Shown: in pieces, positions 1 through 64,000 of the stretch
Layout: every line of letters starts with the position of its first letter
Position numbering within the stretch: position 1 is the first letter of the stretch
Assembly (NCBI GenBank): GCA_012719445.1
Contig: JAAYAH010000049.1
Coordinates: 1 to 64,000 of the forward strand
Direction: 5' to 3'
DNA: 64,000 nt
Source of the DNA: Actinomycetales bacterium
Lineage (GTDB): Bacteria > Actinomycetota > Actinomycetes > Actinomycetales > Kineosporiaceae
Made by a program: the position numbers and the translations under genes
Notes under the pieces: generated by a model
What the model was told of the DNA's origin: nothing
Seen by the model: only the letters and a program-made list of their open reading frames with translations
The model's database searches: none

Positions 1-34
1 AGGTGCTCCTTTCCGCGGACCCGATACGTGTCTT

Positions 35-50
35 GACAACTCGTATTGTC
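35..50. promoter_or_regulatory. Short inverted repeat upstream of the first gene
   Basis: GACAA and TTGTC flank a 6-base spacer about 90 bases before the first start codon, and TTGACA (33-38) overlaps the left arm. A repeat of this size in a promoter region could be an operator. I see no convincing -10 box at the right distance, so this is only a candidate. Confidence 0.25.
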
Positions 51-140
51 CCAGGTCAGGGGCACCTTTCTACGTCCTGACACACACCAGAACCATGATC
101 AGTCAGATCGGCGTGAATATCCCAGGAGAGGACCTGTCCG

Positions 141-485
141 ATGTCCCGTCCGTTCTCGTCCCGTTCCCGCCTCTCCCGTCGTTCCCGGGCCCGCCTCGCG
201 GTGCCTGCCGTGATCGCGGCGGCCCTGCTCACCACGGCGTCCGCCGGGGTGGCCTCGGCCTGCCACCTGCCCAAGATCCCGGTGCAGCCCTGCGGGGGCG
301 GTGAGTGCACGCAGCAGCCGAAGGTCCCCACCTGCCACTGGAACTGCGGCGAAAAGAAGCGTCCGGTGACGCGGATCAAGGAGAGGGTCGTCACCAAGAT
401 CGTGATCAAGACCGAGGCCGGCAAGTGCTCCGAGGGCGACGCGTCCTGCCGCACGGTGACCAAGACCCCCAGCTTCACCGGTTGA
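141..485 (+). CDS. Small secreted Cys-rich protein of unknown function
   Basis: This 114-residue protein begins with a long Arg/Ser-rich n-region followed by a hydrophobic core and an Ala-rich cleavage region near residue 40, so it is probably exported. The mature part is short, basic in the middle (a KRVVTKIVIK-like stretch) and holds six Cys (CHLP, QPCGGGEC, CHWNC, KCSE, SCRT), which suggests disulfide bonds outside the cell. A purine-rich AGGAGAGG lies 10 bases before the ATG and fixes the start. I recognise no family. It is followed by about 190 bases before a lipoprotein gene on the same strand. Confidence 0.7.
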   Translation: MSRPFSSRSRLSRRSRARLAVPAVIAAALLTTASAGVASACHLPKIPVQPCGGGECTQQPKVPTCHWNCGEKKRPVTRIKERVVTKIVIKTEAGKCSEGDASCRTVTKTPSFTG

Positions 486-678
486 CCGACCGCGGGGTCG
501 CGGCACCCGGCCCGGTGCCGCGGCCCCGCCATCTCCCCGCCCCCCCCGGGCCATCGACCCACCCGGGTCCCCGGACCACCGGCCCCTCGACTCACCCGGT
601 CCCCGGACGGCAGGCCCCTCGGCCCACCAGGGCCCGGCCGGGTCCGTCCCGGACCGTCTGGCGAACTGGAGCTCAGTG

Positions 679-1410
679 ATGCGTACTCCCCTCGTCACCT
701 CGGTCGTCCTCGCCGCAGCCGTCACCCTGGCCGGCTGCGGTGGGGATCCCGAGCCGACCTCGGCCACCGTCGAGACGACGGCCCCTGCCACCAGCACGGC
801 ACCCGCCGAGGCCACGGTGCGACGGGCCGTGAGCGCGGTCTCCGGCGCGCTGACGGTGCGGCGCAGGCCCTCGGCTGACGCCGCCGTCCTCACCCGGCTG
901 CCCGCGACGACGCCGTTGGGGTCACCGCGGGTGCTGCTCGTGGAGTCCGTCACCGAGGGGTGGGTCCGGGTCGCGCTGCCGATCCGGCCGAACGGCAGCC
1001 GCGGCTGGGTCGCCGCCGACGACGTCCGGCTGGAGCCGGTGTCCGGGAAGGTCCTGGTGGACCTCACCGCCCGCAGGCTCCGGTACCTCGTGGACGGCGA
1101 GGAGGTCGTCGCGACCCCGATCGCGGTGGGGACGAGACAGAACCCGACGCCGACGGGGCGGTTCTACGTCACCGACCGGGTGAAACCGGAGGATCCCGGG
1201 GGTGCGTACGGGGTGTTCGCCCTCGGTCTGTCCGCGCACTCGGACACTCTCACCGAGTTCGGCGGCGGGGACGGCCAGGTCGGCATCCACGGCACGAACG
1301 AGTCCGCCAGCATCGGCCGGGCGGCGTCGCACGGGTGCGTGCGCGTCCCGAACAAGGTCGCTGCCGTGCTCACGGGAGTGCCCCTGGGAACACCTGTAGT
1401 AGTCACGTAA
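679..1410 (+). CDS. L,D-transpeptidase (YkuD) lipoprotein
   Basis: The product should crosslink peptidoglycan (3-3 bonds) or attach proteins to it outside the membrane. A lipobox LAGC places the lipidated Cys near residue 20, followed by a Thr/Ala-rich linker. An SH3-like segment covers roughly residues 45-115 and a YkuD domain residues 120-243. The catalytic motif is present: HGTNE, then SHGCVRV with the nucleophilic Cys. A GGAG sits 7 bases before the ATG at 679; a GTG three bases upstream is also in frame. At about 243 residues it is short for the mycobacterial LdtMt2 type, so it probably has one SH3/Ig-like module. The ending is followed by an AT-rich gap before the ECF sigma gene. Confidence 0.9.
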   Translation: MRTPLVTSVVLAAAVTLAGCGGDPEPTSATVETTAPATSTAPAEATVRRAVSAVSGALTVRRRPSADAAVLTRLPATTPLGSPRVLLVESVTEGWVRVALPIRPNGSRGWVAADDVRLEPVSGKVLVDLTARRLRYLVDGEEVVATPIAVGTRQNPTPTGRFYVTDRVKPEDPGGAYGVFALGLSAHSDTLTEFGGGDGQVGIHGTNESASIGRAASHGCVRVPNKVAAVLTGVPLGTPVVVT

Positions 1411-1500
1411 TCGCAATTCGTAATTTGTTGTGGTCACTCTTCATCAAAGTGCCCAAGAACACACAGCCCGCTCTTGACCACAGTGCGAGGATCGATCGCC

Positions 1501-3465
1501 ATGACCCCGCCCCCTGCCGGACCGCGGTGCCAGGACAGTGAGTTGGTCGTGGCGGCCCGCCACCGCGACCCTCGCGCCTACGGGGAACTGTTCCAGCGCT
1601 GGTACCACCGCTGCTACGACGTCGCGTGGAACATCGTCCGCGATCGGGAGACCGCGGCGGACATCGCCCAGGACGCGTTCCTCGTCGGGTGGGAGCACCT
1701 CGACGACCTGCGCGACCCGGCCGCCTTCGGCGGCTGGATCCTGCGGACGACCCGCAACCGGGCGCTCAACCGGCTGGAACGCGAGCGGACCCGGGCCCAC
1801 GACCCGATCGAGGAGGAGGTCGAGGAGCGGGTCCCGGTGCCCGGTCCGGACGCCGACCCGGCGACCGCCGCGGAGATCAGCGACCGGCGACGGCTGGTCT
1901 GGACGGCGGCCTCCGCCCTCGGCGAGCGCGACACCAGCCTGCTCGACCTGCACCTGCGGCACGGCCTGGAGCCGGCGGAGATCGCCGAGGAACTGAAGAT
2001 CACCCCGAACAACGCCCACCAGCTGCTGTTCCGGCTGCGCGGCAAGCTCCGGGGCACCATCGGCGCCGCCCTGCTCTGGCGGGAGGGGCGCCCGACCTGC
2101 CAGCAGCTCGCCGCCCTGGTCCCGACCCAGCGGCGGTTCGACGCCGGGGTCGCCGCGACGATCCAGCGGCACCAGCGGGACTGCAAGATCTGCGCGAGCG
2201 TGGTGAACCGGCAGACACACCCGGAACGGCTGTTCGCGACGGTCCCGCTGGCCGTCGCACCGGTGGTGGCCAAGGAACGGGCGGTGGAGCAGCTCCTCGC
2301 CGCGGGGGTCCCGATCGATCCGGCCGGGCTCGGCCCCGACGGCGCGCTGTCCGGTGCGCTGTCCGGCCCGGCTGCCGGGACGGCCCCCGACCCGGCCGTC
2401 GGCGCGGACCCCGGCGCTGTCGCAGCCGCGGACCCCGGCGTCGGCACGGGCGCCGCTCCGGTCGGTGACCCCGGCGCCGCCGTGCCCGGCGACGTGACCT
2501 CCGTCGGCGGTGCAGGTCCCGCGCACCTCGCCCCGGTCAAGGGGTACATCGGCCCGGTCCGCCTGGTCGTCGGCGGGGCGCTCGTGGCCCTGCTCGTGCT
2601 GCCGGTCATCGGCGGCCTGCCGGACCCGCCCGGCGAGGGCGGCACGGCGGCGCCCCCCGGCGGGCGGGCCGGGGCACCGAGCGCACCGGCGTGGACCGTC
2701 GGGCCCGGTGACCTCACCGAGGTCGACGGAACGGCCGCGACCTCCGGGCCCCCGACCACGGACGCCGGGGCCGGGAGCGAAGGGGACGGCGGACAGGGGA
2801 GCGGGGGAGAGGACGGGACCGGCGGCGCCGGAGGGAAGGGTGACCCGGCCGGCCCCGGCGGAGGGGTCGGCGACCCGCCCGCGACCACGGCCCCCGTCAC
2901 CACGGCCCCCACCACCACGGCTCCCGGCAGCACCGCCCGCCCGCCCTCGCGCCGGTCGCGGACCGCCGTCCCGCCCACCCGCACCTCGCGGTCGACCGGG
3001 GGCAAGAGCGGGACATCACCGACCCGGCGCCCCCGGCCGACATGGTCGCCCGGGGAGGGTGGGGTCACTCCGGGGAAGCCCGGCGAGACGGTGGACTGCA
3101 ACGCCCGTTGGCTGCCCTGGTGGGTCCGCCTGCACTGCCTCACGGGGGCCCGGCTGGTCTGGGTGTGCACCCCGCCCCGCGGGCATCACCACCGGCACTG
3201 CTGGATCATCGTCGTGTTCGTCTGGGAGAACGACAGGCTCTCGTCGCCCGCAGGTGAGCGCCCGGCCTCGTCGTCCTCGCCGGGGACCGTGGAGCCCCGG
3301 TCCCCGTCCGGTGAGGACGGCTCCCGGTCCTCACCGGTCGACGGGCGGAGACGGGACGGCGACAGGCCCGTCAGAGGGCCTTGGGTGGGACCGGGCGGAG
3401 CGGGATCCGCACCGTCTTGTTGGCACCGACGACCTCGATGCCCAATGTTCCCCTCGTGGCGGTGA
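1501..3465 (+). CDS. ECF sigma factor fused to zinc motif, membrane anchor and exported tail
   Basis: Residues about 15-95 form sigma region 2 and 130-185 region 4 (LKITPNNAHQLLFRLRGKL helix-turn-helix). A H224-x3-C228-x2-C231 motif follows, the zinc signature of anti-sigma factors. After an Ala/Pro/Gly linker comes one transmembrane helix (about 352-374) and a roughly 280-residue Thr/Pro/Gly-rich tail ending in a Cys/Trp patch. The protein therefore seems to carry its own anti-sigma-like control and a surface sensor. Similar fused groups are known in actinobacteria (ECF52/53-like; exact group not assigned). ATG at 1501 is preferred over TTG at 1474 because GAGG lies about 10 bases upstream. 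The last 95 bases run antisense through the next gene's 3' end, so the true C-terminus could be shorter if a frame error exists. Confidence 0.85.
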   Translation: MTPPPAGPRCQDSELVVAARHRDPRAYGELFQRWYHRCYDVAWNIVRDRETAADIAQDAFLVGWEHLDDLRDPAAFGGWILRTTRNRALNRLERERTRAHDPIEEEVEERVPVPGPDADPATAAEISDRRRLVWTAASALGERDTSLLDLHLRHGLEPAEIAEELKITPNNAHQLLFRLRGKLRGTIGAALLWREGRPTCQQLAALVPTQRRFDAGVAATIQRHQRDCKICASVVNRQTHPERLFATVPLAVAPVVAKERAVEQLLAAGVPIDPAGLGPDGALSGALSGPAAGTAPDPAVGADPGAVAAADPGVGTGAAPVGDPGAAVPGDVTSVGGAGPAHLAPVKGYIGPVRLVVGGALVALLVLPVIGGLPDPPGEGGTAAPPGGRAGAPSAPAWTVGPGDLTEVDGTAATSGPPTTDAGAGSEGDGGQGSGGEDGTGGAGGKGDPAGPGGGVGDPPATTAPVTTAPTTTAPGSTARPPSRRSRTAVPPTRTSRSTGGKSGTSPTRRPRPTWSPGEGGVTPGKPGETVDCNARWLPWWVRLHCLTGARLVWVCTPPRGHHHRHCWIIVVFVWENDRLSSPAGERPASSSSPGTVEPRSPSGEDGSRSSPVDGRRRDGDRPVRGPWVGPGGAGSAPSCWHRRPRCPMFPSWR

Positions 3466-3844
3466 TGTCCAGCTTCACCAGGTAGGGCGTGAGCACCGGG
3501 AGGCCGATCTCCGGCATGCAGCCGATCACCTGAATGCCCCAGTATTCCGGTTGCCGAATATAGATCAGGGGTTCGAGACTCACGGTCATTCCGCCGTACG
3601 GTGCGTATCCGGCGACGACGAGAACCCGCCGGGAGATGGGGCCGGTCGTGTCGTTGGACCACAGGTCGGGGAGAACCATCGCGCGGTCGAAGTCGATGAC
3701 CCGGCAGGCGGAGAATCCGGTGCCGACCTGGGGGGTGGCCCCGGCCTGCTGCTCGGCGGCCGCCGCCGGCTGGGCGAGGACGGTCGCCACGAGGGCTGAC
3801 GCCGTCACGAGGACAAGGCCGACACGTTGTCGCATCGTCGTCAC
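3371..3844 (-). CDS. Secreted protein of unknown function
   Basis: The predicted 157-residue product has a signal peptide (MRQRVGLVLVTASALVATVL, then AQPAAAA) and a mature domain of about 120 residues with regular beta-strand-like hydrophobic patterning and two Cys (ACRV and GCMPE) that may pair. I recognise no family. GTG at 3844 is chosen because GGAGGT lies 5 bases upstream; the ATG nine bases later would leave too long a spacing. Its 3' end overlaps the sigma-factor frame on the other strand by 95 bases, so the two transcripts would be antisense there. Confidence 0.7.
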   Translation of the reverse strand: MTTMRQRVGLVLVTASALVATVLAQPAAAAEQQAGATPQVGTGFSACRVIDFDRAMVLPDLWSNDTTGPISRRVLVVAGYAPYGGMTVSLEPLIYIRQPEYWGIQVIGCMPEIGLPVLTPYLVKLDITATRGTLGIEVVGANKTVRIPLRPVPPKAL

Positions 3845-4029
3845 GAGTGACCTCCAGGAGGTGAGTGACAGGAAAGGTGCAGGAATGGTATGTCGTGGGG
3901 TCATTCCCGCACAGGTGCGAACGGGCCGACATCAAGCCACAAATGTCACAAAAAGGCGTACGGGAGTCTCCGGGGTCCGCCGCCGGGCCGCAGCAGCCCC
4001 CTGTCCCGTCGCGGTGAGAGCATGCCGGG

Positions 4030-5121
4030 GTGGTGAGCCGAGAGGAGTCCGCGCGGCGGACGGACCGAGCCCTGGCCAGTGACAACTACGCGGGAGCCCA
4101 CCCGGAGGTCCTCGCCGCCGTCGCGGAGGCGAACACCGGGCACGTCGGCGCCTACGGTGCGGACCCGGTGACCGCCGAGGCCGTCAGCACGGTGCGCGGG
4201 CACTTCGGGGACGGCGTCGAGGTGGCGTTCGTCGTCAACGGCACCGGGGCGAACATGGTCGGCCTCCAGCTGCTGGTGCGGCCGTGGGACTGCGTGATCT
4301 GCGCGGACACCGCGCACATCGCCGTCGACGAGTGCGGTGCCCCGGAACGGTTCCTCGGCGTGAAGCTCGTCGACGTGACGACCCCCGACGGCAGGCTGAC
4401 CCCGGACGATGTCCGCAGGGCCTGCTCGGGTCGGCTCGACGAGCACCAGGTGCAGCCCCGGGTGGTGTCGATCGCCCAGGCGACGGAGCTCGGCACCGTG
4501 TACACCCCCGAGGAGGTCTCCGCGATCGCGGCCACGACCCACGATCTCGGCCTCTACCTGCACATGGACGGCGCGCGGCTGGCCAACGCCGCCGCCTCGC
4601 TGGGGGTCGGGCTGGCCGAGGCGTCCACAGCCTGCGGCGTCGACGTCCTCTCCCTCGGCGGGACCAAGAACGGCGCCGTCCTCGCCGAGGCCGTCGTCGT
4701 GGCTCTGCCGGGCGGCGCGGAGTACCTGAGGTTCGCCCGGAAGCAGGCCATGCAACTGGTCTCGAAGATGCGGTTCGTCTCCGCCCAGTTCCAGGCCCTG
4801 CTGGCCGACGGGCTGTGGCTGCGCAACGCCGGGCACGCCAACGCCATGGCGGCGCGGCTGCACGACGCGGTGCGGGACGTCCCCGGGCTCACCGTCTCCC
4901 GGCCGCGCCAGGCCAACGCGGTCTTCGCCCGGGTGCCGGGCGACGCCGTCGCGCCGCTGCAGGCGGTCACCCCGTTCTACGAGTGGGACTCCGCGACCCA
5001 CGAGGTGCGGTGGATGTGCTCCTGGGACACCACCGAGGAGGACATTGACACCTTCGCCGCCGCCGTGCGGGAGATCGTGCCCCGGCACGCCCGGGGCGGA
5101 CGGGCGCTCAGTCCCGGGTGA
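4030..5121 (+). CDS. ltaE: Low-specificity L-threonine aldolase-like PLP enzyme
   Basis: This fold-type I PLP enzyme should cleave L-threonine or allo-threonine to glycine and acetaldehyde. The start of the fold is typical (LASDNYAGAHPEVL), followed by a Gly-rich cofactor loop (NGTGANMVGLQ), the aspartate in HMDGARLANA and the internal aldimine lysine in SLGGTKNGA. The length of 363 residues is normal. The start is GTG at 4030 or 4033. Its last 14 bases overlap the 3' end of the convergent SMC-like gene. It occupies the place where a Wadjet operon would carry jetD, but nothing in it looks like a nuclease. Confidence 0.88.
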   Translation: MVSREESARRTDRALASDNYAGAHPEVLAAVAEANTGHVGAYGADPVTAEAVSTVRGHFGDGVEVAFVVNGTGANMVGLQLLVRPWDCVICADTAHIAVDECGAPERFLGVKLVDVTTPDGRLTPDDVRRACSGRLDEHQVQPRVVSIAQATELGTVYTPEEVSAIAATTHDLGLYLHMDGARLANAAASLGVGLAEASTACGVDVLSLGGTKNGAVLAEAVVVALPGGAEYLRFARKQAMQLVSKMRFVSAQFQALLADGLWLRNAGHANAMAARLHDAVRDVPGLTVSRPRQANAVFARVPGDAVAPLQAVTPFYEWDSATHEVRWMCSWDTTEEDIDTFAAAVREIVPRHARGGRALSPG

Positions 5122-8100
5122 CGACTGTCGCCCCGCCGCCGGGCGCGAGCTCGGGCCCGCCGTCCTCGCCCGGCCGCCGGTCCTCCGGGCTCCCCGGCAC
5201 CGCGAGCGGGAGCTCGCACCCGGTGCCGTCGTCGGCGTCCCCCCTCCCGCCGGGGGCGGGGTGGTGGGAGGACAACCAGGTCCGCAGCAGCTCGACCCGG
5301 GCCCGGTTGGCGTCGTCCCCGACGATGACCGGGGCCTCGTTGTAGGGCATGGCGTCGGAGGAGCGGCGCAGCTTGAGGTAGAGGTTGGATGCCTCGGCCG
5401 CGTACCGCTCCATGTCGTCCTGGAGGGCTCCGACCACGGTGATTCCCCGGTCCCGGCCGATCCGCTCGAAGAGGGCGACGGCCTCCCTGCGGTGCTGCTT
5501 GCCCAGGTTGCGGCCCAGCTCGTCGAGCACCAGCAGCAGCGGCCGGTCGCTGCCTCCCGCCAGCGCGGCGGCACAGACCAGCTTCACCGCCTTCTCGTCC
5601 ATGAGCGCCGTGTTCCCGCGCAGGCTGTAGCTCGACATCCGCTGTCCCTCGGCCCGCCGCCAGCGGGGCGTGACCGTCCACCGCCACGGCTTGTCCGGCT
5701 CGCTCGGCGGCTCGGGCTCCGGGTAGTCCAGCCCCGCGCCGTACCCGCCGTAGGCCTGGTCGAGGCGGTCGAACTCCTCGGCGACCCGGCGCAGCTTCGC
5801 CTTGATCCCCAGCGCCAGCGACGCCCGGTGCGCCCGGCAGGTCTCCTCGGACTCGGCGAGGCCGCGCCGCGCCTCGGCGAGGGCCGCGGTGCGGTGGGTC
5901 CGTTGCTGCTCGATCTGCTCCCGGTCGTGCGCGTCCTGCCGCTCGCTCAGCGCCAGGTGCGTCCGCAGCGCCCTGAGCAGGTCGCCGGCCAGCGCGACCC
6001 GGTTCTCCAGGGTGCCGTTGCGGCGCCAGCCGCGGTCCAGGAGCAGGGTCCTCAGCTCGGCCGGCATCTCCTCGGCCGGGGTCGGCTCCGGGACGCACCG
6101 GCGTGCGACGTCGTCGAGGTGCTGGCACACCTCGGCGTCCCAGGAACCCGCCGTCCTGGCCTGCCCCGCGTCGTCGAGGCCCAGCAGGTGACGCTCGGCG
6201 TCCTCGACGGTCCCGCCCCAGGCGGAGCTCCGTTCGTCGAGGTCGACCGCGGCCAGCTCGCCGGCCAGCCGGATCCGGCGGTCCTGCACGGTACGCAGGT
6301 CCCCCTCGGCCCGGCGGACGAGGTCCCGGGTGTTCTCGATCCTGGCCCGGCGGGCCTTGGCCGTGGCGAGGGCCTCCAGGTGCTCCTCGTGCAGCGCGGC
6401 CAACCGCGGGGCGAGGGCCTCCCGCTCGGCGTCCATCTGTTCCAGTGCGGTCCTCGCCTCCCGGATCCGCCCGGCGAGCTCGGACACCTCCCGCTCGGCG
6501 GCGGCACCGTCCAGCCGCCTCGCCGCGACGTCCACCCTGGCCCGGGCGTCGGCGAGCTCCTCGCCGAGGGCCTCGATGGTCGCGGCGGCGGCCTGCTGCG
6601 CCTGGCCCGCCGCGGCGACCCTGACCGCGCGGCCGGCGATCGGCTCGGCGAAGCAGCCGACGGAGAGCACCCCGGCCGTGGTGTCGATCTCCTCAGGGGC
6701 TGCGCCGGACCGGGCGACGAGCGCGGCGAGGAACGAGCGCACCGGCAGCTCCGGGACCGCGCTCGCCGGCAGGTCACCGGTGCCGTCCGCGGCGGGACCG
6801 GGCTCCGGCACCCGCCCGGCCCGCTCCGGGTCGTCGGCGAGGACGACGACGGAGCCGGGCAGGTCGGCCAGCACCTTCCGGGCCTCGTCGGCCCGGGAGG
6901 CCGGGACGACGACGGCCCCGGCGTAGGGCACCAACCGCGGCTCCCAGACGGTGCGCCGGGGCTCGTCGAGGAGGACGGCGTCCAGCAGCGCCGTGGCCTC
7001 GACCCCGGCCTCCGCCAGCCGGTGCAGCTGGTCGGTCGCCAGGTCCCGCCCGGTCTCGGCCATGGCGAGGGCAGCCGCGGCCCGTTCCGCCTCCGCGGCC
7101 GCGGCGCCCCTGGCCCCGAGGATCGCCTCGACCCGGTCCAGCGCCTCCCGGTGCTCGGCCCCGGCCAGCTCCACGGTGCGGCCGTCGGCCTCGCCGGCCT
7201 TCAGCGCGAGGTCACGGTGCCGTGCGTCGGTCTCCTCCAGCCGCCGGACGGTGACCTCGTGCTCGGTCGCCAGCGTCTGGTCGGACGCGAAGGCCTCCCG
7301 CCACCGGCGCTCGGTCTCCCGCAGCCGGTCGTCGAGCTGGTCGTCGTCGGCCAGGGTCTCGATCTCCGCCCTGAGCTCGGCGATCCGCTCCCGGGTCGCC
7401 TCCTCGTCGGCGTCGGCCCGTTCCGTCTCCGCGCGGATCTCCTCCACCCGGGCCAGCCCGTCGAGCAGGTGCCGCGCGCACCGCGACCGCCAGTGCTCCG
7501 CCGCGGTGTCGAGGATCTCCCTGGCCAGGGTGCGCCGGGCGATGCTGGCCCCGACCACGGCCATCTCGCTCTCCCACCGGGTCAGCTCGGCCTCGGCCTC
7601 CTCGACGTCGCGCCGGTGCGCGTGCTCGGCGCTGCGCAGCCCCTGCTCGGTCTCCAGCTCCCGGTCGAGCCCGGTGAGGGTGGCGATGGCGTCGAAGATC
7701 CGGGCCGGGCCGAGCTCGTTGAGGGGCTGGGCGAGCAGGTTCGCGGTGGGGCTGGACCGCACCGAGGTGGACAGGAAGGACACGCAGCGCACGTGCCCGC
7801 CGTAGAGCACCCCGGCCAGCCGGCCCGCGTGGAAGTCGTCCCGTCCGTTGCTGGTCGGCAGCGCCTCCCACAGCGCGTCGACGGTCGCGGCCCGCTCCGC
7901 CTCGCTGTCCCCGGCCGGCACGTGCAGGCCCGCCGTCCAGCGCAGGTTCAGGTAGGGGGACTTGCGGTTGATCCGCAGCCAGACCGACAGCGCCCCCGCC
8001 TCGAGCTCCTCGACCGTCCCGGCGCGCGGGTCGGCGAAGACGCCGACGACGTACCCGCGGTCGGCGTTCGACCAGCGGCCCTCCTGCGCTGCCAGCTCCG

Positions 8101-8392
8101 CGGTGAACAGCAGCTCGGCAGCCCCGGGGGCGCCGCCGGCGAGCCGCCACTGCTCGTCGGCGTGCAGCAGGCTCAGCGCGGCGATGAAGGACGACTTGCC
8201 CGCGCCGTTGGAGTCCTTCGGGCCCTGGCCCGCCACCGTGATCAGCCCACCGGTGGTGACCGGGACCGGGTGCGCGGACAGCCGGGAGATGTCGACCATC
8301 TGGACGCCGACCAGCACCCGGTGGCCCACCACGTCGAACGGTGCCGTTCCCTCCCCCGGGGAGGTCCGCTGCCGGGTGGGACGGCCGTTCAC
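5108..8392 (-). CDS. SMC/MukB/JetC-like coiled-coil ATPase
   Basis: This 1094-residue protein has the layout of an SMC-type ATPase. The Walker A motif ends in SNGAGKSS (residues 61-68). Long Glu/Arg/Ala-rich coiled coil covers roughly residues 250-440, then a globular hinge-like part (about 445-600), returning coil to about 880, and a C-terminal lobe with LLLVLDE (952-958) as Walker B. The signature region (SLRGNTALMDEKAVKL) is unlike canonical LSGG and closer to MukB/JetC-type proteins. GTG at 8392 overlaps the stop of the preceding gene (GTGA). The C-terminal 40 residues are Gly/Asp/Pro-rich and probably disordered. It is the last gene of a four-gene coupled operon. The role, plasmid defence or chromosome organisation, is inferred from family resemblance. 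Confidence 0.82.
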   Translation of the reverse strand: MNGRPTRQRTSPGEGTAPFDVVGHRVLVGVQMVDISRLSAHPVPVTTGGLITVAGQGPKDSNGAGKSSFIAALSLLHADEQWRLAGGAPGAAELLFTAELAAQEGRWSNADRGYVVGVFADPRAGTVEELEAGALSVWLRINRKSPYLNLRWTAGLHVPAGDSEAERAATVDALWEALPTSNGRDDFHAGRLAGVLYGGHVRCVSFLSTSVRSSPTANLLAQPLNELGPARIFDAIATLTGLDRELETEQGLRSAEHAHRRDVEEAEAELTRWESEMAVVGASIARRTLAREILDTAAEHWRSRCARHLLDGLARVEEIRAETERADADEEATRERIAELRAEIETLADDDQLDDRLRETERRWREAFASDQTLATEHEVTVRRLEETDARHRDLALKAGEADGRTVELAGAEHREALDRVEAILGARGAAAAEAERAAAALAMAETGRDLATDQLHRLAEAGVEATALLDAVLLDEPRRTVWEPRLVPYAGAVVVPASRADEARKVLADLPGSVVVLADDPERAGRVPEPGPAADGTGDLPASAVPELPVRSFLAALVARSGAAPEEIDTTAGVLSVGCFAEPIAGRAVRVAAAGQAQQAAAATIEALGEELADARARVDVAARRLDGAAAEREVSELAGRIREARTALEQMDAEREALAPRLAALHEEHLEALATAKARRARIENTRDLVRRAEGDLRTVQDRRIRLAGELAAVDLDERSSAWGGTVEDAERHLLGLDDAGQARTAGSWDAEVCQHLDDVARRCVPEPTPAEEMPAELRTLLLDRGWRRNGTLENRVALAGDLLRALRTHLALSERQDAHDREQIEQQRTHRTAALAEARRGLAESEETCRAHRASLALGIKAKLRRVAEEFDRLDQAYGGYGAGLDYPEPEPPSEPDKPWRWTVTPRWRRAEGQRMSSYSLRGNTALMDEKAVKLVCAAALAGGSDRPLLLVLDELGRNLGKQHRREAVALFERIGRDRGITVVGALQDDMERYAAEASNLYLKLRRSSDAMPYNEAPVIVGDDANRARVELLRTWLSSHHPAPGGRGDADDGTGCELPLAVPGSPEDRRPGEDGGPELAPGGGATVVTRD

Positions 8393-9054
8393 GATTCCTC
8401 CTCGTGCCGGGTGCGTCGCGCCCGGATCGCTGCGGCGAGCGGGGTGTCCGGGCCGGCGGCCAGCACCAGCTCCTCCTGCAGCCGGCGGCGGGCCGCGGGG
8501 GTCAGCCGGTGCAGCTGCGGCCCGGGGACGTAGGTGGCCCCGGGACCGCGGCCGCGCTCGATCACGAGCTGGACCAGACCGGCGGCGCGGAGCCGGGCCA
8601 GCGCCGCCCGCACCTCGGTACGGGGCAGCAGCGAGTAGCGGGTGAGCTCCTCGACGGAGGTCGGGTGGGCCGAGGTCCAGCTGTCCCCGGCCAGCGCCCC
8701 CTGGCTGCGCGGGATGGCGACCGAGTGCACCAGGACCAGCACCAGCACCGCGCGGTCGGCGACCGGCAGCGGGTGCCAGCCCTCGCCGGTCAGCGCCGTG
8801 GTCACGTCGTCCCGGTACCCGCTGGTCCACAGGTTCGTCCCGGCGGGGACCAGGGTCCTGCCGAGGAGGCGGAGCAGGGTCTGCAGGCTCCGGCGGAGGG
8901 TCGCGTCGCGGAGCGCGAGCAGTTGCGCCTCGTGCACCGGCTCCGCCGCGTGCTCGAGCGCGGCGAACGCGGTGAGCACCTCGTCGCGATGCCGCTCCGA
9001 CAGCTCGGCGAGGGCGGCCTCGAACGGGCGTGGCATCGGCACCCCGTCGCTCAC
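8389..9054 (-). CDS. Winged-helix (KITE/MukE/JetB-like) partner of the SMC-like ATPase
   Basis: The 221-residue product is mostly helical and Leu/Ala/Arg-rich. A likely winged helix lies near residues 125-175, where a TSVEELTRYSLLPRTEVRAAL helix-turn-helix is followed by a LVQLVIERGRGPGATYV wing. The size and the place directly upstream of the ATPase fit the KITE-type subunits MukE, MksE and JetB. GTG at 9054 overlaps the stop of the upstream gene, and its own stop overlaps the next GTG, so the four proteins are probably made in fixed ratio. Assignment rests on context and fold impression, not on strong residue motifs. Confidence 0.6.
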   Translation of the reverse strand: MSDGVPMPRPFEAALAELSERHRDEVLTAFAALEHAAEPVHEAQLLALRDATLRRSLQTLLRLLGRTLVPAGTNLWTSGYRDDVTTALTGEGWHPLPVADRAVLVLVLVHSVAIPRSQGALAGDSWTSAHPTSVEELTRYSLLPRTEVRAALARLRAAGLVQLVIERGRGPGATYVPGPQLHRLTPAARRRLQEELVLAAGPDTPLAAAIRARRTRHEEES

Positions 9055-9611
9055 GACCCCTCCTCCGCCGGCGGGGAGTCCTCGGCGGGGAGCGGGGGCG
9101 GCGGCGGGGTCCTGCGCCACAGCTCGCGGAGCACGCTGAGGTCCGCGGCACTCCAGGCGGCCACCCGGGGGCCGAGCCGGACCGTCGCGGCCGGTTCGTC
9201 CCAGAGCACCCAGCCGGCGTTGTGCAGCCGGCGCACGGCCGCGAGCGAGGCCCGGTGGAAGGCCCCCGGCTCCCGGTCGGTGAGGGACCGGAACACGGCG
9301 GTCACCGCGGACCACGGCGCGGCGGAGCCCGGCCACGGGGAGCCGTCCGCGCTCCGCCAGCAGCAGCGCAGGCAGGCGGCCAGGACCCGGGCCGTGTCGT
9401 TCGGCTGCTCGACGGCGGGACCGGCCAGCTCCAGCTCGCCGAGCACCCCCGGCCCCGCCGGCTCCGGCACCAGGGGGAGCAGCCACACCTCCTCGGAGCC
9501 CGGCTCGGCCAGTCGCAGCACGCCGTCCGGGGTCGTGGTCGAGGCGGGGACCCGCAGCGGCCCGGCCGCCCGGATCCTGGCCCACAGCAGGGCCGTGGGG
9601 GAGACGCTCAC
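9051..9611 (-). CDS. Small subunit of the SMC-like operon, function unknown
   Basis: This 186-residue protein has no motif I recognise. The N-terminal 70 residues look beta-rich (VWLLPLVPE, ELELAGPAV). The C-terminal half is helical with a possible wing near HNAGWVLWDEPAATVRLGPR, and the end is a Pro/Glu-rich tail. It is joined by GTGA overlaps on both sides. In MukBEF or JetABC there is one kleisin and one KITE protein, so this is an extra component, or the kleisin function is split between this gene and the 405-residue gene before it. Confidence 0.6.
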   Translation of the reverse strand: MSVSPTALLWARIRAAGPLRVPASTTTPDGVLRLAEPGSEEVWLLPLVPEPAGPGVLGELELAGPAVEQPNDTARVLAACLRCCWRSADGSPWPGSAAPWSAVTAVFRSLTDREPGAFHRASLAAVRRLHNAGWVLWDEPAATVRLGPRVAAWSAADLSVLRELWRRTPPPPPLPAEDSPPAEEGS

Positions 9612-10825
9612 CGCGCACCCCCGGCCGGCAGCCGCCGGAACAGCCCGGCGGAGACCCAGGACACCGGGGCCTCCGGGTCGACCCGCAGGCCGTCGGTCCA
9701 GACCAGCTCGTACCCGAGATCCGGGTGCAGGTGCGCGGCGGTCAGCGCGGCGAGCACCCGCCGTCCGGCCAGCCAGTCGCCGACGGCGTCGATCGCGGCG
9801 GCGACGGGCACCGCGTCCCTGCCCCGCAGCGCCTCCTCCGCGACCCGGAGCAGCTCCTCGTCGTCGGTGGTGTCACGCTCCGGCACGGGGACCATCGCGT
9901 CGGCAGTCGGGCGCGGCGGCGGGGTCCGCCCCGACCCGACCGGCCGCTCGGCCTCGACCGCCTCGGTCATCTCCTGGGGCGAGAACCACGGCGCCGGGGC
10001 GTCGACGAGCACGCCGTCCAGGACACCGGCGAGGGTGGCCGCGTCGCTCGTCCTGGCGAAGGTGCGCCAGGTCTCGGCGGGGAGCAGGCCGAGGGCGCGC
10101 GTCGTCCCGGCGTGCTCGATGAGGCGGGCCGCGGCGGCGTCGCTCGCGTCGCCGTAGGCGGCGAGGGCGCCGCGCAGACCGGCGCAGTCCCGGTCCAGCT
10201 CCGGCCAGCGGCCGAGCACCGCGGCGTGCAGCTCCTCCGCCCTGCTGATCAGGGCCCGGTTCCCCCACAGCAGCTGGACGTTGTCGCGCAGGTCCTCGAC
10301 CGGGCTGGCGACGGCGAGGATCGCCAGCTCGTTGGCGATCAGCCGAAACACCCGGACCAGGCGCCGCAGCGACGCCCGCCCGTCGTCCGGGCCGGCCTGG
10401 GGGCTGGCGACGCTCATGCCCTCGAGGGTGAGCAGTTGGTGCAGTTCGGCCTGTCCGCCCTCCGCCGCCATCCGGCGCAGGAACAGCAGCATGACGTAGG
10501 GCGCGAACGCGGCCCGGTAGAACCGCTCGTGCGGGCGGTCCACGACCCGCGTCACCGCGCCGTACTCGCGGAGCACCTCGAACCGGCGGGTGACCAGCCG
10601 CTCGGGGAACCGGGCACAGGCCGCGACGACCTGCTCCACGGCCAGCCCGTCGCTGCCGGCCTCGGCGAATGCCTCCAGGATCGCCTCGTCGACGTCGACG
10701 AGGTCCGGCTCGGTGATCATCGCCCCGGACTCGCGGGCCAGGACGGCGAAGACCTGACGGAAGACCCGGAGCACGGCGGCGTCACCGGCCAGCCCGTCCA
10801 GAGTCGGATCCTCGCGCCCCGTCAC
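9608..10825 (-). CDS. Kleisin/JetA-like helical protein, first gene of the SMC-like operon
   Basis: The 405-residue product begins with helices and a probable winged helix (about residues 55-105, LVTRRFEVLREYGAVTRVVD). A long helical middle follows, then a Pro-rich linker near residue 300 and a C-terminal helical/wing segment. The order winged helix, helical middle, second domain and its position at the head of the operon suggest the kleisin (MukF/JetA role). It starts the coupled set; the stop overlaps the next GTG. No clear Shine-Dalgarno is seen before the start, so the first codon is uncertain. The roughly 100 bases upstream separate it from arfB on the same strand. Confidence 0.6.
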   Translation of the reverse strand: MTGREDPTLDGLAGDAAVLRVFRQVFAVLARESGAMITEPDLVDVDEAILEAFAEAGSDGLAVEQVVAACARFPERLVTRRFEVLREYGAVTRVVDRPHERFYRAAFAPYVMLLFLRRMAAEGGQAELHQLLTLEGMSVASPQAGPDDGRASLRRLVRVFRLIANELAILAVASPVEDLRDNVQLLWGNRALISRAEELHAAVLGRWPELDRDCAGLRGALAAYGDASDAAAARLIEHAGTTRALGLLPAETWRTFARTSDAATLAGVLDGVLVDAPAPWFSPQEMTEAVEAERPVGSGRTPPPRPTADAMVPVPERDTTDDEELLRVAEEALRGRDAVPVAAAIDAVGDWLAGRRVLAALTAAHLHPDLGYELVWTDGLRVDPEAPVSWVSAGLFRRLPAGGAR

Positions 10826-10925
10826 AACTGCCTGACCTTAGTAGGCCGGTGATCCGCCGGGTCCGGCCGGGCGCGGACTCGGCCCCTCCGGGACGGGGGA
10901 CAGCCGGCCCCGGCACGGGGGACGG

Positions 10926-11348
10926 TCACTGATCGCCGCGGCGCAGCCGCTTGATCTCCGAGCGCCTGCGCTTGCCCTCCAGCCGCCGGAGTTGGGAGCC
11001 GCGGGTCGGTCGGGTCGGGCGGCGCGGCGGGGCAGGGGGCGCGACGGCGTCCCGGACGAGGGTGGCCAGCCGCGTCCTGGCGGCCTCACGGTTGCGCAGT
11101 TGCGACCGGAACTGGGACGACGTCACGGTGAGGAGGCCCCCGGCCAGCCGTGGAGCCAGCCGGAGCAGCGCCCGATCCCGCACGTCGGGCGGCAACGCCA
11201 CCGAGGACTCCGGGTCCCAGCTCAGCTCGACCCGGGAGTCGGAGGTGTTGACCCCCTGGCCGCCCGGCCCGCTGCTGTGCGAGAAGCGCCACCGCAGCTC
11301 GCCCGCGGGGATGGTGACCGCAGGGGTGACCACGAGGTCGCTGTTCAC
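10926..11348 (-). CDS. arfB: Alternative ribosome-rescue factor ArfB
   Basis: This short release factor should enter stalled, non-stop ribosomes and hydrolyse the peptidyl-tRNA. The 140-residue chain has the catalytic GGQ at residues 29-31 inside SSGPGGQGVNTSDSRVEL, the family signature. It ends with the basic tail (KRRRSEIKRLRRGDQ) that fills the empty mRNA channel. Size and tail exclude RF1/RF2. It stands alone, on the same strand as the SMC-like operon and divergent from the ybjN gene. Confidence 0.95.
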   Translation of the reverse strand: MNSDLVVTPAVTIPAGELRWRFSHSSGPGGQGVNTSDSRVELSWDPESSVALPPDVRDRALLRLAPRLAGGLLTVTSSQFRSQLRNREAARTRLATLVRDAVAPPAPPRRPTRPTRGSQLRRLEGKRRRSEIKRLRRGDQ

Positions 11349-11508
11349 GGCACCTCCACCTGCCAGGTCCTGCCACCGGCGCGGACGCCGTGCCCCGGCC
11401 CGGTGCCGGGGGCTCGCCGCGCCGGGTGCGACGGCGACGGCGCCTGCCCGGCTACCCTGCTCGGCGAGTTGTTCAGATCACGCCACGGTGGGCACGGGAG
11501 GCGATGAC

Positions 11509-11931
11509 ATGCTGGTGCTGGCGGAGACCTGGCGGCAACTCCTGCACGAGTACGCGGCGCGGGAGGAGTACCGCTACACCGTCGACGGCGACTCGATCAT
11601 CATCCGGTTCAAGGCCGCGGGGGAGCGGCACATCGGGCTGAAGCTCAACGCGACGGACTCCTTCCTCGTCGTCTTCATGTTCGACGAGCGTTTCGTGGAG
11701 GAGGACCGCAGGCCGCTGGCCGTCATGGCGTGCAACCGGTGGAACGCCGAGAAGCTCATCCCGAAGCTCTACCTCAACGAGCACGAGGACGGGCAGTGCG
11801 ACATCGTCGGCGAGTGGTCGGTCCCGAGCTGCCTCGGTGCCGACCTGTCCTCGTTCACACAGGTCATGGAGTGGGCGATCGCGACCCTCGACAGCGTGTA
11901 CGAGTGGCTCGGCGAGAACTACGGGCTCTAG
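11509..11931 (+). CDS. YbjN domain protein
   Basis: The 140-residue product matches the YbjN family (fold related to type III secretion chaperones): a beta sheet with IIIRFKAAGERHIGLKLNATDSFLVVFMF followed by a helix with CNRWNAEKLIPKLYL and a C-terminal helix ending in SVYEWLGENYGL. The family is common in actinobacteria and of unclear function. A GGGAGG 8 bases before the ATG supports this start over an upstream GTG. It is a single cytosolic gene with no operon partner. Confidence 0.85.
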   Translation: MLVLAETWRQLLHEYAAREEYRYTVDGDSIIIRFKAAGERHIGLKLNATDSFLVVFMFDERFVEEDRRPLAVMACNRWNAEKLIPKLYLNEHEDGQCDIVGEWSVPSCLGADLSSFTQVMEWAIATLDSVYEWLGENYGL

Positions 11932-12159
11932 CCGTCCCGCAGGTGTCCCCGGCCCGGCCCTGCCGGTGCCCGCTGTCCGGGAGTTCTCTCTCCCCCGGCC
12001 GCGAACGGGTCCCGATCCGGTGAAACACGGCACGCGCGCCTCCCGGTGCCCCTAGGCTGACCGGGTTTCCGCGGCCGGGCCCGGTCTCGCAGCCACGGGG
12101 GGACTCACACGCTGCGCCGGGGCGGTCGCCACGGTGAGCGTGGAGAGGACGGGACGGGG

Positions 12160-12858
12160 ATGAGCGTGGCGAGGCGAGCTGGCCGAGTCGGAGCGCTGGG
12201 AGCAGCGGGAGCACTGGTGCTGGCGCTCGGCACCGGCACGGTGACCCCGGCGTCCGCTGCCACCTGCACGGTCACGGGCATCACGCCGGCCTCGGTGACC
12301 GTCGGCCTGTCCCCGGTCACCCGGACCTGGGGCGTGCGGACCGGCGGGTGCACCGTCGAGCACTGGTACGTGCTCATCGACCGCGCCTATGTCATCGCCG
12401 ACTCGGCCGCCCCGACCTGGGCGATCGATCCCGCGTACCTGGTGAACGGGGACGCCGGCACGTCGTACGCCGACGTCACCGTGCTGAGCGACGACGGGGA
12501 GGACACCGAGGCGACGGCCCCGTTCACGCTGAAGCGGCGCGCGACCTGGGGATCCACGCTCAACGCCGGCCCCGAGCCGGTGAAGAAGGGCAAGAAGATC
12601 ACCGTCCTGGGTACTCTCGGCCGGGCCGACTGGACCAGGAACGCCTACGTCGGGTACTCCGGCCAGAGGGTGCGGGTGCAGTTCCGGGCCGCGAAGACCA
12701 CCACCTGGACCACCGTGAAGACGGTGATCACGGGCACGAGCGGCAAGGTCTCCACGACGATCACCGCGAGCAGGGACGGCGCCTGGCGGCTGTACTACGG
12801 CGGCAACTCCGTCACCGCCGCGGCGACCAGCAAGGCCGACTACGTCGACGTGAGGTGA
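12160..12858 (+). CDS. Secreted beta-rich protein of unknown function
   Basis: This 232-residue protein has a typical signal peptide (basic start, GALGAAGALVLALGTGTV core, ASA-A cleavage near residue 32). The mature part is Thr/Val/Gly-rich and looks like two Ig-like beta sandwiches. The first holds two Cys (ATCTV and GGCTV) that may pair. The second (about 125-232) has the KKGKKITVLGTLGRADW, GQRVRVQFR and GAWRLYYGG pattern seen in many Streptomyces exported proteins. No catalytic residues are evident. It precedes a small membrane protein gene by 71 bases. Confidence 0.75.
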   Translation: MSVARRAGRVGALGAAGALVLALGTGTVTPASAATCTVTGITPASVTVGLSPVTRTWGVRTGGCTVEHWYVLIDRAYVIADSAAPTWAIDPAYLVNGDAGTSYADVTVLSDDGEDTEATAPFTLKRRATWGSTLNAGPEPVKKGKKITVLGTLGRADWTRNAYVGYSGQRVRVQFRAAKTTTWTTVKTVITGTSGKVSTTITASRDGAWRLYYGGNSVTAAATSKADYVDVR

Positions 12859-12929
12859 GCCGGTCTGCCCGAGGCACCGGGTACCGTCGACGGACGACGA
12901 CCGACGGCCCGGAGAAGGAGCCGACCAGC

Positions 12930-13346
12930 ATGGCGAACCCGGACGTGACACCCGCAGCCGAGGGCACCCCCGCGACCGCCGACCCCGTGGACACCGACGC
13001 CGTCGACACCGACGCCGTCGACGCCTACCCGGAGACCTCACCGGGCAGGAGGTCGGCGCGCGCGGCCTGGTGGTCGCTGCTGTCCATCCCGGTCGCCTAC
13101 ATGCTCGGCTACCTCGTCTGGTCGGGAGTCCACGGCCTGCTCGGACACTCCTCCGTCGCCTCGCTCGCCGCCGGTATCCCGGCAACCCTCATCATGATCA
13201 CCCCCGGGGTGCTGGCGCTCCGGTACGGCCTGCGTGCCCGCAGGGAGGGCGAGCCCGGCGGATTCACCCCAGCGGTGCTCGGCGCGATCGTCTCCGGCTA
13301 CCCGGCCCTGGCCGGTGTCATCGCTCTCGTCGAGATGCTGGCCTGA
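12930..13346 (+). CDS. DUF4190-like small membrane protein
   Basis: A GGAGAAGGAG tract lies just before the ATG at 12930. The 138-residue product has an acidic, Asp/Thr/Pro-rich cytosolic start with a VDTDAVDTDAVDA repeat. Three hydrophobic helices follow: WWSLLSIPVAYMLGYLVW, SLAAGIPATLIMITPGVLAL, and a last one in FTPAVLGAIVSGYPALAGVIALVEML. A basic YGLRARREGEPGG loop sits before the last helix. The layout resembles DUF4190-type proteins; function unknown. It ends convergent with the YhgE-type gene. Confidence 0.75.
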   Translation: MANPDVTPAAEGTPATADPVDTDAVDTDAVDAYPETSPGRRSARAAWWSLLSIPVAYMLGYLVWSGVHGLLGHSSVASLAAGIPATLIMITPGVLALRYGLRARREGEPGGFTPAVLGAIVSGYPALAGVIALVEMLA

Positions 13347-13414
13347 CCCCTGCCCACACCCGACGCCGGTGCGGGGCGGCGGCCCTGCCCGACGGCGTCG
13401 ACCTGACCCGGGCG

Positions 13415-15892
13415 TCACCCGGCCTGCAGGCTGGCCCTGACGTCGGCGAGGGTCCACCGCTGCCGCCGGGCCGCTGCCGCCGTGGTCACCGCCAGCGCGA
13501 GCACCCCCCACAGCAGCAGGCCGGTCAGGGCATTCACCGTCGACCCGGCTCCGGCTCCTCCGCCGAGCCGGGACAGGGCGTCCGCGGTGAGCGGCAGTGG
13601 CAGCAGGCCGTCGGCGATCCCGAAGAACCGGGGTGCCGTCGCGACCGGCGCGACCCCGTCGAGGCAGGCGATCTGCAGGACGAGCAGCCCGAGCGAGACG
13701 ATCCGACCCCCGCGGTTCCCGAGCGTGACCAGCAGCGCCTGGTTCACCGCGGCGAAGACCACCGCGGACCCGGCGGTGACGAGGGCCGCGGCCGCGGGCG
13801 ATCGGTGCGGCCCGTCGCGGAGCAGCAGGGTGCCGCCGACCATCGCCGCCTGGACGACGGCGAGCCCGACGGCCGGTCCCAGCCCGGCCAGCGCCAGCCG
13901 GTGCGGGGCCGCCGCGAGGCCGGCCGCCCGACGCGGCATGGCGCCCAGCACCAGGTACGTCGCGAACGCGCCGAGCCACAGCAGCACCGGGACGACGACC
14001 GGCGCCAGGTCGGCCGCGTCCCCGGCCTCCGTGGTGTCCCCGGACCGCGCCGTGTCCCCGGGCTGCGCCGTGTCCCCGGGCTGCGCCGAGTCTCCGGCGG
14101 TTCGCGCGGTGACCGGCTGGGCCGCCACCGCTGCCAGTTCGGCGCGCTCCTCGGCCCCGTAGGCGGGCAGGGCCCTGCCCGCCGTGTCGAGACCGGTCGC
14201 GAGTTCGGTCGTCCCCGCCGCGAGGTCGGCCGCGCCGTCGGCGAGCTCGCCGGTGCCGGTCGCCAGCGTCCTCGCCCCGTCACCGACCGCGGCCAGCCCG
14301 TCCGCGACCCGGTGCGCACCGGTGGCGAGCCGGGCGGTTCCGCCGGCGAGGGTTCCGGCACCGTCCGCTGCGTCGCCGAGCCGGGTGGCGAAGGCGGCGC
14401 TCCCGGTGCTCAGCTCGGCCGTGCCCCGGGCCAGTGCCGTCGCGCCGGTGCTCAGCTCGGCCGTGCCGTCGGCGATCCTGTCCGTGCCCGCCCTGGCCCG
14501 GCGGACGGCGGTGGTCAGGTCGTCCGTCCCGTCGGCGAGCGTCGCCGCCCCGGTCGCGGCCCGCTCCACCCCGGCGGCGAGAGCCGGGGCCGCGTCGGCG
14601 AGCGTCTCGGCCCCGTCCTGCAGCCGGTCGGTTCCGGTGGCGAGGTCGGCTGCGGCGGAGGCGGTCGCCTCGAGGTGGGCGCAGAACGCCGTCGAACCGC
14701 CGGCGTCCCGGCACTGCGCGGCGAGGCCGGCCAGACCGCCGGACAGGGCCGAGGCACCCGTTGCCGCCGTGCCAGCTCCGGTGGCCAGCTCCCTCGTGCT
14801 CCGGGGAAGGCGCTCGGTCCCGCCGCGCAGGGTGGCCAGCCCGTCGGCGAGCCCCTGGGCGCCGTCGGCGACCTCACCAGCACCGTCCTCGATCCGGCCG
14901 ATGCCCGTGGCCAGTGCGGACGTGCTGTCCGCGATCGTCGAGACCCCGTCGGCCACCGTCGCGGAACCGGTGGCCAGCTCCGTCGCCCCGCCGTGCAGGG
15001 TGTCGGCCCCGCCGGCGAGCCGGTCGAGGCCGCCCGCGAGCCTCCGGGAGCCGGTGCGCAGCGTGCCCGTGCCCGCGGCGAGCGCGTCGGCACCACTGCC
15101 GAGCGGTGCCAGCCCGTCGGCGAGTTCTCCGGCCCCGCCGGCCAGGTCGCGGGCACCGTCGCGCAGGGTGGCGGCTCCGTCGGCGAGGTCGCCGCCGCCG
15201 GTCGCCGCGGTGTCGAGCTGCTCGGCGAGGGTAGAGATCCCGGACAGGGCGTTCTCCAGGTACGCGGTGGTGATGTCGCGGCCGACCGAGGCCGCCGCCG
15301 CGGCGGACACCTGCTCGGCGATCGTGGTCACCAGATCGCCCGCGGCCGGGGCGGTGCGCAGCGTGACCGCGGCGGTGCGCGGGTCCCCGGCGGTCAGGCC
15401 GGCGACGGCGCGGGAGAAGTCCTCCGGGATCGTCACCACGGCGAGGTACCTGCCGTCGCGCAGTCCGGCCGCGGCGTCGTCGGCGGTCGCCAGCCGCCAG
15501 TCCAGCCGCGGGCTGATGCCGCTGTCCGGAGCCGCGCTGTCCGCAGCCGCGCTGTCCGGGGTCGTGGGGACAGGGGCCGCACTGGCAGGGGCTGCGTTGG
15601 CCGCGGCCGTGGGGGCAGGGGCTGCGTTGGCCGCAGCCGTGGGGGCAGGGGCCGCGCCGGCCGCGGCCGTGGGGTCAGGGGAGGTGAGCCGGGCCGCGAG
15701 CAGGCGCCCCGCCGCGACCGGCTGCGCGGAGGCGCCGGTCCCGGCGGTCACCGGCCGGTCCAGGTTCACCACGGCCGCCGGCACCCGGTCCAGCCGCTCC
15801 GCCCGTCCGGAGAAGGACGACAGCACCACCAGGCAGCAGGCTGTGGGCAGGACGACGGCGGCGAGCAGGCTCAGCGTGACGCGACGGGACAC
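13415..15892 (-). CDS. YhgE/Pip-type ABC-2-like membrane protein
   Basis: The 825-residue product begins with one membrane helix (LSLLAAVVLPTACCLVVLS) and an extracellular region starting NLDRPV, as in YhgE/Pip phage-infection-protein relatives. A very long region follows of repeated 7-to-11-residue LATG.xELADG units (about residues 240-600), a probable extended helical stalk. The chain closes with five or six membrane helices at the C-terminus. GTG at 15892 overlaps the end of the MMPL gene by 22 bases, so the two are one transcription unit. YhgE proteins pair with RND/MMPL exporters in many actinobacteria. The substrate is unknown. Confidence 0.85.
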   Translation of the reverse strand: MSRRVTLSLLAAVVLPTACCLVVLSSFSGRAERLDRVPAAVVNLDRPVTAGTGASAQPVAAGRLLAARLTSPDPTAAAGAAPAPTAAANAAPAPTAAANAAPASAAPVPTTPDSAAADSAAPDSGISPRLDWRLATADDAAAGLRDGRYLAVVTIPEDFSRAVAGLTAGDPRTAAVTLRTAPAAGDLVTTIAEQVSAAAAASVGRDITTAYLENALSGISTLAEQLDTAATGGGDLADGAATLRDGARDLAGGAGELADGLAPLGSGADALAAGTGTLRTGSRRLAGGLDRLAGGADTLHGGATELATGSATVADGVSTIADSTSALATGIGRIEDGAGEVADGAQGLADGLATLRGGTERLPRSTRELATGAGTAATGASALSGGLAGLAAQCRDAGGSTAFCAHLEATASAAADLATGTDRLQDGAETLADAAPALAAGVERAATGAATLADGTDDLTTAVRRARAGTDRIADGTAELSTGATALARGTAELSTGSAAFATRLGDAADGAGTLAGGTARLATGAHRVADGLAAVGDGARTLATGTGELADGAADLAAGTTELATGLDTAGRALPAYGAEERAELAAVAAQPVTARTAGDSAQPGDTAQPGDTARSGDTTEAGDAADLAPVVVPVLLWLGAFATYLVLGAMPRRAAGLAAAPHRLALAGLGPAVGLAVVQAAMVGGTLLLRDGPHRSPAAAALVTAGSAVVFAAVNQALLVTLGNRGGRIVSLGLLVLQIACLDGVAPVATAPRFFGIADGLLPLPLTADALSRLGGGAGAGSTVNALTGLLLWGVLALAVTTAAAARRQRWTLADVRASLQAG
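15588..15677. repeat. Three 30-bp tandem repeats inside the YhgE-type gene
   Basis: Three near-identical 30-base units encode a PAPTAAANAA-like decapeptide in the extracytoplasmic linker after the first membrane helix. Copy number probably varies between strains by slippage. Confidence 0.8.
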
Positions 15893-18678
15893 GGCACTCC
15901 CTCCTCGGATCCTCCGGCGGGCGTCGGGGCGGGGCCGGTGCCGTCCGGCGGCAGCACCAGGCGGCGCAGCAGTCCCGGAGGCCCCCCGTCGGCGGGGACG
16001 CCGAGGCGTGCCTCGTCGGTGCAGCCGGCGACGACCGTCGCGCCGGCCCGGGTGAGAGCGCGGAGCAGGCTCCACAGCTCGGCCGGGTCGGGACGCCGCC
16101 GGTCTGCCCGATGGTGACCGGCCGGCTGCCCGTCGAGGCCGTCCAGCACCACCAGCGGCGGCGGTGACGGCGAGCGGGCGAGCCGGCGCAGCTCCAGGTA
16201 CCCGGCTCCGTCGACGTCCCCGGTCCCGTCGACGAGGAACGCCGCCCTGGCCACGACGGCGCGGCTCTCGTCGGGGAGCACCCGGTCGCAGACCACGAGC
16301 GTCCCCCCGGTCGGCGCCAACCGGCCGGCGAGGCAGGCCAGCAGCGCCCGCCGGGCGACGGGGTCGGCCGAGCGCACCAGCAGCAGTGAGCCCGGCGGCG
16401 TCCACAGGGTCACCCCGGTCAGGACGGGCTCGCCGTCGGTGTCGCGCAGGCTCAGCCGCTCGGCCCGGATCGCGACCTCGCCGTGCTCGGCGACCCACGC
16501 CTCGTGGGCGAGGTGGTGGGCGAGGGCTGTCCCCTCGACGTCGAAGGACGGCAGCGCACCGTCCAGCCACCGGGGCAGCCACCAGGCCCGGTGCCCGAGC
16601 AGGGCGAGGACGGCGGGCACCAGGGTCATCCGGACCGCGAAGGCGTCGACGAACACCCCGACCGCCAGGCCGAGGGCGATCGGCTTGACGTAGGTGTCGC
16701 CGTGCGGGACGAAGGCCGCGAAGACGCAGATCATGATGACGGCGGCGGAGGTGACCACGCGGGCGCTGCCGGTGAAGCCGGCGAGGACGGCGTGCCGCGG
16801 CCGGCCCGTGTGCACGTACTCCTCGCGCATCCGGGAGACGAGGAACACCTCGTAGTCCATGGCGAGGCCGAACAGGACCCCCATGAGGACGACCGGGAGG
16901 AAGGGGAGCACCGGCCCGACCCGGACCACGTCCAGCGCGTCGGCCAGCCAGCCCCAGGAGAACACCGCGGAGACGGCGCCGAAGGAGGCCCCGACGGACA
17001 GCAGGTAGCCCAGCGCCGCCTTGACCGGGACCGCGACGGACCGGAAGACGAGCAGGAGCAGCAGCAGCGACAGCCCCACCACGACGACGCCGAACGGCAG
17101 CAGCGCGGCCGACAGTCGCCGGGACACGTCGATGGTCACCGCGGTGTGCCCGGTGACCAGCAGGTCGGTGACGCCGTGTGCGCGCTCCAGCGCCGGGCGG
17201 CGGTCGCGGATCCGCTGCACCAGGGCGGCCGTCGCCGGGTCGGTCTGGCTCGCGGCCGGGATCACCTGGACGATGCCCAGGTCGGCGGTGCGGTTGGGGG
17301 TGGCGAGGCCGACCCCGGCGACGCCGTCCATGGCCCGGAGCTCGTCGGCGAGCCGGGTCACGGCGCCGACGGGATCGGTGCTGGCGATGATGTCGACGGT
17401 GACCAGCAGGGGGGTGTTGTAGCCGGGGCCGAACCCCTCGGTGATCAGGTCGTAGGTCTCCCGCTGCGGCGTCCCGGGGGCGGCGTAGCCGTTGTCGGGG
17501 AGGGCGAGGTCGAGGTCCCGGGCCGGCAGCGCCGCAACGGCCAGGGCGGCCAGGACGACGACGACGGTCAGCGCCGGTACCCGGGTGACCAGGGCGACCC
17601 AGCGGGCGCCGAGGGTGTGCCGGTGGTCGGGATCGCCGGTGGCGTGCCGGACGGCGCGTGAGCCGGGGTGGGGGCGCAGCCGCTCCCCGGCGAGGGACAT
17701 GAGGGCAGGCAGCGCGGTGAGGGCGACCGCGACCGCGAGGGCGACGGCGGCGGCCGCGGCGAAGCCCATGATCGACAGGAACGGGATCCGGACCACCGCG
17801 AGGCCGCACAGCGCCACGATCACGGTCGCCCCGGCGAACACCACGGCGTTGCCCGCGGTGGCGACCGACCTGGCGATGGACTCCCGCACCGGGGCTCCGG
17901 TGGCGAGCTGACCGCGGTGCCGGGACAGGATGAACAGGGCGTAGTCGATGCCGACGGCCAGGCCGATCATCAGGGCGAGGGTCGGGGTCGTGCCGTTGAC
18001 CGGGGTGAACGCGGCGACGAGGAGGATCCCGGCCATGCTGATCCCGATTCCCGGCAACGCGGTGAGCAGGGGCAGCCCCGCGGCCAGCAGGGAGCCGAAG
18101 GTGATCGCCAGGACGAGGACGGCGACGAGCACGCCGAGCCCCTCCACCCAGGAGACCTGCACGTTCGTCGTGGTGAAGATCGAGCCGCCGACGCTCACCC
18201 GGAGGTCGGAGCCGGAGGGGAGGGAGCCGGCTGCAGCCTCGAGATCGGACACGGTGGCGGGGTCGACCTCACCGAGGGACACCCCGAGCTGGACGTTGGC
18301 GAGGGCGTACCGGCCGTCGGCCGAGACGGCGAGGGGGGTGTCGGGATCGAACGGGTCCTGCACGGCGACCACGTCCCGCGCCCGGCCTGCCGCGGCCACG
18401 ACCTGCTCGACCTGCTCCCGGTAGGAGCTGACGGCGCGGCCCTCCGGGGCGGCGAAGACCAGCTGCGCCGTGGTGCCGGACAGTTCGGGGAACCGCTCGT
18501 CGAGCTGGTCGATCCCCCGCTGTGCCTCGGTACCGGGGATGGCGACGGCGTCGTCGAGGGTTCCGTCGGCCCCCGCGGCGGCCAGCCAGCCCAGCAGCAG
18601 CACCGCGAGCCAGCCGAGCAGCACCGTCCGGGGGAACCGGGCGGAGAGGCGACCGAGGCGGTACAGCGACGACGACAT
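15871..18678 (-). CDS. MMPL/RND transporter with degenerate ABC-ATPase-like C-terminal domain
   Basis: This 935-residue protein has two copies of the MMPL unit: helix 1 (VLLGWLAVLLLGWLAAAG), a periplasmic loop, then five helices, with GIDYALFILSRHR in the first half and AMDYEVFLVSRMREEYVHTG in the second. These hold the Asp-Tyr pairs used for proton coupling. After about residue 745 a soluble tail resembles an ABC ATPase (RLSLRD...VLTGVTLWTPPGSLLLVRS...LVVLDGLDG) but lacks GKS in the P-loop and the catalytic Glu. ATG at 18678 is the start. It is divergent from the TetR gene and probably repressed through the palindrome at 18795. The substrate is unknown. Confidence 0.88.
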   Translation of the reverse strand: MSSSLYRLGRLSARFPRTVLLGWLAVLLLGWLAAAGADGTLDDAVAIPGTEAQRGIDQLDERFPELSGTTAQLVFAAPEGRAVSSYREQVEQVVAAAGRARDVVAVQDPFDPDTPLAVSADGRYALANVQLGVSLGEVDPATVSDLEAAAGSLPSGSDLRVSVGGSIFTTTNVQVSWVEGLGVLVAVLVLAITFGSLLAAGLPLLTALPGIGISMAGILLVAAFTPVNGTTPTLALMIGLAVGIDYALFILSRHRGQLATGAPVRESIARSVATAGNAVVFAGATVIVALCGLAVVRIPFLSIMGFAAAAAVALAVAVALTALPALMSLAGERLRPHPGSRAVRHATGDPDHRHTLGARWVALVTRVPALTVVVVLAALAVAALPARDLDLALPDNGYAAPGTPQRETYDLITEGFGPGYNTPLLVTVDIIASTDPVGAVTRLADELRAMDGVAGVGLATPNRTADLGIVQVIPAASQTDPATAALVQRIRDRRPALERAHGVTDLLVTGHTAVTIDVSRRLSAALLPFGVVVVGLSLLLLLLVFRSVAVPVKAALGYLLSVGASFGAVSAVFSWGWLADALDVVRVGPVLPFLPVVLMGVLFGLAMDYEVFLVSRMREEYVHTGRPRHAVLAGFTGSARVVTSAAVIMICVFAAFVPHGDTYVKPIALGLAVGVFVDAFAVRMTLVPAVLALLGHRAWWLPRWLDGALPSFDVEGTALAHHLAHEAWVAEHGEVAIRAERLSLRDTDGEPVLTGVTLWTPPGSLLLVRSADPVARRALLACLAGRLAPTGGTLVVCDRVLPDESRAVVARAAFLVDGTGDVDGAGYLELRRLARSPSPPPLVVLDGLDGQPAGHHRADRRRPDPAELWSLLRALTRAGATVVAGCTDEARLGVPADGGPPGLLRRLVLPPDGTGPAPTPAGGSEEGVPCPVASR

Positions 18679-18794
18679 GGGCCGGCCTTTCCTGCGCACG
18701 GGCGGGGCGGTCGTTCGGACCGTCTTCCGGCACGTCGGCGGACCGGCAGGGGGACTCAAGCGTCGGGCCCGGTCCGCGGCTTTCGATTCATCAA

Positions 18795-18807
18795 TGTATT
18801 CAATACA
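18795..18807. promoter_or_regulatory. TetR-type palindromic operator candidate
   Basis: TGTATT-C-AATACA is a perfect 6-base inverted repeat in an AT-rich island between the divergent MMPL and TetR-family genes, about 55 bases before the regulator start. Its sequence and position are typical for the operator of a local TetR repressor controlling both genes. Confidence 0.65.
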
Positions 18808-18860
18808 GGAGTGTACTGAGGAGTGCCGGAGCTGTCGCGTCCCCCGCTACCCTGTGCCCC

Positions 18861-19493
18861 GTGACCGTTCCCGCCGAGCGGGTTCCGCGCCGCCGGTCGA
18901 ACACCCGTGCCCGCCTGATCGAGGCAGCGCGCGAGGTCTTCGCTGCCAGGGGACTGCACGGGGCGACGGTCGACGATCTCGTCGCCGCGGCCGGGTTCAC
19001 CAGGGGCGCCTTCTACTCCAACTTCTCCACCATGGAGGAGGTCTTCTTCGCCCTGTTCGAGCAGCAGTCGGCGGAGATGATCGCGTTGGCGAGGGACGCC
19101 GTCGCGGACATCCCGGACGAGGACTTCGGGTTCCACTCGGTCGGCCTGGTCCTGGACCGGCTACGGCCGCTCGGCAGGCAGTGGTACCTCATCCACTCGG
19201 AGTTCGTGCTGCACGCGCTGCGCAGTCCCCGGATGGCCGCGGTCTTCCTCGACCATCGTCGGCGCTGGGGTGCCGAGCTCGCCGAGCTGGTCACCGGGGC
19301 CCTGCGCCGGCTGCACCGCAGGGCGACGGTCCCGCCCGAGCAGCTCGTCGAGGTCCTCTTCTCGCTCTACATCGACAGCCTTGCCCAGGAGCACCTGGGC
19401 GCATGGCCGGACGGTCCCGGCCGGATGATCGAGGACGTCATCCCGGCCGTCCTCACCGGTCTGTCGGAGCCCGACCCGAGGAGCCCGCTGTGA
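18861..19493 (+). CDS. TetR/AcrR-family transcriptional regulator
   Basis: The 210-residue protein has the N-terminal TetR DNA-binding domain (residues about 12-60: TRARLIEAAREVFAARGLHGATVDDLVAAAGFTRGAFYSNF) and a helical ligand domain. It starts with GTG at 18861 and lies divergent from the MMPL/YhgE genes. The palindrome in the shared promoter makes it their likely repressor, which also controls itself. The stop overlaps the GTG of the methyltransferase gene (GTGA), so that gene is co-transcribed. The inducer is unknown. Confidence 0.9.
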   Translation: MTVPAERVPRRRSNTRARLIEAAREVFAARGLHGATVDDLVAAAGFTRGAFYSNFSTMEEVFFALFEQQSAEMIALARDAVADIPDEDFGFHSVGLVLDRLRPLGRQWYLIHSEFVLHALRSPRMAAVFLDHRRRWGAELAELVTGALRRLHRRATVPPEQLVEVLFSLYIDSLAQEHLGAWPDGPGRMIEDVIPAVLTGLSEPDPRSPL

Positions 19494-20185
19494 TCGCCTC
19501 CGAACTGAGACGTGGCATCGTCATCCGGATCGTCCAGATCCTGGTCCAGTTCCTGGTGCTGGGCGCCGTCCTGCTGCTGGCGGCGGGGACGTGGCGCTGG
19601 GGGAACGCCTGGGCGTTCGTCGGGCTGTCCGTCCTCTCCTCCCTCGGCATCGGCGTCTACGTGCTGCCCCGCAACCCGGAGGTCATCGTCGAGCGCGGCA
19701 GGAGGCACGGCGGGACCCGCCGGTTCGACGTGGTCCTCGGCGTCGTGATGACCGTCACCTACCTCGGCGTCCTCGTGGTCGCCGGGCTGGACGCCGGGCG
19801 GTTCGGCTGGACCGATCTCGGCCCGCTCGTCGCGGTCGTCGGCGCGGTGCTGGTCCTGCTGACCTCGGTGCCGATCGCCGGCGCGATGGCGGCCAACCGG
19901 CACCTGGAGACCACGGTGCGGATCCAGGCCGAGCGTGGCCACGAGACGGCGACCGAGGGGCCGTACCGGTTCGTCCGGCACCCGATGTACGCGGCGATGC
20001 TGCTCCAGATGCCGGCGACGGCGCTGCTGCTGGAGTCGGCCTGGGCGCTGGTCCCGGCCGCGGGGTTCGTGGTGGCGATGGTGGTCAGGACCGCGCTGGA
20101 GGACCGGATGCTGCGGAGCGACCTCCCCGGGTACGCCGCCTACGCCCGGACCACCCGGTATCGCCTGGTTCCCCGCGTCTGGTGA
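19490..20185 (+). CDS. Membrane isoprenylcysteine carboxyl methyltransferase (ICMT) family protein
   Basis: This 231-residue membrane protein has four or five helices. The C-terminal ICMT/PEMT signature is present: HETATEGPYRFVRHPMYAAM, then a helix pair and EDRMLRSDLPGYAAYARTTRYRLVPRVW, which form the S-adenosylmethionine pocket. Bacterial members methylate unknown small lipids or act as Mtase-like proteins of uncertain substrate. It is coupled to the TetR gene by GTGA. An 84-base copy of its 3' end recurs at 22462. Confidence 0.88.
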   Translation: MIASELRRGIVIRIVQILVQFLVLGAVLLLAAGTWRWGNAWAFVGLSVLSSLGIGVYVLPRNPEVIVERGRRHGGTRRFDVVLGVVMTVTYLGVLVVAGLDAGRFGWTDLGPLVAVVGAVLVLLTSVPIAGAMAANRHLETTVRIQAERGHETATEGPYRFVRHPMYAAMLLQMPATALLLESAWALVPAAGFVVAMVVRTALEDRMLRSDLPGYAAYARTTRYRLVPRVW

Positions 20186-20235
20186 CCTCGCGTCGGCGTT
20201 CGTCCCCGCCCCGGCCGGTGACGGGCGAGGCGGCC

Positions 20236-20282
20236 CTCGGTCCTGATCAGGGAGGTGGCACCGGGCCCTGATCAGGACCGAG
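20236..20282. terminator. Bidirectional hairpin terminator with TGATCA in both arms
   Basis: A perfect 17-base inverted repeat (20236-20252 and 20266-20282) with a 13-base loop lies between the convergent methyltransferase and CocE-type genes. There is no T-tract, as is common in high-GC actinomycetes. Confidence 0.75.
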
Positions 20283-20363
20283 CCGGTCGCCGTGGTCGCC
20301 GTCACTCCCGTCCGCCCGCCGGAGGTCCTCCTCGGCGTGGTCGGCTCGTGAGCCGGCTCCGGA

Positions 20364-22343
20364 TCACCGGGTGCCGCGGTCCACGGGGAGTCTCACCGTC
20401 GAGCCACCCCGGTCGACGACGAACGTGGGCTGCCCGTCGCCGTCCGGTGGGAGCAGGTTGTCCGCGTCGGCTCCCGCGATCGCGATCCTTATCCGGTGGC
20501 CGCGGCGGAAGAGGACGGACGTGGAGACCAGTCCGACGGTGACGTCGGTGAAGGCACCGGGGACCATCGGGGCGGCGTCGGCCCTGGCGAAGCTGCGCGG
20601 GATCCGGACCGAGGCGTCCGCGGGTCGGCCGGGAACCGTCGCCCGGTTGCTGAGCCGGAGCACGCCCTCGGTGATGTAGGTGACGGTGCCGTCGCCGGCG
20701 ACGTCCTCCAGGTAGACGTGCAGGTCGGCGTCGGGCCGGTCGACGGCCAGCCGCAGCGTGACCACGGGCATGCCGGTGACCCGCAGATCGGCGGGCAGCG
20801 GCGCCCCGGTGTAGGTGAGCAGCCGGGCGTCGGCGTCCCTGCGGTCGGGGTAGACGACGTCCTCCTCGGTGAAGCCGGTGTTCCACCTGCTGGCCCGGCC
20901 GGTGGTGGCGGTGGGGTCGACGACGTAGGTGTCGCTCCCGCGGGAACCCCGCCCGTCGGTCGAGAGCCTGCCGCCGGGGGCCAGGTGCCAGGCACGGGTC
21001 GTGGTGCCGGCCGGCGGCCAGGAGTCGGTGCTGCGCCAGCGGCCCTCGCCGAGGGTGTAGTAGCGCAGCCTCCAGCCGGAGGACCGCCTGGCCGTCGACC
21101 TGTCGGCCGCCTTCACGGTGCGGTCGAAGAAGGCCCGCAGGGTGTCCCACTGCTCGTCGGGAGAGGGGTCGGCCGCAGCGTCCGCGGCGTGGAAGGGGTC
21201 GCCGTCGGTGGAGCCGCCGTGGTTCCAGCCGCCGAGGACCGCCTCCTGCGGGTTGCCGAAGGTGAGCAGGTGCGACAGCAGGCCGTTGGCCGTCGCCGCG
21301 TCCAGCCAGCTGCCCTGGAGGAGGATCGGTACCCGGGAACGCTCGATGGCACGTTCGGAACCCCTCACCCCGATGCCGTCCCAGCCGAACCCGTCCGCCT
21401 CGTCGTCACGGAACGGCAGTCCCGGCAGCACCTCGCGGAGGTCGAGGTTCGGCTGGTGCTCCCGCCGGGCCGCGGCCAGCAGCGACCGGCCGTCGGGTCC
21501 GTCGACCGGCCGCGGGGCGCCGAACTCCTCGACCAGGGCCTCGCAGGGGACGTCGAGCGCGGCGGCGAACTCGCAGGCGGCACCGTCGACGCCGTCCATG
21601 ACCCGGATGGCGAGGGACCAGGGGTAGATCGGGCTGCCGGACGCGCCGCCGGGACGCACCGCGTCCTCGTACACGTCGTAGTCGGCGAACCGGGCCGCGA
21701 CCGCGGTCAGGTGCGGGTTCCGCAGCCGGGCGGTGAGCTCGGCGGTGTCGCCGTCGTAGGAGACGCCGAACATGCCGACCCGGCCGGTCGACCAGGGCTG
21801 GGCCGCGATCCAGTCCAGCACCTCGCCGTAGTCGTCGATCTCCTGCTGGGACAGCTCGGTCGTCCGGTGGCCGAACGACGCGCCGCTTCCCCTGGCGTCG
21901 ACGGTCACCAGGGCGTACCCGGCGCCGAGCCACCTCCTGGCCTCGGGGTCCTGCTCGGGGTCGGTCGGGCTCGTGTCGGACGCCCGCCAGTACCTGGTCG
22001 CCCGCAGCGCCGTCGGCACCCTGCGCGTCGCCGCCAGCGTCTGGGGCAGCCACACGTCGACCGCCAGGCGGACCCCGTCGCGCATCGGCACGTACACCGA
22101 CTGGAAGGCTGCCTGCCGGTCGGTGAGCGGCCCGAGCGTTCGGGCCGTCAGCGCGGCGACCGGCTCGCCCGCGTCGGCAGGCAGGCCGGACAGCGCGGTC
22201 CCCACCACCGCGAGAGCCAGCCCGGCGGCGAGCGAGCCGCCTCGCGTCCTGCCCCGCCCGTGCGACCGCGCCGCCCCGATCGGTCTTCTGGGTCTGTCGT
22301 CCCGAGCCGGTGACAATCTCGTCAACCATGAGGTTCTCGTCAT
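20364..22343 (-). CDS. Secreted CocE/NonD (X-Pro dipeptidyl-peptidase S15) family hydrolase
   Basis: The 659-residue product has an export signal (about residues 37-58). An alpha/beta-hydrolase domain follows with VPMRDGVRLAVDVWLP at its start and the nucleophile elbow G-V-S-Y-D-G near residue 195. A cap region and a C-terminal jelly-roll domain (LPADLRVTGMPVVTLRLAVDRPDADLHVYLEDV) complete the S15/CocE architecture. Members cleave X-Pro dipeptides or acyl esters; which applies here cannot be told. The ATG at 22343 lies 200 bases from the ICMT remnant. It converges on the intact methyltransferase gene. Confidence 0.9.
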   Translation of the reverse strand: MTRTSWLTRLSPARDDRPRRPIGAARSHGRGRTRGGSLAAGLALAVVGTALSGLPADAGEPVAALTARTLGPLTDRQAAFQSVYVPMRDGVRLAVDVWLPQTLAATRRVPTALRATRYWRASDTSPTDPEQDPEARRWLGAGYALVTVDARGSGASFGHRTTELSQQEIDDYGEVLDWIAAQPWSTGRVGMFGVSYDGDTAELTARLRNPHLTAVAARFADYDVYEDAVRPGGASGSPIYPWSLAIRVMDGVDGAACEFAAALDVPCEALVEEFGAPRPVDGPDGRSLLAAARREHQPNLDLREVLPGLPFRDDEADGFGWDGIGVRGSERAIERSRVPILLQGSWLDAATANGLLSHLLTFGNPQEAVLGGWNHGGSTDGDPFHAADAAADPSPDEQWDTLRAFFDRTVKAADRSTARRSSGWRLRYYTLGEGRWRSTDSWPPAGTTTRAWHLAPGGRLSTDGRGSRGSDTYVVDPTATTGRASRWNTGFTEEDVVYPDRRDADARLLTYTGAPLPADLRVTGMPVVTLRLAVDRPDADLHVYLEDVAGDGTVTYITEGVLRLSNRATVPGRPADASVRIPRSFARADAAPMVPGAFTDVTVGLVSTSVLFRRGHRIRIAIAGADADNLLPPDGDGQPTFVVDRGGSTVRLPVDRGTR

Positions 22344-22461
22344 GTCCCCAGCGTTCAGCGACGACGGGCGGCTCCGGGACGACCTGCTGTCGGAGCCGGG
22401 GTCGGTCGACCGGCGGACGCCCGTGTCAACCGAGGGGGGACAGGTGACCGCAGGCGTGGGG

Positions 22462-22545
22462 GACCGGATGCCGCGGAGCGACCTCCCCGGCCACGTCTAC
22501 CACGCCCGGATCACCCGGTACCGCCTGGTCCCGCACCTCTTGTGA
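22462..22545 (+). pseudogene. Truncated 3' copy of the ICMT-family methyltransferase gene
   Basis: The frame reads DRMPRSDLPGHVYHARI then TRYRLVPHLL and stops at 22545. It aligns with the last 28 residues of the gene at 19490-20185 (EDRMLRSDLPGYAAYART, TRYRLVPRVW). By eye roughly 83% of the bases match across 20102-20189 and 22462-22549. No 5' part of the gene is present upstream; the intervening sequence is the promoter side of the CocE-type gene. This is a decayed partial duplicate in direct orientation, and it abuts the TIR-Maf-PfkB cassette. Confidence 0.75.
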
Positions 22546-22718
22546 CTTCCCTCCGTCCGGTTTCCGGGTTCTCTCGGAATGTGCCAGGAATGTCTTCGAC
22601 ACAGGACTGGAGGACTATCACGGCTGTGTAGTATTCCGACCGCGTGGGGACGCGGAGATCGCCCGGATCCTCGGTGCCGGGAATTTCGTGTGGTTGTGAC
22701 GGTGTTGGGGGGCACTGG

Positions 22719-25577
22719 ATGTCTGACACAAGGATTTTTGTCAGTTATCGGCACGAGGATTCTCGGCACGCGCCGGACCGTATTCGCGACAAGCTCTGGG
22801 AGTCTGGCTACACGCACGTCTTCATGGACACGGAGATCCCGAGGTCGGACCCGTGGGACGAGACCGTGGTCAGCGAACTGCACCAGGCCGAGGTCGTCGT
22901 CGCGGTGATCGGCAGGGACTGGCTGACCTGCCGGGACGACAGCGGACGGCGTCGGATCGACGGCGAGGCCGACTGGGTCCGGCGGGAGCTGCGGGAGGCT
23001 CTCGCCGGTGAGAAGCGGGTCCTTCCCGTCCTCGTCGACGGCGCGCGGATGCCCGAACCCGCCGAGCTCCCGTCGGATCTCGAACGGCTGGCGTTCTGCG
23101 CGGCGGAGAAGGTCCGCCGCAGGAGTTTCGACGACGACGTCAACCGCCTGGTGAGAGCGATCGACGGGAAGAGCCTCCCGGCGACTCTGATCCTGACGTC
23201 GACGTCGCCGCGACGCCGCGCCCTGCTCGAGTCCATCGGCTGGCGAGGTGGCAGGGACTACTTCGCGGTGGGGGCCTCGGTCAGTCCGCCCGGCGTCCCG
23301 AGCTCGCTGACTGTTGCCGGGGCCCGGCATGTCGCCGAGAGCACCGCCGTGCGGAAGGTGGAGGCGATCCGGAAACAGCGGGTCGGTATCCACCCCCCGG
23401 TTCCCGTGGACTTCGTCCCCTCCCACACGATCGTGGTGGGCGTGGACACGCTGGTCTACTGCGAGGGCCCGCGCCCGGGGCGGGGGCAGATCCTCGACAG
23501 GCCCCTGCTCGTCTCCCGGGACACCGCCGGTCCGTTCGAGCTCGCCGAGGCGCGGAGACGGGCCAGGGCGATGCTCGTCGACGAGCGGGGCAGGACGATC
23601 CAGGTCATCACCTCGCTGGCCGCCGGGATCATGAACAGCGGTGACCGGCCGACGATCCGCACGGTGGTCACCGAGGCCCGCCTCCGGGAGTACTCCGACC
23701 GGGAGATCGACGATTACCTCGCGACCGCGGATCCCATCGACAAGGCGGGTGCGTTCGGGATCCAGGACGCCGGGGTGTCGCTGTTCCGCGACATCAGGGG
23801 CAGCTACAGCAACGTCGTCGGTCTTCCTCTGGCCGAGTTCGTCGAACTCCTGGAGGGGGAGTTCGGGGACACCTTCACCATCCCGGAGCGCCGACCACCG
23901 GTGCGCACGGAGGGCGGCACGGCCGCCGACCGGATCCCGTCCGTGGTGTGCGTCGGTGACATCAACTTCGACCTGATCTTCGACGATCTCCCCGAGGGGT
24001 TCTTCGCCGACCTGAAGGCACCGGGAAAGAAGATCACTATTCCGATCACCCGGGCGGTCGGTGGGACCGCCGTCAACTTCGCGAAGGGCGCCCTCAGCGC
24101 CGGCTTCGCCTCCTGCCAGGTTGTGGGGGTGATCGGCAGCGACCCGCTCGGCCAGTTCGTCGAGGAGGAACTGGCCGACCTGGGAATCGAACACGTCGGG
24201 GGGCGGACCTTCGGCCGAGACAGCAGCATCGCGATCGTGCTGAGGGACCGGGCGAGCAAGGACACCTCGCTCACCCTGACCGACGCCCGGCAGGCGTTCT
24301 CGGCGGAGGATCTCGCGGAGGCCCGGCGCCGGATCCAGGTATCCGACGTCATGTACTGCTCGGGCTACTCCCTCACCGACCGGAACCGGCGGAGCAGTGC
24401 CATGGAGCTGCTGCGAACGGCGAAGCACGCGGGCTGCGTCGTGGTGCTCGACGTCGTCGTGGGGATGAGCGAGACGATCCCGCTGGAGGCGCTCACGAGG
24501 GGCTCGGGGGCGAGGGGACCGGGATCCCTGGTGGACGTCCTCGTCGCGGAGCTGCCGGACGTCTTCCGCTGGTTCGACGTCGACGCGTCGGGGTCCACGG
24601 TCGAGAGCGTGTGGCGGGAGCGCGGGCCGGAGCTTGCGGCGAGGCTCCGGGAGTACTTCCCGGTCGTGATCCTCCGCAGCCCGGACTACACCCACGAAGT
24701 GGTGATCACCCCGGACCCCGACCGATCGTTGGAGCTGTCCGAACTCGACTACCGCACCCTGCCGCAGGGCGAGAAGACCGGGTACGGCGACGTCCGCACC
24801 GCGGGCCAGGTGCGGGACTTCCTCTCGCCCCGCATCGTGCTGGCCTCCAGATCACCACAACGTCGCACGTTGCTCGGGCAGATCGTCGCCCCGTCCAAGA
24901 TCGAGGTCGTGGTCAGCGAGTGCCCCGAGGACTCGATCCCGAACGAGCACCCGCGCGACCGGGTGACCAGGCTCGCCAGGGAGAAGGCGGAGTCGGTCTT
25001 CGGCAAGGGTGACTTCGACGACACCATCGAGCTGATCATCGGCGCTGACACCGAGATCTTCCGCGTGGACCCGGCAGGGAACTGGACCCTGGTCGGGCAC
25101 CCCTCGGACGCCGCGGAGGCGCTGGCCGACCTGCGGGAGCTCAACGGGCGCGACCACCATGCCCTCACCGGCGTGGCGGTCATCGGCAGGGCCCGGCGTC
25201 CGGACGCCGTCGTCGCCGCCGACGACGCGGAGGAGTTGGCGGAGGAGTTGAAGGTCGTCGTGAGATGCGTCGAGACCACGGTGACGTTCCGGGCGGTCGA
25301 CGACAGGACGCTGCTGCACTACGCAGCGAGCGGTGAGCCCATCGGCAGAGCGGGTGCCTACGCGATCCAGGGGCTCGGCGGCCTGCTCGTCGAGGGCATC
25401 GAGGGGAGCCACAGCAACGTCGTCGGACTGCCGCTGGAACGGCTCTCGGAGATCCTCGCCGCGGAGTTCGGGAGATCCCTGAGGTGCTTCGACAAGGTGT
25501 CGAACTGGTGCCAGTCGGAGCCGATCAAGGGTCTCCGGCTGCCCACCGAGCCGACCAGGAGGCGGAGATCCCAATGA
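22719..25577 (+). CDS. TIR-Maf-PfkB-Maf fusion protein
   Basis: Four nucleotide-acting domains share this 952-residue chain. Residues 1-148 are a bacterial TIR domain (FVSYRHEDS, FMDTEI, VIGRDWL, DWVRRELREAL with candidate catalytic E90, VLPVLVDGARMP). Residues 156-385 are a Maf nucleotide pyrophosphatase (STSPRRRALL, GVDT at 241-244, DKAGAFGIQD at 341-350, SYSNVVGLP). Residues 407-703 are a PfkB-type kinase (GDINFD, GGTAVNFAKGA, catalytic D691 in GYGD) that lacks most of the helices after the active site. Residues 704-920 are a second Maf (LASRSPQRRTLL, GADTEIF, GRAGAYAIQG, SHSNVVGLP). A G-run 6-7 bases upstream supports the ATG at 22719. It overlaps the next kinase by ATGA. Function is unknown; a stress or defence role is inferred. 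Confidence 0.9.
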   Translation: MSDTRIFVSYRHEDSRHAPDRIRDKLWESGYTHVFMDTEIPRSDPWDETVVSELHQAEVVVAVIGRDWLTCRDDSGRRRIDGEADWVRRELREALAGEKRVLPVLVDGARMPEPAELPSDLERLAFCAAEKVRRRSFDDDVNRLVRAIDGKSLPATLILTSTSPRRRALLESIGWRGGRDYFAVGASVSPPGVPSSLTVAGARHVAESTAVRKVEAIRKQRVGIHPPVPVDFVPSHTIVVGVDTLVYCEGPRPGRGQILDRPLLVSRDTAGPFELAEARRRARAMLVDERGRTIQVITSLAAGIMNSGDRPTIRTVVTEARLREYSDREIDDYLATADPIDKAGAFGIQDAGVSLFRDIRGSYSNVVGLPLAEFVELLEGEFGDTFTIPERRPPVRTEGGTAADRIPSVVCVGDINFDLIFDDLPEGFFADLKAPGKKITIPITRAVGGTAVNFAKGALSAGFASCQVVGVIGSDPLGQFVEEELADLGIEHVGGRTFGRDSSIAIVLRDRASKDTSLTLTDARQAFSAEDLAEARRRIQVSDVMYCSGYSLTDRNRRSSAMELLRTAKHAGCVVVLDVVVGMSETIPLEALTRGSGARGPGSLVDVLVAELPDVFRWFDVDASGSTVESVWRERGPELAARLREYFPVVILRSPDYTHEVVITPDPDRSLELSELDYRTLPQGEKTGYGDVRTAGQVRDFLSPRIVLASRSPQRRTLLGQIVAPSKIEVVVSECPEDSIPNEHPRDRVTRLAREKAESVFGKGDFDDTIELIIGADTEIFRVDPAGNWTLVGHPSDAAEALADLRELNGRDHHALTGVAVIGRARRPDAVVAADDAEELAEELKVVVRCVETTVTFRAVDDRTLLHYAASGEPIGRAGAYAIQGLGGLLVEGIEGSHSNVVGLPLERLSEILAAEFGRSLRCFDKVSNWCQSEPIKGLRLPTEPTRRRRSQ

Positions 25578-26542
25578 CCGGGTACGACCTCGTCGCGCTC
25601 GGCGACGTGAACATGGACCACGTGATCGCGGAGAACCTGCCGTTCCCGTTCGGCGACCTCACGGAGAACGGGCGGATCCACTGGCAGGACGTCCTTGAGG
25701 TCCCCGGCGGCAGCGCCCTCAACCTGTGCGCCGTCGCGGCCGAGGCCGGTCATCGGTGCCTGTTGCTCGGCAGGTGCGGGGACGATGCCGCGGGGACGAG
25801 CATCACCGACTGGCTGCGGGCACGCGGCGTCGACGTCCCCGCGGGATTTCGGGCGATGGGCCAGCCAACCGGGACGTCGCTCATCATGCGCGACAGCAGG
25901 GATGTCCGGCTGCTGGTCAACAGCAGGAAGAACAGCAACCATGCCCTGTCCGTCGAGGACGTCCAGCGATGCGTCGACGAGGTGAGGTCCTGTTCGGTGC
26001 TCTACGTCTCCGGCTACTGCGTCAGTGATCCGTCGACCCCTCGGCACGATGCGGCGCTGCACGCGATGGCGATGGTCGGGACGGCGGGGACGGGCCAGGT
26101 CGTCGTGTTCGACGTCGTCCCGCACCGCATCCACGACACCTTCACCTTCGAGGAGTTCCGTGACCGCACCCGGTATGTCGACATCCTGATCTCCGAGGTC
26201 GCAACGATGCGCCGGTTCCTCGGGCTGGGATCCCCCGAGGAGACCATCACCGAGGAGACGGCCGTGGAGACGTCCCGGCGGCTCACCCGGTACTACCCCC
26301 GTCATGTGCTGCGCCACGGTCCCTCCGGATGCGACCGGGAGATCCTCGTCGACGGGACGCGGGTGGAGCCCGTGCACCGGGCCACCGGGCACGATGTGGC
26401 GCCGGACAAGCGCGGGTACGGTGATCGGCTGGCGCTGGCGGCGCTGAGCGGCTTCTTCGGTGTGCTCCCGGGCCGGGTCCTGGCCGAGCTGTTCCCGGCC
26501 GTCGCGCTGCCCCTCGTCGGGGTCGGCGTCGAGCACCTGTGA
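25574..26542 (+). CDS. PfkB-family carbohydrate/nucleoside kinase of the TIR-Maf cassette
   Basis: The 322-residue kinase carries the PfkB N-terminal motif (LGDVNMDHV), the GG-x-ALN substrate loop (GGSALNLCAVAAEAG, near 45-59) and the anion-hole motif with catalytic D284 in KRGYGD. GYGD replaces the usual GAGD and is also found in the kinase domain of the upstream fusion, so the two are probably paralogues or a matched pair. Unlike the fused copy, it keeps the C-terminal helices. ATG at 25574 overlaps the fusion stop. The substrate is unknown; PfkB enzymes phosphorylate ribose, nucleosides or similar sugars. Confidence 0.85.
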   Translation: MTGYDLVALGDVNMDHVIAENLPFPFGDLTENGRIHWQDVLEVPGGSALNLCAVAAEAGHRCLLLGRCGDDAAGTSITDWLRARGVDVPAGFRAMGQPTGTSLIMRDSRDVRLLVNSRKNSNHALSVEDVQRCVDEVRSCSVLYVSGYCVSDPSTPRHDAALHAMAMVGTAGTGQVVVFDVVPHRIHDTFTFEEFRDRTRYVDILISEVATMRRFLGLGSPEETITEETAVETSRRLTRYYPRHVLRHGPSGCDREILVDGTRVEPVHRATGHDVAPDKRGYGDRLALAALSGFFGVLPGRVLAELFPAVALPLVGVGVEHL

Positions 26543-26563
26543 GGCCCGGAGGGGAGGCAGACG

Positions 26564-27022
26564 GTGACCGACCCCGGTGACGCCGTCCTCGCCCACTGGA
26601 ACGAGCACCGGCAGCAGCTGCGCCAGAGCGAGGACCAGCGGGCGACCATGACCAACTACGTCCTGGTGATCGCGTCGGCTCTGACCGGTCTCGTCGTCCA
26701 GCAGCGGTTCGAGCCCCGCACGATCCCGCTGTCCCTGTTGGTGACACTCCTCGGGATCTACGGTGCGATCACGGCGGCGAAGTACCACGAACGCGCCGAC
26801 TACCACCTCACCCAGGCCCGTGCCCTGACCAGAGCCCTCGGCGAACTCGGTGATCTTCCGGACACCCGTGCCGTGCTCGAGGAGACCCGGCAGGCCCACT
26901 ACCTGCGGTACCCGCGGCTGCACCGGCTGCGGCTGCACCACCTGTGGACCGGTCTGCACCTGGCCGTCGCCGCCTTCGGCGCCGTGCTCGCCGTCGTCAC
27001 CTGGGTCACGGTCGTGGGCTGA
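26564..27022 (+). CDS. Small three-helix membrane protein of the TIR-Maf cassette
   Basis: This 152-residue protein begins with a soluble amphipathic helix (AVLAHWNEHRQQLRQSEDQRATMTN). Two closely spaced membrane helices follow (about 31-50 and 54-72), then a cytosolic helical segment with Arg/His-rich ends, and a third helix (about 128-150). The layout resembles small membrane effectors (SLATT-like) found in bacterial conflict operons, although I cannot assign it to that family by motif. GTG at 26564 has GGGGAGG upstream and lies 21 bases after the kinase, so it belongs to the same transcript. About 230 bases without a gene follow it. Confidence 0.7.
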   Translation: MTDPGDAVLAHWNEHRQQLRQSEDQRATMTNYVLVIASALTGLVVQQRFEPRTIPLSLLVTLLGIYGAITAAKYHERADYHLTQARALTRALGELGDLPDTRAVLEETRQAHYLRYPRLHRLRLHHLWTGLHLAVAAFGAVLAVVTWVTVVG

Positions 27023-27252
27023 ACCGGGTCGGATGCGGGCCGGGACGGCGACCGCGGCTCGTCCTGCGTCCCGTGGCTGCCGCGATCACGCACAACGCTC
27101 AAGAACACCGCCTCATGCACCGACGAACCAGCCAAGCTGTGGGTCGCGGACCAGGAGCTGGGAGGCAACGGACAGCGACAGATCCGGCAGGTACCGAGCA
27201 GGCCCTGCGGGTACGGAGCGGGTAGCGAACCGGCGAGCAGAGGGCGGGGAGC

Positions 27253-29373
27253 ATGGCCGAGTGCTCGACGCGTCTCGTCGTCGTCGTGGCGACAGGGATG
27301 GACGAGTACCAGACCCGGCTGCTCCAGGGTGCTCAGCCCGTGCTCGCCAACGGCGGGATGTCCGTGCTGGCCTACCTCAATGGCCCGCTCGGCCCCGGCC
27401 TGCCGAAGGCCCTGGTCAACCTGCTGTGCCGGACCCGCCCCGCCGGCGTCCTGCTGACCAACGTCGAGACCGACAGCGACCAGCGGGAGATCATCTCCCT
27501 GCTGCGCACCCTCGACATCCCCGGGGTGTTCCTCGGCATCGACTCTCCCGACGCCACCAGCGTGCACGGTGACAACGTCACCGGGATGCGCGCCCTGATG
27601 GCGCACCTGCTCGACGACCACGGGGTGCGCAGGCCCGCCCTGGTCCGCGGCATCCGGCACCAGGCGGACTCGGTGGCGCGGGAGCAGGTGTTCCGGGACG
27701 AGCTCGCGGCGCGGGACATCCCCGTCGACGAGGACCTGGTGATCGACGGCAACTTCTGGAACGACACCGCATACCGGGCCATGTGGGACCTGCTCAAGCG
27801 GCGCAGGGACATGGACGCCGTCGTCGCCCTGAACGACCTCTCCGCGCTCGGCACGCTCGGGGCGCTGGCGGCCGCCGGGCTGCGGGTCCCCGAGGACGTG
27901 CTGGTCACCGGCTTCGACAACGATCAGGTGGCTGCCCTCAACTGGCCGGGCCTGACCTCGGTCGACCAGGACCTCCCGGCCCAGGGGGCGGTCGCGGCAG
28001 CCCAGTTGCTGGCCCAGATGGACGGCGCGCTCCCGGCGCGGGAGATCGTGGTCCCGTCCCACCTGGTGACCAGGGGCTCGACGGCCGACCAGGCGGCCTG
28101 GGCGAGGGGGCAGGTGGACGCGGCAATGGGGATGGCCCGCGCCGCCCAGACCCGGATGGCGGCCCAGGACGCCGTCATCGGGATGAACCGGGCGATGATG
28201 CGCAGCCGGACCATCGCCGACGTCGCGACCGGGCTCGCCGCCTGCCTGGAGTGGGTGGGGATCAAGAGGTGCTTCCTCGCCCTGCACGAGCGGATCCCCG
28301 GTGACGGGGGCGTCGGCTCCGTGGACACCACCCGGTCGCACCTGGTCCTGGACTACCGGGACGGTGTGTCGCAGCCGGTGAACAGCGAGGTCTACCCGTC
28401 GCACCGGCTGCTGCCCCGGGAGCTGCAGGGCGAGCTGGGCAGCGGGGTCCTGGCCATGCAGCCGCTCAAGGCCGGTGACGAGGAGATCGGCTACGTGATG
28501 TTCGAACGGTCGCACGGGCCGGTCACCGTCAGCGAGGTCTTCCACGCCGATCTCAGCCGCACCCTGGAGGCCCTGGTCAGCAACCAGTGGCTGCAGGACC
28601 ACGCGGCCCAGCTGGAGCGGATCGTGGTGCGCAGGACCCAGGAGCTGCGCGCCGAGGTGGAGATGCGGCGACGGACCGAGCAGGAGCTCCAGGCCGAGGT
28701 CGAGGTGCGGCGCCGGGCCGAGGAGGAGCTGCGCCGCTCGGCGATGCAGGACGGTCTCACCCGGATCGCCAACCGGGCGGCGTTCCAGCAGCACCTGGAC
28801 CACCACTGGCAGCGGCAGGCGGAGTCCGGCGACGAGCTGGCCCTGCTCATGGTGGACGTCGACCTGTTCAAGGCCTACAACGACCACTACGGTCACGTCC
28901 TCGGCGACGAGACCCTGCGCACCGTCGCCGACTGCCTGCAGCGGGTCGCGACCGGGCCCGACGACCTGGCCTGCCGCTACGGCGGCGAGGAGTTCGTCCT
29001 GGTCCTGCCCGGCAGCGACAGCGGGGCCGCGCTCGCCGTGGCCACCGCCTTCCGCGAACTGCTCGCCGACGCCGCCATCCCGCACGCGATCTCGGGCATC
29101 TCCGCCACGGTCACCGCGAGCATCGGGGTGGCGACGGTCCGAGCGCGGCTCGACCTCGACCCGGCCGCCCTGGTGAAGGCGGCGGACCGGGCCCTCTACA
29201 CCGCCAAGAGCTCCGGCCGGGACGGCATCGCTCTCGCCGACGACGGGTGGTCGGACGGGGCGGTGGACGGCCGGGGCGAGGTCCCTGCCGCGGTCCGGGT
29301 CATCCCCCAGCCCAGGGCGGCAGCCGACGACGAGACCCCGGCTCCCCTGGAGAGGTCAGCCGCCGAGGGCTGA
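27253..29373 (+). CDS. Diguanylate cyclase with LacI-type ligand-binding domain
   Basis: The 706-residue protein starts with a LacI/periplasmic-binding-protein-like domain (about 7-285: LLQGAQPVLANGG, GVLLTNVETDSD, VHGDNVTGMRALMAHLLDDHG, VTGFDNDQVAALNWPGLTSVDQ). A GAF-like region (about 310-445) and a coiled coil (455-497) follow, then a GGDEF domain with RYGGEEF at 575-581. It has no signal peptide or membrane helix and no helix-turn-helix, so a cytosolic ligand probably controls c-di-GMP synthesis. The inhibitory RxxD site reads GPDD, so product inhibition is likely lost. ATG at 27253 follows GGGGA closely. Its 3' end overlaps the convergent protease gene by 18 bases. Confidence 0.9.
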   Translation: MAECSTRLVVVVATGMDEYQTRLLQGAQPVLANGGMSVLAYLNGPLGPGLPKALVNLLCRTRPAGVLLTNVETDSDQREIISLLRTLDIPGVFLGIDSPDATSVHGDNVTGMRALMAHLLDDHGVRRPALVRGIRHQADSVAREQVFRDELAARDIPVDEDLVIDGNFWNDTAYRAMWDLLKRRRDMDAVVALNDLSALGTLGALAAAGLRVPEDVLVTGFDNDQVAALNWPGLTSVDQDLPAQGAVAAAQLLAQMDGALPAREIVVPSHLVTRGSTADQAAWARGQVDAAMGMARAAQTRMAAQDAVIGMNRAMMRSRTIADVATGLAACLEWVGIKRCFLALHERIPGDGGVGSVDTTRSHLVLDYRDGVSQPVNSEVYPSHRLLPRELQGELGSGVLAMQPLKAGDEEIGYVMFERSHGPVTVSEVFHADLSRTLEALVSNQWLQDHAAQLERIVVRRTQELRAEVEMRRRTEQELQAEVEVRRRAEEELRRSAMQDGLTRIANRAAFQQHLDHHWQRQAESGDELALLMVDVDLFKAYNDHYGHVLGDETLRTVADCLQRVATGPDDLACRYGGEEFVLVLPGSDSGAALAVATAFRELLADAAIPHAISGISATVTASIGVATVRARLDLDPAALVKAADRALYTAKSSGRDGIALADDGWSDGAVDGRGEVPAAVRVIPQPRAAADDETPAPLERSAAEG

Positions 29374-30450
29374 ACCACCGAGGGCGGAGCCGCCGAGGGC
29401 CGAGACCAGCCCGGCCAGCCGGCGCAGCGGCGGGGTCCGCACCGGGAAGCTGATCTCGAGGAGGTCCGCGACCTCCCTGCGGGCCAGCAGGTAGTCGTCG
29501 CTCGTGGTCAGCTCGTCCACGAGGTCGAGCTCGAGCGCCCGGGTCCCGTACCAGTACTGCCCGGTCGCCACCCGGGCGATGTCGACCTGGGGGCGGTGCC
29601 GGGCCACGAACTCCTTGAACAGCTCGTGGGTGTCCCGGATCTCCTCGGCGAGTCGCTCCCGGTCCTCGTCCGTCGTCCGGCCGAGCAGGGTCACGGTGCG
29701 CTTGTGCTCGCCGCCCTTGAACTGCTCGACGTCGACGCCGTGCCGGTCGAGGAACCGGTGCACGTTCGGCTGCTCCCAGATCACCCCGATCGACCCGACG
29801 GCGGCGAACGGCGCGGCGAGGATCCGGTCGGCGACACAGGCCATCAGGTAGCCGCCGCTGGCCGCGACCCGGTCCACGGCGACGGTGAGCGGGATGCCGC
29901 GTTCGCGCACCCGGAGCAGCTGCGAGGCGGCGAAGCCCTGGTCGTGCACCCGCCCGCCGTAGTTCTCCAGCCGGACCAGCACCTCGTCCCGGGGGGTCGC
30001 CACGGTGAGCAGGGCGGTGATCTCCTCCCGCAGCGCCGCGGCCCGGCTGGCCCTCAGGTCGCCGAGGAAGTCGAGCACGAAGACCCTCGGTCGCCGGTCC
30101 GGCTCGTCCCCGGCCCTGCCCCCGGTCGTGCCCCTGGCCTCGTCCCCTGCCCGGCCCTCGGCCTCGTCCCCGGTCGTGCCTCCGGCCTTGCTCTCGGCCT
30201 TGTTCCTGGCCCGCGTGGCCTTGCGCTCCGCCCGCAGCTCGCGCCGGAACGTCCGCCTCGGGACCAGCCCGGCCCGGATCGCTCTGGCCATGGCGTCGTA
30301 GCGGTCGTTGACCTTCGTCACGACGAGCTGCGGCGTCCTGCGCAGGCGTCGTCGTCCCAGGGCGAGCCCCGCCACCAGCACCAGCACGGCGAGGACGACG
30401 GTGAGCGCCTCGGCGAGGAACAGCCCGTAGGACCACAGCACGTCGCTCAT
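29356..30450 (-). CDS. SohB-like S49 signal-peptide-peptidase family protease
   Basis: This 364-residue protein has one N-terminal membrane helix (about 10-32), a charged linker with repeats of GDEA/GTTG type (90-118), and an S49 protease core. The core carries the nucleophile S198 in AASGGYLMA and the general base K250 52 residues later, the spacing seen in SppA. It should degrade signal peptides or membrane-protein fragments. The C-terminus ends in ALGGSALGGSALGG, coded by a short tandem repeat. ATG at 30450 overlaps the stop of the amidase gene by 4 bases (ATGA), so the two are co-translated. Confidence 0.85.
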   Translation of the reverse strand: MSDVLWSYGLFLAEALTVVLAVLVLVAGLALGRRRLRRTPQLVVTKVNDRYDAMARAIRAGLVPRRTFRRELRAERKATRARNKAESKAGGTTGDEAEGRAGDEARGTTGGRAGDEPDRRPRVFVLDFLGDLRASRAAALREEITALLTVATPRDEVLVRLENYGGRVHDQGFAASQLLRVRERGIPLTVAVDRVAASGGYLMACVADRILAAPFAAVGSIGVIWEQPNVHRFLDRHGVDVEQFKGGEHKRTVTLLGRTTDEDRERLAEEIRDTHELFKEFVARHRPQVDIARVATGQYWYGTRALELDLVDELTTSDDYLLARREVADLLEISFPVRTPPLRRLAGLVSALGGSALGGSALGG

Positions 30451-31253
30451 CGGTCCGCCTCCCGGGTGTCCACCGCGATCTCGGCCTCCAGCCGGGCACC
30501 GCCCTGCAGCTCCAGTTCGTCCCCGCTCCAGAACCGGCCCGGGTCGTACCAGTTGGGACGTCGGGTGGCGGGGAGCAGCCCCATGGCCTGGTAGGTGACG
30601 GCGACGATCTCCGCGCAGTAGGCCGTCTCCAGGCGGGCACGGTCGGCACCCGGGACCGGCGGCTCGCCCGGCCCTCGGCGTCCCGCCGCGGGCTGCCCGG
30701 GGTGCTCGTCCGTCGCGAGTGGCTCAGGGCACTCCTCCGCCGCGGGCTGCCCGGGGTGCTCGTCCGCAGCGGGTCGCCCCAGGAGCCCCCGGGTCCGGGC
30801 GAGCAGGGACGCACGGGACGGCCGGGGGACCCGGCCGCCGAACCAGCGTGCGGCCAGCCGGGCCGTCGAGGGGAACGGGGTGCCGTCGAGCCGGGCTATC
30901 ACCCGCAGTGCGGCGTCCTCCATCTGCCGGGTCACCTCGGCGTCGAGTTGGCGCAGCCAGGCCGACTGGCCGTACCTGGTGCCCCAGACCCGGACGGCGT
31001 CCTCCAGGAGGTGCAGCTGCACCCCTCGGTGGCGGGTGCCGCTCCACACGTCGGGCAGCGACCGGCCGAGCTCCGCGTGCCACATCAGCGGCGGGAGATC
31101 GTCGAGGGCGACGGCCATGCCGACGTGGTTGACCGGGCTGTTCGTGGTGAGCTGGATCGCCCGGTCGGCGACGCTGTGACCGCGGAACAGCCACACGTCC
31201 CCGGTCCGGGTGAGGTCGACAGCTCGCGCAAGGTCCGTTCTGCTGCCCGACAT
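30447..31253 (-). CDS. Permuted papain-like (YiiX/YebB type) amidase
   Basis: The 268-residue product shows the circularly permuted NlpC/P60 order: TGDVWLFRGHSVADRAIQ and the histidine in NSPVNHVGMAV come first, and the catalytic Cys comes later in ETAYCAEIVAVTYQAMGLLP. Between them a Pro/Glu-rich, repeated ADEHPGQPAAEE spacer probably loops out. Relatives act on lipids or acylated molecules at membranes, or on peptides. No signal peptide is seen. It shares a transcript with the SohB-like protease. Confidence 0.7.
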   Translation of the reverse strand: MSGSRTDLARAVDLTRTGDVWLFRGHSVADRAIQLTTNSPVNHVGMAVALDDLPPLMWHAELGRSLPDVWSGTRHRGVQLHLLEDAVRVWGTRYGQSAWLRQLDAEVTRQMEDAALRVIARLDGTPFPSTARLAARWFGGRVPRPSRASLLARTRGLLGRPAADEHPGQPAAEECPEPLATDEHPGQPAAGRRGPGEPPVPGADRARLETAYCAEIVAVTYQAMGLLPATRRPNWYDPGRFWSGDELELQGGARLEAEIAVDTREADR

Positions 31254-31270
31254 CCCCGTAGCCTAGAGCG

Positions 31271-31420
31271 ATGCGGTGGTGGAAGGTGATCGGTCTCGCG
31301 GGTCTCGCCGGGGTAGCCGCGACCGGAGTCGTCGTGGTGAGGGCGGAGCGGCGCCGCCGTTCCTACACCCCGGAGGAGGTCCGGTCCCGGCTGCACGCCC
31401 GGCTGGCCGAGGCGGGGTAG
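31271..31420 (+). CDS. Small single-helix membrane protein (49 residues)
   Basis: A 49-codon frame starts with ATG at 31271 and codes MRWWKVIGLAGLAGVAATGV, then VVVRAERRRRSYTPEEVRSR and a short helical tail. One membrane helix with a basic cytosolic segment is typical of tiny actinobacterial membrane proteins. It lies divergent from the amidase gene and is followed by an AT-rich 170-base gap. There is no strong ribosome-binding site, so confidence is moderate. Confidence 0.55.
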   Translation: MRWWKVIGLAGLAGVAATGVVVVRAERRRRSYTPEEVRSRLHARLAEAG

Positions 31421-31592
31421 GCACCGGTGCGTCCCGAGGGTGTTTAGTAACTGAAAGTAGTCTAGTGTCACCTCTTGGGTTACAGGTTGGCGAGACCCTG
31501 GGAGAGCTGCCGTCGCAGCGTTACCGTGAGCCACGGTCAGATCCGGCGGAGGACGTGTCCCCGCCGCTCCGGTGACCAGGAGGGTGTCGCAC

Positions 31593-33383
31593 ATGGACCA
31601 CCGACCGGCGGAGGAGCACACCGTCGCGGGCAGCGGGAGCACCGGCACGTCCGTGGCCGTGGAGGCGGCCGAGTCCCGGCCCGAGGCGGTCCCGGCCGAG
31701 CTGACAGCCCTCCACGACGCGGTCGAGCGGCTCCGGGCCGAGATCGCGGGGGTGTCGCTGCCGTTCGCCGTCCCCGGGGTCGAGGAGGCCCGGCAGGAAC
31801 GCGAGACCGTGCTCCATGGACTCGACGGCTACGCGCTGCCCCGGCTGCGGGGGATGGACGCCCCGCTGCTCGTGGTCGTGGGCGGGACGACCGGCGCCGG
31901 CAAGTCGACCCTCACCAACTCGCTCATCGGGGTGGCCGCCAGCCCGGCCGGGGTGCTCCGGCCGACCACCCGGTCCCCGGTGCTGGTGCACAACCCCCAG
32001 GACGCCGGGGCGTTCCTGTCCCGCCGGATCCTGCCCGGCCTGATCAGAACCTCCGTGAGCGGGGTGGAGAGCCTCGAGCCGGACGGCGTCCGCCCCGCCG
32101 TCGGCACCTCCTCGCTCCGGCTGCTCCCGCACGAGGCCGTCATCCCCGGAATGGCGATCATCGACTCGCCCGACCTCGACTCCCTCGTCGACGCCAACCG
32201 GAAGCTGGCCCGCCAGCTCTTCGGCGTGGCCGACCTGTGGTTGTTCGTCACCACCGGGACGGACTACGCCGACGCCGTGCCGTGGGAGCTGCTCACCGAG
32301 GCCGTCGACCGCAGGCTGTCGGTCGCCGTCGTCCTCGACCGGATGCGGTCCTCGGAGATGGCCGCCGTCCGCCGGCACTTCGCGACCATGCTCAGGGACC
32401 GCGGGCTCGCCTCGGCGCCGGTGATCACCATCCCGGAGACGACGCTCGTCGACGGGCTGCTGCCGCCCAGCGTCATCGCCCCGCTGCGCGGCTGGCTGAT
32501 CCAACAGGTGAACGACGCCAGGACCCGGGCGGGGCACGTGAGCCGCGCGGTCGAGGGGATGCTCGAGCAGTCGCTGCTGAAGGTGCCGGCCCTGGTCGCC
32601 GCACTGGAGGACCAGGCGGCCGCGGACCGGCGGCTGCGCGCCGACCTGGACGCCGCGTTCCTCCGCGCCCGCGACGAGGTGGTCACCCGGGTCGGTGACG
32701 GGGCGCTGCTCGCCGAGCCGGTGCAGGCGGCATGGCGCCGGATCGCCGAGGCCCCCGAGGCCGACGTCGGCACGGGTCGGCTGCGCCGCGCGGTGAGCGG
32801 GGTGCTCCGCGGCGCGATCGCCAGGGCCGAGACGGCGGTGCAGACCCTGGTCGAGGCCGTCGACGCGCTCGTCCACCGGGAGCTCGGCACCGCCCTGCAC
32901 CGGGTCGCCGACTGCTGGCGGGAGGACCCGGCGACGGAGTCCCTCGGTGACGCGCCGGAGCTCACCCGGATCCCCGACGACCTGTCCCGCCGGGTCTCCG
33001 ACGCCGTGCAGCAGTGGTACGCCGGGGTCCACGAGGGCACGCGGTCCCGGAGCGGTCAGCCGAGGGACGAGAGCGGGATCGACCCGGCGGGGGCAGCGCT
33101 CACCGTCCTCGCCGTCGGCGCGGACGCCTCGTGGATCGGTCCGGTGGCCCGGGCCGTGATCGAGGGCGAGGGGCCCCTGCCCGACCTCCCGCTCCGGGTG
33201 CACACCGCGCGCGAGGATCTCCGACGCCGGCTGGCCGACCTCGTGGTGAGCGAGTACGTGCGGCTGCGGTCGATGCTCGACGACACCGGGCTGTGGGACG
33301 ACCGGGGCCCCGAGCTGCGGGGCGCTGCCGGCGACGTCCACGATGCCCTGACCGCGTACCGGGAGATCGCAGAGGACGACTGA
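31593..33383 (+). CDS. Dynamin-like GTPase domain protein
   Basis: The 596-residue protein contains a GTPase domain: P-loop GGTTGAGKSTL near residue 100, a threonine switch (TTRSPVL), DSPDLDS as the G3 motif, and LDRM as a G4-like motif. A long helical region with several coiled coils follows. No clear membrane helix is seen. Such proteins in actinobacteria often come as pairs with a second YfjP-like GTPase; here it stands alone. ATG at 31593 is chosen because AGGAGG lies 8 bases before it. The gap upstream (31421-31592) is unusually AT-rich and probably holds its promoter. The gene ends at a strong hairpin. Confidence 0.85.
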   Translation: MDHRPAEEHTVAGSGSTGTSVAVEAAESRPEAVPAELTALHDAVERLRAEIAGVSLPFAVPGVEEARQERETVLHGLDGYALPRLRGMDAPLLVVVGGTTGAGKSTLTNSLIGVAASPAGVLRPTTRSPVLVHNPQDAGAFLSRRILPGLIRTSVSGVESLEPDGVRPAVGTSSLRLLPHEAVIPGMAIIDSPDLDSLVDANRKLARQLFGVADLWLFVTTGTDYADAVPWELLTEAVDRRLSVAVVLDRMRSSEMAAVRRHFATMLRDRGLASAPVITIPETTLVDGLLPPSVIAPLRGWLIQQVNDARTRAGHVSRAVEGMLEQSLLKVPALVAALEDQAAADRRLRADLDAAFLRARDEVVTRVGDGALLAEPVQAAWRRIAEAPEADVGTGRLRRAVSGVLRGAIARAETAVQTLVEAVDALVHRELGTALHRVADCWREDPATESLGDAPELTRIPDDLSRRVSDAVQQWYAGVHEGTRSRSGQPRDESGIDPAGAALTVLAVGADASWIGPVARAVIEGEGPLPDLPLRVHTAREDLRRRLADLVVSEYVRLRSMLDDTGLWDDRGPELRGAAGDVHDALTAYREIAEDD

Positions 33384-33439
33384 CCGCCCACCCCTTCCCC
33401 CGGCCCGCCCACCATCCTTCCCCGGCCCGCCCACTCCCT

Positions 33440-33504
33440 CCGCCGACCGGTGGCCAAGTGGGGTTATTTCTCGGATTTGACCCCACTTGGCCACCGGTCG
33501 GCGG
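33440..33504. terminator. Perfect 24-bp inverted repeat between convergent genes
   Basis: The arms lie at 33440-33463 and 33481-33504 with a 17-base AT-rich loop. The stem is long for a terminator, contains ACCGGT and TGGCCA palindromes, and sits exactly between the convergent GTPase and CotH genes. It can terminate both transcripts, and the length and symmetry also fit a dispersed REP-type element. Confidence 0.8.
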
Positions 33505-33509
33505 GCGCG

Positions 33510-35177
33510 TCAGGAGCGGGTGATCACCTCGTCGTCGGCGAGGGCCTCGGTCCGCTGCTCGATCGTCCTGCGCAGGGCGTCGGTGTCCGAGGTGACCGCG
33601 GTGGTGTCGGCCCCGGAGGTGGCGGCCAGCGCGGTGGACAGCGTGTCCAGCAGGCGGAGCGCCGTCCCGTCCGCGTAGAGCGTCGCGTAGAGCTCCCGAT
33701 AGGCGGACTCGTAGTCGTCGGTGAAGGCGTCCGTGGCGAGGAAGCGTTCCTTGAGTCGGTTGCCGCCCATGCCTCCGGGACCGCCGCGCGCACCCGGCGC
33801 CCCGTCGAACCCCTCCGGTGGCGTGAACCCCTCGGGCGGAGTGAACCCCTCGGGCGGAGTGAACCCCTCCGGCGGAGTGAACCCCTCCGGCGGAGTGAAC
33901 CCCTCCGGCGGGGTCGGCGCCTCGCCCTGATCCGCCCCGGGACCGGCCCCCCACCCGGCACCACGGCCGGGACCGCCCATGCTCAGCGTGTCGTGCGGGC
34001 CGAGGGTCGCGTCCCCGCTGAAGGCGAGGTTGAGGTCCCAGGTCAGCACCCGCGTCCTGCGGGTGGTCAGGTCGTACCAGAGGTAGTAGTTCTTGCCGGG
34101 GCCCGCCATGTCGTCCGCGTTGAGCAGCAGGTTCTGCAGTGCCGCGTACCTGGCCACGGCGGAGACGTCGACCCGGTCGGCCAGGTGGTCGGCGAACTCC
34201 GTGTCGGAGGATCTGTCGACCCAGCGGACGAGGTCGATGACCGGCTGCAGGTCCTGGCTCCCCCTGCGGGTGATCTGACGGAAGTCCTCGGTGTACTCGG
34301 TCGGGTCCTCCCCCTGGTAGGAGAAGCTCCCGGTGCTCAGCGCCTTGTAGAGGACCCCGGGCGACCCCAGGCTCTCGGCGTACTCCTCGTCGGGGACGGC
34401 GACCAGGAGCCGTGCGGCGGCCGGCCGGTCGTTGACCCTGAACGACGCGAAGGAGAACTCCTCGGCCGGCTCGCCGGCCCGGGCCACGAGGGCGAGGGCG
34501 AGGGCCTCGGTGAGCGCCGTCGACCTGCCCATCCCGGCCGGGCGGACGGCGACGTCCCGGTGCCCCTGGTACCGGCGGCCCTCGACGAAGGCGTCGAACC
34601 GGATCAGCCAGGGCAGCGACTCCGGGGCGTCGGTCGAGTAGCTGGCGCCCTGCCTGCCGGGTGCGTTGCCGCCCTGCCCACCCTGTCCGCCGGGTGCGTT
34701 GGCGCCCTGCTCACCCTGTCCGCCGGGTGCGTTGCCGCCCTGCCTGCCGGGTGCGTTCCCGTTCCCGCGGCGCAGGGTCATCAGGGTGGAGTTCCCCTTG
34801 AGCCGGATCCCGACGTCGCGGATCAGCGTCCCGTCGACGGTGAGGTCGGCGTGGACGTACTCCTTCTCGCCATCGGCGGTGAAGGTCGCGAGCATCCGCC
34901 GGTAGTCCGCGTCGGCGAAGGTCACCCGGACGTCGTGGCCGACGGTGCTGTCGAAGAGGTCCCTCGTCCCGGCCACGTCGGTGGTCACAGTCGTCGCGGT
35001 GACCAGCTCGGAGCTGGTGACCAGCGGCCGGACCCGGCCGTCGCCGAGGAGGCCGCCGACGACGGCGAGGAACGCGCAGCCCACGGCGATCAGCCGCCAG
35101 TTCTGCCGCAGCCGCACCGGGACCCGGCGTCGCAGCCGCACCGGGAGCGGCGGACGGGGCATGCCGGACGAGGTCAC
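33510..35177 (-). CDS. CotH-type protein-kinase-like secreted/membrane protein
   Basis: The 555-residue product has a basic start, one membrane helix (about 25-46) and then a CotH-like atypical kinase domain: DVGIRLKGNS near residue 120, NADDMAGPGKNYYLWYD, and the metal-binding VLTWDLNLAFSG. CotH enzymes phosphorylate spore-coat or surface proteins. Two low-complexity inserts interrupt it: NAPG/GGQG repeats (about 138-175) and six TPPEGF hexapeptides (about 422-457). It is the last gene of a three-gene set, 4 bases after the DUF4956 gene. Confidence 0.88.
   Translation of the reverse strand: MTSSGMPRPPLPVRLRRRVPVRLRQNWRLIAVGCAFLAVVGGLLGDGRVRPLVTSSELVTATTVTTDVAGTRDLFDSTVGHDVRVTFADADYRRMLATFTADGEKEYVHADLTVDGTLIRDVGIRLKGNSTLMTLRRGNGNAPGRQGGNAPGGQGEQGANAPGGQGGQGGNAPGRQGASYSTDAPESLPWLIRFDAFVEGRRYQGHRDVAVRPAGMGRSTALTEALALALVARAGEPAEEFSFASFRVNDRPAAARLLVAVPDEEYAESLGSPGVLYKALSTGSFSYQGEDPTEYTEDFRQITRRGSQDLQPVIDLVRWVDRSSDTEFADHLADRVDVSAVARYAALQNLLLNADDMAGPGKNYYLWYDLTTRRTRVLTWDLNLAFSGDATLGPHDTLSMGGPGRGAGWGAGPGADQGEAPTPPEGFTPPEGFTPPEGFTPPEGFTPPEGFTPPEGFDGAPGARGGPGGMGGNRLKERFLATDAFTDDYESAYRELYATLYADGTALRLLDTLSTALAATSGADTTAVTSDTDALRRTIEQRTEALADDEVITRS
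33807..33914. repeat. Six 18-bp tandem repeats coding TPPEGF
   Basis: Six head-to-tail units of 18 bases inside the CotH-like gene encode TPPEGF hexapeptides; units differ by one to three bases. There are no spacers, so this is not a CRISPR array. Confidence 0.92.
34651..34760. repeat. Degenerate NAPG-type repeats in the CotH-like gene
   Basis: Four imperfect copies of a CCGGGTGCGTT-containing unit encode NAPGxQGGQG-like peptides in a surface-exposed loop near the start of the kinase domain. The copies are irregular in length (about 21-36 bases). Confidence 0.75.
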
Positions 35178-35181
35178 CGGA

Positions 35182-35859
35182 TCACAGGTCCGTCTGGTCG
35201 TAGCCGGTGAGCAGGGTGACCCGCTGCCCCGCCGTCCGCTCCCGCAACGCGGCGACGAGCGTCCCCGGCTCGCAGCCCTTCTTCAGCCGCACCGTGTACA
35301 TGAGTTCGGTGAGCGCCCCGCCCCGGATCGTCTCCATGCTCACCAGCTCGAACTCGTCGGTGTGCCGGACCAGGACGTCGACGATCCCCGGGGTGTAGTC
35401 GTCGTCCGGGGGCACCTGGACCTTGACCACCTGGCGCTGCACGGTGAGGGCGAACCAGTTGAAGCGACGCATGCCCACGACGACGAGGCAGATGCTGACC
35501 GCCGCGACGGCCGCGAGGGTGTAGAAGCGGGTGCCGCAGGCCATGCCGACCCCCATCACCAGGAAGATGAAGCCGACGTCCCGGGTCTCCTTCACCGCGT
35601 TCCGGAACCGGACCACGGACAGCGCGCCGACCAGGGCGAAGGCCCTGGCGATGTTGGAGCCGACCACGAGCATGATCAAGGAGATGATCATGCCGAGGAT
35701 CACCAGCGTCTGCACGTAGGACTGGCTGTAGGAGACGTTGCGATGGGTGGCCCGGTACACCCACCCGATGAGCGCGCTGAGCACGAAGGACAGCGTCAGT
35801 GCGATGGCGACATCGCCGGTGCTGAAGGTTCCGGACAGATCCTGGGCGTTCAGCGGCAC
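35182..35859 (-). CDS. DUF4956 membrane protein
   Basis: This 225-residue protein has four membrane helices (VAIALTLSFVLSALIGWVY; TLVILGMIISLIMLVVG; FALVGALSVVRFRNAVKETRDVGFIFLVMGVGMACG; LAAVAAVSICLVVVGM). A cytosolic ferredoxin-like domain ends the chain. The conserved VRFRNAVKETRDVGFIF segment marks DUF4956, a family that occurs next to VTC and CotH genes. GTG at 35859 overlaps the upstream VTC gene by 10 bases. The function is unknown; a role in polyphosphate metabolism or transport is inferred from the neighbours. Confidence 0.88.
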   Translation of the reverse strand: MPLNAQDLSGTFSTGDVAIALTLSFVLSALIGWVYRATHRNVSYSQSYVQTLVILGMIISLIMLVVGSNIARAFALVGALSVVRFRNAVKETRDVGFIFLVMGVGMACGTRFYTLAAVAAVSICLVVVGMRRFNWFALTVQRQVVKVQVPPDDDYTPGIVDVLVRHTDEFELVSMETIRGGALTELMYTVRLKKGCEPGTLVAALRERTAGQRVTLLTGYDQTDL

Positions 35860-36743
35860 GAGAGCTCCTCTTCCGTCACCGGATGCGGGGTCGGTTGATC
35901 GTCGGGGCAGGCGTCGGCCGGCAGGTGGAAACGCGAGCGCGGGGCACGGCCGAAGACCTCGACGCTCTGGCAGTACTTCGACAGCCGGACCACCGAGAGG
36001 TTCAGGCTCGCGGTGAGATCGGTCAGCCAGTAGGGGACCCGTTCGTCGGCCTTGATCTCGACGACCGCGCGGGTCGGCGGGACGAGGAACCGGTTCTCGC
36101 CGACGGACCCGAACCGCAGGTCCCGGTCCCGGCCGCGGACCCGCTGGTCGATGGTGACCCGGAGCCCGAGCTCGGCGTCCCTGCCGACGTAGGGGCTGCG
36201 CAGGTAGCCGGTCATCGTGGTGGGCCGCAGGTCGAGCCCGCACACCAGGCCGAGGACCTCCTCGGCGAGCGCGCGGTCGGGCTCCGGGCAGTCGACCGGC
36301 TGTCGCTGGTCGCACAGCCGGAGCGCCTCCCGGTAGGGCAGGCGGAGCCGGCGCTTCTGGGTCACCCGGTTCACCCGCTGCTTGATCTCGACGTGGACGG
36401 GCTCCTCGTCGTCGGTGAGCCGGTCGGTGCCGTAGCGCCGGATCCGCAGCTTCCGTCGGAACCGGAGGCCCTCGATCTTCTCCCAGTAGAAGCGCAGGTC
36501 GGCGGTGTCGTAGTAGACGCTCCACACCCCGTACCCCGCCGCGTGGCTGTCCAGGTCGGGGTGGGGGTGCGGGGCTGCACCGGCATGGACGTCGGGGTCC
36601 AGCCGGCGCTCCAGTTCGGCCCGGAGCGCCGGGAGCTCCGCGACGTCGACCAGGTACTTGATCTCGTAGCGGTTGAAGGCGTGCAGCGGGGTCGGCGCCC
36701 GCAGCGCGCTCCCCGCGTTCCCGTCGCCGAACGTGCCGGGCAT
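35850..36743 (-). CDS. VTC-domain polyphosphate polymerase-like protein
   Basis: The 297-residue protein has the tunnel-fold signatures of the VTC/CYTH group: FNRYEIKYLV at the start, SVYYDTADLRFYWEKIEGLRFRRKLRIR, VHVEIKQRVNRVTQKRRLRLP with alternating basic residues, AVVEIKADERVPYWL and SLVVRLSKYCQSVE-like end. It may make polyphosphate from ATP, or bind it. The basic residues lining the tunnel are present. It opens the VTC-DUF4956-CotH operon and is divergent from an AAA ATPase gene, with 176 bases between. Confidence 0.88.
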   Translation of the reverse strand: MPGTFGDGNAGSALRAPTPLHAFNRYEIKYLVDVAELPALRAELERRLDPDVHAGAAPHPHPDLDSHAAGYGVWSVYYDTADLRFYWEKIEGLRFRRKLRIRRYGTDRLTDDEEPVHVEIKQRVNRVTQKRRLRLPYREALRLCDQRQPVDCPEPDRALAEEVLGLVCGLDLRPTTMTGYLRSPYVGRDAELGLRVTIDQRVRGRDRDLRFGSVGENRFLVPPTRAVVEIKADERVPYWLTDLTASLNLSVVRLSKYCQSVEVFGRAPRSRFHLPADACPDDQPTPHPVTEEELSCR

Positions 36744-36919
36744 GAGCCTCCTTCGGATCCCCGGCGGACCGCCGGTGAACGGTTGGTTCCCGCCCAGTGA
36801 AGGGGGCGACTCTGGGAGCCGGCTGGGAAGGGGGCGTGGCCGACCTTAGTGGCAGCGGGCTCCCGCACCCGTTCACGTCTCTCGTACCGTTGCCGGGTGT
36901 CGACCATGTCGGATGCCGG

Positions 36920-38068
36920 ATGCTGACCACGTTGGCGGTCGAGAACTACCGGTCCCTGCGCCGGCTGGTGATCCCGTTGCGCCGGCTCACCGTGATCACC
37001 GGGGCCAACGGCAGCGGCAAGTCCAACGCGTACCGGGCGCTGCGGCTGCTGGCCGAGTGCGCCCGCAACGGCGCCGTCGCGGCCCTCGCCCGCGAGGGAG
37101 GGCTGGCGTCGACGCTGTGGGCCGGTCCGCCCCTCGGCCGGGGCTCGGCCGGTGCCCGCCGGGCACCGGTCGGCCTGCGCCTCGGCTTCGCCGGGACCGA
37201 CGTCGGGTACGCCGTCGACCTCGGCCTGCCGGTGTCACGGCAGACGGCGTTCGACCTCGACCCGGAGATCAAGCGCGAGTGCGTGTGGGCCGGGCCGATG
37301 CTGCGCCCCGCGACGCTGCTGGCCGATCGCCGCAACGGCGCGGTGCGGATCCGGGACGCCTCCGGCGGCTGGACCGACGCCGGGTACGGGCTGCCTGCGG
37401 TGGACAGCATGCTCAGCGAGCTCGCCGACCCACTGCGGGCTCCCGAGGTGATGGCGCTCCGCGAGCGGATCAGGTCGTGGCGGTTCTACGACCACTTCCG
37501 CACCGACGCCGGAGCCCCGGCCCGCACCGCCTGGGTGGGGACCTTCACCCCGGTCCTCGGCCACGACGGCGCCGACCTGGCGGCGGCCCTGCAGACCGTC
37601 CGTGAGGCCGGTGATCCCCTGCTGCTGGACGAGGCCGTCGAGGCCGCCTTCCCCGGCAGCACCCTGGAGGTCGTCGCCCAGGGCGGCCGGTTCGACCTCG
37701 CGTTCCACCAGCGCGGGCTGCTCCGCCCGCTGAGCGTGGCGGAGCTGTCCGACGGGACCCTGCGCTACCTGCTGTGGATCGCCGCGCTGCTGAGCCCGCG
37801 ACCGCCGGAGCTGCTGGTGCTCAACGAGCCGGAGACCAGCCTGCACCCGGAGCTGCTGCCCGCCCTGGCCCGGTTGGTCGCCGACGCGTCAGGGCGCACC
37901 CAGGTCCTGGTGGTGTCCCACTCCGCTGCTCTGGTCGAGGCCGTGGTCACCGGGGTCTCCGCCGGCGAGCACTGCCAGGTCCTGGAGTTGGTCAAGGAGG
38001 CGGGGCAGACCCTGGTCGCGGGCCAGGAACGGTTCGACCAGCCGCCGTGGCAGTGGCCGGCCAGGTGA
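36920..38068 (+). CDS. RecF/ABC-type AAA ATPase (OLD-like, no nuclease domain)
   Basis: The 382-residue protein has the RecF-type layout. MLTTLAVENYRSLRRLVIPLRRLTVITGANGSGKSN carries Walker A (GANGSGKS). A mid-region and a signature-like LSDGTLRYL follow, then Walker B LLVLNEPETSLHPELL, and the switch histidine in VVSHSAALVEAV. There is no TOPRIM domain, so it is not a complete OLD nuclease. Relatives are common orphan ATPases of unknown task, in DNA repair or toxin-like roles. The ATG at 36920 is preferred because the ENYRSL motif follows it closely. Confidence 0.85.
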   Translation: MLTTLAVENYRSLRRLVIPLRRLTVITGANGSGKSNAYRALRLLAECARNGAVAALAREGGLASTLWAGPPLGRGSAGARRAPVGLRLGFAGTDVGYAVDLGLPVSRQTAFDLDPEIKRECVWAGPMLRPATLLADRRNGAVRIRDASGGWTDAGYGLPAVDSMLSELADPLRAPEVMALRERIRSWRFYDHFRTDAGAPARTAWVGTFTPVLGHDGADLAAALQTVREAGDPLLLDEAVEAAFPGSTLEVVAQGGRFDLAFHQRGLLRPLSVAELSDGTLRYLLWIAALLSPRPPELLVLNEPETSLHPELLPALARLVADASGRTQVLVVSHSAALVEAVVTGVSAGEHCQVLELVKEAGQTLVAGQERFDQPPWQWPAR

Positions 38069-38146
38069 CCGGCGGCCCGCTGTCCCGGCCCGGCCGCCCA
38101 CTGTCCCGGCCCGGTGGCCCGCCGCTCTGTCGTGACTCTGCCGTGC

Positions 38147-38932
38147 TCAGGCCGTCCGCTCCGGCGCGCGCCAGACCAGGGTGTGCATGAGGTCGTCGTC
38201 GTCCCTCGCGACGCAGTTGTTGTGCCGCGGCCGCGAGGTGCGGCCCCAGGCGTCGTCGCCGAACCAGGCGGGCAGTCCGAAGGGCAGGTCCCGGCGCGGA
38301 ACCGGCGCGTAGTCCTGCTCCCGGAACCGGGTGACGTAGGTGTCCCCTGCGGCGTCCCCGTCCCCGTCCGGGTCGGGGGTGACGATGTCGCGCAGCAGCG
38401 CCACGGTCTCCCGCCACCGGTCCAGCAGTCTCCTGGCGTCCCGGCTGGACGGGTGGGGCACCTCGAACACCGGGACGTCCGGCCGGTCGGTCCACAGCCG
38501 GACCGCCGTCCTCGCCTGGGCGCCGAAGGCGACGATCGCCTGCAGGCCGGGTCCGCTGACGGCGTCGAGCAGCTCGTTGCGCCAATGCAGGTGCTCCGGC
38601 TCGGACAGCAGCGCGGTGGCCCGGGAGGCCCGGGACGGCAGCAGCGCGTAGGCGAAGGCGTTGACCAGCACGTAGCTCCGGGTCAGGCCGACCTTGTGCA
38701 GGAACCCCTGCACCCGCTGCCCGGCGTCGCCGACCAGGGTCCTGCAGGCGATCCGCTCCGTCGGGCCGGGGTCCGAGGCGACGCCCAGCAGCCGGGCCGA
38801 CCCGTCCAGCCGGCCCCGGTAGAAGACCGGGCCCCAGTCGTACCAGAACAGCTCGCGGTGGGCCGCGTAGCTCGGCAGCGCCGCGAAGTGCTCGGCGAGC
38901 CGGTCCGGCGGGCCGGGATCGAAGTCGGCCAT
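38147..38932 (-). CDS. Uracil-DNA glycosylase-family protein
   Basis: The 261-residue protein shows the UDG superfamily pattern: LLGVASDPGPTER at the motif A position, a central LVNAFAYALLPSR strand region, and PHPSSRDARRLLDRW as the HPS motif. The catalytic Asp normally found in motif A is aligned with SD in GVASDP. The substrate could be uracil or another damaged base. The C-terminal 70 residues (DTYVTRFREQDYAPVPRRDLPFG) extend beyond the usual fold. It is divergent from the amidohydrolase gene and convergent with the AAA gene. Confidence 0.75.
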   Translation of the reverse strand: MADFDPGPPDRLAEHFAALPSYAAHRELFWYDWGPVFYRGRLDGSARLLGVASDPGPTERIACRTLVGDAGQRVQGFLHKVGLTRSYVLVNAFAYALLPSRASRATALLSEPEHLHWRNELLDAVSGPGLQAIVAFGAQARTAVRLWTDRPDVPVFEVPHPSSRDARRLLDRWRETVALLRDIVTPDPDGDGDAAGDTYVTRFREQDYAPVPRRDLPFGLPAWFGDDAWGRTSRPRHNNCVARDDDDLMHTLVWRAPERTA

Positions 38933-39015
38933 GACGTCTCCTCCTCGGGGTACAGCACCTACGCTCTGTGGTGATCGGCTGGTGGTCGGCTGGTGGTCGC
39001 GGCGGGAGGCCGGAG

Positions 39016-40524
39016 ATGCTGGTTCTACGGGGAACGGTCGTCACCATGCGTCCCGGCGAGGTCGTCGAACGGGGAGCGGTGTACCTCGACGACGACGGGC
39101 TCATCGCCGCGATCACCCCCCTGGACGCCGTCCCGCCCGGGTTCGAGGACGCCCGGCGGGTCACCGCCGGTGGGATCATCTACCCCGGGCTCATCGACCT
39201 GCACAACCACCTGCTCTACAACAGCCTCCCGCTGTGGCGCGAGCCGAACCGCGCCGTTCCCTGGGACTCGCACAACCAGTGGACCCGGGCACCCAGCTAC
39301 CGGAGCCGGGTCAGCGCGCCGGCCAACCTGCTCGGCGCCGCGGCGGGCCGGGCCCTGCTCCGCTACGTGGAGACCAGAGCCGTCGTCGGCGGGACGACGT
39401 CCGTGCAGGGCAACCCCAAGGGGTCGGTGCCCCCGGACGGTGAGCTGGTGCGCAACGTGGACTCCGAGCGGTTCGGCACCACGAAGGACTTCATCCGGGT
39501 GCGGACCCTGGTCGTGGACGACGCGGCGGACCTGGAGCCCTACCTGGTCTCCGTCGGCCAGGGCCGCGGGCTGGTCTACCACGTCGCCGAGGGCACCCGA
39601 CCAGCCCTCCGGGAGGAGTTCGCCCTGCTCGTCGAGGTGGGGCTGGTCCGCCGTGAGCTCGTCGCCATCCACGGGACGGCGCTCGGCGCCGCCGACCTGG
39701 GCCGGATCGCCGAGGGCGGGGCCAGCCTGGTCTGGTCGCCGTTCTCCAACCTCTGGCTGTACGGGGCGACCGCCGACGTCGCGGCGGCGAAGGCCGCCGG
39801 GGTGAACCTCTGCCTCGGCTCGGACTGGGGGCCGTCGGGGACCCGCAGCGTGCTCTGGGAGGTCAAGGTCGCTGACCTGTGGAACCGGGCCCAGCCCAGC
39901 CCGGTGTTCACCGACGAGGAGCTGGTCCGGCTGGTCACCGCGAACCCGGGTGCCGCCCTCACCGGGTTGTGGCCGCACCCGGTCGGGTGCCTGGAAAAGG
40001 GGGCGCTCGGCGATCTCGTCGTGCTGGCCCGTCGTCACGCCGACCCGTACCGCAACCTCGTCGAGGCGCGGGAGACCGACGTCCGGCTCGTGGTCGTCGG
40101 GGGCAGGGCCCGGTACGGCCTGCCGAGCCTGATGACGGCGGCGGGGGCGACGACCGCGAGCAGGATCCGTCTCGGCAGGCTCAGCCGGGCGGTCGACTAC
40201 GGCGACCCCGGGATCACCTGGGCCGGGGTGCGCGCCGAACTGGAGGAGGTCAGGGCCGACCCCGGGACGGCGGCCACCAGGGCCGTCGACGCGCTCGCCG
40301 CGTTCGTGGAGGCCGGGCCGGCCACCAGGGGGGCGCCCTTCGTGCTGCTGCCCGACATGCCGGACCCCGACGAGTCGCTGGCCGACGCCGGGCCGACCTC
40401 GGCAGCCCTCGCGGTGCCCGTCCCTCCGCTCCAGCCGCTGCTGACCGACGCGGCCTGGCTGGCCGAGGTGGCGGACAACCCCTTCCACGGCGGGCTGCTG
40501 ACCGGGCTGAGCGGGTACCGGTGA
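39016..40524 (+). CDS. Metal-dependent amidohydrolase
   Basis: This 502-residue enzyme has the amidohydrolase fold: N-terminal small beta domain, GLIDLHNHL with the metal-binding HxH-type site, AIHGTALG and WSPFSNLWLYG as later ligand regions, and LCLGSDWGPSGT with the catalytic Asp. C-terminal beta strands are LGDLVVLARRHADPYRNLVEARETDVRLVVVGGRARYG, as in imidazolonepropionase and atrazine-type hydrolases. The substrate is unknown. ATG at 39016 follows GGAG; an earlier in-frame start at 38968 is unlikely. It is coupled by GTGA to an S41-type gene, so the two may handle the same peptide-like substrate. Confidence 0.85.
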   Translation: MLVLRGTVVTMRPGEVVERGAVYLDDDGLIAAITPLDAVPPGFEDARRVTAGGIIYPGLIDLHNHLLYNSLPLWREPNRAVPWDSHNQWTRAPSYRSRVSAPANLLGAAAGRALLRYVETRAVVGGTTSVQGNPKGSVPPDGELVRNVDSERFGTTKDFIRVRTLVVDDAADLEPYLVSVGQGRGLVYHVAEGTRPALREEFALLVEVGLVRRELVAIHGTALGAADLGRIAEGGASLVWSPFSNLWLYGATADVAAAKAAGVNLCLGSDWGPSGTRSVLWEVKVADLWNRAQPSPVFTDEELVRLVTANPGAALTGLWPHPVGCLEKGALGDLVVLARRHADPYRNLVEARETDVRLVVVGGRARYGLPSLMTAAGATTASRIRLGRLSRAVDYGDPGITWAGVRAELEEVRADPGTAATRAVDALAAFVEAGPATRGAPFVLLPDMPDPDESLADAGPTSAALAVPVPPLQPLLTDAAWLAEVADNPFHGGLLTGLSGYR

Positions 40525-42146
40525 GCCCGGCCGCCCGGTCCCGGCCGCCCGGCGTCACCCTCGCGGAGTTCCGTTCCGGGGCCGCCGCCTCCCGGATCGA
40601 GAACCGGACCGCGCTGGTCGCCGCGGCCGAGGAGCTGCTGTCCGGGGCCTACGTCCACCTGCGCCAGAAGCAGGCCCGCTACGGCGTCGACCCGGTCCGG
40701 CAGCTGCGGATGCTGCGGACCCGCGCCGCAGGGATGACTGACGAGGCGTTCCGGCGCGAGCTCACCGCGGTGTTCTCCGGGCTGCGGGACCGCCACACCG
40801 GGTACCTCGCCCCGACGCCCTTCGCCGGCACGACCGCCGTGCTGCCCTTCCTCGTCGAGGCCTACCGCACCGGGGGCGGGGCGTGGCGGCACGTGGTGTC
40901 GAAGGTGAGCGCCTGGTGTCCGGCCGCGGAGGGGTTCGTCCCGGGGGCCGAGGTCACCCACTGGAACGGGGTGCCGATCCAGCGGGCCGTCGAGCGGCTC
41001 GCGGCGGCGCAGCGCGGGGCGACCGACGACGCGCGGACGGCGCGTGGCCTGGCCGCCCTGGTCTCCCGCTCGCTGGAGCACAGCGCCTTCCCGGACGAGG
41101 AGTGGGTCACCGTCAGCTACCGCGGCCCGGGGGGACGGCGTTCGGCCACGTTCAACTGGCGGGTGATCCCGACCCCGCCGGCCCGGCCGGACGGTGACAG
41201 GCAGGACGGTGACGGGCAGGACGGCGCGGCAGCGGCCGACCCGGGCCTCGTCCTCGCCGAGGACCCCGGGGGGCAGGCGGTCCAGGCGGCCCGCCGCGAG
41301 CTCTACGCGCCCGGCGCCGCCCCGGCCGGGTGGCTGCCGACGTCCCGGCCCGCGGTCCTCTCGGCCCGCCCGCTCGACCGCAGGACCGGCTACCTGCGGA
41401 TCTGGTCCTTCGCCGACGCCGACGCCCTGGCGGTGCGGGACGAGGCGTGCCGGCTGGTGGCGGCGCTGCCCCCTGGCGGCCTCGTCGTCGACGTCCGGGG
41501 CAACCCGGGTGGCCACCTGCCGACCGCCGAGCGGCTGCTCCAGGTGCTCACCCGCCGTCCGGTGATCCCGGCCGGCTTCTCGCCGGCGAGCACCGAGCTC
41601 ACCCTCGCCATGAGCCGGGAGGAGTCCTCGGAGCTGCGCCGCTGGAAGCCGTCGCTGGCCGCCGCGGTCGGCACCGGGGAGGCCTACGCCCAGGCGCTGC
41701 CGCTGACACCGGTCGCCGAGGCCAACGACCTGGACGAGGAGCTGCGGTACCGGGGACCGGTGGTGCTCGTCGTCGACGCGCTGACCTACAGCGCCGCCGA
41801 CGTCTTCGCGGCCGGGTTCCAGGACAACGGCCTCGGTCCGGTGCTCGGGACCGGTCGGACCACCGGCGCGGGCGGAGCCAACGTGTGGACGGCGGACCAG
41901 GTGCTCCAGCGGGCGGGGGAGGAGCACCTGCGGTCCGGGGTCCCGGCGGGATCGGGGACCTTCACCCTCGCCTTCCGTCGGGCGACCCGGGGCGGGGAGA
42001 ACGCCGGCCTGCCGCTGGAGGACGTCGGGGTCACCGCCGACGAGGTGCACTGGCCGACCCGGGCGGACCTCACCGCGGGCAACCGGGACCTGCTGCGTGC
42101 CGCGGTGAGGCTGCTGCGTGCCGGTTCCGGCGGTCCCGATCGCTGA
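40521..42146 (+). CDS. S41-family (C-terminal processing protease-like) peptidase
   Basis: The 541-residue protein has an N-terminal helical region, a PDZ-like strand (EVTHWNGVPIQRAVERLAA), and the S41 core: RTGYLRIWSF, LVVDVRGNPGGHL and VDALTYSAADVFAAGFQDNGLG, where the serine of TYSAAD is the probable nucleophile. No signal peptide is seen, which is unusual for CtpA types and closer to tricorn-like members. It begins with GTG overlapping the amidohydrolase stop. Confidence 0.78.
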   Translation: MSPAARSRPPGVTLAEFRSGAAASRIENRTALVAAAEELLSGAYVHLRQKQARYGVDPVRQLRMLRTRAAGMTDEAFRRELTAVFSGLRDRHTGYLAPTPFAGTTAVLPFLVEAYRTGGGAWRHVVSKVSAWCPAAEGFVPGAEVTHWNGVPIQRAVERLAAAQRGATDDARTARGLAALVSRSLEHSAFPDEEWVTVSYRGPGGRRSATFNWRVIPTPPARPDGDRQDGDGQDGAAAADPGLVLAEDPGGQAVQAARRELYAPGAAPAGWLPTSRPAVLSARPLDRRTGYLRIWSFADADALAVRDEACRLVAALPPGGLVVDVRGNPGGHLPTAERLLQVLTRRPVIPAGFSPASTELTLAMSREESSELRRWKPSLAAAVGTGEAYAQALPLTPVAEANDLDEELRYRGPVVLVVDALTYSAADVFAAGFQDNGLGPVLGTGRTTGAGGANVWTADQVLQRAGEEHLRSGVPAGSGTFTLAFRRATRGGENAGLPLEDVGVTADEVHWPTRADLTAGNRDLLRAAVRLLRAGSGGPDR

Positions 42147-42188
42147 TCGGGGTGTCCCCGACGGCGGTGATCGGGCACGCCGGCGGTC

Positions 42189-42565
42189 ATGACGAGCGTT
42201 CCCCCTGCCTGGTACCCGGACCCGACCGACCCGTCGACCCAACGGTGGTGGGACGGCGCCCGGTGGACCGCTCAGACCCGGCCGACCCCCACGGCGTCGG
42301 CCCTGCCCACCTACCCCGGCTCGGCCACCCCCGCGGGTGCACCGGGCCTCGCGGCCCCCGGCCAGGCCGGCGCACCCCTCTACCCCGGGTACCCGAGGGC
42401 CTGCCGAGCTGGGGGCAGGCGGTCAAGCGCTGGGTCACCGAGCGGGTGGCCGCGGCTCTCGTCGGCCTCTACCTCTACCTCGACCTGCTCTGGTCGCTGT
42501 GGGACACCCGGCGCCAGGCCCTGCACGACAAGTGGCCGGGCACCGTGGTGGTCAGGACTCGCTGA
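42189..42565 (+). pseudogene. Decayed DUF2510-RDD membrane protein gene
   Basis: The frame from ATG 42189 codes a DUF2510 motif (PAWYPDPTDPSTQRWWDGARWT) and a Pro/Ala/Gly linker. Near 42405 the RDD part (LPSWGQAVKRWVTERVAAAL) continues in a different frame and ends with the RDD C-terminus (LWSLWDTRRQALHDKWPGTVVV) at 42565. Most of the helices of a normal RDD domain are missing, so both a frameshift and an internal deletion are needed. A sequencing error could explain the shift but not the lost helices. Confidence 0.65.
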
Positions 42566-42986
42566 CCGGCCGGCAGACGACGACCGGGATCTCGCGCGCG
42601 GTCCGCTCCTGGTAGCGCCGGTAGCCGTCGAACGTCGCGACGGCGACCGGCCACCAGGCGGCCCGTTCCACCGGGTCGGCGGGCCGGGCGTGCATCCGGG
42701 TGCTGCGCCTGCCCCGACGGAGCACCACCTCGGGGTCCGCGAGGACGTTGAGGTACCAGTCCGGGTGCCGTTCCGAGCCGCCGGCCGAGGCGACCAGCAG
42801 GACGCCGTCCTCGTGCGGGATGCCGAGGAGTGGCACCGTGCGCCGGGCACCGGTGCGGCGGCCGGTGGTGGTGAGGAGCACCTGCTCCAGGTGCCCGATC
42901 CGGGTGCCGAGCCGACCGCCGCTGACCTGGTAGAGCCCGGTGTGGAACCTGCTGAGCACCCGGAGCAGGGTGCGACGTGCGCTCAT
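42552..42986 (-). CDS. F420(H2)-dependent deazaflavin reductase (Ddn-type)
   Basis: The roughly 144-residue protein has the split-barrel fold of the nitroreductase-family deazaflavin-dependent enzymes: LEQVLLTTTGRRTGARRTVPLLGIPHEDGVLLVASAGG, SERHPDWYLNVLADPEV and the WWPVAVATFDGYRRYQERTAREIPVVV end. It reduces quinones or other electrophiles with F420H2. Its stop overlaps the decayed RDD gene on the other strand by 14 bases. The start is set at ATG 42986; GTG 42995 is also possible. Confidence 0.9.
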   Translation of the reverse strand: MSARRTLLRVLSRFHTGLYQVSGGRLGTRIGHLEQVLLTTTGRRTGARRTVPLLGIPHEDGVLLVASAGGSERHPDWYLNVLADPEVVLRRGRRSTRMHARPADPVERAAWWPVAVATFDGYRRYQERTAREIPVVVCRPVSES

Positions 42987-43056
42987 GCCGGGCACGGTAG
43001 CCGGGCCGGTGTCAGGGTGCCCTCCGGTCGGCGGAGTGCCTGTTAGCCTGGCGGCG

Positions 43057-44802
43057 ATGACACGGATGCTGGGGGCGTTCCTGCGCCCCTACCGGGGGCG
43101 GGTCGGTATCGCCGTCCTCCTGCTGTTGGCCCAGGCGATCGGGAACCTGTACCTCCCGAGCCTCAACGCCGACATCATCAACGACGGGGTGATCACCGGG
43201 GACACCGGCTACATCCTGCGGGTCGGCGGCGTCATGCTGCTGGTGACCGTCCTGCTGGGGGTGTTCGCCGTCGGTGCCGTGTACCTCGCGGCGCAGGTGG
43301 CCATGGGCGTCGGCCGCGACCTCCGGCGGGCCCTGTTCCGGACGGTCCAGGACTTCTCCTCCGGCGAGATGGGCCGGTTCGGCGCTCCCTCGCTGATCAC
43401 GCGGACGACGAACGACGTCCAACAGGTGCAGATGTTCGTGCTCATGGGGCTGACCATGATGGTGCTCGCCCCGATCACGGGTGTCGGCGGCGTCATCATG
43501 GCGCTGCGCGAGAACCTGCGGCTGTCGGCGCTGCTCGTCGTCGTGCTGCCGCTGCTCGCCCTCGTCGTCGGGGCCATCGTGCGCAGTGCCGTCCCCCAGT
43601 TCCGGGCCATGCAGCGCAAGCTCGACGCGATCAACCGGGTGATGCGGGAGAACCTCACCGGCATCCGGGTGATCAGGGCCTTCGTCCGCACCGCGCACGA
43701 GGAGCGACGGTTCGGCGAGGCCAACGCCGACCTCACCCGCACAGCCCTGACGGTCGGCCGGCTGTTCGCCCTGGCCTTCCCCTCGATCATGCTGATCATG
43801 AACCTGACCACCGTCGCGGTGGTGTGGTTCGGCGGTCACCTCGTGGACGACGGCACCATGCCGATCGGGGACCTCACCGCGTTCCTGTCCTACGTCATGC
43901 AGATCCTGTTCTCGGTGATGATGGCCGTCTTCATGGTCGTCATGGTGCCGCGGGCGGCCGCCTCGGCCGAGCGGGTCCAGGAGGTCCTCGCCACCGAGCC
44001 GGCCATCCGCGACGCCCCGCGGTCGGTCACCGACGACGCGGCGGCGGGGCTGGTGGAGTCCCGCGGGGTGGAGTTCCGCGGGGTGGAGTTCCGCTACCCC
44101 GGGGCCGAGGAGCCCGTGCTCAGGGACGTCTCGCTGATGATCCGGCCGGGGGAGGTCACGGCGATCGTCGGCAGCACGGGCTCGGGCAAGTCGACCCTGG
44201 TCAACCTCATCCCGCGGCTGTACGACGTCACCGCGGGCCGACTGCTCGTCGACGGCGTGGACGTCCGGGACCTGTCCCGGGACCGGCTCTGGAGCGGGAT
44301 CGGCCTGGTCCCGCAGCGGGCGTTCCTGTTCAGCGGGACCGTCGCGAGCAACGTGCGCCTCGGCGACGAGGACGCGACGGACGACGAGGTCCGGCACGCC
44401 CTCGAGGTCGCCCAGGCCGCGGCCTTCGTCGACGCACTCCCCGAGGGGATCGAGGCCCCGGTCGAGCAGGGCGGGGTCAACCTCTCCGGAGGGCAGCGCC
44501 AGCGGCTGGCCATCGCCAGGGCCCTGGTCCGGCGTCCGGGGATCTGCATCTTCGACGACAGCTTCTCGGCGCTCGACTACGCGACCGACGCCCGGCTGCG
44601 GGCCGCGCTGCGCACCGAGACCGCGGAGGCCACCGTGATCATCGTGGCGCAGCGGGTGAGCACGGTGCTGCACGCCGATCGGATCGTCGTCCTGGACGGC
44701 GGGACCGTCGTGGGGACCGGCACCCACGAGGAGCTCATGCGGACCTGCGAGACCTATCGCGAGATCGTGTACTCCCAGCTCACCGAGGACGATGTGGCGT
44801 GA
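43057..44802 (+). CDS. ABC exporter half-transporter, subunit 1 (degenerate Walker B)
   Basis: This 581-residue half-transporter has six membrane helices (about 15-305) and a C-terminal ATPase: Walker A GSTGSGKSTL, Q-loop PQRAFLFSG, signature LSGGQRQR, and Walker B IFDDSFSALD, where Asp replaces the catalytic Glu. In heterodimeric exporters of the TmrAB or BmrCD type one site is catalytically weak, and this residue fits that role. H-loop is replaced by Q (VAQRVST). The gene is coupled by GTGA to subunit 2, so they form a pair. The substrate is likely a drug or lipid. Confidence 0.92.
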   Translation: MTRMLGAFLRPYRGRVGIAVLLLLAQAIGNLYLPSLNADIINDGVITGDTGYILRVGGVMLLVTVLLGVFAVGAVYLAAQVAMGVGRDLRRALFRTVQDFSSGEMGRFGAPSLITRTTNDVQQVQMFVLMGLTMMVLAPITGVGGVIMALRENLRLSALLVVVLPLLALVVGAIVRSAVPQFRAMQRKLDAINRVMRENLTGIRVIRAFVRTAHEERRFGEANADLTRTALTVGRLFALAFPSIMLIMNLTTVAVVWFGGHLVDDGTMPIGDLTAFLSYVMQILFSVMMAVFMVVMVPRAAASAERVQEVLATEPAIRDAPRSVTDDAAAGLVESRGVEFRGVEFRYPGAEEPVLRDVSLMIRPGEVTAIVGSTGSGKSTLVNLIPRLYDVTAGRLLVDGVDVRDLSRDRLWSGIGLVPQRAFLFSGTVASNVRLGDEDATDDEVRHALEVAQAAAFVDALPEGIEAPVEQGGVNLSGGQRQRLAIARALVRRPGICIFDDSFSALDYATDARLRAALRTETAEATVIIVAQRVSTVLHADRIVVLDGGTVVGTGTHEELMRTCETYREIVYSQLTEDDVA

Positions 44803-46775
44803 GCAGATCGAGCGCCCCGCGGCGGGCACCGGGTCCCGCGGCGCGGCCGGGGGGACCGCCGGGATCGGGCACGCACGGCATGGGCATGCCGGTGGCGAAG
44901 GCCAAGGACTTCCGCACCTCGCTACGTCGCCTGCTGGGTCGGCTCCGTCCGCACCGGCTGGCGATCCTCTTCGTCGTCCTGCTCGCGGTGGTCGGCGTCG
45001 CGCTGACCATCGCCGGTCCGAAGCTGCTCGGCAACGCGACCCAGCGGGTGTTCGAGGGCGTGGTCTCCCGGGAGCTCCCCGCCGGGGTCACCAAGGAGCA
45101 GGCGGTCGCGGCGCTGCGGGCCCAGGGCGAGGGACGGCGGGCCGACATGCTCGCGAGCATGCAGCTCACCCCGGGGCACGGCGTCGACTTCACCGCCCTC
45201 GGCCGGCTGCTGCTGCTCGTCGTCGGGGTCTACCTGCTCAGTGCGGTGTTCTCCTGGATCTCCGGCTACCTCATGGCGGGGGTCACCCAGCGCATGGTCT
45301 ACACGCTGCGCGAGGACGTGGACACCAAGCTGGGCCGGTTGCCGCTGAGCTACTTCGACACCCACGCCCGCGGTGACCTGCTGAGCCGGGTCACCAACGA
45401 CATCGACAACATCGCGATGACCCTGCAGCAGACCCTCACTCAGATGATCACTTCGTTGCTCATGGTGGTCGGGGTGCTCGCCATGATGGTCTGGATCAGT
45501 CCGCTGCTCGCCCTCGTCGCCCTGGTCACCGTCCCGCTGTCGATCCTGGTGACGGTCCGGATCGCCAAGCGCTCGCAGAAGCAGTTCGCGGCCCAGTGGC
45601 GGTGGACCGGCACCCTCAACGGGCACGTCGAGGAGATGTTCGCCGGGCACGATCTGGTCAAGGTCTACGGGCACACCGACCGGGCCGTCGCGGAGTTCGA
45701 CGAGGCGAACGACCGGCTCTACGCCGCGAGCTTCCGGGCCCAGTTCATCTCCGGGATCATCCAGCCCGCGATGAACATCATCGGAAACCTCAACTACGTC
45801 GCGATCGCCGTCATCGGTGGATTCCGGGTCGCTTCCGGGACGATATCCCTCGGTGATGTCCAGGCATTCATTCAGTATTCCCGTCAGTTCACCATGCCGA
45901 TAACACAGGTTGCGGGGATCGTGAACCTGCTGCAGTCGGGAATCGCCTCGGCCGAGCGGGTCTTCGAGGTTCTCGACGAGCCCGAGGAGATACCGGACAC
46001 CACCCGGCCGCGTTCCCCCGCCGTGCCGCGCGGGCGGATCACCCTGGAGGGCGTGTCCTTCAGGTACGTCCCGGACACGCCGCTGATCGAGGATCTCGAC
46101 CTCGAGGTCGAGCCGGGGCACACGGTGGCGATCGTGGGCCCGACGGGGGCAGGCAAGACCACGCTGGTCAACCTGCTCATGCGGTTCTACGAGATCGACC
46201 GGGGCCGGATCACCCTGGACGGGGTCGACATCCGGGAGATGACCAGGGACGACCTGCGGGGCACGTTCGGGATGGTGCTGCAGGACACCTGGCTGTTCGG
46301 CGGGACCATCCGGGAGAACATCGCCTACGGAGCCCCGGACGTCGGCGAGCGGAGGCTGCTGGCCGCGGCGCGGGCGGCCTACGTCGACCACTTCGTGCGC
46401 ACCCTGCCCGACGGCTACGACACGGTGCTCGACGAGGAGGCGTCCAACCTGTCGGCGGGGGAGAGGCAGCTGCTGACCATCGCGCGGGCGTTCCTGGCGG
46501 ATCCGGCGGTGCTCATCCTCGACGAGGCGACCAGCTCGGTCGACACCCGCACCGAGATGCTCATCCAGAAGGCGATGGCCAAGCTCCGCCAGGGCAGGAC
46601 CGGCTTCGTCATCGCGCACCGGCTGTCCACCGTCCGCGACGCCGACACCATCCTGGTGATGGACGGCGGGCGGATCGTCGAGCAGGGCGCTCACCAGGCG
46701 CTGCTCGACCGCGGCGGGTTCTACCACGATCTCTACCGGAGCCAGTTCGCGGAGCCGGTCGGCGAGGGAGTCTGA
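44799..46775 (+). CDS. ABC exporter half-transporter, subunit 2 (canonical Walker B)
   Basis: The 658-residue partner has an additional N-terminal cytosolic stretch, six membrane helices and an ATPase with Walker A GPTGAGKTTL, a variant signature LSAGERQL, canonical Walker B LILDEATSSVD with catalytic Glu and an H-loop histidine (IAHRLST). The combination of a variant signature here and a variant Walker B in subunit 1 leaves one competent ATP site. It is longer than subunit 1 by an insert after helix 1 (about 65-110: RVFEGVVSRELPAGVTKEQAV). GTG at 44799 overlaps the previous stop. Confidence 0.92.
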   Translation: MSRSSAPRRAPGPAARPGGPPGSGTHGMGMPVAKAKDFRTSLRRLLGRLRPHRLAILFVVLLAVVGVALTIAGPKLLGNATQRVFEGVVSRELPAGVTKEQAVAALRAQGEGRRADMLASMQLTPGHGVDFTALGRLLLLVVGVYLLSAVFSWISGYLMAGVTQRMVYTLREDVDTKLGRLPLSYFDTHARGDLLSRVTNDIDNIAMTLQQTLTQMITSLLMVVGVLAMMVWISPLLALVALVTVPLSILVTVRIAKRSQKQFAAQWRWTGTLNGHVEEMFAGHDLVKVYGHTDRAVAEFDEANDRLYAASFRAQFISGIIQPAMNIIGNLNYVAIAVIGGFRVASGTISLGDVQAFIQYSRQFTMPITQVAGIVNLLQSGIASAERVFEVLDEPEEIPDTTRPRSPAVPRGRITLEGVSFRYVPDTPLIEDLDLEVEPGHTVAIVGPTGAGKTTLVNLLMRFYEIDRGRITLDGVDIREMTRDDLRGTFGMVLQDTWLFGGTIRENIAYGAPDVGERRLLAAARAAYVDHFVRTLPDGYDTVLDEEASNLSAGERQLLTIARAFLADPAVLILDEATSSVDTRTEMLIQKAMAKLRQGRTGFVIAHRLSTVRDADTILVMDGGRIVEQGAHQALLDRGGFYHDLYRSQFAEPVGEGV

Positions 46776-46866
46776 CCACCCTCCGCCGGGCCTGAGTTGC
46801 CAGGTCGGAGCGCCATTCCGGGAATGCGGGCCGCGGTCGTCGAGGCACATGCCACAGACGAGAGCC

Positions 46867-46895
46867 TTGCCCAAAGGTGTCCCCTTCGATAGGTT
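46867..46895 (+). promoter_or_regulatory. Candidate sigma-A-like promoter of the trehalose-synthase-like gene
   Basis: TTGCCC (46867-46872) and TAGGTT (46890-46895) are 17 bases apart in the otherwise AT-rich gap about 105 bases before the start codon. Both boxes match only half to two-thirds of the consensus. Confidence 0.4.
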
Positions 46896-47002
46896 ATGGT
46901 TCATTCTTCGCCGATTGGCGAGCTTCTGGGTCACTTGACCCAGGGGGATCCGGGGGGTGGTGGGGCTCGCCCGAACGAGTGGAACACGAGGTATATCGCG
47001 CC

Positions 47003-48463
47003 ATGATCGAGATTATCGAGACCCCCAAGGGACCATCACTCGACGAATACGCGGCCTCCATTCACCTGGCAAATGCCGTCGACGAGCTCCGTGACACCGC
47101 GTACAGCATCGTCCCGAAATTCGCGGGGCGCACCCTGTGGATGGTGAACTCGACCGCGAAGGGCGGCGGGGTCGCCGAGATGCTCCCGCGCCAGGTCGGC
47201 ATCTTCGACGAACTCGGTATCGAGACCAGATGGGCGGTCATCGGCACCCACCGCAAGGAGCTCTTCGACCTCACCAAGCGCCTGCACAACCTCCTCCACG
47301 GCGCGGGCGAGCCGGTCATGACCGACGCCGACCGGGCGCTCTACGAGCTGGTCAGCCGCGAGCTGCAGGCCGAGTTCCAGCCGATGCTCGGCCCGGACGA
47401 CGTCCTGATGATCCACGATCCGCAGCCGGCCGGGATGGGCGCGCTGATCAAGCGGGAGCTCGACCTGCCCGGGGTGTGGCGGTGCCACATCGGCCTGGAC
47501 GAGGACCTCCCACAGACCCGGGCCGGGTGGAACTTCCTCCGGCCGTACGTCTCCGCCTACGACCGGGCCGTCTTCACAGCCCCCGAGTACATCCCGGATT
47601 TCCTCGCCGACCGCGCGGACCTGGTGCGCCCGGCCCTCGACCCGTACAGCGCGAAGAACCGGCAGCTCCGGGTCCCCGAGGTGGTGGAGATCCTCGGCAG
47701 GTCCGGACTCATGATCCCGACCTGGCGGCTGCTCAAGCCGCCGTTCTCCCACCCGGCCGAGCGGCTCCAGGCCGACGGGACCTTCGGGCCGGCGACCGAG
47801 CCGGAGGACCTCGGCATCCTCTACCGGCCGATCGTCATGGAGGTCTCCCGGTGGGACCGGCTGAAGGGGTGGGCCCCGCTCGTGGAGGGCTTCGCCACCC
47901 TGAAGCGGAGCATCCCCTCGGTGACCGACGTGGATCACCGCAAGGTGCTCGAGGACGTCGCGCTGCTGCTCGTCGGGCCGGAGCCGGCTGCGGTCAGCGA
48001 CGACCCGGAGGCCGTGGACGTCCTGAACGAGCTCACCTCCATCTACCGGTCGCTGCCCCGGGAGCTGCAGCGGGACATCGCCCTGCTGTCGCTGCCGATG
48101 ACGGACTCCCGGGAGAACGCGCTGATGGTCAACGCGTTGCAGACCGCGGCCTCGGTGGTGGTGCAGAACTCGGTGCGGGAGGGCTTCGGGCTCACCGCGA
48201 CGGAGCCGATGTGGAAGGGCACGCCGGTGCTGGTGAGCAGCGCCTGCGGGCTGCGGCAGCAGGTGCGGCCGGGCATCGAGGGCGAGATGATCCGGAACGC
48301 CGACGACCCGGACGAGATCGCCGCCGCGCTCGACCGTCTGCTCCGCGACCCGGACCGGCGGGCCACCATGGCCCGCAACGCCCAGCGCCGGGTGCGGGAG
48401 GAGTTCCTCGTCTTTACCCAGGTCCGCAACGATCTCCGGGTGCTGGAGCGGGCCCTCGGCTGA
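47003..48463 (+). CDS. TreT/TreP-like GT4 trehalose synthase
   Basis: The 486-residue protein matches glycosyltransferase family 4 enzymes that make trehalose from NDP-glucose and glucose (TreT) or glucose-1-phosphate (TreP). Motifs: FAGRTLWMVNSTAKGGGVAEML at the start, MIHDPQPAGM, the VWRCHIGLDEDLP sugar-site segment, MEVSRWDRLKGW for the donor site, and VREGFGLTATEPMWKGTPV with the conserved Glu of the EX7E motif. ATG at 47003 is the likely start. OtsA/OtsB lie 10 kb downstream. It stands alone. Confidence 0.82.
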   Translation: MIEIIETPKGPSLDEYAASIHLANAVDELRDTAYSIVPKFAGRTLWMVNSTAKGGGVAEMLPRQVGIFDELGIETRWAVIGTHRKELFDLTKRLHNLLHGAGEPVMTDADRALYELVSRELQAEFQPMLGPDDVLMIHDPQPAGMGALIKRELDLPGVWRCHIGLDEDLPQTRAGWNFLRPYVSAYDRAVFTAPEYIPDFLADRADLVRPALDPYSAKNRQLRVPEVVEILGRSGLMIPTWRLLKPPFSHPAERLQADGTFGPATEPEDLGILYRPIVMEVSRWDRLKGWAPLVEGFATLKRSIPSVTDVDHRKVLEDVALLLVGPEPAAVSDDPEAVDVLNELTSIYRSLPRELQRDIALLSLPMTDSRENALMVNALQTAASVVVQNSVREGFGLTATEPMWKGTPVLVSSACGLRQQVRPGIEGEMIRNADDPDEIAAALDRLLRDPDRRATMARNAQRRVREEFLVFTQVRNDLRVLERALG

Positions 48464-48586
48464 TCTCCCGCTCCGCCGGGAGCACGCGGTCGGTGCCGGG
48501 GTTGCCGCACGGGGGTTGTCAACCCCGGGCGCCGGTCGCGCGTCCAGTCGGTACGGACCGGCGCCCCGACGGTGGAGGATGAGCCC

Positions 48587-49282
48587 ATGCGTGACACCCG
48601 ATCCCGGAGAACGGCCCTGGCCTGCGCCCCGGTCCTGCTCGCCCTGGTGACCGGCTGCGGGGGCTCCGACCCCGCCCCGTCGTCGGCGGACACGACCCCC
48701 GGTGCCGGCGGCGCCGTCGCGACGACCCCGGCCGGGGGCACCGGTGAGCCCACGGGGTCGCCGTCCGGCTCCCCGTCCCGCTCCGGGGCGCCTCCGGTCG
48801 AGGACGCCGTGCCCGGTGCCGCATCCGCGCCGACCTCGACGACGGACGTCGACGTCACCGCCGAGCCGACGGGCACCGCCGCCGTGCTCCGGGCGATCCG
48901 GGTGGGCAGGCACCCCGGCTTCGACCGGGTGGTCTGGGAGTTCGACCGGCCCTTCGGCGGCTACCACGTCGGCTACGTCGACGAGGTCCGCGAGGACCCC
49001 TCGGACCGGAAGGTGCCGTTGAGGGGCTCGGCGTTCCTCGTGCTGAGCGTCCAGGGGGCAACCCTCGACAACGTCTTCCAGGTCGACGACAGCACGGAGC
49101 GGCGCAGGTACCAGGGACAGCAGTGGCTGTCTCCCGACGTGGCCGTCGTCGAGCAGATCGGTCCGGCGGGCGACTTCGAGGCCGTGCTCAGCTACGCCCT
49201 CGGCCTGGACGGCAGGCATGCCTTCCGGGTGTCCCGGCTCACCGGCCCCGCCCGGCTGGTCGTGGACGTGGCCACCGGGTGA
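48587..49282 (+). CDS. Lipoprotein with AMIN-like domain
   Basis: A lipobox LVTGC places the lipidated Cys near residue 26, followed by about 70 residues of Gly/Thr/Ser/Pro linker. The C-terminal 135 residues form an AMIN-like beta domain (AIRVGRHPGFDRVVWEFDRPFGGYHVGYVDEV, FLVLSVQGATLDNVF, SRLTGPARLVVDV). Such domains bind cell-wall glycan or proteins. ATG at 48587 has GGAGG 8 bases upstream; GTG at 48572 would lengthen the leader. It is probably anchored to the outer face of the membrane. Confidence 0.85.
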   Translation: MRDTRSRRTALACAPVLLALVTGCGGSDPAPSSADTTPGAGGAVATTPAGGTGEPTGSPSGSPSRSGAPPVEDAVPGAASAPTSTTDVDVTAEPTGTAAVLRAIRVGRHPGFDRVVWEFDRPFGGYHVGYVDEVREDPSDRKVPLRGSAFLVLSVQGATLDNVFQVDDSTERRRYQGQQWLSPDVAVVEQIGPAGDFEAVLSYALGLDGRHAFRVSRLTGPARLVVDVATG

Positions 49283-49396
49283 TCGTGAGGTCGAGGGGAT
49301 CGTGGAGGCGAGGGATCGTGGTGGTGAAGGTGTTGACGGCGCAGGGGCTCTCGGACCGGCGCGGAACTCGGCACGGCTCGCCGGAGTCGCAGTGAC

Positions 49397-49882
49397 ATGA
49401 CGATCATCCTGGTGGCGCACGCCACGAAGAACGGCTCGACCGAGACGGTGGCGACCGCGATCGCCCAGACCCTGGACGAGCAGGGGTGTGCGGTGGACCT
49501 CCGGCCGGCGCGGGAGGTCCGCGGCCCGCTCGACCGCTGGGGTCTCGTCGTGCTCGGCGCGCCCCTCTACAGCGGGCGCTGGCACCGGGACGCGCACCGC
49601 TTCCTCCGGCGCCACCGCGACGCGCTGGGCTCGGTCCCGGTCGCTGTGTTCGGCATGGGCCCGCGCGAGGACGACGCGGAGGCGTGGCGGCGGGCCCGAC
49701 GGCAGCTCGACCGGGCACTCGCCCGGCACGACCGGGTGACCCCGGTCGTGGTCACGGTGTTCGGCGGGGTGGACCCGCCGAAGCGTGCGGCGAGACTCGG
49801 CAGCGACGCCCGCGACCTGCGGGACTGGGCGGCGATCCGCGCCTGGGCGCTGGCGGTGGCCGCGTTGCCCGACCGGGGGTGA
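49397..49882 (+). CDS. Flavodoxin-domain protein
   Basis: The 161-residue protein has the flavodoxin signature for FMN (VAHATKNGSTETVATAIAQTL, phosphate loop) and VVLGAPLYSGRWHRDAHRFLRRH in the region used by protoporphyrinogen-oxidase-type (HemG) members. It should carry electrons in the cytosol. It leads a run with an ABM monooxygenase and an iron-ADH, with 23 bases to the next start, so the three may share a transcript. An assignment to menaquinone-dependent protoporphyrinogen oxidase is possible but unproven. Confidence 0.82.
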   Translation: MTIILVAHATKNGSTETVATAIAQTLDEQGCAVDLRPAREVRGPLDRWGLVVLGAPLYSGRWHRDAHRFLRRHRDALGSVPVAVFGMGPREDDAEAWRRARRQLDRALARHDRVTPVVVTVFGGVDPPKRAARLGSDARDLRDWAAIRAWALAVAALPDRG

Positions 49883-49905
49883 GGCCGGAGGGGCAGGATG
49901 GGGGG

Positions 49906-50220
49906 ATGCTTGTCGTCCACGTCCACGTCCGCGTCCTCGCCGACCGCACCGAGGACTTCCTCGCCGCCTCCCTCGCCAACGCCGCCGCCTCGCTGGAGGA
50001 GCCGGGAGTGCTCCGGTTCGACGTCCTCGTCGACGAGGCCGACCCCACCCACGTCGTGCTCAACGAGGTCTACCTCGACGCCGCGGCCGCCGCGGCGCAC
50101 AAGGACACCGCGCACTACGCCGTCTGGCGGGACACGGTCGCGGAGATGATGGCCGAGCCCCGGTCGGCGGAGAAGTACTCGGCCGCCTTCCCGGCCGAGC
50201 GCGAGCGCTGGGCGAGCTGA
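49906..50220 (+). CDS. Antibiotic-biosynthesis monooxygenase (ABM/quinol monooxygenase-like)
   Basis: This 104-residue single-domain protein shows the ABM pattern: VVHVHVRVLADRTEDFLAA at the start, EEPGVLRFDVLVDEADPTHVVLNEVYLDAAAAAAHKDTAHYAVWRDTVAEMM in the middle. YgiN-type relatives act on quinols or aromatic substrates, or degrade haem. ATG at 49906 follows the preceding stop by 23 bases. The iron-ADH gene starts 5 bases after its stop. Confidence 0.85.
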   Translation: MLVVHVHVRVLADRTEDFLAASLANAAASLEEPGVLRFDVLVDEADPTHVVLNEVYLDAAAAAAHKDTAHYAVWRDTVAEMMAEPRSAEKYSAAFPAERERWAS

Positions 50221-50225
50221 GCCCG

Positions 50226-51374
50226 TTGGCCGTCTCCTTCGAGTTCGCGACCGCGGGCCGGATCCTGTTCGGGGCCGGCAGGGCGGAGCAGTTGCCCGGC
50301 CTGGTCGACGGGCTGGGTACCCGGGCCCTGCTGTGCACCGGCGCCCACCCCGAGCGGCATGCGGGCCTCCTGGCCGGCCTGGCGATGCCGACCGAGGTCG
50401 TCCCGGTCCCCGGGGAGCCGACCGTCGCCGACGCCAGGGCCGCGACCGAGACCGCCCGTGCTCACGGCGCCGACCTCGTGATCGCCGTCGGCGGCGGCAG
50501 CGTCCTCGACCTGGCCAAGACCGTCGCCGCGCTGCTGGGTACCGGCTGCGACCCGCTGGACCACCTCGAGGTCCCCGGCGGGGGGCGGCCGGTGACCGCC
50601 TCGGTCCCGTGCGTCGCCGTCCCGACGACCTCGGGCACCGGGTCGGAGGTGACCGCGAACGCCGTGCTGAACTCCCCGCAGCACGGGGTGAAGGCGAGCC
50701 TGCGCGGACCGGCGATGCTGCCGCGGCTCGCCGTCGTCGACCCGCTGCTCACCCTGGGCTGCCCGCCGGAGGTCACCGCCTCCAGCGGTCTCGACGCGCT
50801 CACCCAGTGCCTCGAACCGCTCGTCTCGGTGCTGGCCACCCCGCTGACCGACGGCCTGGCCAGGGAGGGGCTGGCGCGGGCGGCCGCCGGACTGCGTCGG
50901 GCGCACCGGGACGGCTCCGACGTCGAGGCCCGCACCGACATGGCGGTGTGCAGCGTGCTCGGCGGGATCTCGCTGGCCAACGCGAAGCTCGGCGCGGTGC
51001 ACGCCTTCGCCGGCGTCGTCGGCGGGCTGGTCGACGTGCCGCACGGGATGGCCTGCGCCGCGCTGCTGGCGCCCTCGGTCGAGGTGAACGTGCGCGCTCT
51101 GCGCGAGCGCGACCCCGACGGCCCGGGGCTGCGCAGGTTCACGGAGGTGGCCCGGATCCTCACCGGCCGGGGTGACGCGCGACCGGAGGACGGCGTGGCC
51201 TGGATCACCGAGACCGTCGCCCGGCTCGACGTGCCCGGGCTCGGGGCCTTCGGTCTGGCCGCCGACCGGGCCGACGAGGTGGCCGCGGCCGCGGGGCGGG
51301 CGGGGAGCATGCGGGGCAACCCGATCGTGCTGACCGCGGCCGAACTGCGCGAGGTCATCGCCTCCGCCCGCTGA
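50226..51374 (+). CDS. Iron-containing alcohol dehydrogenase / maleylacetate-reductase-like
   Basis: The 382-residue protein has the group III ADH fold: VIAVGGGSVLDLAKTVAALL for NAD(P), PTTSGTGSEVTANAVL, SSGLDALTQCLE, GAVHAFAGVVGGLVDVPHGMACA. Metal ligands D and two His are present; the position normally His in DALTH is Gln. The neighbour ABM protein suggests an aromatic-degradation step such as maleylacetate reduction, but the true substrate is unknown. The start is uncertain: the only in-frame candidate near the beginning is TTG at 50226. Confidence 0.85.
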   Translation: MAVSFEFATAGRILFGAGRAEQLPGLVDGLGTRALLCTGAHPERHAGLLAGLAMPTEVVPVPGEPTVADARAATETARAHGADLVIAVGGGSVLDLAKTVAALLGTGCDPLDHLEVPGGGRPVTASVPCVAVPTTSGTGSEVTANAVLNSPQHGVKASLRGPAMLPRLAVVDPLLTLGCPPEVTASSGLDALTQCLEPLVSVLATPLTDGLAREGLARAAAGLRRAHRDGSDVEARTDMAVCSVLGGISLANAKLGAVHAFAGVVGGLVDVPHGMACAALLAPSVEVNVRALRERDPDGPGLRRFTEVARILTGRGDARPEDGVAWITETVARLDVPGLGAFGLAADRADEVAAAAGRAGSMRGNPIVLTAAELREVIASAR

Positions 51375-51384
51375 CCCGGGACCG

Positions 51385-51777
51385 TCAGCGCACCAGCCGG
51401 TCCAGGAGCCGGGCGAGCTGTCGGCGCGGGTCGTCGGTCAGACCGGCGTGGACGGGGGACGGCTGGACGACGGTGCTCCGCGGCGCGGTGAGCCAGCCGA
51501 ACCGCACCCGGGGCGGCTCGCCGGCCGCCGCGCCGCCGTCCGCCGTCCCGGCGCACACCGCGCGCACGCCGTCGAGGGCCGCGGCGACCGCTCCGAGGTC
51601 GACCGCGGCGGAGAGGCAGCGCAGCCGGGACTCCTCGACGTGCACGGCGCAGTCGAGGAAGTCCTCGGTCGCGCAGTACAGCAGCACCCCGACGTTGGCG
51701 AACTCGCCGCGGTCCACCCGGGGGACGACCCGCAGCAGCGCGTACTCGTAGGGGACCCGGAGGTCCGCGCCGGTCAC
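51385..51777 (-). CDS. DUF3037 protein paired with HipA-like kinase
   Basis: The 130-residue protein begins with DLRVPYEYALLRVVPRVDRGEFANVGVLLYC, the DUF3037 hallmark. A Cys-containing strand (FLDCAVHVEESRLRCL) and a C-terminal helical part (ARLLDRLV) follow. Function is unknown, but DUF3037 genes sit downstream of HipA-family kinases in many bacteria. GTG at 51777 overlaps the stop of the kinase gene by 4 bases, so the two are co-translated. Confidence 0.85.
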   Translation of the reverse strand: MTGADLRVPYEYALLRVVPRVDRGEFANVGVLLYCATEDFLDCAVHVEESRLRCLSAAVDLGAVAAALDGVRAVCAGTADGGAAAGEPPRVRFGWLTAPRSTVVQPSPVHAGLTDDPRRQLARLLDRLVR

Positions 51778-52595
51778 GCCGGCACCGCCCGCGCGCCGCC
51801 GGTGGCGACCGGCCCCCCGGCTACCGGCCGCCACGGCCGGTCGCCCTCCAGCCGCGGCAGCAGGTACTCCAGGTAGCGGTCCCGCGAGGCGGCCGCCGAG
51901 GGCTCCCGACCGGCCAGGACCGCGGCGTCGACCAGCCACTCGTCCGGGACGAGACCGAGCACGGCGGCCAGCAGTTCGGGGGTGACCCGGGCCGCGAGCC
52001 GGGTGTCGACGTCGGCGAGGGCTTCGGCGTCCAGCCCGGCGAACACCGGGGCGAGCGCGTGCCCGGAGAGGTCGTAGACCCGTCCCGACCAGGCGGCCGC
52101 CGGTGGCCAGGCGTGCTGGAAGACGAGCGCGGCGCCGTGGTCGACGGCCCACAGCTCCCGGTGCCAGACCAGGAGGTTGGGGTTGCGCCAGGTGCGGTCG
52201 ACGTTGGCGGTGTAGGCGTCGAGCCAGGCGACGGCGGCGGCCTCCGCGACGGGCGGGCGCCAGCGCACCCCGTCGTAGCCGACCGCGCCGGGCAGGAAGT
52301 CCATGCCGAGGTTGAGCCCGACGCTCGCGGCGAGCAGGTCCTGGACCTCCTCGTCGGGTTCGTGCCGGGCGATCTCCTGCTCGAACGCGACCAGCACGAG
52401 CTCGGGCACCCGCAGACCGAGCGCGCGGGCCAGCTCGCCGACGACGACCTCGGCGATCAACGCGGCCGTGCCCTGACCCGCTCCCCGGAACTTGGTGACG
52501 TAGGTGCCCTCGTCGTCCGCCTCGACGATCCCCGGCAGTGAGCCGCCCTCGCGCAGGGCCGTCACGTAGCAGGTCGCCCGGACCGTTCGCAGCAT
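51774..52595 (-). CDS. HipA-family serine/threonine kinase-like protein
   Basis: This 273-residue protein has the short, N-terminally reduced HipA fold: GTYVTKFRGAGQGTAALIAEVVVGELARALGLRVPE, GMDFLP, then the catalytic region AYTANVDRTWRNPNLLVWHRELWAVDHGAALVF with the Asp/Asn pair and a DHG in place of DFG. It lacks the N-terminal Couple_hipA part. HipA kinases phosphorylate aminoacyl-tRNA synthetases or other targets in toxin-antitoxin modules; DUF3037 may be the partner. No HipB-like antitoxin is present. Confidence 0.85.
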   Translation of the reverse strand: MLRTVRATCYVTALREGGSLPGIVEADDEGTYVTKFRGAGQGTAALIAEVVVGELARALGLRVPELVLVAFEQEIARHEPDEEVQDLLAASVGLNLGMDFLPGAVGYDGVRWRPPVAEAAAVAWLDAYTANVDRTWRNPNLLVWHRELWAVDHGAALVFQHAWPPAAAWSGRVYDLSGHALAPVFAGLDAEALADVDTRLAARVTPELLAAVLGLVPDEWLVDAAVLAGREPSAAASRDRYLEYLLPRLEGDRPWRPVAGGPVATGGARAVPA

Positions 52596-52724
52596 GACAC
52601 CGACCCTACGGCGATGAGGTGTAGGTCACGGCCACCGCCGTAACCTCGACGGCCGCGCCCCCGTCATAGGGGTGCCGGCACGGCGCGGGACCAGCCGGCC
52701 CGATCTCGTCCGCGGAGGACACCA

Positions 52725-54134
52725 GTGCAGACCCAGCCGTCCCCAGGGGGGCCGTCCCGCCGGGCCGTCGTCGCGGGGCTCCTCGGCGCCGCGCTGGCCG
52801 CCGGCTGCGAGGGCTCCGACGGGGGAGCGCGGGAAACCCCCTCGGCAGGCGGAGCGGCCCCGACCGGGACGGCGACCGGCTCCGTCACCACCTCCCCGGC
52901 AGCCTCCGGAGCCCCGCAGCGGCTGCGCATGGGCGTCAACTACGTGCCGTCGGAACACTGGTGGTACTCGTGGACGAACTGGCGTCCCTCGTCGCTGGCC
53001 GCGGACCTGGAGAGCATCGCGTCCCTCGGCCTCGACCACATCCGGATCATGTGCATGTGGCCCGAGTTCCAGCCGAACCAGGCCTTCGTCTCGGCGGAGC
53101 TGATCTCCCGGCTGGTGACGCTGCTCGACCTGGCGGACGACGCCGGGCTCGACGTCGAGGTCACCGTGTTCAACGGGGCGGTGAGCGGGTTCCTGTTCCT
53201 CCCGTCGTGGCTGCTCGACCGCGCCGGGGACCCCATGGTGCGCGACTTCCTCACCGACCCCGGGATCCTCGACGCCGAGCGTGCCCTGCTCACCGCCCTG
53301 GCGAAGGCGGTGGGCCGGCACCCGCGCTTCCTCGGCTTCGACCTCTCCAACGAGCTCCACTGGGCGGTGATCCCCACTCTCGGTCGGGTCCATCCGGTGG
53401 ACGGGGACGCCTGGCACACCGCGATGTTCGCCCATGCCGAGCGGGTGGCTCCGGGGAAGCTGCACGTCAGCGGGATCGACCACCACCCGTGGCTATCCGG
53501 GGAGGTGTTCAGCAGGGAGGGGCTGGCGACCTCCGGCACCGCAACCGCCGTGCACACCTGGCCGGGCTGGACCGAGGTCATCCAGACCTACGGGCCGCTG
53601 TCGACGCCGTCCGTGCACTACTCCGAGTACTACGTGGAGTTCGTCAAGGCCTTCCACACCGACCCGGGGCGGAGGGTGTGGCTGGAGGAGACCGGCATCT
53701 CCCGGCAGTGGGCTCCCCTCGCCGACCACCCCGAGTGGGCGGAGCGGACCATCCGCAACGCGGCGAGCTGCGGGAACCTCCTCGGGGTGACCTGGTGGTG
53801 CTCCCACGACCTGAACCCCGACCTGACCGGGTTCGTCGCCCTGGAGTACGACCTCGGCCTGATGACCAACGACCGCAGGGTCAAGTCCCTCGGCAGGCGG
53901 GTCGCCCGGCTGGCCGGGGAGTACGCGGACACGCCGCCGCGGCCGATGGAGCGTCCGGTGGCGCTCGCCGTCCCGGACGGCACCGGGTCGGGGGCGGCCT
54001 TCCTGGAACCGTTCATGCGGCTGGTGGAGGCGGGGGTGCGGCCCGCGGTCGTGCTGGCGTCGCGGGCGACCGACGCCGAGTACCTCGCCTCGCGGGGGAT
54101 CGAGCAGGTGCTGACCCTGGACGAGGTCCCGTGA
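52725..54134 (+). CDS. Secreted GH5-like glycosidase lipoprotein
   Basis: The 469-residue protein starts with a twin-arginine-like segment (SRRAVVAGLLGAALAAGCEG) and a lipobox Cys near residue 28. A Gly/Thr/Ala linker follows, then a beta/alpha-barrel: MGVNYVPSEHWWYSW, DHIRIMCMWPEFQPNQ, FDLSNELHW with the acid/base Glu, and VWLEETGISRQW with the second catalytic Glu. These match clan GH-A. A cellulase, mannanase or 1,4-beta-xylosidase-like role is plausible. The start is GTG at 52725. It shares a terminator with the convergent esterase gene. Confidence 0.82.
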   Translation: MQTQPSPGGPSRRAVVAGLLGAALAAGCEGSDGGARETPSAGGAAPTGTATGSVTTSPAASGAPQRLRMGVNYVPSEHWWYSWTNWRPSSLAADLESIASLGLDHIRIMCMWPEFQPNQAFVSAELISRLVTLLDLADDAGLDVEVTVFNGAVSGFLFLPSWLLDRAGDPMVRDFLTDPGILDAERALLTALAKAVGRHPRFLGFDLSNELHWAVIPTLGRVHPVDGDAWHTAMFAHAERVAPGKLHVSGIDHHPWLSGEVFSREGLATSGTATAVHTWPGWTEVIQTYGPLSTPSVHYSEYYVEFVKAFHTDPGRRVWLEETGISRQWAPLADHPEWAERTIRNAASCGNLLGVTWWCSHDLNPDLTGFVALEYDLGLMTNDRRVKSLGRRVARLAGEYADTPPRPMERPVALAVPDGTGSGAAFLEPFMRLVEAGVRPAVVLASRATDAEYLASRGIEQVLTLDEVP

Positions 54135-54137
54135 CCT

Positions 54138-54180
54138 GTGCCGGACCCGCCCGGCGCAGGGGGCCGGGCGGGTCCGGCAC
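54138..54180. terminator. 17-bp stem hairpin terminator between convergent genes
   Basis: A perfect 17-base inverted repeat (54138-54154 and 54164-54180) with a 9-base loop lies directly after the stop codon of the glycosidase gene and before the convergent esterase end. Confidence 0.8.
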
Positions 54181-54237
54181 GGCGGGAGGAGGGCTCAGGG
54201 GACCCGGCGGGTCAGCCGGTCCCCGTCCGGTCGACCG

Positions 54238-55422
54238 TCAGCCCTGGGCCAGTCGGTCGATCATGAACGGGATCAGGTGCTGGACGATCCGTTCCGGGAT
54301 CTGGTCGTCATGGGTGCCCTGGTAGGGGGCCTCGGTGACCGGGATGTCCGCCTCGCGCAGCAGTTCGGCGAAGTAGTGGCAGCCGGGCGGGATCCAGGTG
54401 TAGCCGTCGTTGCGCCCGTAGTCGATGCCGATGCCGCGCAGCCCGCGCAGGGCGTCGCCGTAGCGCTCGATCTTGCCGGGCAGGTCGCCGAACCCGGCGT
54501 CCCACTCCTTCCACACCGCGTCGTCGCGGACGATCTTTCCCGAGGAGTCGCGGTGGAACGGGTAGCGGAACAGGGTGTCCAGGGACGGGTCTCCGGCGTA
54601 GGCGAGCCCGTAGGCGACGGCGAACTGCGCGTTCTCGCCACCGGGGATCAGCCCGCTCAGTTCGCCCCAGCGCTGCTCGACCGCCACCGGCTCGACCTCC
54701 TCGAGCGCCGCGACGACACCCTCCACCTCGTCCCCGGCGAAGCGGGCCTCCTTCCCCTTCTCGTCGAAGAGGCCGGGGCTGAGGGCGTAGACGGCGCCGA
54801 AGACGTCCGGGCGGTGCAGGGCGAGGTTGATCGCTCCCGAGCCGCCCATGGAGTGACCGGAGATCCCGCGGGATGCGGCCTCGGGGATGGTCGGGTAGGT
54901 GGCGTCCACGTAGCCGACCAGGTCCTCCGCGATGGCGTCCGCCCAGTCGCCGGTCACGGGGGAGTTGGTGTAGAAGCTGCCGCCCGGCGCGTTGGCTCCG
55001 CCGGCGAAGACCAGGACGGGGGCCTTCGCCGCGTCCGGAGCCGACTCCGGGTTGGCCGTCAGCTCGGTGACGACCGGGTCGCGGAGGTAGTCGACGGAGC
55101 CGCCGAACCCGGCCAGCACGTAGACCGACGGCCGGCGTTCGCCGGAGTCCGCGAGTCCGGTCGGGACCAGCACCGCCGCCTCGACCATGGGCGGATCGCC
55201 GAACAGGTTGCTGGCAATCGACGGCGCGGAGACCAGGCAGTCGTACGCCTGGTACCCGGGGGCTGAGGGGGACGGCCCCTGGCAGGTGGTCGCCGGGGCG
55301 GACGCGTGGGCAGCCGACGGCGTGGTCGTCCCCGATCCGTCGCCGGAGCCCGAGCATCCGGCGAGGGCGGTGACAAGGGCGGTGGCGACGAGGACCCGCA
55401 GAGCGCTGCGCCGAGCTGTCAT
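54238..55422 (-). CDS. Secreted alpha/beta-hydrolase esterase lipoprotein
   Basis: The 394-residue protein has a lipobox ALAGC (Cys near 22), then an esterase D/mycolyltransferase-like alpha/beta-hydrolase: VYVLAGFGGSVDYL, the nucleophile elbow GHSMGGSGAINLALHRPDVF (Ser in GHSMG), IDYGRNDGY with the acid region, and a histidine near the end in YQGTHDDQI. It probably hydrolyses an ester outside the cell. ATG at 55422 has GAGGAG upstream. It converges on the glycosidase gene, and the two share a hairpin. Upstream lies a tRNA-like remnant. Confidence 0.85.
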   Translation of the reverse strand: MTARRSALRVLVATALVTALAGCSGSGDGSGTTTPSAAHASAPATTCQGPSPSAPGYQAYDCLVSAPSIASNLFGDPPMVEAAVLVPTGLADSGERRPSVYVLAGFGGSVDYLRDPVVTELTANPESAPDAAKAPVLVFAGGANAPGGSFYTNSPVTGDWADAIAEDLVGYVDATYPTIPEAASRGISGHSMGGSGAINLALHRPDVFGAVYALSPGLFDEKGKEARFAGDEVEGVVAALEEVEPVAVEQRWGELSGLIPGGENAQFAVAYGLAYAGDPSLDTLFRYPFHRDSSGKIVRDDAVWKEWDAGFGDLPGKIERYGDALRGLRGIGIDYGRNDGYTWIPPGCHYFAELLREADIPVTEAPYQGTHDDQIPERIVQHLIPFMIDRLAQG

Positions 55423-55548
55423 GACTCCTCCTCGAGATCCGGCTCTCGAATGACCGGACAACGAGGCACGGGGTTCTGCCCGCCGCTGGTGATCTTCATC
55501 ACGTGCCGCACCGGTCGCTCTCGCGCCGCCCCCCCGCCGGTCACCGGG

Positions 55549-55615
55549 TGGCCATCCGCGGACTCGAACCGCGGGCCGTCCTGGTGGAGCTGGAGGCAGC
55601 CGGACCTCTATGGCC
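55549..55615 (-). other. Degenerate tRNA-like remnant
   Basis: Reading the minus strand, GGCCATA (55609-55615) pairs with GATGGCC at the 3' side through six positions with one mismatch. GAGG-CCTC forms a D-like stem, and CGCGG-TTCGAGT-CCGCG gives an intact T arm, followed by ACC. The part between D and T arms is about 7 bases too short and does not fold into an anticodon stem, so no amino acid can be named. It looks like a decayed tRNA or an old attachment-site scar. Confidence 0.3.
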
Positions 55616-55699
55616 AGCCGCACCCTAGCGACGGCCGGGGACCCCCTCGCGGTCGAAGGTCCCGGCTGCCGCCCTGGTCGACCCGGCTGCCGCCCCGGC

Positions 55700-56305
55700 T
55701 CAGGCCTCCGGGTCCGTGAGCGCGGCGATGACGGCGAGCAGCGGGCCGACCTGGTGTTCCGGGACCTCGTACCGCCCCCGGTCGCACGGCCGGATCCATC
55801 CCTCGGCGAGCAGCGGGCGCAGGTGGTGGTAGAGCTGTCCGGAGCTCCCGACCCCGGGCAGGCAGGCGAGAGCGGCGACGCTGCGGGCGCCCCGCAGCAC
55901 CTCGCGCAGCAGCCGGAGCCGGACCGGGTGGGCCAGCGCGGCGGCCCGGTCCGCCACGACGGCCCAGTCCAGGTCGAGCAGGGTGGTGGCGGGCTGCTCC
56001 CGCTCCCAGGAGACGCGCCCTCCGCGGGGCAGCCGCACCCCGCTGACCAGGAGGACGCCTCCCGGCCTGCCGTGACGACGGCGCAGGTCAGCCGGGGTGA
56101 CCGGCGGCGGGTCCCTCGGCTCGTCGGGCGGGTCGGCTGCCCCGACGCCGGGCGCGGGCTCGTCAGGGCAGGGACCGGCGCGGACGGCGTCCGGGTCGCG
56201 GGCGCCGAGGGCGGTCTCGACGGCGGAGAGGCGGGCCTCGAGCTCGGTGAGGCGTCGCTGGACCGCCTCGTCCGGCTCCTGTCTCGCAGAGCGTCCCTTG
56301 GGCAC
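55700..56305 (-). CDS. ArsR-like winged-helix regulator
   Basis: The 201-residue protein has an N-terminal coiled coil (EAVQRRLTELEARLSAVETAL), a Pro/Asp linker and a C-terminal winged helix (about 115-200): LAHPVRLRLLREVLRGARSVAALACLPGVGSSGQLYHHLRPLLAEGWI plus a wing ending in GRYEVPE. The HPVRLRLL start is typical of ArsR relatives. It starts with GTG at 56305, divergent from the phosphate transporter gene, which it may control. No metal-binding Cys are seen. Confidence 0.85.
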   Translation of the reverse strand: MPKGRSARQEPDEAVQRRLTELEARLSAVETALGARDPDAVRAGPCPDEPAPGVGAADPPDEPRDPPPVTPADLRRRHGRPGGVLLVSGVRLPRGGRVSWEREQPATTLLDLDWAVVADRAAALAHPVRLRLLREVLRGARSVAALACLPGVGSSGQLYHHLRPLLAEGWIRPCDRGRYEVPEHQVGPLLAVIAALTDPEA

Positions 56306-56452
56306 GATCCGACGTTACGGAATTACGAACTTCTTGATAAGTGACGCGGCCCGCAGGATGAACAGCTGGTTAACGAATCTCGAACTGGGCCCCTCCCGCT
56401 GACATGCTGACCGCGGTCGCCCTCGGAGGGTGGACCCGATCTTGGAGGATCC

Positions 56453-57751
56453 GTGGACCTGCTGTTCCTGAGCGTCGTCGCGCTCGCGGGGCTGGCGCTG
56501 CTCTTCGACTTCACCAACGGGTTCATGGACGCGGCCAACTCGATCGCGACCGTCGTCGCGACCCGGGTGATGTCGGTGCGCGTGGCCGTCTGGTTCAGTG
56601 CGACATTCAACTTCCTGGCCTACTTCTTCGTCGGCACGGCGGTCGCCAACACCGTCGCGAAGACGGTCGAGTCCGGCGAGGCCGGGGTCGCCGTGGTCTT
56701 CGGCGCCCTGGTGGCGGCCATCGGCTGGAACTTCCTCGCCTGGCACCGCGGCATCCCGTCCTCCTCCAGCCACGCCATCATCGGCGGGCTCATCGGGGCG
56801 GGGGTGGCCGCAGGCGGCCTCGGCGCCGTGAACTGGCACAACGCCGGGATGACGGTCGCAGCGATCTTCGTCTCGCCGATGGTCGCCTTCGCCATCGCCG
56901 CCCTCGCCACCGGGCTGGTGAGCATCCTCCAGCGCCTCACCGGGTGGGGGGACGACGCAAAGCCGTTCCGCGGGATGCAGGTCGTCTCGGCGGCCGCCGT
57001 CTCCTTCGGGCACGGTGCCAACGACGCGCAGAAGACCATGGGCATCATCGCCGCGCTGTTCGTCGCGGCCGGGTACGTCGACGTCCCGCAGGGGTCCGAC
57101 GCCCTGCCGGTGCCGTGGTGGGTGGCCATCGCCGCCTACGCGGCCATCGCCCTCGGCACCGTCTGGGGCGGGTGGCGCATCATCCGCACCATGGGACTCC
57201 GGCTGACCAGCCTGAACGCCCGCACCGGCGTCGCGGCCAACATCGGCGCCACCACCGCGATCTTCGGGGCGACGGCCCTCGGGGTCCCCATCTCCACGAC
57301 CCACGCCGCCGCCTCGTCGGTGGTCGGTGCCGGGACGGCGGGTCGGAGGGGGACCAACTGGCGGTGCGTCGGCGAGATGGCGATCGCCTGGGTGGTCACC
57401 ATCCCGGCGACCTGCACCGTGGGGTTCGTCCTGTACCACCTGTCCCAGCTCGGCCCGATCCTGACCTGGCTGACCCTCGGACCGTTGCTCGTCGGTCTCT
57501 CGGCGGCGATCCTCTGGGCCATCACCCACGCCGTGGGCGCCCAGGAGATCGAGGCCGAGGTGAGCGCGGCCGCCGACGCGTCCGTTCCGGGGATCGCGTG
57601 CCTCCCGGTCGGGGCGGAGCTCGCCACGGGGCTGGTCGGCCCGCTCGGTCCTGGCTCGCTGGGGCCGGAGGACCTGGTCGCCGAGGCACTGGTCGCCGAC
57701 GCCCTCGACGGGTTCGGGGAACCGGCCGCACCCCAGCCGCACGCCGTCTGA
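56453..57751 (+). CDS. pit: Low-affinity inorganic phosphate transporter Pit
   Basis: The 432-residue protein has about ten membrane helices with the two inverted PHO4 repeats: [14 protein letters not shown] near residue 20 and [14 protein letters not shown] near residue 185, both with the Asn-Asp signature. It moves metal phosphate with protons. A long cytosolic C-terminal tail (about 360-432) is Ala/Leu/Gly-rich. GTG at 56453 follows GGAGGA by 5 bases. The divergent ArsR-like gene shares its 147-base promoter region. Confidence 0.92.
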
Positions 57752-57828
57752 CCCCGCGGCGCTGCCGAGGCACCCTGCCGGTCGGCTGGGTAAGGTGGGC
57801 GAACCGACCGAATGGAGCTGACCGCCCG

Positions 57829-59484
57829 GTGTCCGTCGATGACGGCCGAACCGCCGCCCTGACCACCGACGACGGCACGGCAGAGCGCCACGGGCACGGG
57901 CACCGTCTCGTCGTCGTCGCCAACCGACTGCCGGTCGACCGCAGGGAGGAGCCGGACGGCACCGAGTCCTGGGAGCCGAGCCCCGGTGGGCTGGTCGCGG
58001 CCCTGGAGCCGGTGATGCGGCTGCACGGCGGGGCGTGGATCGGCTGGACCGGGTCACCGGGTACCGCGCCCGAGCCGTTCGACGCCGCGGGGATGCGCCT
58101 GGTGCCCGTGCCGCTGGACGTGGCCGAGATCGCCGAGTACTACGAGGGCTTCTCCAACTCGACGCTCTGGCCGCTCTACCACGACGTGGTGGCCCGGCCG
58201 CGGTTCGAGCGGCGCTGGTGGGACTGCTACGTGCGGGTCAACCGGCGGTTCGCCGAGGTCGCGTCCGAGCAGGCCGCGGCAGGGGCGACGGTGTGGGTGC
58301 AGGACTACCAGCTGCAACTGGTGCCCCTCATGCTCCGCCGGGCCCGGCCCGACCTGCGCATCGGCTTCTTCAACCACATCCCGTTCCCGCCCTACGAGAT
58401 CTTCGCCCAGCTCCCCTGGCGGCGGCAGGTGCTCGACGGCCTGCTCGGGGCTGACCTGCTCGGCTTCCAGCGGCCGGCGGACGCCAACAACTTCCTCCGG
58501 GCCTGCCGCCGGATGGGCATGGTCACCCGGCGTGGCACCGTCCGGGTGGACGGCGACTACCGCCCGGCCGGCAGGCGGAGGGGCTCGGTCGCCCCCACCC
58601 GCGACGTGCACGTTGCGGCCCTGCCCATCTCCATCGACACCCGGTCCCTCGCCGAGCTGGCCGGCAGGGAGGACATCCGGCGCCGGGCGGCCGCGATCCG
58701 CACCGAACTGGGCAACCCCGAGGTGCTCCTGCTCGGGGTGGACCGGCTGGACTACACCAAGGGGATCCTGCACCGGCTGCAGGCCGTGGGGGAGCTCTTC
58801 GACGAGGGCAGGCTGCACGTCCCCGGAGCGGTGCTGGTCCAGGTGGCGACCCCCAGCAGGGAGCGGGTGGAGCAGTACCAGCAGATGCGCAGCGAGGTCG
58901 AGGTCACCGTCGGACGGATCAACGGCGAGCACGCCCAGCTCGGCCACCCCGCCGTGCACTACCTGCACCAGTCCCAGCCGCGGGAGGAGCTCGCGGCCCT
59001 CTACCTGGCGGCGGACGTGATGCTGGTGACCTCGCTCCGGGACGGGATGAACCTCGTCGCCAAGGAGTACGTCGCCTCGCGCAACGACGAGCTGGGAGCG
59101 CTGGTGCTCAGCGAGTTCACCGGGGCCGCCATCGAGCTGCCCCAGTCGTTCCTGGTCAACCCGCACGACATCGACGGGCTCAAGGACGCCATCGTCGCGG
59201 CGGCGACGGCGAGGCCGCGCGAGACGGCCCGGCGGATGCGGATGATGCGCAGGCGGGTCTTCGACTACGACGTGGCCCGCTGGGCCGAGGCGTTCCTGGC
59301 GGAGCTGGAGCGCAGCCACCGGCAGCCCCTGGCCGAACCCAGGGTGCTCGACGTCGCGGCGAGGGAGCGGTCCCTCCGCGACGGGGAGCCGGGCGGGCAG
59401 CAGGAGCACGACGACTTCGCGGCGCTCGAGGTCGACGGAAGTGAGCTGGAGCGCACCCTGCCGGACCTGGAGGCCCGCGGATGA
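57829..59484 (+). CDS. otsA: Trehalose-6-phosphate synthase
   Basis: OtsA joins NDP-glucose and glucose-6-phosphate. The 551-residue chain shows [10 protein letters not shown] with the first donor loop, the [14 protein letters not shown] and [10 protein letters not shown] segments, [11 protein letters not shown] of the donor site and [13 protein letters not shown] with the conserved Asp. A Glu/Arg-rich tail of about 60 residues follows the catalytic core. The start is GTG at 57829 with GGAG about 11 bases before it. Its stop overlaps the otsB ATG (ATGA). Confidence 0.94.
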
Positions 59485-60347
59485 CCGGAATCGGATCGAC
59501 GGACGTCGCGACCATCCCCGGGTCGCTGGACGGTGCCCTGCGTGACCTCGCGGCCCGTGACGCGATCCTCGTCGCGCTCGACTTCGACGGCGTCCTCGCC
59601 CCCATCGTCGACGTGCCGGAGCTGGCCAGGGCGCTGCCCGAGGCGGCAAGGGCCGTCGAGGCGCTCCGCGGGCGGGACGGCGTCCACCTCGCCCTGGTCT
59701 CCGGTCGGTCGCTGACCGACCTCCTGCAGGTCGCGAGCCCGCCGGACGGCGTGCTGCTGGTCGGCAGTCACGGCGCCGAGCGGGCCGTGGCCGGGGACGT
59801 GGCCGCCTTCCCGGAGCAGGACGTCCGGGAGGGCGCGGGGCCGGGGCCCGCGGCGGACCGGAACGGGGCGGAGCGGCTCGACCGGGAGCGCGCGGCCCTG
59901 CTGGAGAGGGTGACCCTGGCGCTCGGCGAGATCAGCCTCGACTGCCCGGGGACCCACCTCGAGCTCAAGCCGGCCGCCGTCGTCCTGCACACCCGGCGGG
60001 CGCCCCGCTCGGTCGCCGCGGCGGCGACCGAGCGAACCCTCGCCGGGCCGGCGACGTGGCCGGGGGTGCACGTGCTGCGGGGCAAGGAGGTCGTCGAGCT
60101 CTCGGTGGTCGGTTCGACCAAGGGCGCGGCCCTGGAGCGGCTGCGGTACGGGCTCGGGCTCACCGCGGGCGGGGTGCTCTTCGCCGGTGACGACGTCACC
60201 GACGAGCACGCGTTCGCGGTCCTGGACGACGCCGCGGGGGACGTCACGGTCAAGGTCGGGTCGGGTCGGACGGCGGCGCGGCACCGGGTGGACGATCCGG
60301 CGGCCTTCGCCGCCGTGCTCACCCGTCTCGTCGAGCTGACCGGCTGA
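59481..60347 (+). CDS. otsB: Trehalose-6-phosphate phosphatase
   Basis: OtsB removes the phosphate from trehalose-6-phosphate. The 288-residue HAD enzyme has [13 protein letters not shown] with the nucleophile Asp, SGRSL as motif II, a cap domain, and [13 protein letters not shown] as motif IV. The ATG overlaps the otsA stop (ATGA), so both enzymes are made together. Confidence 0.94.
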
Positions 60348-60351
60348 CCGG

Positions 60352-60386
60352 CCCTGCCCGCCACCCCGACGCGGTGGCAGGCAGGG
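60352..60386. terminator. Hairpin terminator between otsB and the cellulase gene
   Basis: CCCTGCC..GCCACC pairs with GGTGGC..GGCAGGG (one C/A mismatch between the two segments) around a 7-base loop, located just after otsB and before the convergent cellulase end. It can serve both genes. Confidence 0.65.
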
Positions 60387-60415
60387 GGTTGCGGGCAGGC
60401 GTCGTCCGTTCGGGA

Positions 60416-62980
60416 TCAGCCGCTCGTGCAGGTCAGCGTGGGCACGCTGTTGGATCCGTTCCAGGCGGCGATGAACCCGAAGGTCGCCGTGCCGCCTGCG
60501 GTGAGCCAACCGTTCCAGCCGACGTCGCCGGCGGTGACCGTCGACCCGGTGCTGGTCACCGTCGCGTTCCAGGCCTGGTTGATGGTCTGACCGTCCGCGA
60601 ACGTCCAGGTGACCCGCCAGCCGTTGATCGCCCTGGTTCCCGCGGTGACAGTGACCTCGCCCTGGAACCCGCCCGGCCACTGACCGGCCACCGTGTACGC
60701 CGCGGTGCAGGCCCCACCGGCTGTCGTGGTGGTGGTCGTGGTCGTGGTCGTCGTCGGCCGGGTCGTCGTGGTGGTGGGTCGGGTCGTGGTCGTGGTGGTG
60801 GTTGGCCGGGTCGTGGTGGTCGTGGTCGTCGTCGGCCGGGTGGTGGTGGGCCGGGTGGTGGTGGTCGTCGTGGTGGTGGGCCGGGTCGTGGTCGTGGTGG
60901 TGGGTCGGGTCGTGGTCGTCGTGGGTCGGGTGGTCGTGGTCGTCGTCGTACCACCGGGCTCGCTGCCCCAGACCAGCGCGCCGTCGTCGTACACCGGGAT
61001 GTGGCTGTCGGAGGAGGCCGACCAGTCGTTGCTGCGGTCCCAGGTGGTGCCGCTCGGCCCGGCGATGTCGAGCGCGGTCTGCCGCTTGTAGAGCTGGGCG
61101 TCACCCGGGTAGATCGGTTTCCCGGTGCAGTCGATCTCGGCGTAGTAGGTGTTGCCGGAGTAGGGATGCGGCCCGGTCACCCGGCACCCGTTCGACCCGC
61201 CGCCCGACACCGTGATCAGGTCGGCGGTCACGGAGCCGTCGAGGGTGAAGAAGTACCGAGCCGTCCCGGAGTCGAGCACCCGCGGCGGCCACGCCGAGGT
61301 GTTGGTGATGACGACGTTCGTGGACAGCCGGGAGGGGTCGGAGTTGTAGGTGACGGTCGAGGCGTAGATCTCCTCACGGGTGCGCTGCGCCGGACCGGGG
61401 AACCCGGCGAGAGGAGTCCCGCCGTACTCCCCTGCCAACCTGGCGAGAGCTGAGGTCAGGCCGGCGTTGTAGTCCAGGGCCACCTCGTTCTTCTGGTAGT
61501 CGTTGCGGTCGTCCGCCCAGGCGTCGTTCTGATCGGGCCCACCGGCGAGCGCGCCGTAGATGGTGTGCAGGTTCGGGCTCGTCGTGTCGGACATGTAGCC
61601 CAGGTACTGGCCGCTGGCCGCGCGGTGGTGGACGTGGGTCGGCGGGTTGGTGCCGAACCCGACCATGTAGCTGTGCCGCCCGGGGTTGTCCCCGAGCGCG
61701 TAGTCGATCTGGCGTTTGGCGAAGTCGTGGTACCGGGAGTAGAGCGGGTCGGAGCTGCCGAGGTGGTCGGCGTAGACCAGCGCGGCCCAGGCGGTGTGCG
61801 CGGCCATCCGCAGCGAGCCCCAGTAGAAGATGTAGGCGAGGCCGCCGGGCGTGTAGGTGCCCTTCTTCCCCTGGTAGCCGACGGTCCAGTAGTCCAGCCA
61901 GCGCTGGGCGTCGTCCCGGAACTGCTGCTCGCCGGTGAGCGCGGCCATGAGCACGTAGACGCCGTACTGCTTGTCGTTCCAACCGAGGCCGAAGCTGTAC
62001 GCGGGAACGGTCGCCGTCCCGCCGCCAGGGGGCTGCTCGGTGCCCATCTTCGGGTAGAACTCCCGGGCCTGGTCGAGGTAGCCGGCGTCGTCCGTCGCCC
62101 GGTACAGCCATACCGAGGCCCAGGCCAGCTCGTCCCAATACATCTTGGTGGCGCCCGGGTTGGCGTTGGTGCCCTCCCAGACCGAGTTGTAGTACGCCTG
62201 GGCCTCCGGGACGGACTTCACGTACGCGGTGTCCTGGCCGGTGCTGCCCTTGGTGGTGTCCGCGAAGGTGAACAGCTGCTTCGCGTGGGTCAACAGGGTC
62301 TGCGCGTAGGCGGGGTCGTCCTCGCGCAGGGCGACGGCCGAGGCGGCCATCGCCGCTGCGGTCTCTGCTGCGACGTCCGTGCCCGGGTGCGAGGCGTCGA
62401 TCTTGAAGACCGGGCGGGACATGCCCATCACGTCGAGGGCCTCGGGGGGACCCCAGTAGGCGTGGTCCACCGAGCCGTCGCCTACCTGGACGTAGAGGGT
62501 GTTGGCACTGGGGTGTGCCTTGATCAGGTAGTCGGTGGCCCAGGTGAGGTTGTTCACCATCGCGGTGAGCTGGCCGGTCCTGGCGTAGGCCTCGCGGTTC
62601 TCCACCAGGCCCCAGGCGAGCATGGTGGTGGTGAACGCCATCGGGAAGCCGAACTTGACGTGGTCGCCGGCGTCGTACCAGCCGCCGCTGAGGTCGACCC
62701 CGACGCTCTTGCCGTCGCCGAGGGTCGCGTCCCCGCGCCACTCCACCCGGTTCCAGTCGGGCAGCCGTCCGGACTGCTGCGCCTCGTAGAAGAAGATCGA
62801 CTTCTGGAGGGCCTCGGCGTAGTTGTAGGTCGCCGCGGCGGCCGGGGGGACGGCCTGGACGGTGAGCAGGGCCCCGAGGACGGCGGCGCCGGCTCCGGAG
62901 CCGACCAGCCGGGTGAGGCGGCTTCGGGTGGGGGTCGACGCTGGTTCGTGGCGGGGAGCGTTCCGCCGGGCTCGAGTCAT
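60416..62980 (-). CDS. Secreted GH9 endoglucanase with CBM3 and CBM2
   Basis: The 854-residue cellulase has a signal peptide (about 1-48, ending PAAAA). A GH9 domain follows (about 49-500: VDLSGGWYDAGDHVKFGFP, PPTHVHHRAASG, and NDYQKNEVALDYNAGL with the acid Glu). A CBM3c-like module (about 520-660) precedes a long Thr/Arg/Pro linker of TTTTRPTTT type. A CBM2 with paired Cys (GACTAAYTV to LTCTSG) ends the chain. This order matches processive Cel9A/E4-type enzymes. ATG at 62980 has GAGG 8 bases upstream. Control by a LacI-type repressor is suggested by sites in the upstream gap. Confidence 0.94.
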   Translation of the reverse strand: MTRARRNAPRHEPASTPTRSRLTRLVGSGAGAAVLGALLTVQAVPPAAAATYNYAEALQKSIFFYEAQQSGRLPDWNRVEWRGDATLGDGKSVGVDLSGGWYDAGDHVKFGFPMAFTTTMLAWGLVENREAYARTGQLTAMVNNLTWATDYLIKAHPSANTLYVQVGDGSVDHAYWGPPEALDVMGMSRPVFKIDASHPGTDVAAETAAAMAASAVALREDDPAYAQTLLTHAKQLFTFADTTKGSTGQDTAYVKSVPEAQAYYNSVWEGTNANPGATKMYWDELAWASVWLYRATDDAGYLDQAREFYPKMGTEQPPGGGTATVPAYSFGLGWNDKQYGVYVLMAALTGEQQFRDDAQRWLDYWTVGYQGKKGTYTPGGLAYIFYWGSLRMAAHTAWAALVYADHLGSSDPLYSRYHDFAKRQIDYALGDNPGRHSYMVGFGTNPPTHVHHRAASGQYLGYMSDTTSPNLHTIYGALAGGPDQNDAWADDRNDYQKNEVALDYNAGLTSALARLAGEYGGTPLAGFPGPAQRTREEIYASTVTYNSDPSRLSTNVVITNTSAWPPRVLDSGTARYFFTLDGSVTADLITVSGGGSNGCRVTGPHPYSGNTYYAEIDCTGKPIYPGDAQLYKRQTALDIAGPSGTTWDRSNDWSASSDSHIPVYDDGALVWGSEPGGTTTTTTTRPTTTTTRPTTTTTTRPTTTTTTTTRPTTTRPTTTTTTTTRPTTTTTTTRPTTTTTRPTTTTTTTTTTTAGGACTAAYTVAGQWPGGFQGEVTVTAGTRAINGWRVTWTFADGQTINQAWNATVTSTGSTVTAGDVGWNGWLTAGGTATFGFIAAWNGSNSVPTLTCTSG
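60721..60955. repeat. Low-complexity GT-rich tract coding the Thr-Arg-Pro linker
   Basis: About 235 bases consist of GTCGTGGT-type short units, read on the minus strand as TTT, TTRP and TTTRP repeats between the two binding modules of the cellulase. Copy number is likely unstable. Confidence 0.85.
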
Positions 62981-63208
62981 GGGATGCCTCGTTCGCAGGG
63001 AGTGGTGGGGGTCGCTGGGGCGGTGGGGTGGTGGGGCCACTGGGGTGGCGGGGTCGCCGAGGGCCATGGGGCCGCCGAGGGCCGTGGGGTCGTGGGGGCC
63101 GGCCGGCCACGGTGCCCGGAGGGTGGGGCGGGAGCTGGCCCGTCGGGGGAGGAGCGTCGGCGCACGCGGCAGGTCGCCGGCCCTGGCGGGCTGGCGCGGC
63201 GTGGGGGT

Positions 63209-63288
63209 GGGAACGGCTCCGCTGCCATCCTCGGCCGCGCCGGTCGTGGCGTCAACGGATTGATCCGATTACCGGGAACGGCTCCCGG
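63209..63288. promoter_or_regulatory. Two GGGAACGGCTCC copies, the second a palindrome
   Basis: The 12-mer occurs at 63209-63220 and 63274-63285. The second lies within CCGGGA-N5-TCCCGG (63272-63288). They resemble the GGGAGCGCTCCC box of actinobacterial cellulase regulators with one added base, and lie 230-310 bases upstream of the cellulase start. Confidence 0.4.
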
Positions 63289-63408
63289 ACACCCTGTATG
63301 TAACGAATACGAAAACTAGGACGTTGTAGTAACAGGGTGGCTACTGTTCGGGTATCGGTGGGGAGTAACGTCTCCGCGAAGTTCGCGGCGTATGGTCGCG
63401 AAGGCATC

Positions 63409-63422
63409 TGTGAGCGCTAACA
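63409..63422. promoter_or_regulatory. LacI-family operator-like palindrome
   Basis: TGTGAGCGCTAACA is a palindrome with one mismatch and differs by one base from the ideal TGTGAGCGCTCACA site of LacI. It ends 13 bases before the first possible start of the following lipoprotein gene, where a repressor would block transcription. Confidence 0.55.
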
Positions 63423-63435
63423 ACCGAAGGCAGGC

Positions 63436-64000
63436 GTGGTGAACGGACAGCGCTGTCTCGCGTCTCTCGTGGTGGCGGTTCTCGGGCTCGCCGGGTGCGG
63501 GGCGCCGCACGGAGGTCTCGGGGGCTCGTCCGGTGGCTCAGGAGGGCCCGGTGTCACCGTGATCAGCGCAGGCGAGGGGGCAGGCAACCTGTCGGTGCCG
63601 ATCTCGCGCCGCCTCACCACGGAGCAGGCCGTCACCCTCCTTCCCGAGGAGGCCGTCGAGGACGTCCGGCGCGTGAACGCCTCCACCAAGGGAGGCATCC
63701 CCTACGAGTTCCTTGCCCTGGGTGACGGGGAGATCCTCGCCGCCCGCAAGCCCTCCTTCCGGCAGACGAAGGGGAGGGCGCGGGTCGGCGTCCTCGACCT
63801 GGAGGGAACGTTCTCCCCCTTCCCCGAGGCGTCTGGGCACCCGACCTGGCCGAGCGGCGCACTCGCCGGTGACTGGACGCGCGAGCACGCCGTGTGGGCC
63901 GAGACCGCCTCCCCCGAGAAGAACGCGGGGCGCTGGGCCGTGTACTCCGCCGACCGGAGGAAGGGCACCACCCGGATCGTCGCCTCCGGGAGGGGGATGG
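63436..64000 (+). CDS. Lipoprotein of unknown function, cut by the right window edge
   Basis: The frame begins at GTG 63436 or 63439 and stays open to the window edge. The start reads VNGQRCLASLVVAVLGLAGC with lipobox LAGC, then a Gly/Ser-rich linker. The visible domain (ISRRLTTEQAVTLLPEEAVEDVRRV, GIPYEFLALGDGEILAARK, RVGVLDLEGTFSPFPE, and GDWTREHAVWAETASPEK) looks like repeated beta strands, possibly a beta-propeller start. I recognise no family. The lac-operator-like site just upstream may control it. The missing C-terminus prevents firmer naming. Confidence 0.75.
   Translation, partial: MVNGQRCLASLVVAVLGLAGCGAPHGGLGGSSGGSGGPGVTVISAGEGAGNLSVPISRRLTTEQAVTLLPEEAVEDVRRVNASTKGGIPYEFLALGDGEILAARKPSFRQTKGRARVGVLDLEGTFSPFPEASGHPTWPSGALAGDWTREHAVWAETASPEKNAGRWAVYSADRRKGTTRIVASGRGM

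Follow-up and report, generated by a model that had tools for sequence, protein, structure and literature searches.

A single open reading frame from a high-GC Actinomycetales bacterium of the family Kineosporiaceae encodes a TIR domain, a Maf domain, a PfkB domain and a second Maf domain. This fusion heads a three-gene cassette on the forward strand of the window, by which we mean the whole stretch of 64,000 nucleotides that was analysed (contig JAAYAH010000049.1). On balance the evidence leans towards a horizontally acquired conflict cassette, probably anti-phage and abortive, in which the Maf-PfkB-Maf module gates a TIR NADase. Infection would then probably trigger the suicide of the cell, by way of a nucleotide sensor of a previously undescribed kind. 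The observed features of the cassette are its domain content, its operon layout, the states of key residues, its lower GC content and the recurrent pairing of its membrane protein with TIR-type genes.

The fusion gene (22719..25577, + strand) encodes 952 amino acids without an internal stop, it starts with ATG and has a G-rich, Shine-Dalgarno-like run upstream. The first-pass annotation had claimed four domains in this one polypeptide, and Pfam bears this out. TIR_2 (PF13676) matches with an E-value of 2.1e-15 (57.7 bits, cut-off 28), Maf with 7.8e-83 (277 bits, cut-off 27) and PfkB with 8e-12 (45.5 bits, cut-off 25.8). The Maf match is split over two stretches, which pass the cut-off individually with 162 and 122 bits, so that all four domains exceed their thresholds. 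GC3 is 0.85-0.93 in each of the four domain segments, which shows that the gene is coding from end to end and is no frame accident. The only other Maf of the genome is the housekeeping Maf, a separate gene on a different contig, the Mafs of the fusion are therefore not the housekeeping copies of the cell. The first-pass annotation also held that all hallmark motifs are intact, which is wrong: Maf1, Maf2 and PfkB are all altered, and the TIR glutamate E90 is intact.

The TIR domain (amino acids 6-127, 22734..23099, + strand) is the single TIR_2 match in the whole genome. The solved structures nearest to it are those of SARM1. E90 (codon 22986-22988), in the motif DWVRRE, aligns with the glutamate of SARM1 DWVHKE, the catalytic residue is thus kept and the domain is predicted from its sequence to be an NADase. 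The fusion also matches the DUF4062 model (13.5 bits, cut-off 24.7), and its TIR part matches Thoeris type III ThcB4 (5.8e-7, 28.7 bits, cut-off 220), in both cases below threshold. PADLOC gives weak TIR matches only (0.009 and 0.02), and this counts against a conflict cassette.

The Maf signature is S10-R13-E33-K52-D70-K82, and members of the YhdE subfamily carry R12-T71-Q153 (Tchigvintsev et al., PMC3899018). Maf substrates include dTTP, UTP, 5-methyl-UTP and pseudo-UTP, and Maf folds are related to those of ITP pyrophosphatases (PMC3899018). An alanine mutant of K82 is inactive and one of E33 has low activity (PMC3899018). In YhdE numbering, Maf1 (23187..23855, + strand) retains S10, R12, R13, D70, T71 and Q153, it keeps the catalytic aspartate (Asp243) and the R-T-Q triad of the subfamily. 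Its S-R-E-K-D-K signature is incomplete, with no acidic residue in place of the metal-binding E33 and with arginine for K82. K52 is probably kept in Maf1, the MAFFT placement of this residue is ambiguous and our own reading puts it in VRKVEA. Maf2 (24831..25460, + strand) has five of the six signature residues (S10, R13, E33, K52 and D70), with Asp777 kept and histidine for the triphosphate lysine K82. Its subfamily triad is Q-T-Q, with glutamine for R12, so that Thr71 and Gln153 are present in both domains.

The PfkB domain of the fusion (amino acids 408-692, 23940..24794, + strand) has a PfkB/ribokinase fold. In a structure model of amino acids 150-705 (mean pLDDT 74, with the PfkB part mostly above the Maf1 part) it matches ribokinase and adenosine kinase with Z of about 25. 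The modelled domain breaks off at about position 270 of the E. coli ribokinase, the last 40 or so C-terminal residues are therefore missing. The NxxE motif is lost, and GYGD (amino acids 688-691) stands in place of GAGD. The second gene of the cassette (25574..26542, + strand) encodes another PfkB-family protein, which has the same loss of NxxE, the same GYGD (GAGD in ordinary relatives) and one insertion in common with the fused domain. The two cassette PfkBs are mutual best matches in the sampled genomes. A search with the second PfkB in 396 genomes of the phylum found just ordinary sugar kinases outside the window, and alignment of the PfkB motif against viral contigs found nothing.

Both genes downstream of the fusion (25574-26542 and 26564-27022) had been overlooked in the first-pass annotation. 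The fusion and the second PfkB gene overlap in ATGA, where the stop codon of the one shares bases with the start codon (ATG) of the other, a gap of 21 nucleotides precedes the membrane-protein gene, and each of the three starts is preceded by a purine-rich, Shine-Dalgarno-like run. A search for a sigma-70-type promoter and for a terminator consensus came back empty, a result of little weight here. The GC content of the three genes is 0.69-0.70 against 0.73-0.75 in most neighbours, and the cassette appears to be compositionally foreign and imported by horizontal transfer. A search for an empty site in family relatives failed, as synteny is not preserved. The neighbours of the cassette do not include a clear defence island, which counts against the conflict-cassette reading.

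The third gene (26564..27022, + strand) encodes a small membrane protein of 152 amino acids, it starts with GTG after GGAGGGGAGG. The protein has about three transmembrane segments, with hydrophobic stretches near residues 27-47, 53-75 and 126-150. AlphaFold predicts four helices, two of them longer than 40 residues. A Foldseek search with this protein gave no significant match and no solved relative. SLATT_4 matches it below the cut-off (15.3 bits against 55, E-value 0.014), as does SLATT_3 one of its relatives (14.6 against 45), and we dropped SLATT as a firm name because of these sub-threshold scores. The 286 other genomes sampled from the host's order all lack the gene, and one of 197 other genomes of the class has a relative at 61% identity. 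The motif YHL[ST]QARALT has 16 matches in 84,980 genomes, of which 14 are relatives of the membrane protein, nearly all from Streptomyces or close to it.

Relatives of the membrane protein adjoin genes for TIR-type enzymes. A divergent DUF4062 gene lies next to the membrane gene in 15 of 15 loci (14 genome loci and a Streptomyces plasmid), with the DUF4062 identity checked by Pfam in five of these, and the 15 are counted once, as copies of one cassette. DUF4062 is a TIR-like NADase family of abortive phage defence, named Swarozyc (2026 preprint, PMC13174449). The main text of that paper does not mention transmembrane partners (PMC13174449). In locus L043 the membrane gene lies between the gene for an EAD1-TIR protein and a gene for a TIR protein. 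As the 15 Streptomyces-group loci are one repeated cassette, the independent partnerships with TIR-type genes number three: DUF4062, L043 and the window. A match in Bradyrhizobium (L042) was not counted, it is weak and shorter and its annotated stretch has no TIR neighbour.

Two side observations concern these loci. The divergent pair of a DUF4062 gene and a gene for a small protein with about three transmembrane segments (L041, 8792-10453, and L044-L059 except L047 and L049) covers 15 Streptomyces-group loci, one of them plasmid-borne, and is possibly an undescribed two-gene form. In L043 (9187-11968) the EAD1-TIR protein, the membrane protein and the separate TIR gene form one run, the middle part of the EAD1-TIR protein is nucleotide cyclase-like by eye and has no Pfam match.

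We found no relative of the fusion in about 1,080 distinct sampled genomes, nor in phage and plasmid collections. The sample covers the family (12 others), the class (395), a Streptomyces-like family (395), the order (287) and one further genus (8). All that the searches returned were stand-alone Mafs of the housekeeping kind or a TIR protein with no relation to the fusion (L010), and no housekeeping homologue with the layout of the fusion was found in these genomes. PHROGs gave no match. Scans of genome collections and viral contigs used six arbitrary exact peptides and are weak negatives. The fusion is rare, with one instance seen, and we do not claim that it is unique. The first-pass annotation knew of no described TIR-Maf-PfkB-Maf system, and the open-licence papers that we searched agree with it, they contain no such description and no system in which Maf or PfkB is combined with TIR or with defence. 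A pfkB gene in PMC11676413 was rejected as a precedent, it is part of an unrelated kinase-kinase-phosphatase system.

Several observations speak for reading the cassette as a TIR conflict system. The TIR match is above its cut-off, SARM1 is nearest in the PDB and the catalytic glutamate is kept. The best clue is the recurrence of the membrane gene beside DUF4062 and TIR genes. The operon-like spacing, the low GC content and the sparse distribution of the membrane gene point the same way. In the first-pass annotation the Maf and PfkB activities were suggested to detect or process a (modified) nucleotide and to gate the TIR domain, as in an immune or stress response. This suggestion fits the evidence and has independent backing in the recurrent DUF4062/TIR partner and the foreign composition. 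For the Maf and PfkB part, sensing or binding is favoured over ordinary catalysis because the Maf1 and PfkB sites are degenerate. We put forward, tentatively, a new kind of immune switch: Maf and PfkB folds of housekeeping origin, weakened or disabled as catalysts, would take a pyrimidine or modified nucleotide as the sign of infection and directly gate the TIR NADase of the same chain.

In this mechanism a SARM1-like TIR executioner would be kept inactive by the attached Maf-PfkB-Maf module. This module, aided by the second PfkB, would bind a nucleotide of pyrimidine or modified type that shifts in level on infection, and binding would release the TIR domain or lead to its assembly. The freed TIR domain would destroy NAD+ or produce an ADP-ribose-type signal, and Maf2 may hydrolyse the ligand and so reset the switch. 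The membrane protein may be a membrane-acting partner of the TIR enzyme, as a second effector or an anchor. Sensing of such a nucleotide would be the most likely role of the module, and a pyrimidine type is proposed because YhdE-type Mafs act on dTTP and UTP and on the 5-methyl or pseudo forms of these.

The proposed nucleotide switch has precedents in Kongming (dITP) and Clover (dTTP). In Kongming, an NADase becomes active when KomB binds dITP. KomB is of the HAM1/ITPase type, and the system consists of separate genes with a deaminase and a SIR2-type NADase. The parallel proposed here is close in logic, with an NADase effector switched on by a partner that binds a noncanonical nucleotide. The cassette differs in having a TIR domain, two pyrimidine-type Mafs and a PfkB in one chain, with a membrane protein in addition, and deaminase, HAM1 and SIR2 are all unmatched in its three proteins. 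In Clover (CloA/CloB), dTTP triggers defence and the effector is an HD dGTPase. A pyrimidine nucleotide as infection cue is what we propose for the cassette also, whereas Clover has no TIR, Maf or PfkB. Swarozyc resembles the fusion in joining a TIR-type NADase to a C-terminal auxiliary part, and the Streptomyces-group DUF4062 genes share the membrane-protein family of the cassette. Swarozyc as described is triggered by phage portal protein (PMC13174449), and the fusion differs from it in being TIR_2, with DUF4062 sub-threshold and Maf-PfkB-Maf as the auxiliary part. Compared with the Maf/YhdE and PfkB/ribokinase families, the fusion has the same folds and most of the ligand-side residues, it differs in its changed key catalytic residues and its attached TIR domain.

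Thoeris is similar to the cassette in being an operon of a TIR enzyme and a partner protein, and a Thoeris-like variant, although unlikely, is the alternative that fares best. Here the TIR domain would make an ADP-ribose-derived messenger that opens the membrane protein, and Maf and PfkB would process or limit the messenger. The presence of TIR and a small membrane protein in one operon, the sub-threshold ThcB4 match and the recurrence of the membrane protein with TIR-type enzymes would fit this. Against it, SLOG, macro and other known ADPR receptor domains are absent from the three proteins, and the TIR domain is SARM1-like, SARM1 being an enzyme that depletes NAD. NAD+ is also what those DUF4062 relatives deplete that have been tested (PMC13174449). 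PADLOC matches ThsB at just 0.021, there is no ThsA-type effector (SIR2-SLOG or TM-macro) in the operon, and without such a receptor we rejected Thoeris membership. The defining components of Kongming, Thoeris and Swarozyc are unmatched, and the cassette is a member of none of them.

It is improbable that the cassette acts through active Maf and PfkB enzymes which, on infection, deplete or change the dTTP/UTP pool, with the TIR domain draining NAD+ at the same time. Maf2 keeps most of its catalytic signature, and defence by dNTP depletion is already known (PMC12265719). This is opposed by the absence of the metal-binding glutamate from Maf1, the histidine of Maf2 at K82, whose alanine mutant is inactive (PMC3899018), and the state of PfkB, which is devoid of NxxE and truncated at its C-terminus. 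Maf and PfkB are also metabolic families, and the fusion could serve the ordinary salvage or house-cleaning of modified nucleotides, with TIR as a scaffold only. Scaffold TIRs exist. We rejected this plain role as very improbable: the host already has its separate Maf, the fusion is missing from the 12 family relatives and the rest of the genome sample, the GC content is low, E90 is intact and the membrane partner recurs with TIR-type genes. A frame joined by the assembly or a decaying gene would suit the finding of just one instance and is highly improbable given the even GC and GC3 over all domains, 952 amino acids without stops, the tidy operon spacing, an assembly 99.3% complete and a contig of 79.5 kb.

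Nucleotide pools were shown to be direct infection cues just recently, with dITP in Kongming and dTTP in Clover. If the proposed gating is true, the fusion extends this principle to TIR, which is among the most widespread immune domains. Ligand, switch and executioner would then be open to joint study in a one-protein system. The membrane protein in turn reveals the DUF4062 and membrane-protein pair of Streptomyces-group bacteria, of which we have met no description.

The surroundings of the cassette have some further features. A direct repeat of 93 nucleotides (20097-20189 and 22457-22549, 83% identical) places a second copy of the 3'-terminal part of an isoprenylcysteine-methyltransferase-like gene just upstream of the cassette, as a remnant of about 30 codons. 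It may be the trace of an earlier insertion or duplication. Right after the cassette (27253-29373) a LacI-type sugar-binding domain is fused to GGDEF, and a dynamin-like GTPase gene follows at 31572-33383, both with host-like GC. An AAA_21 ATPase (36779-38065), which Pfam describes as a putative AbiEii toxin, lies about 10 kb from the cassette.
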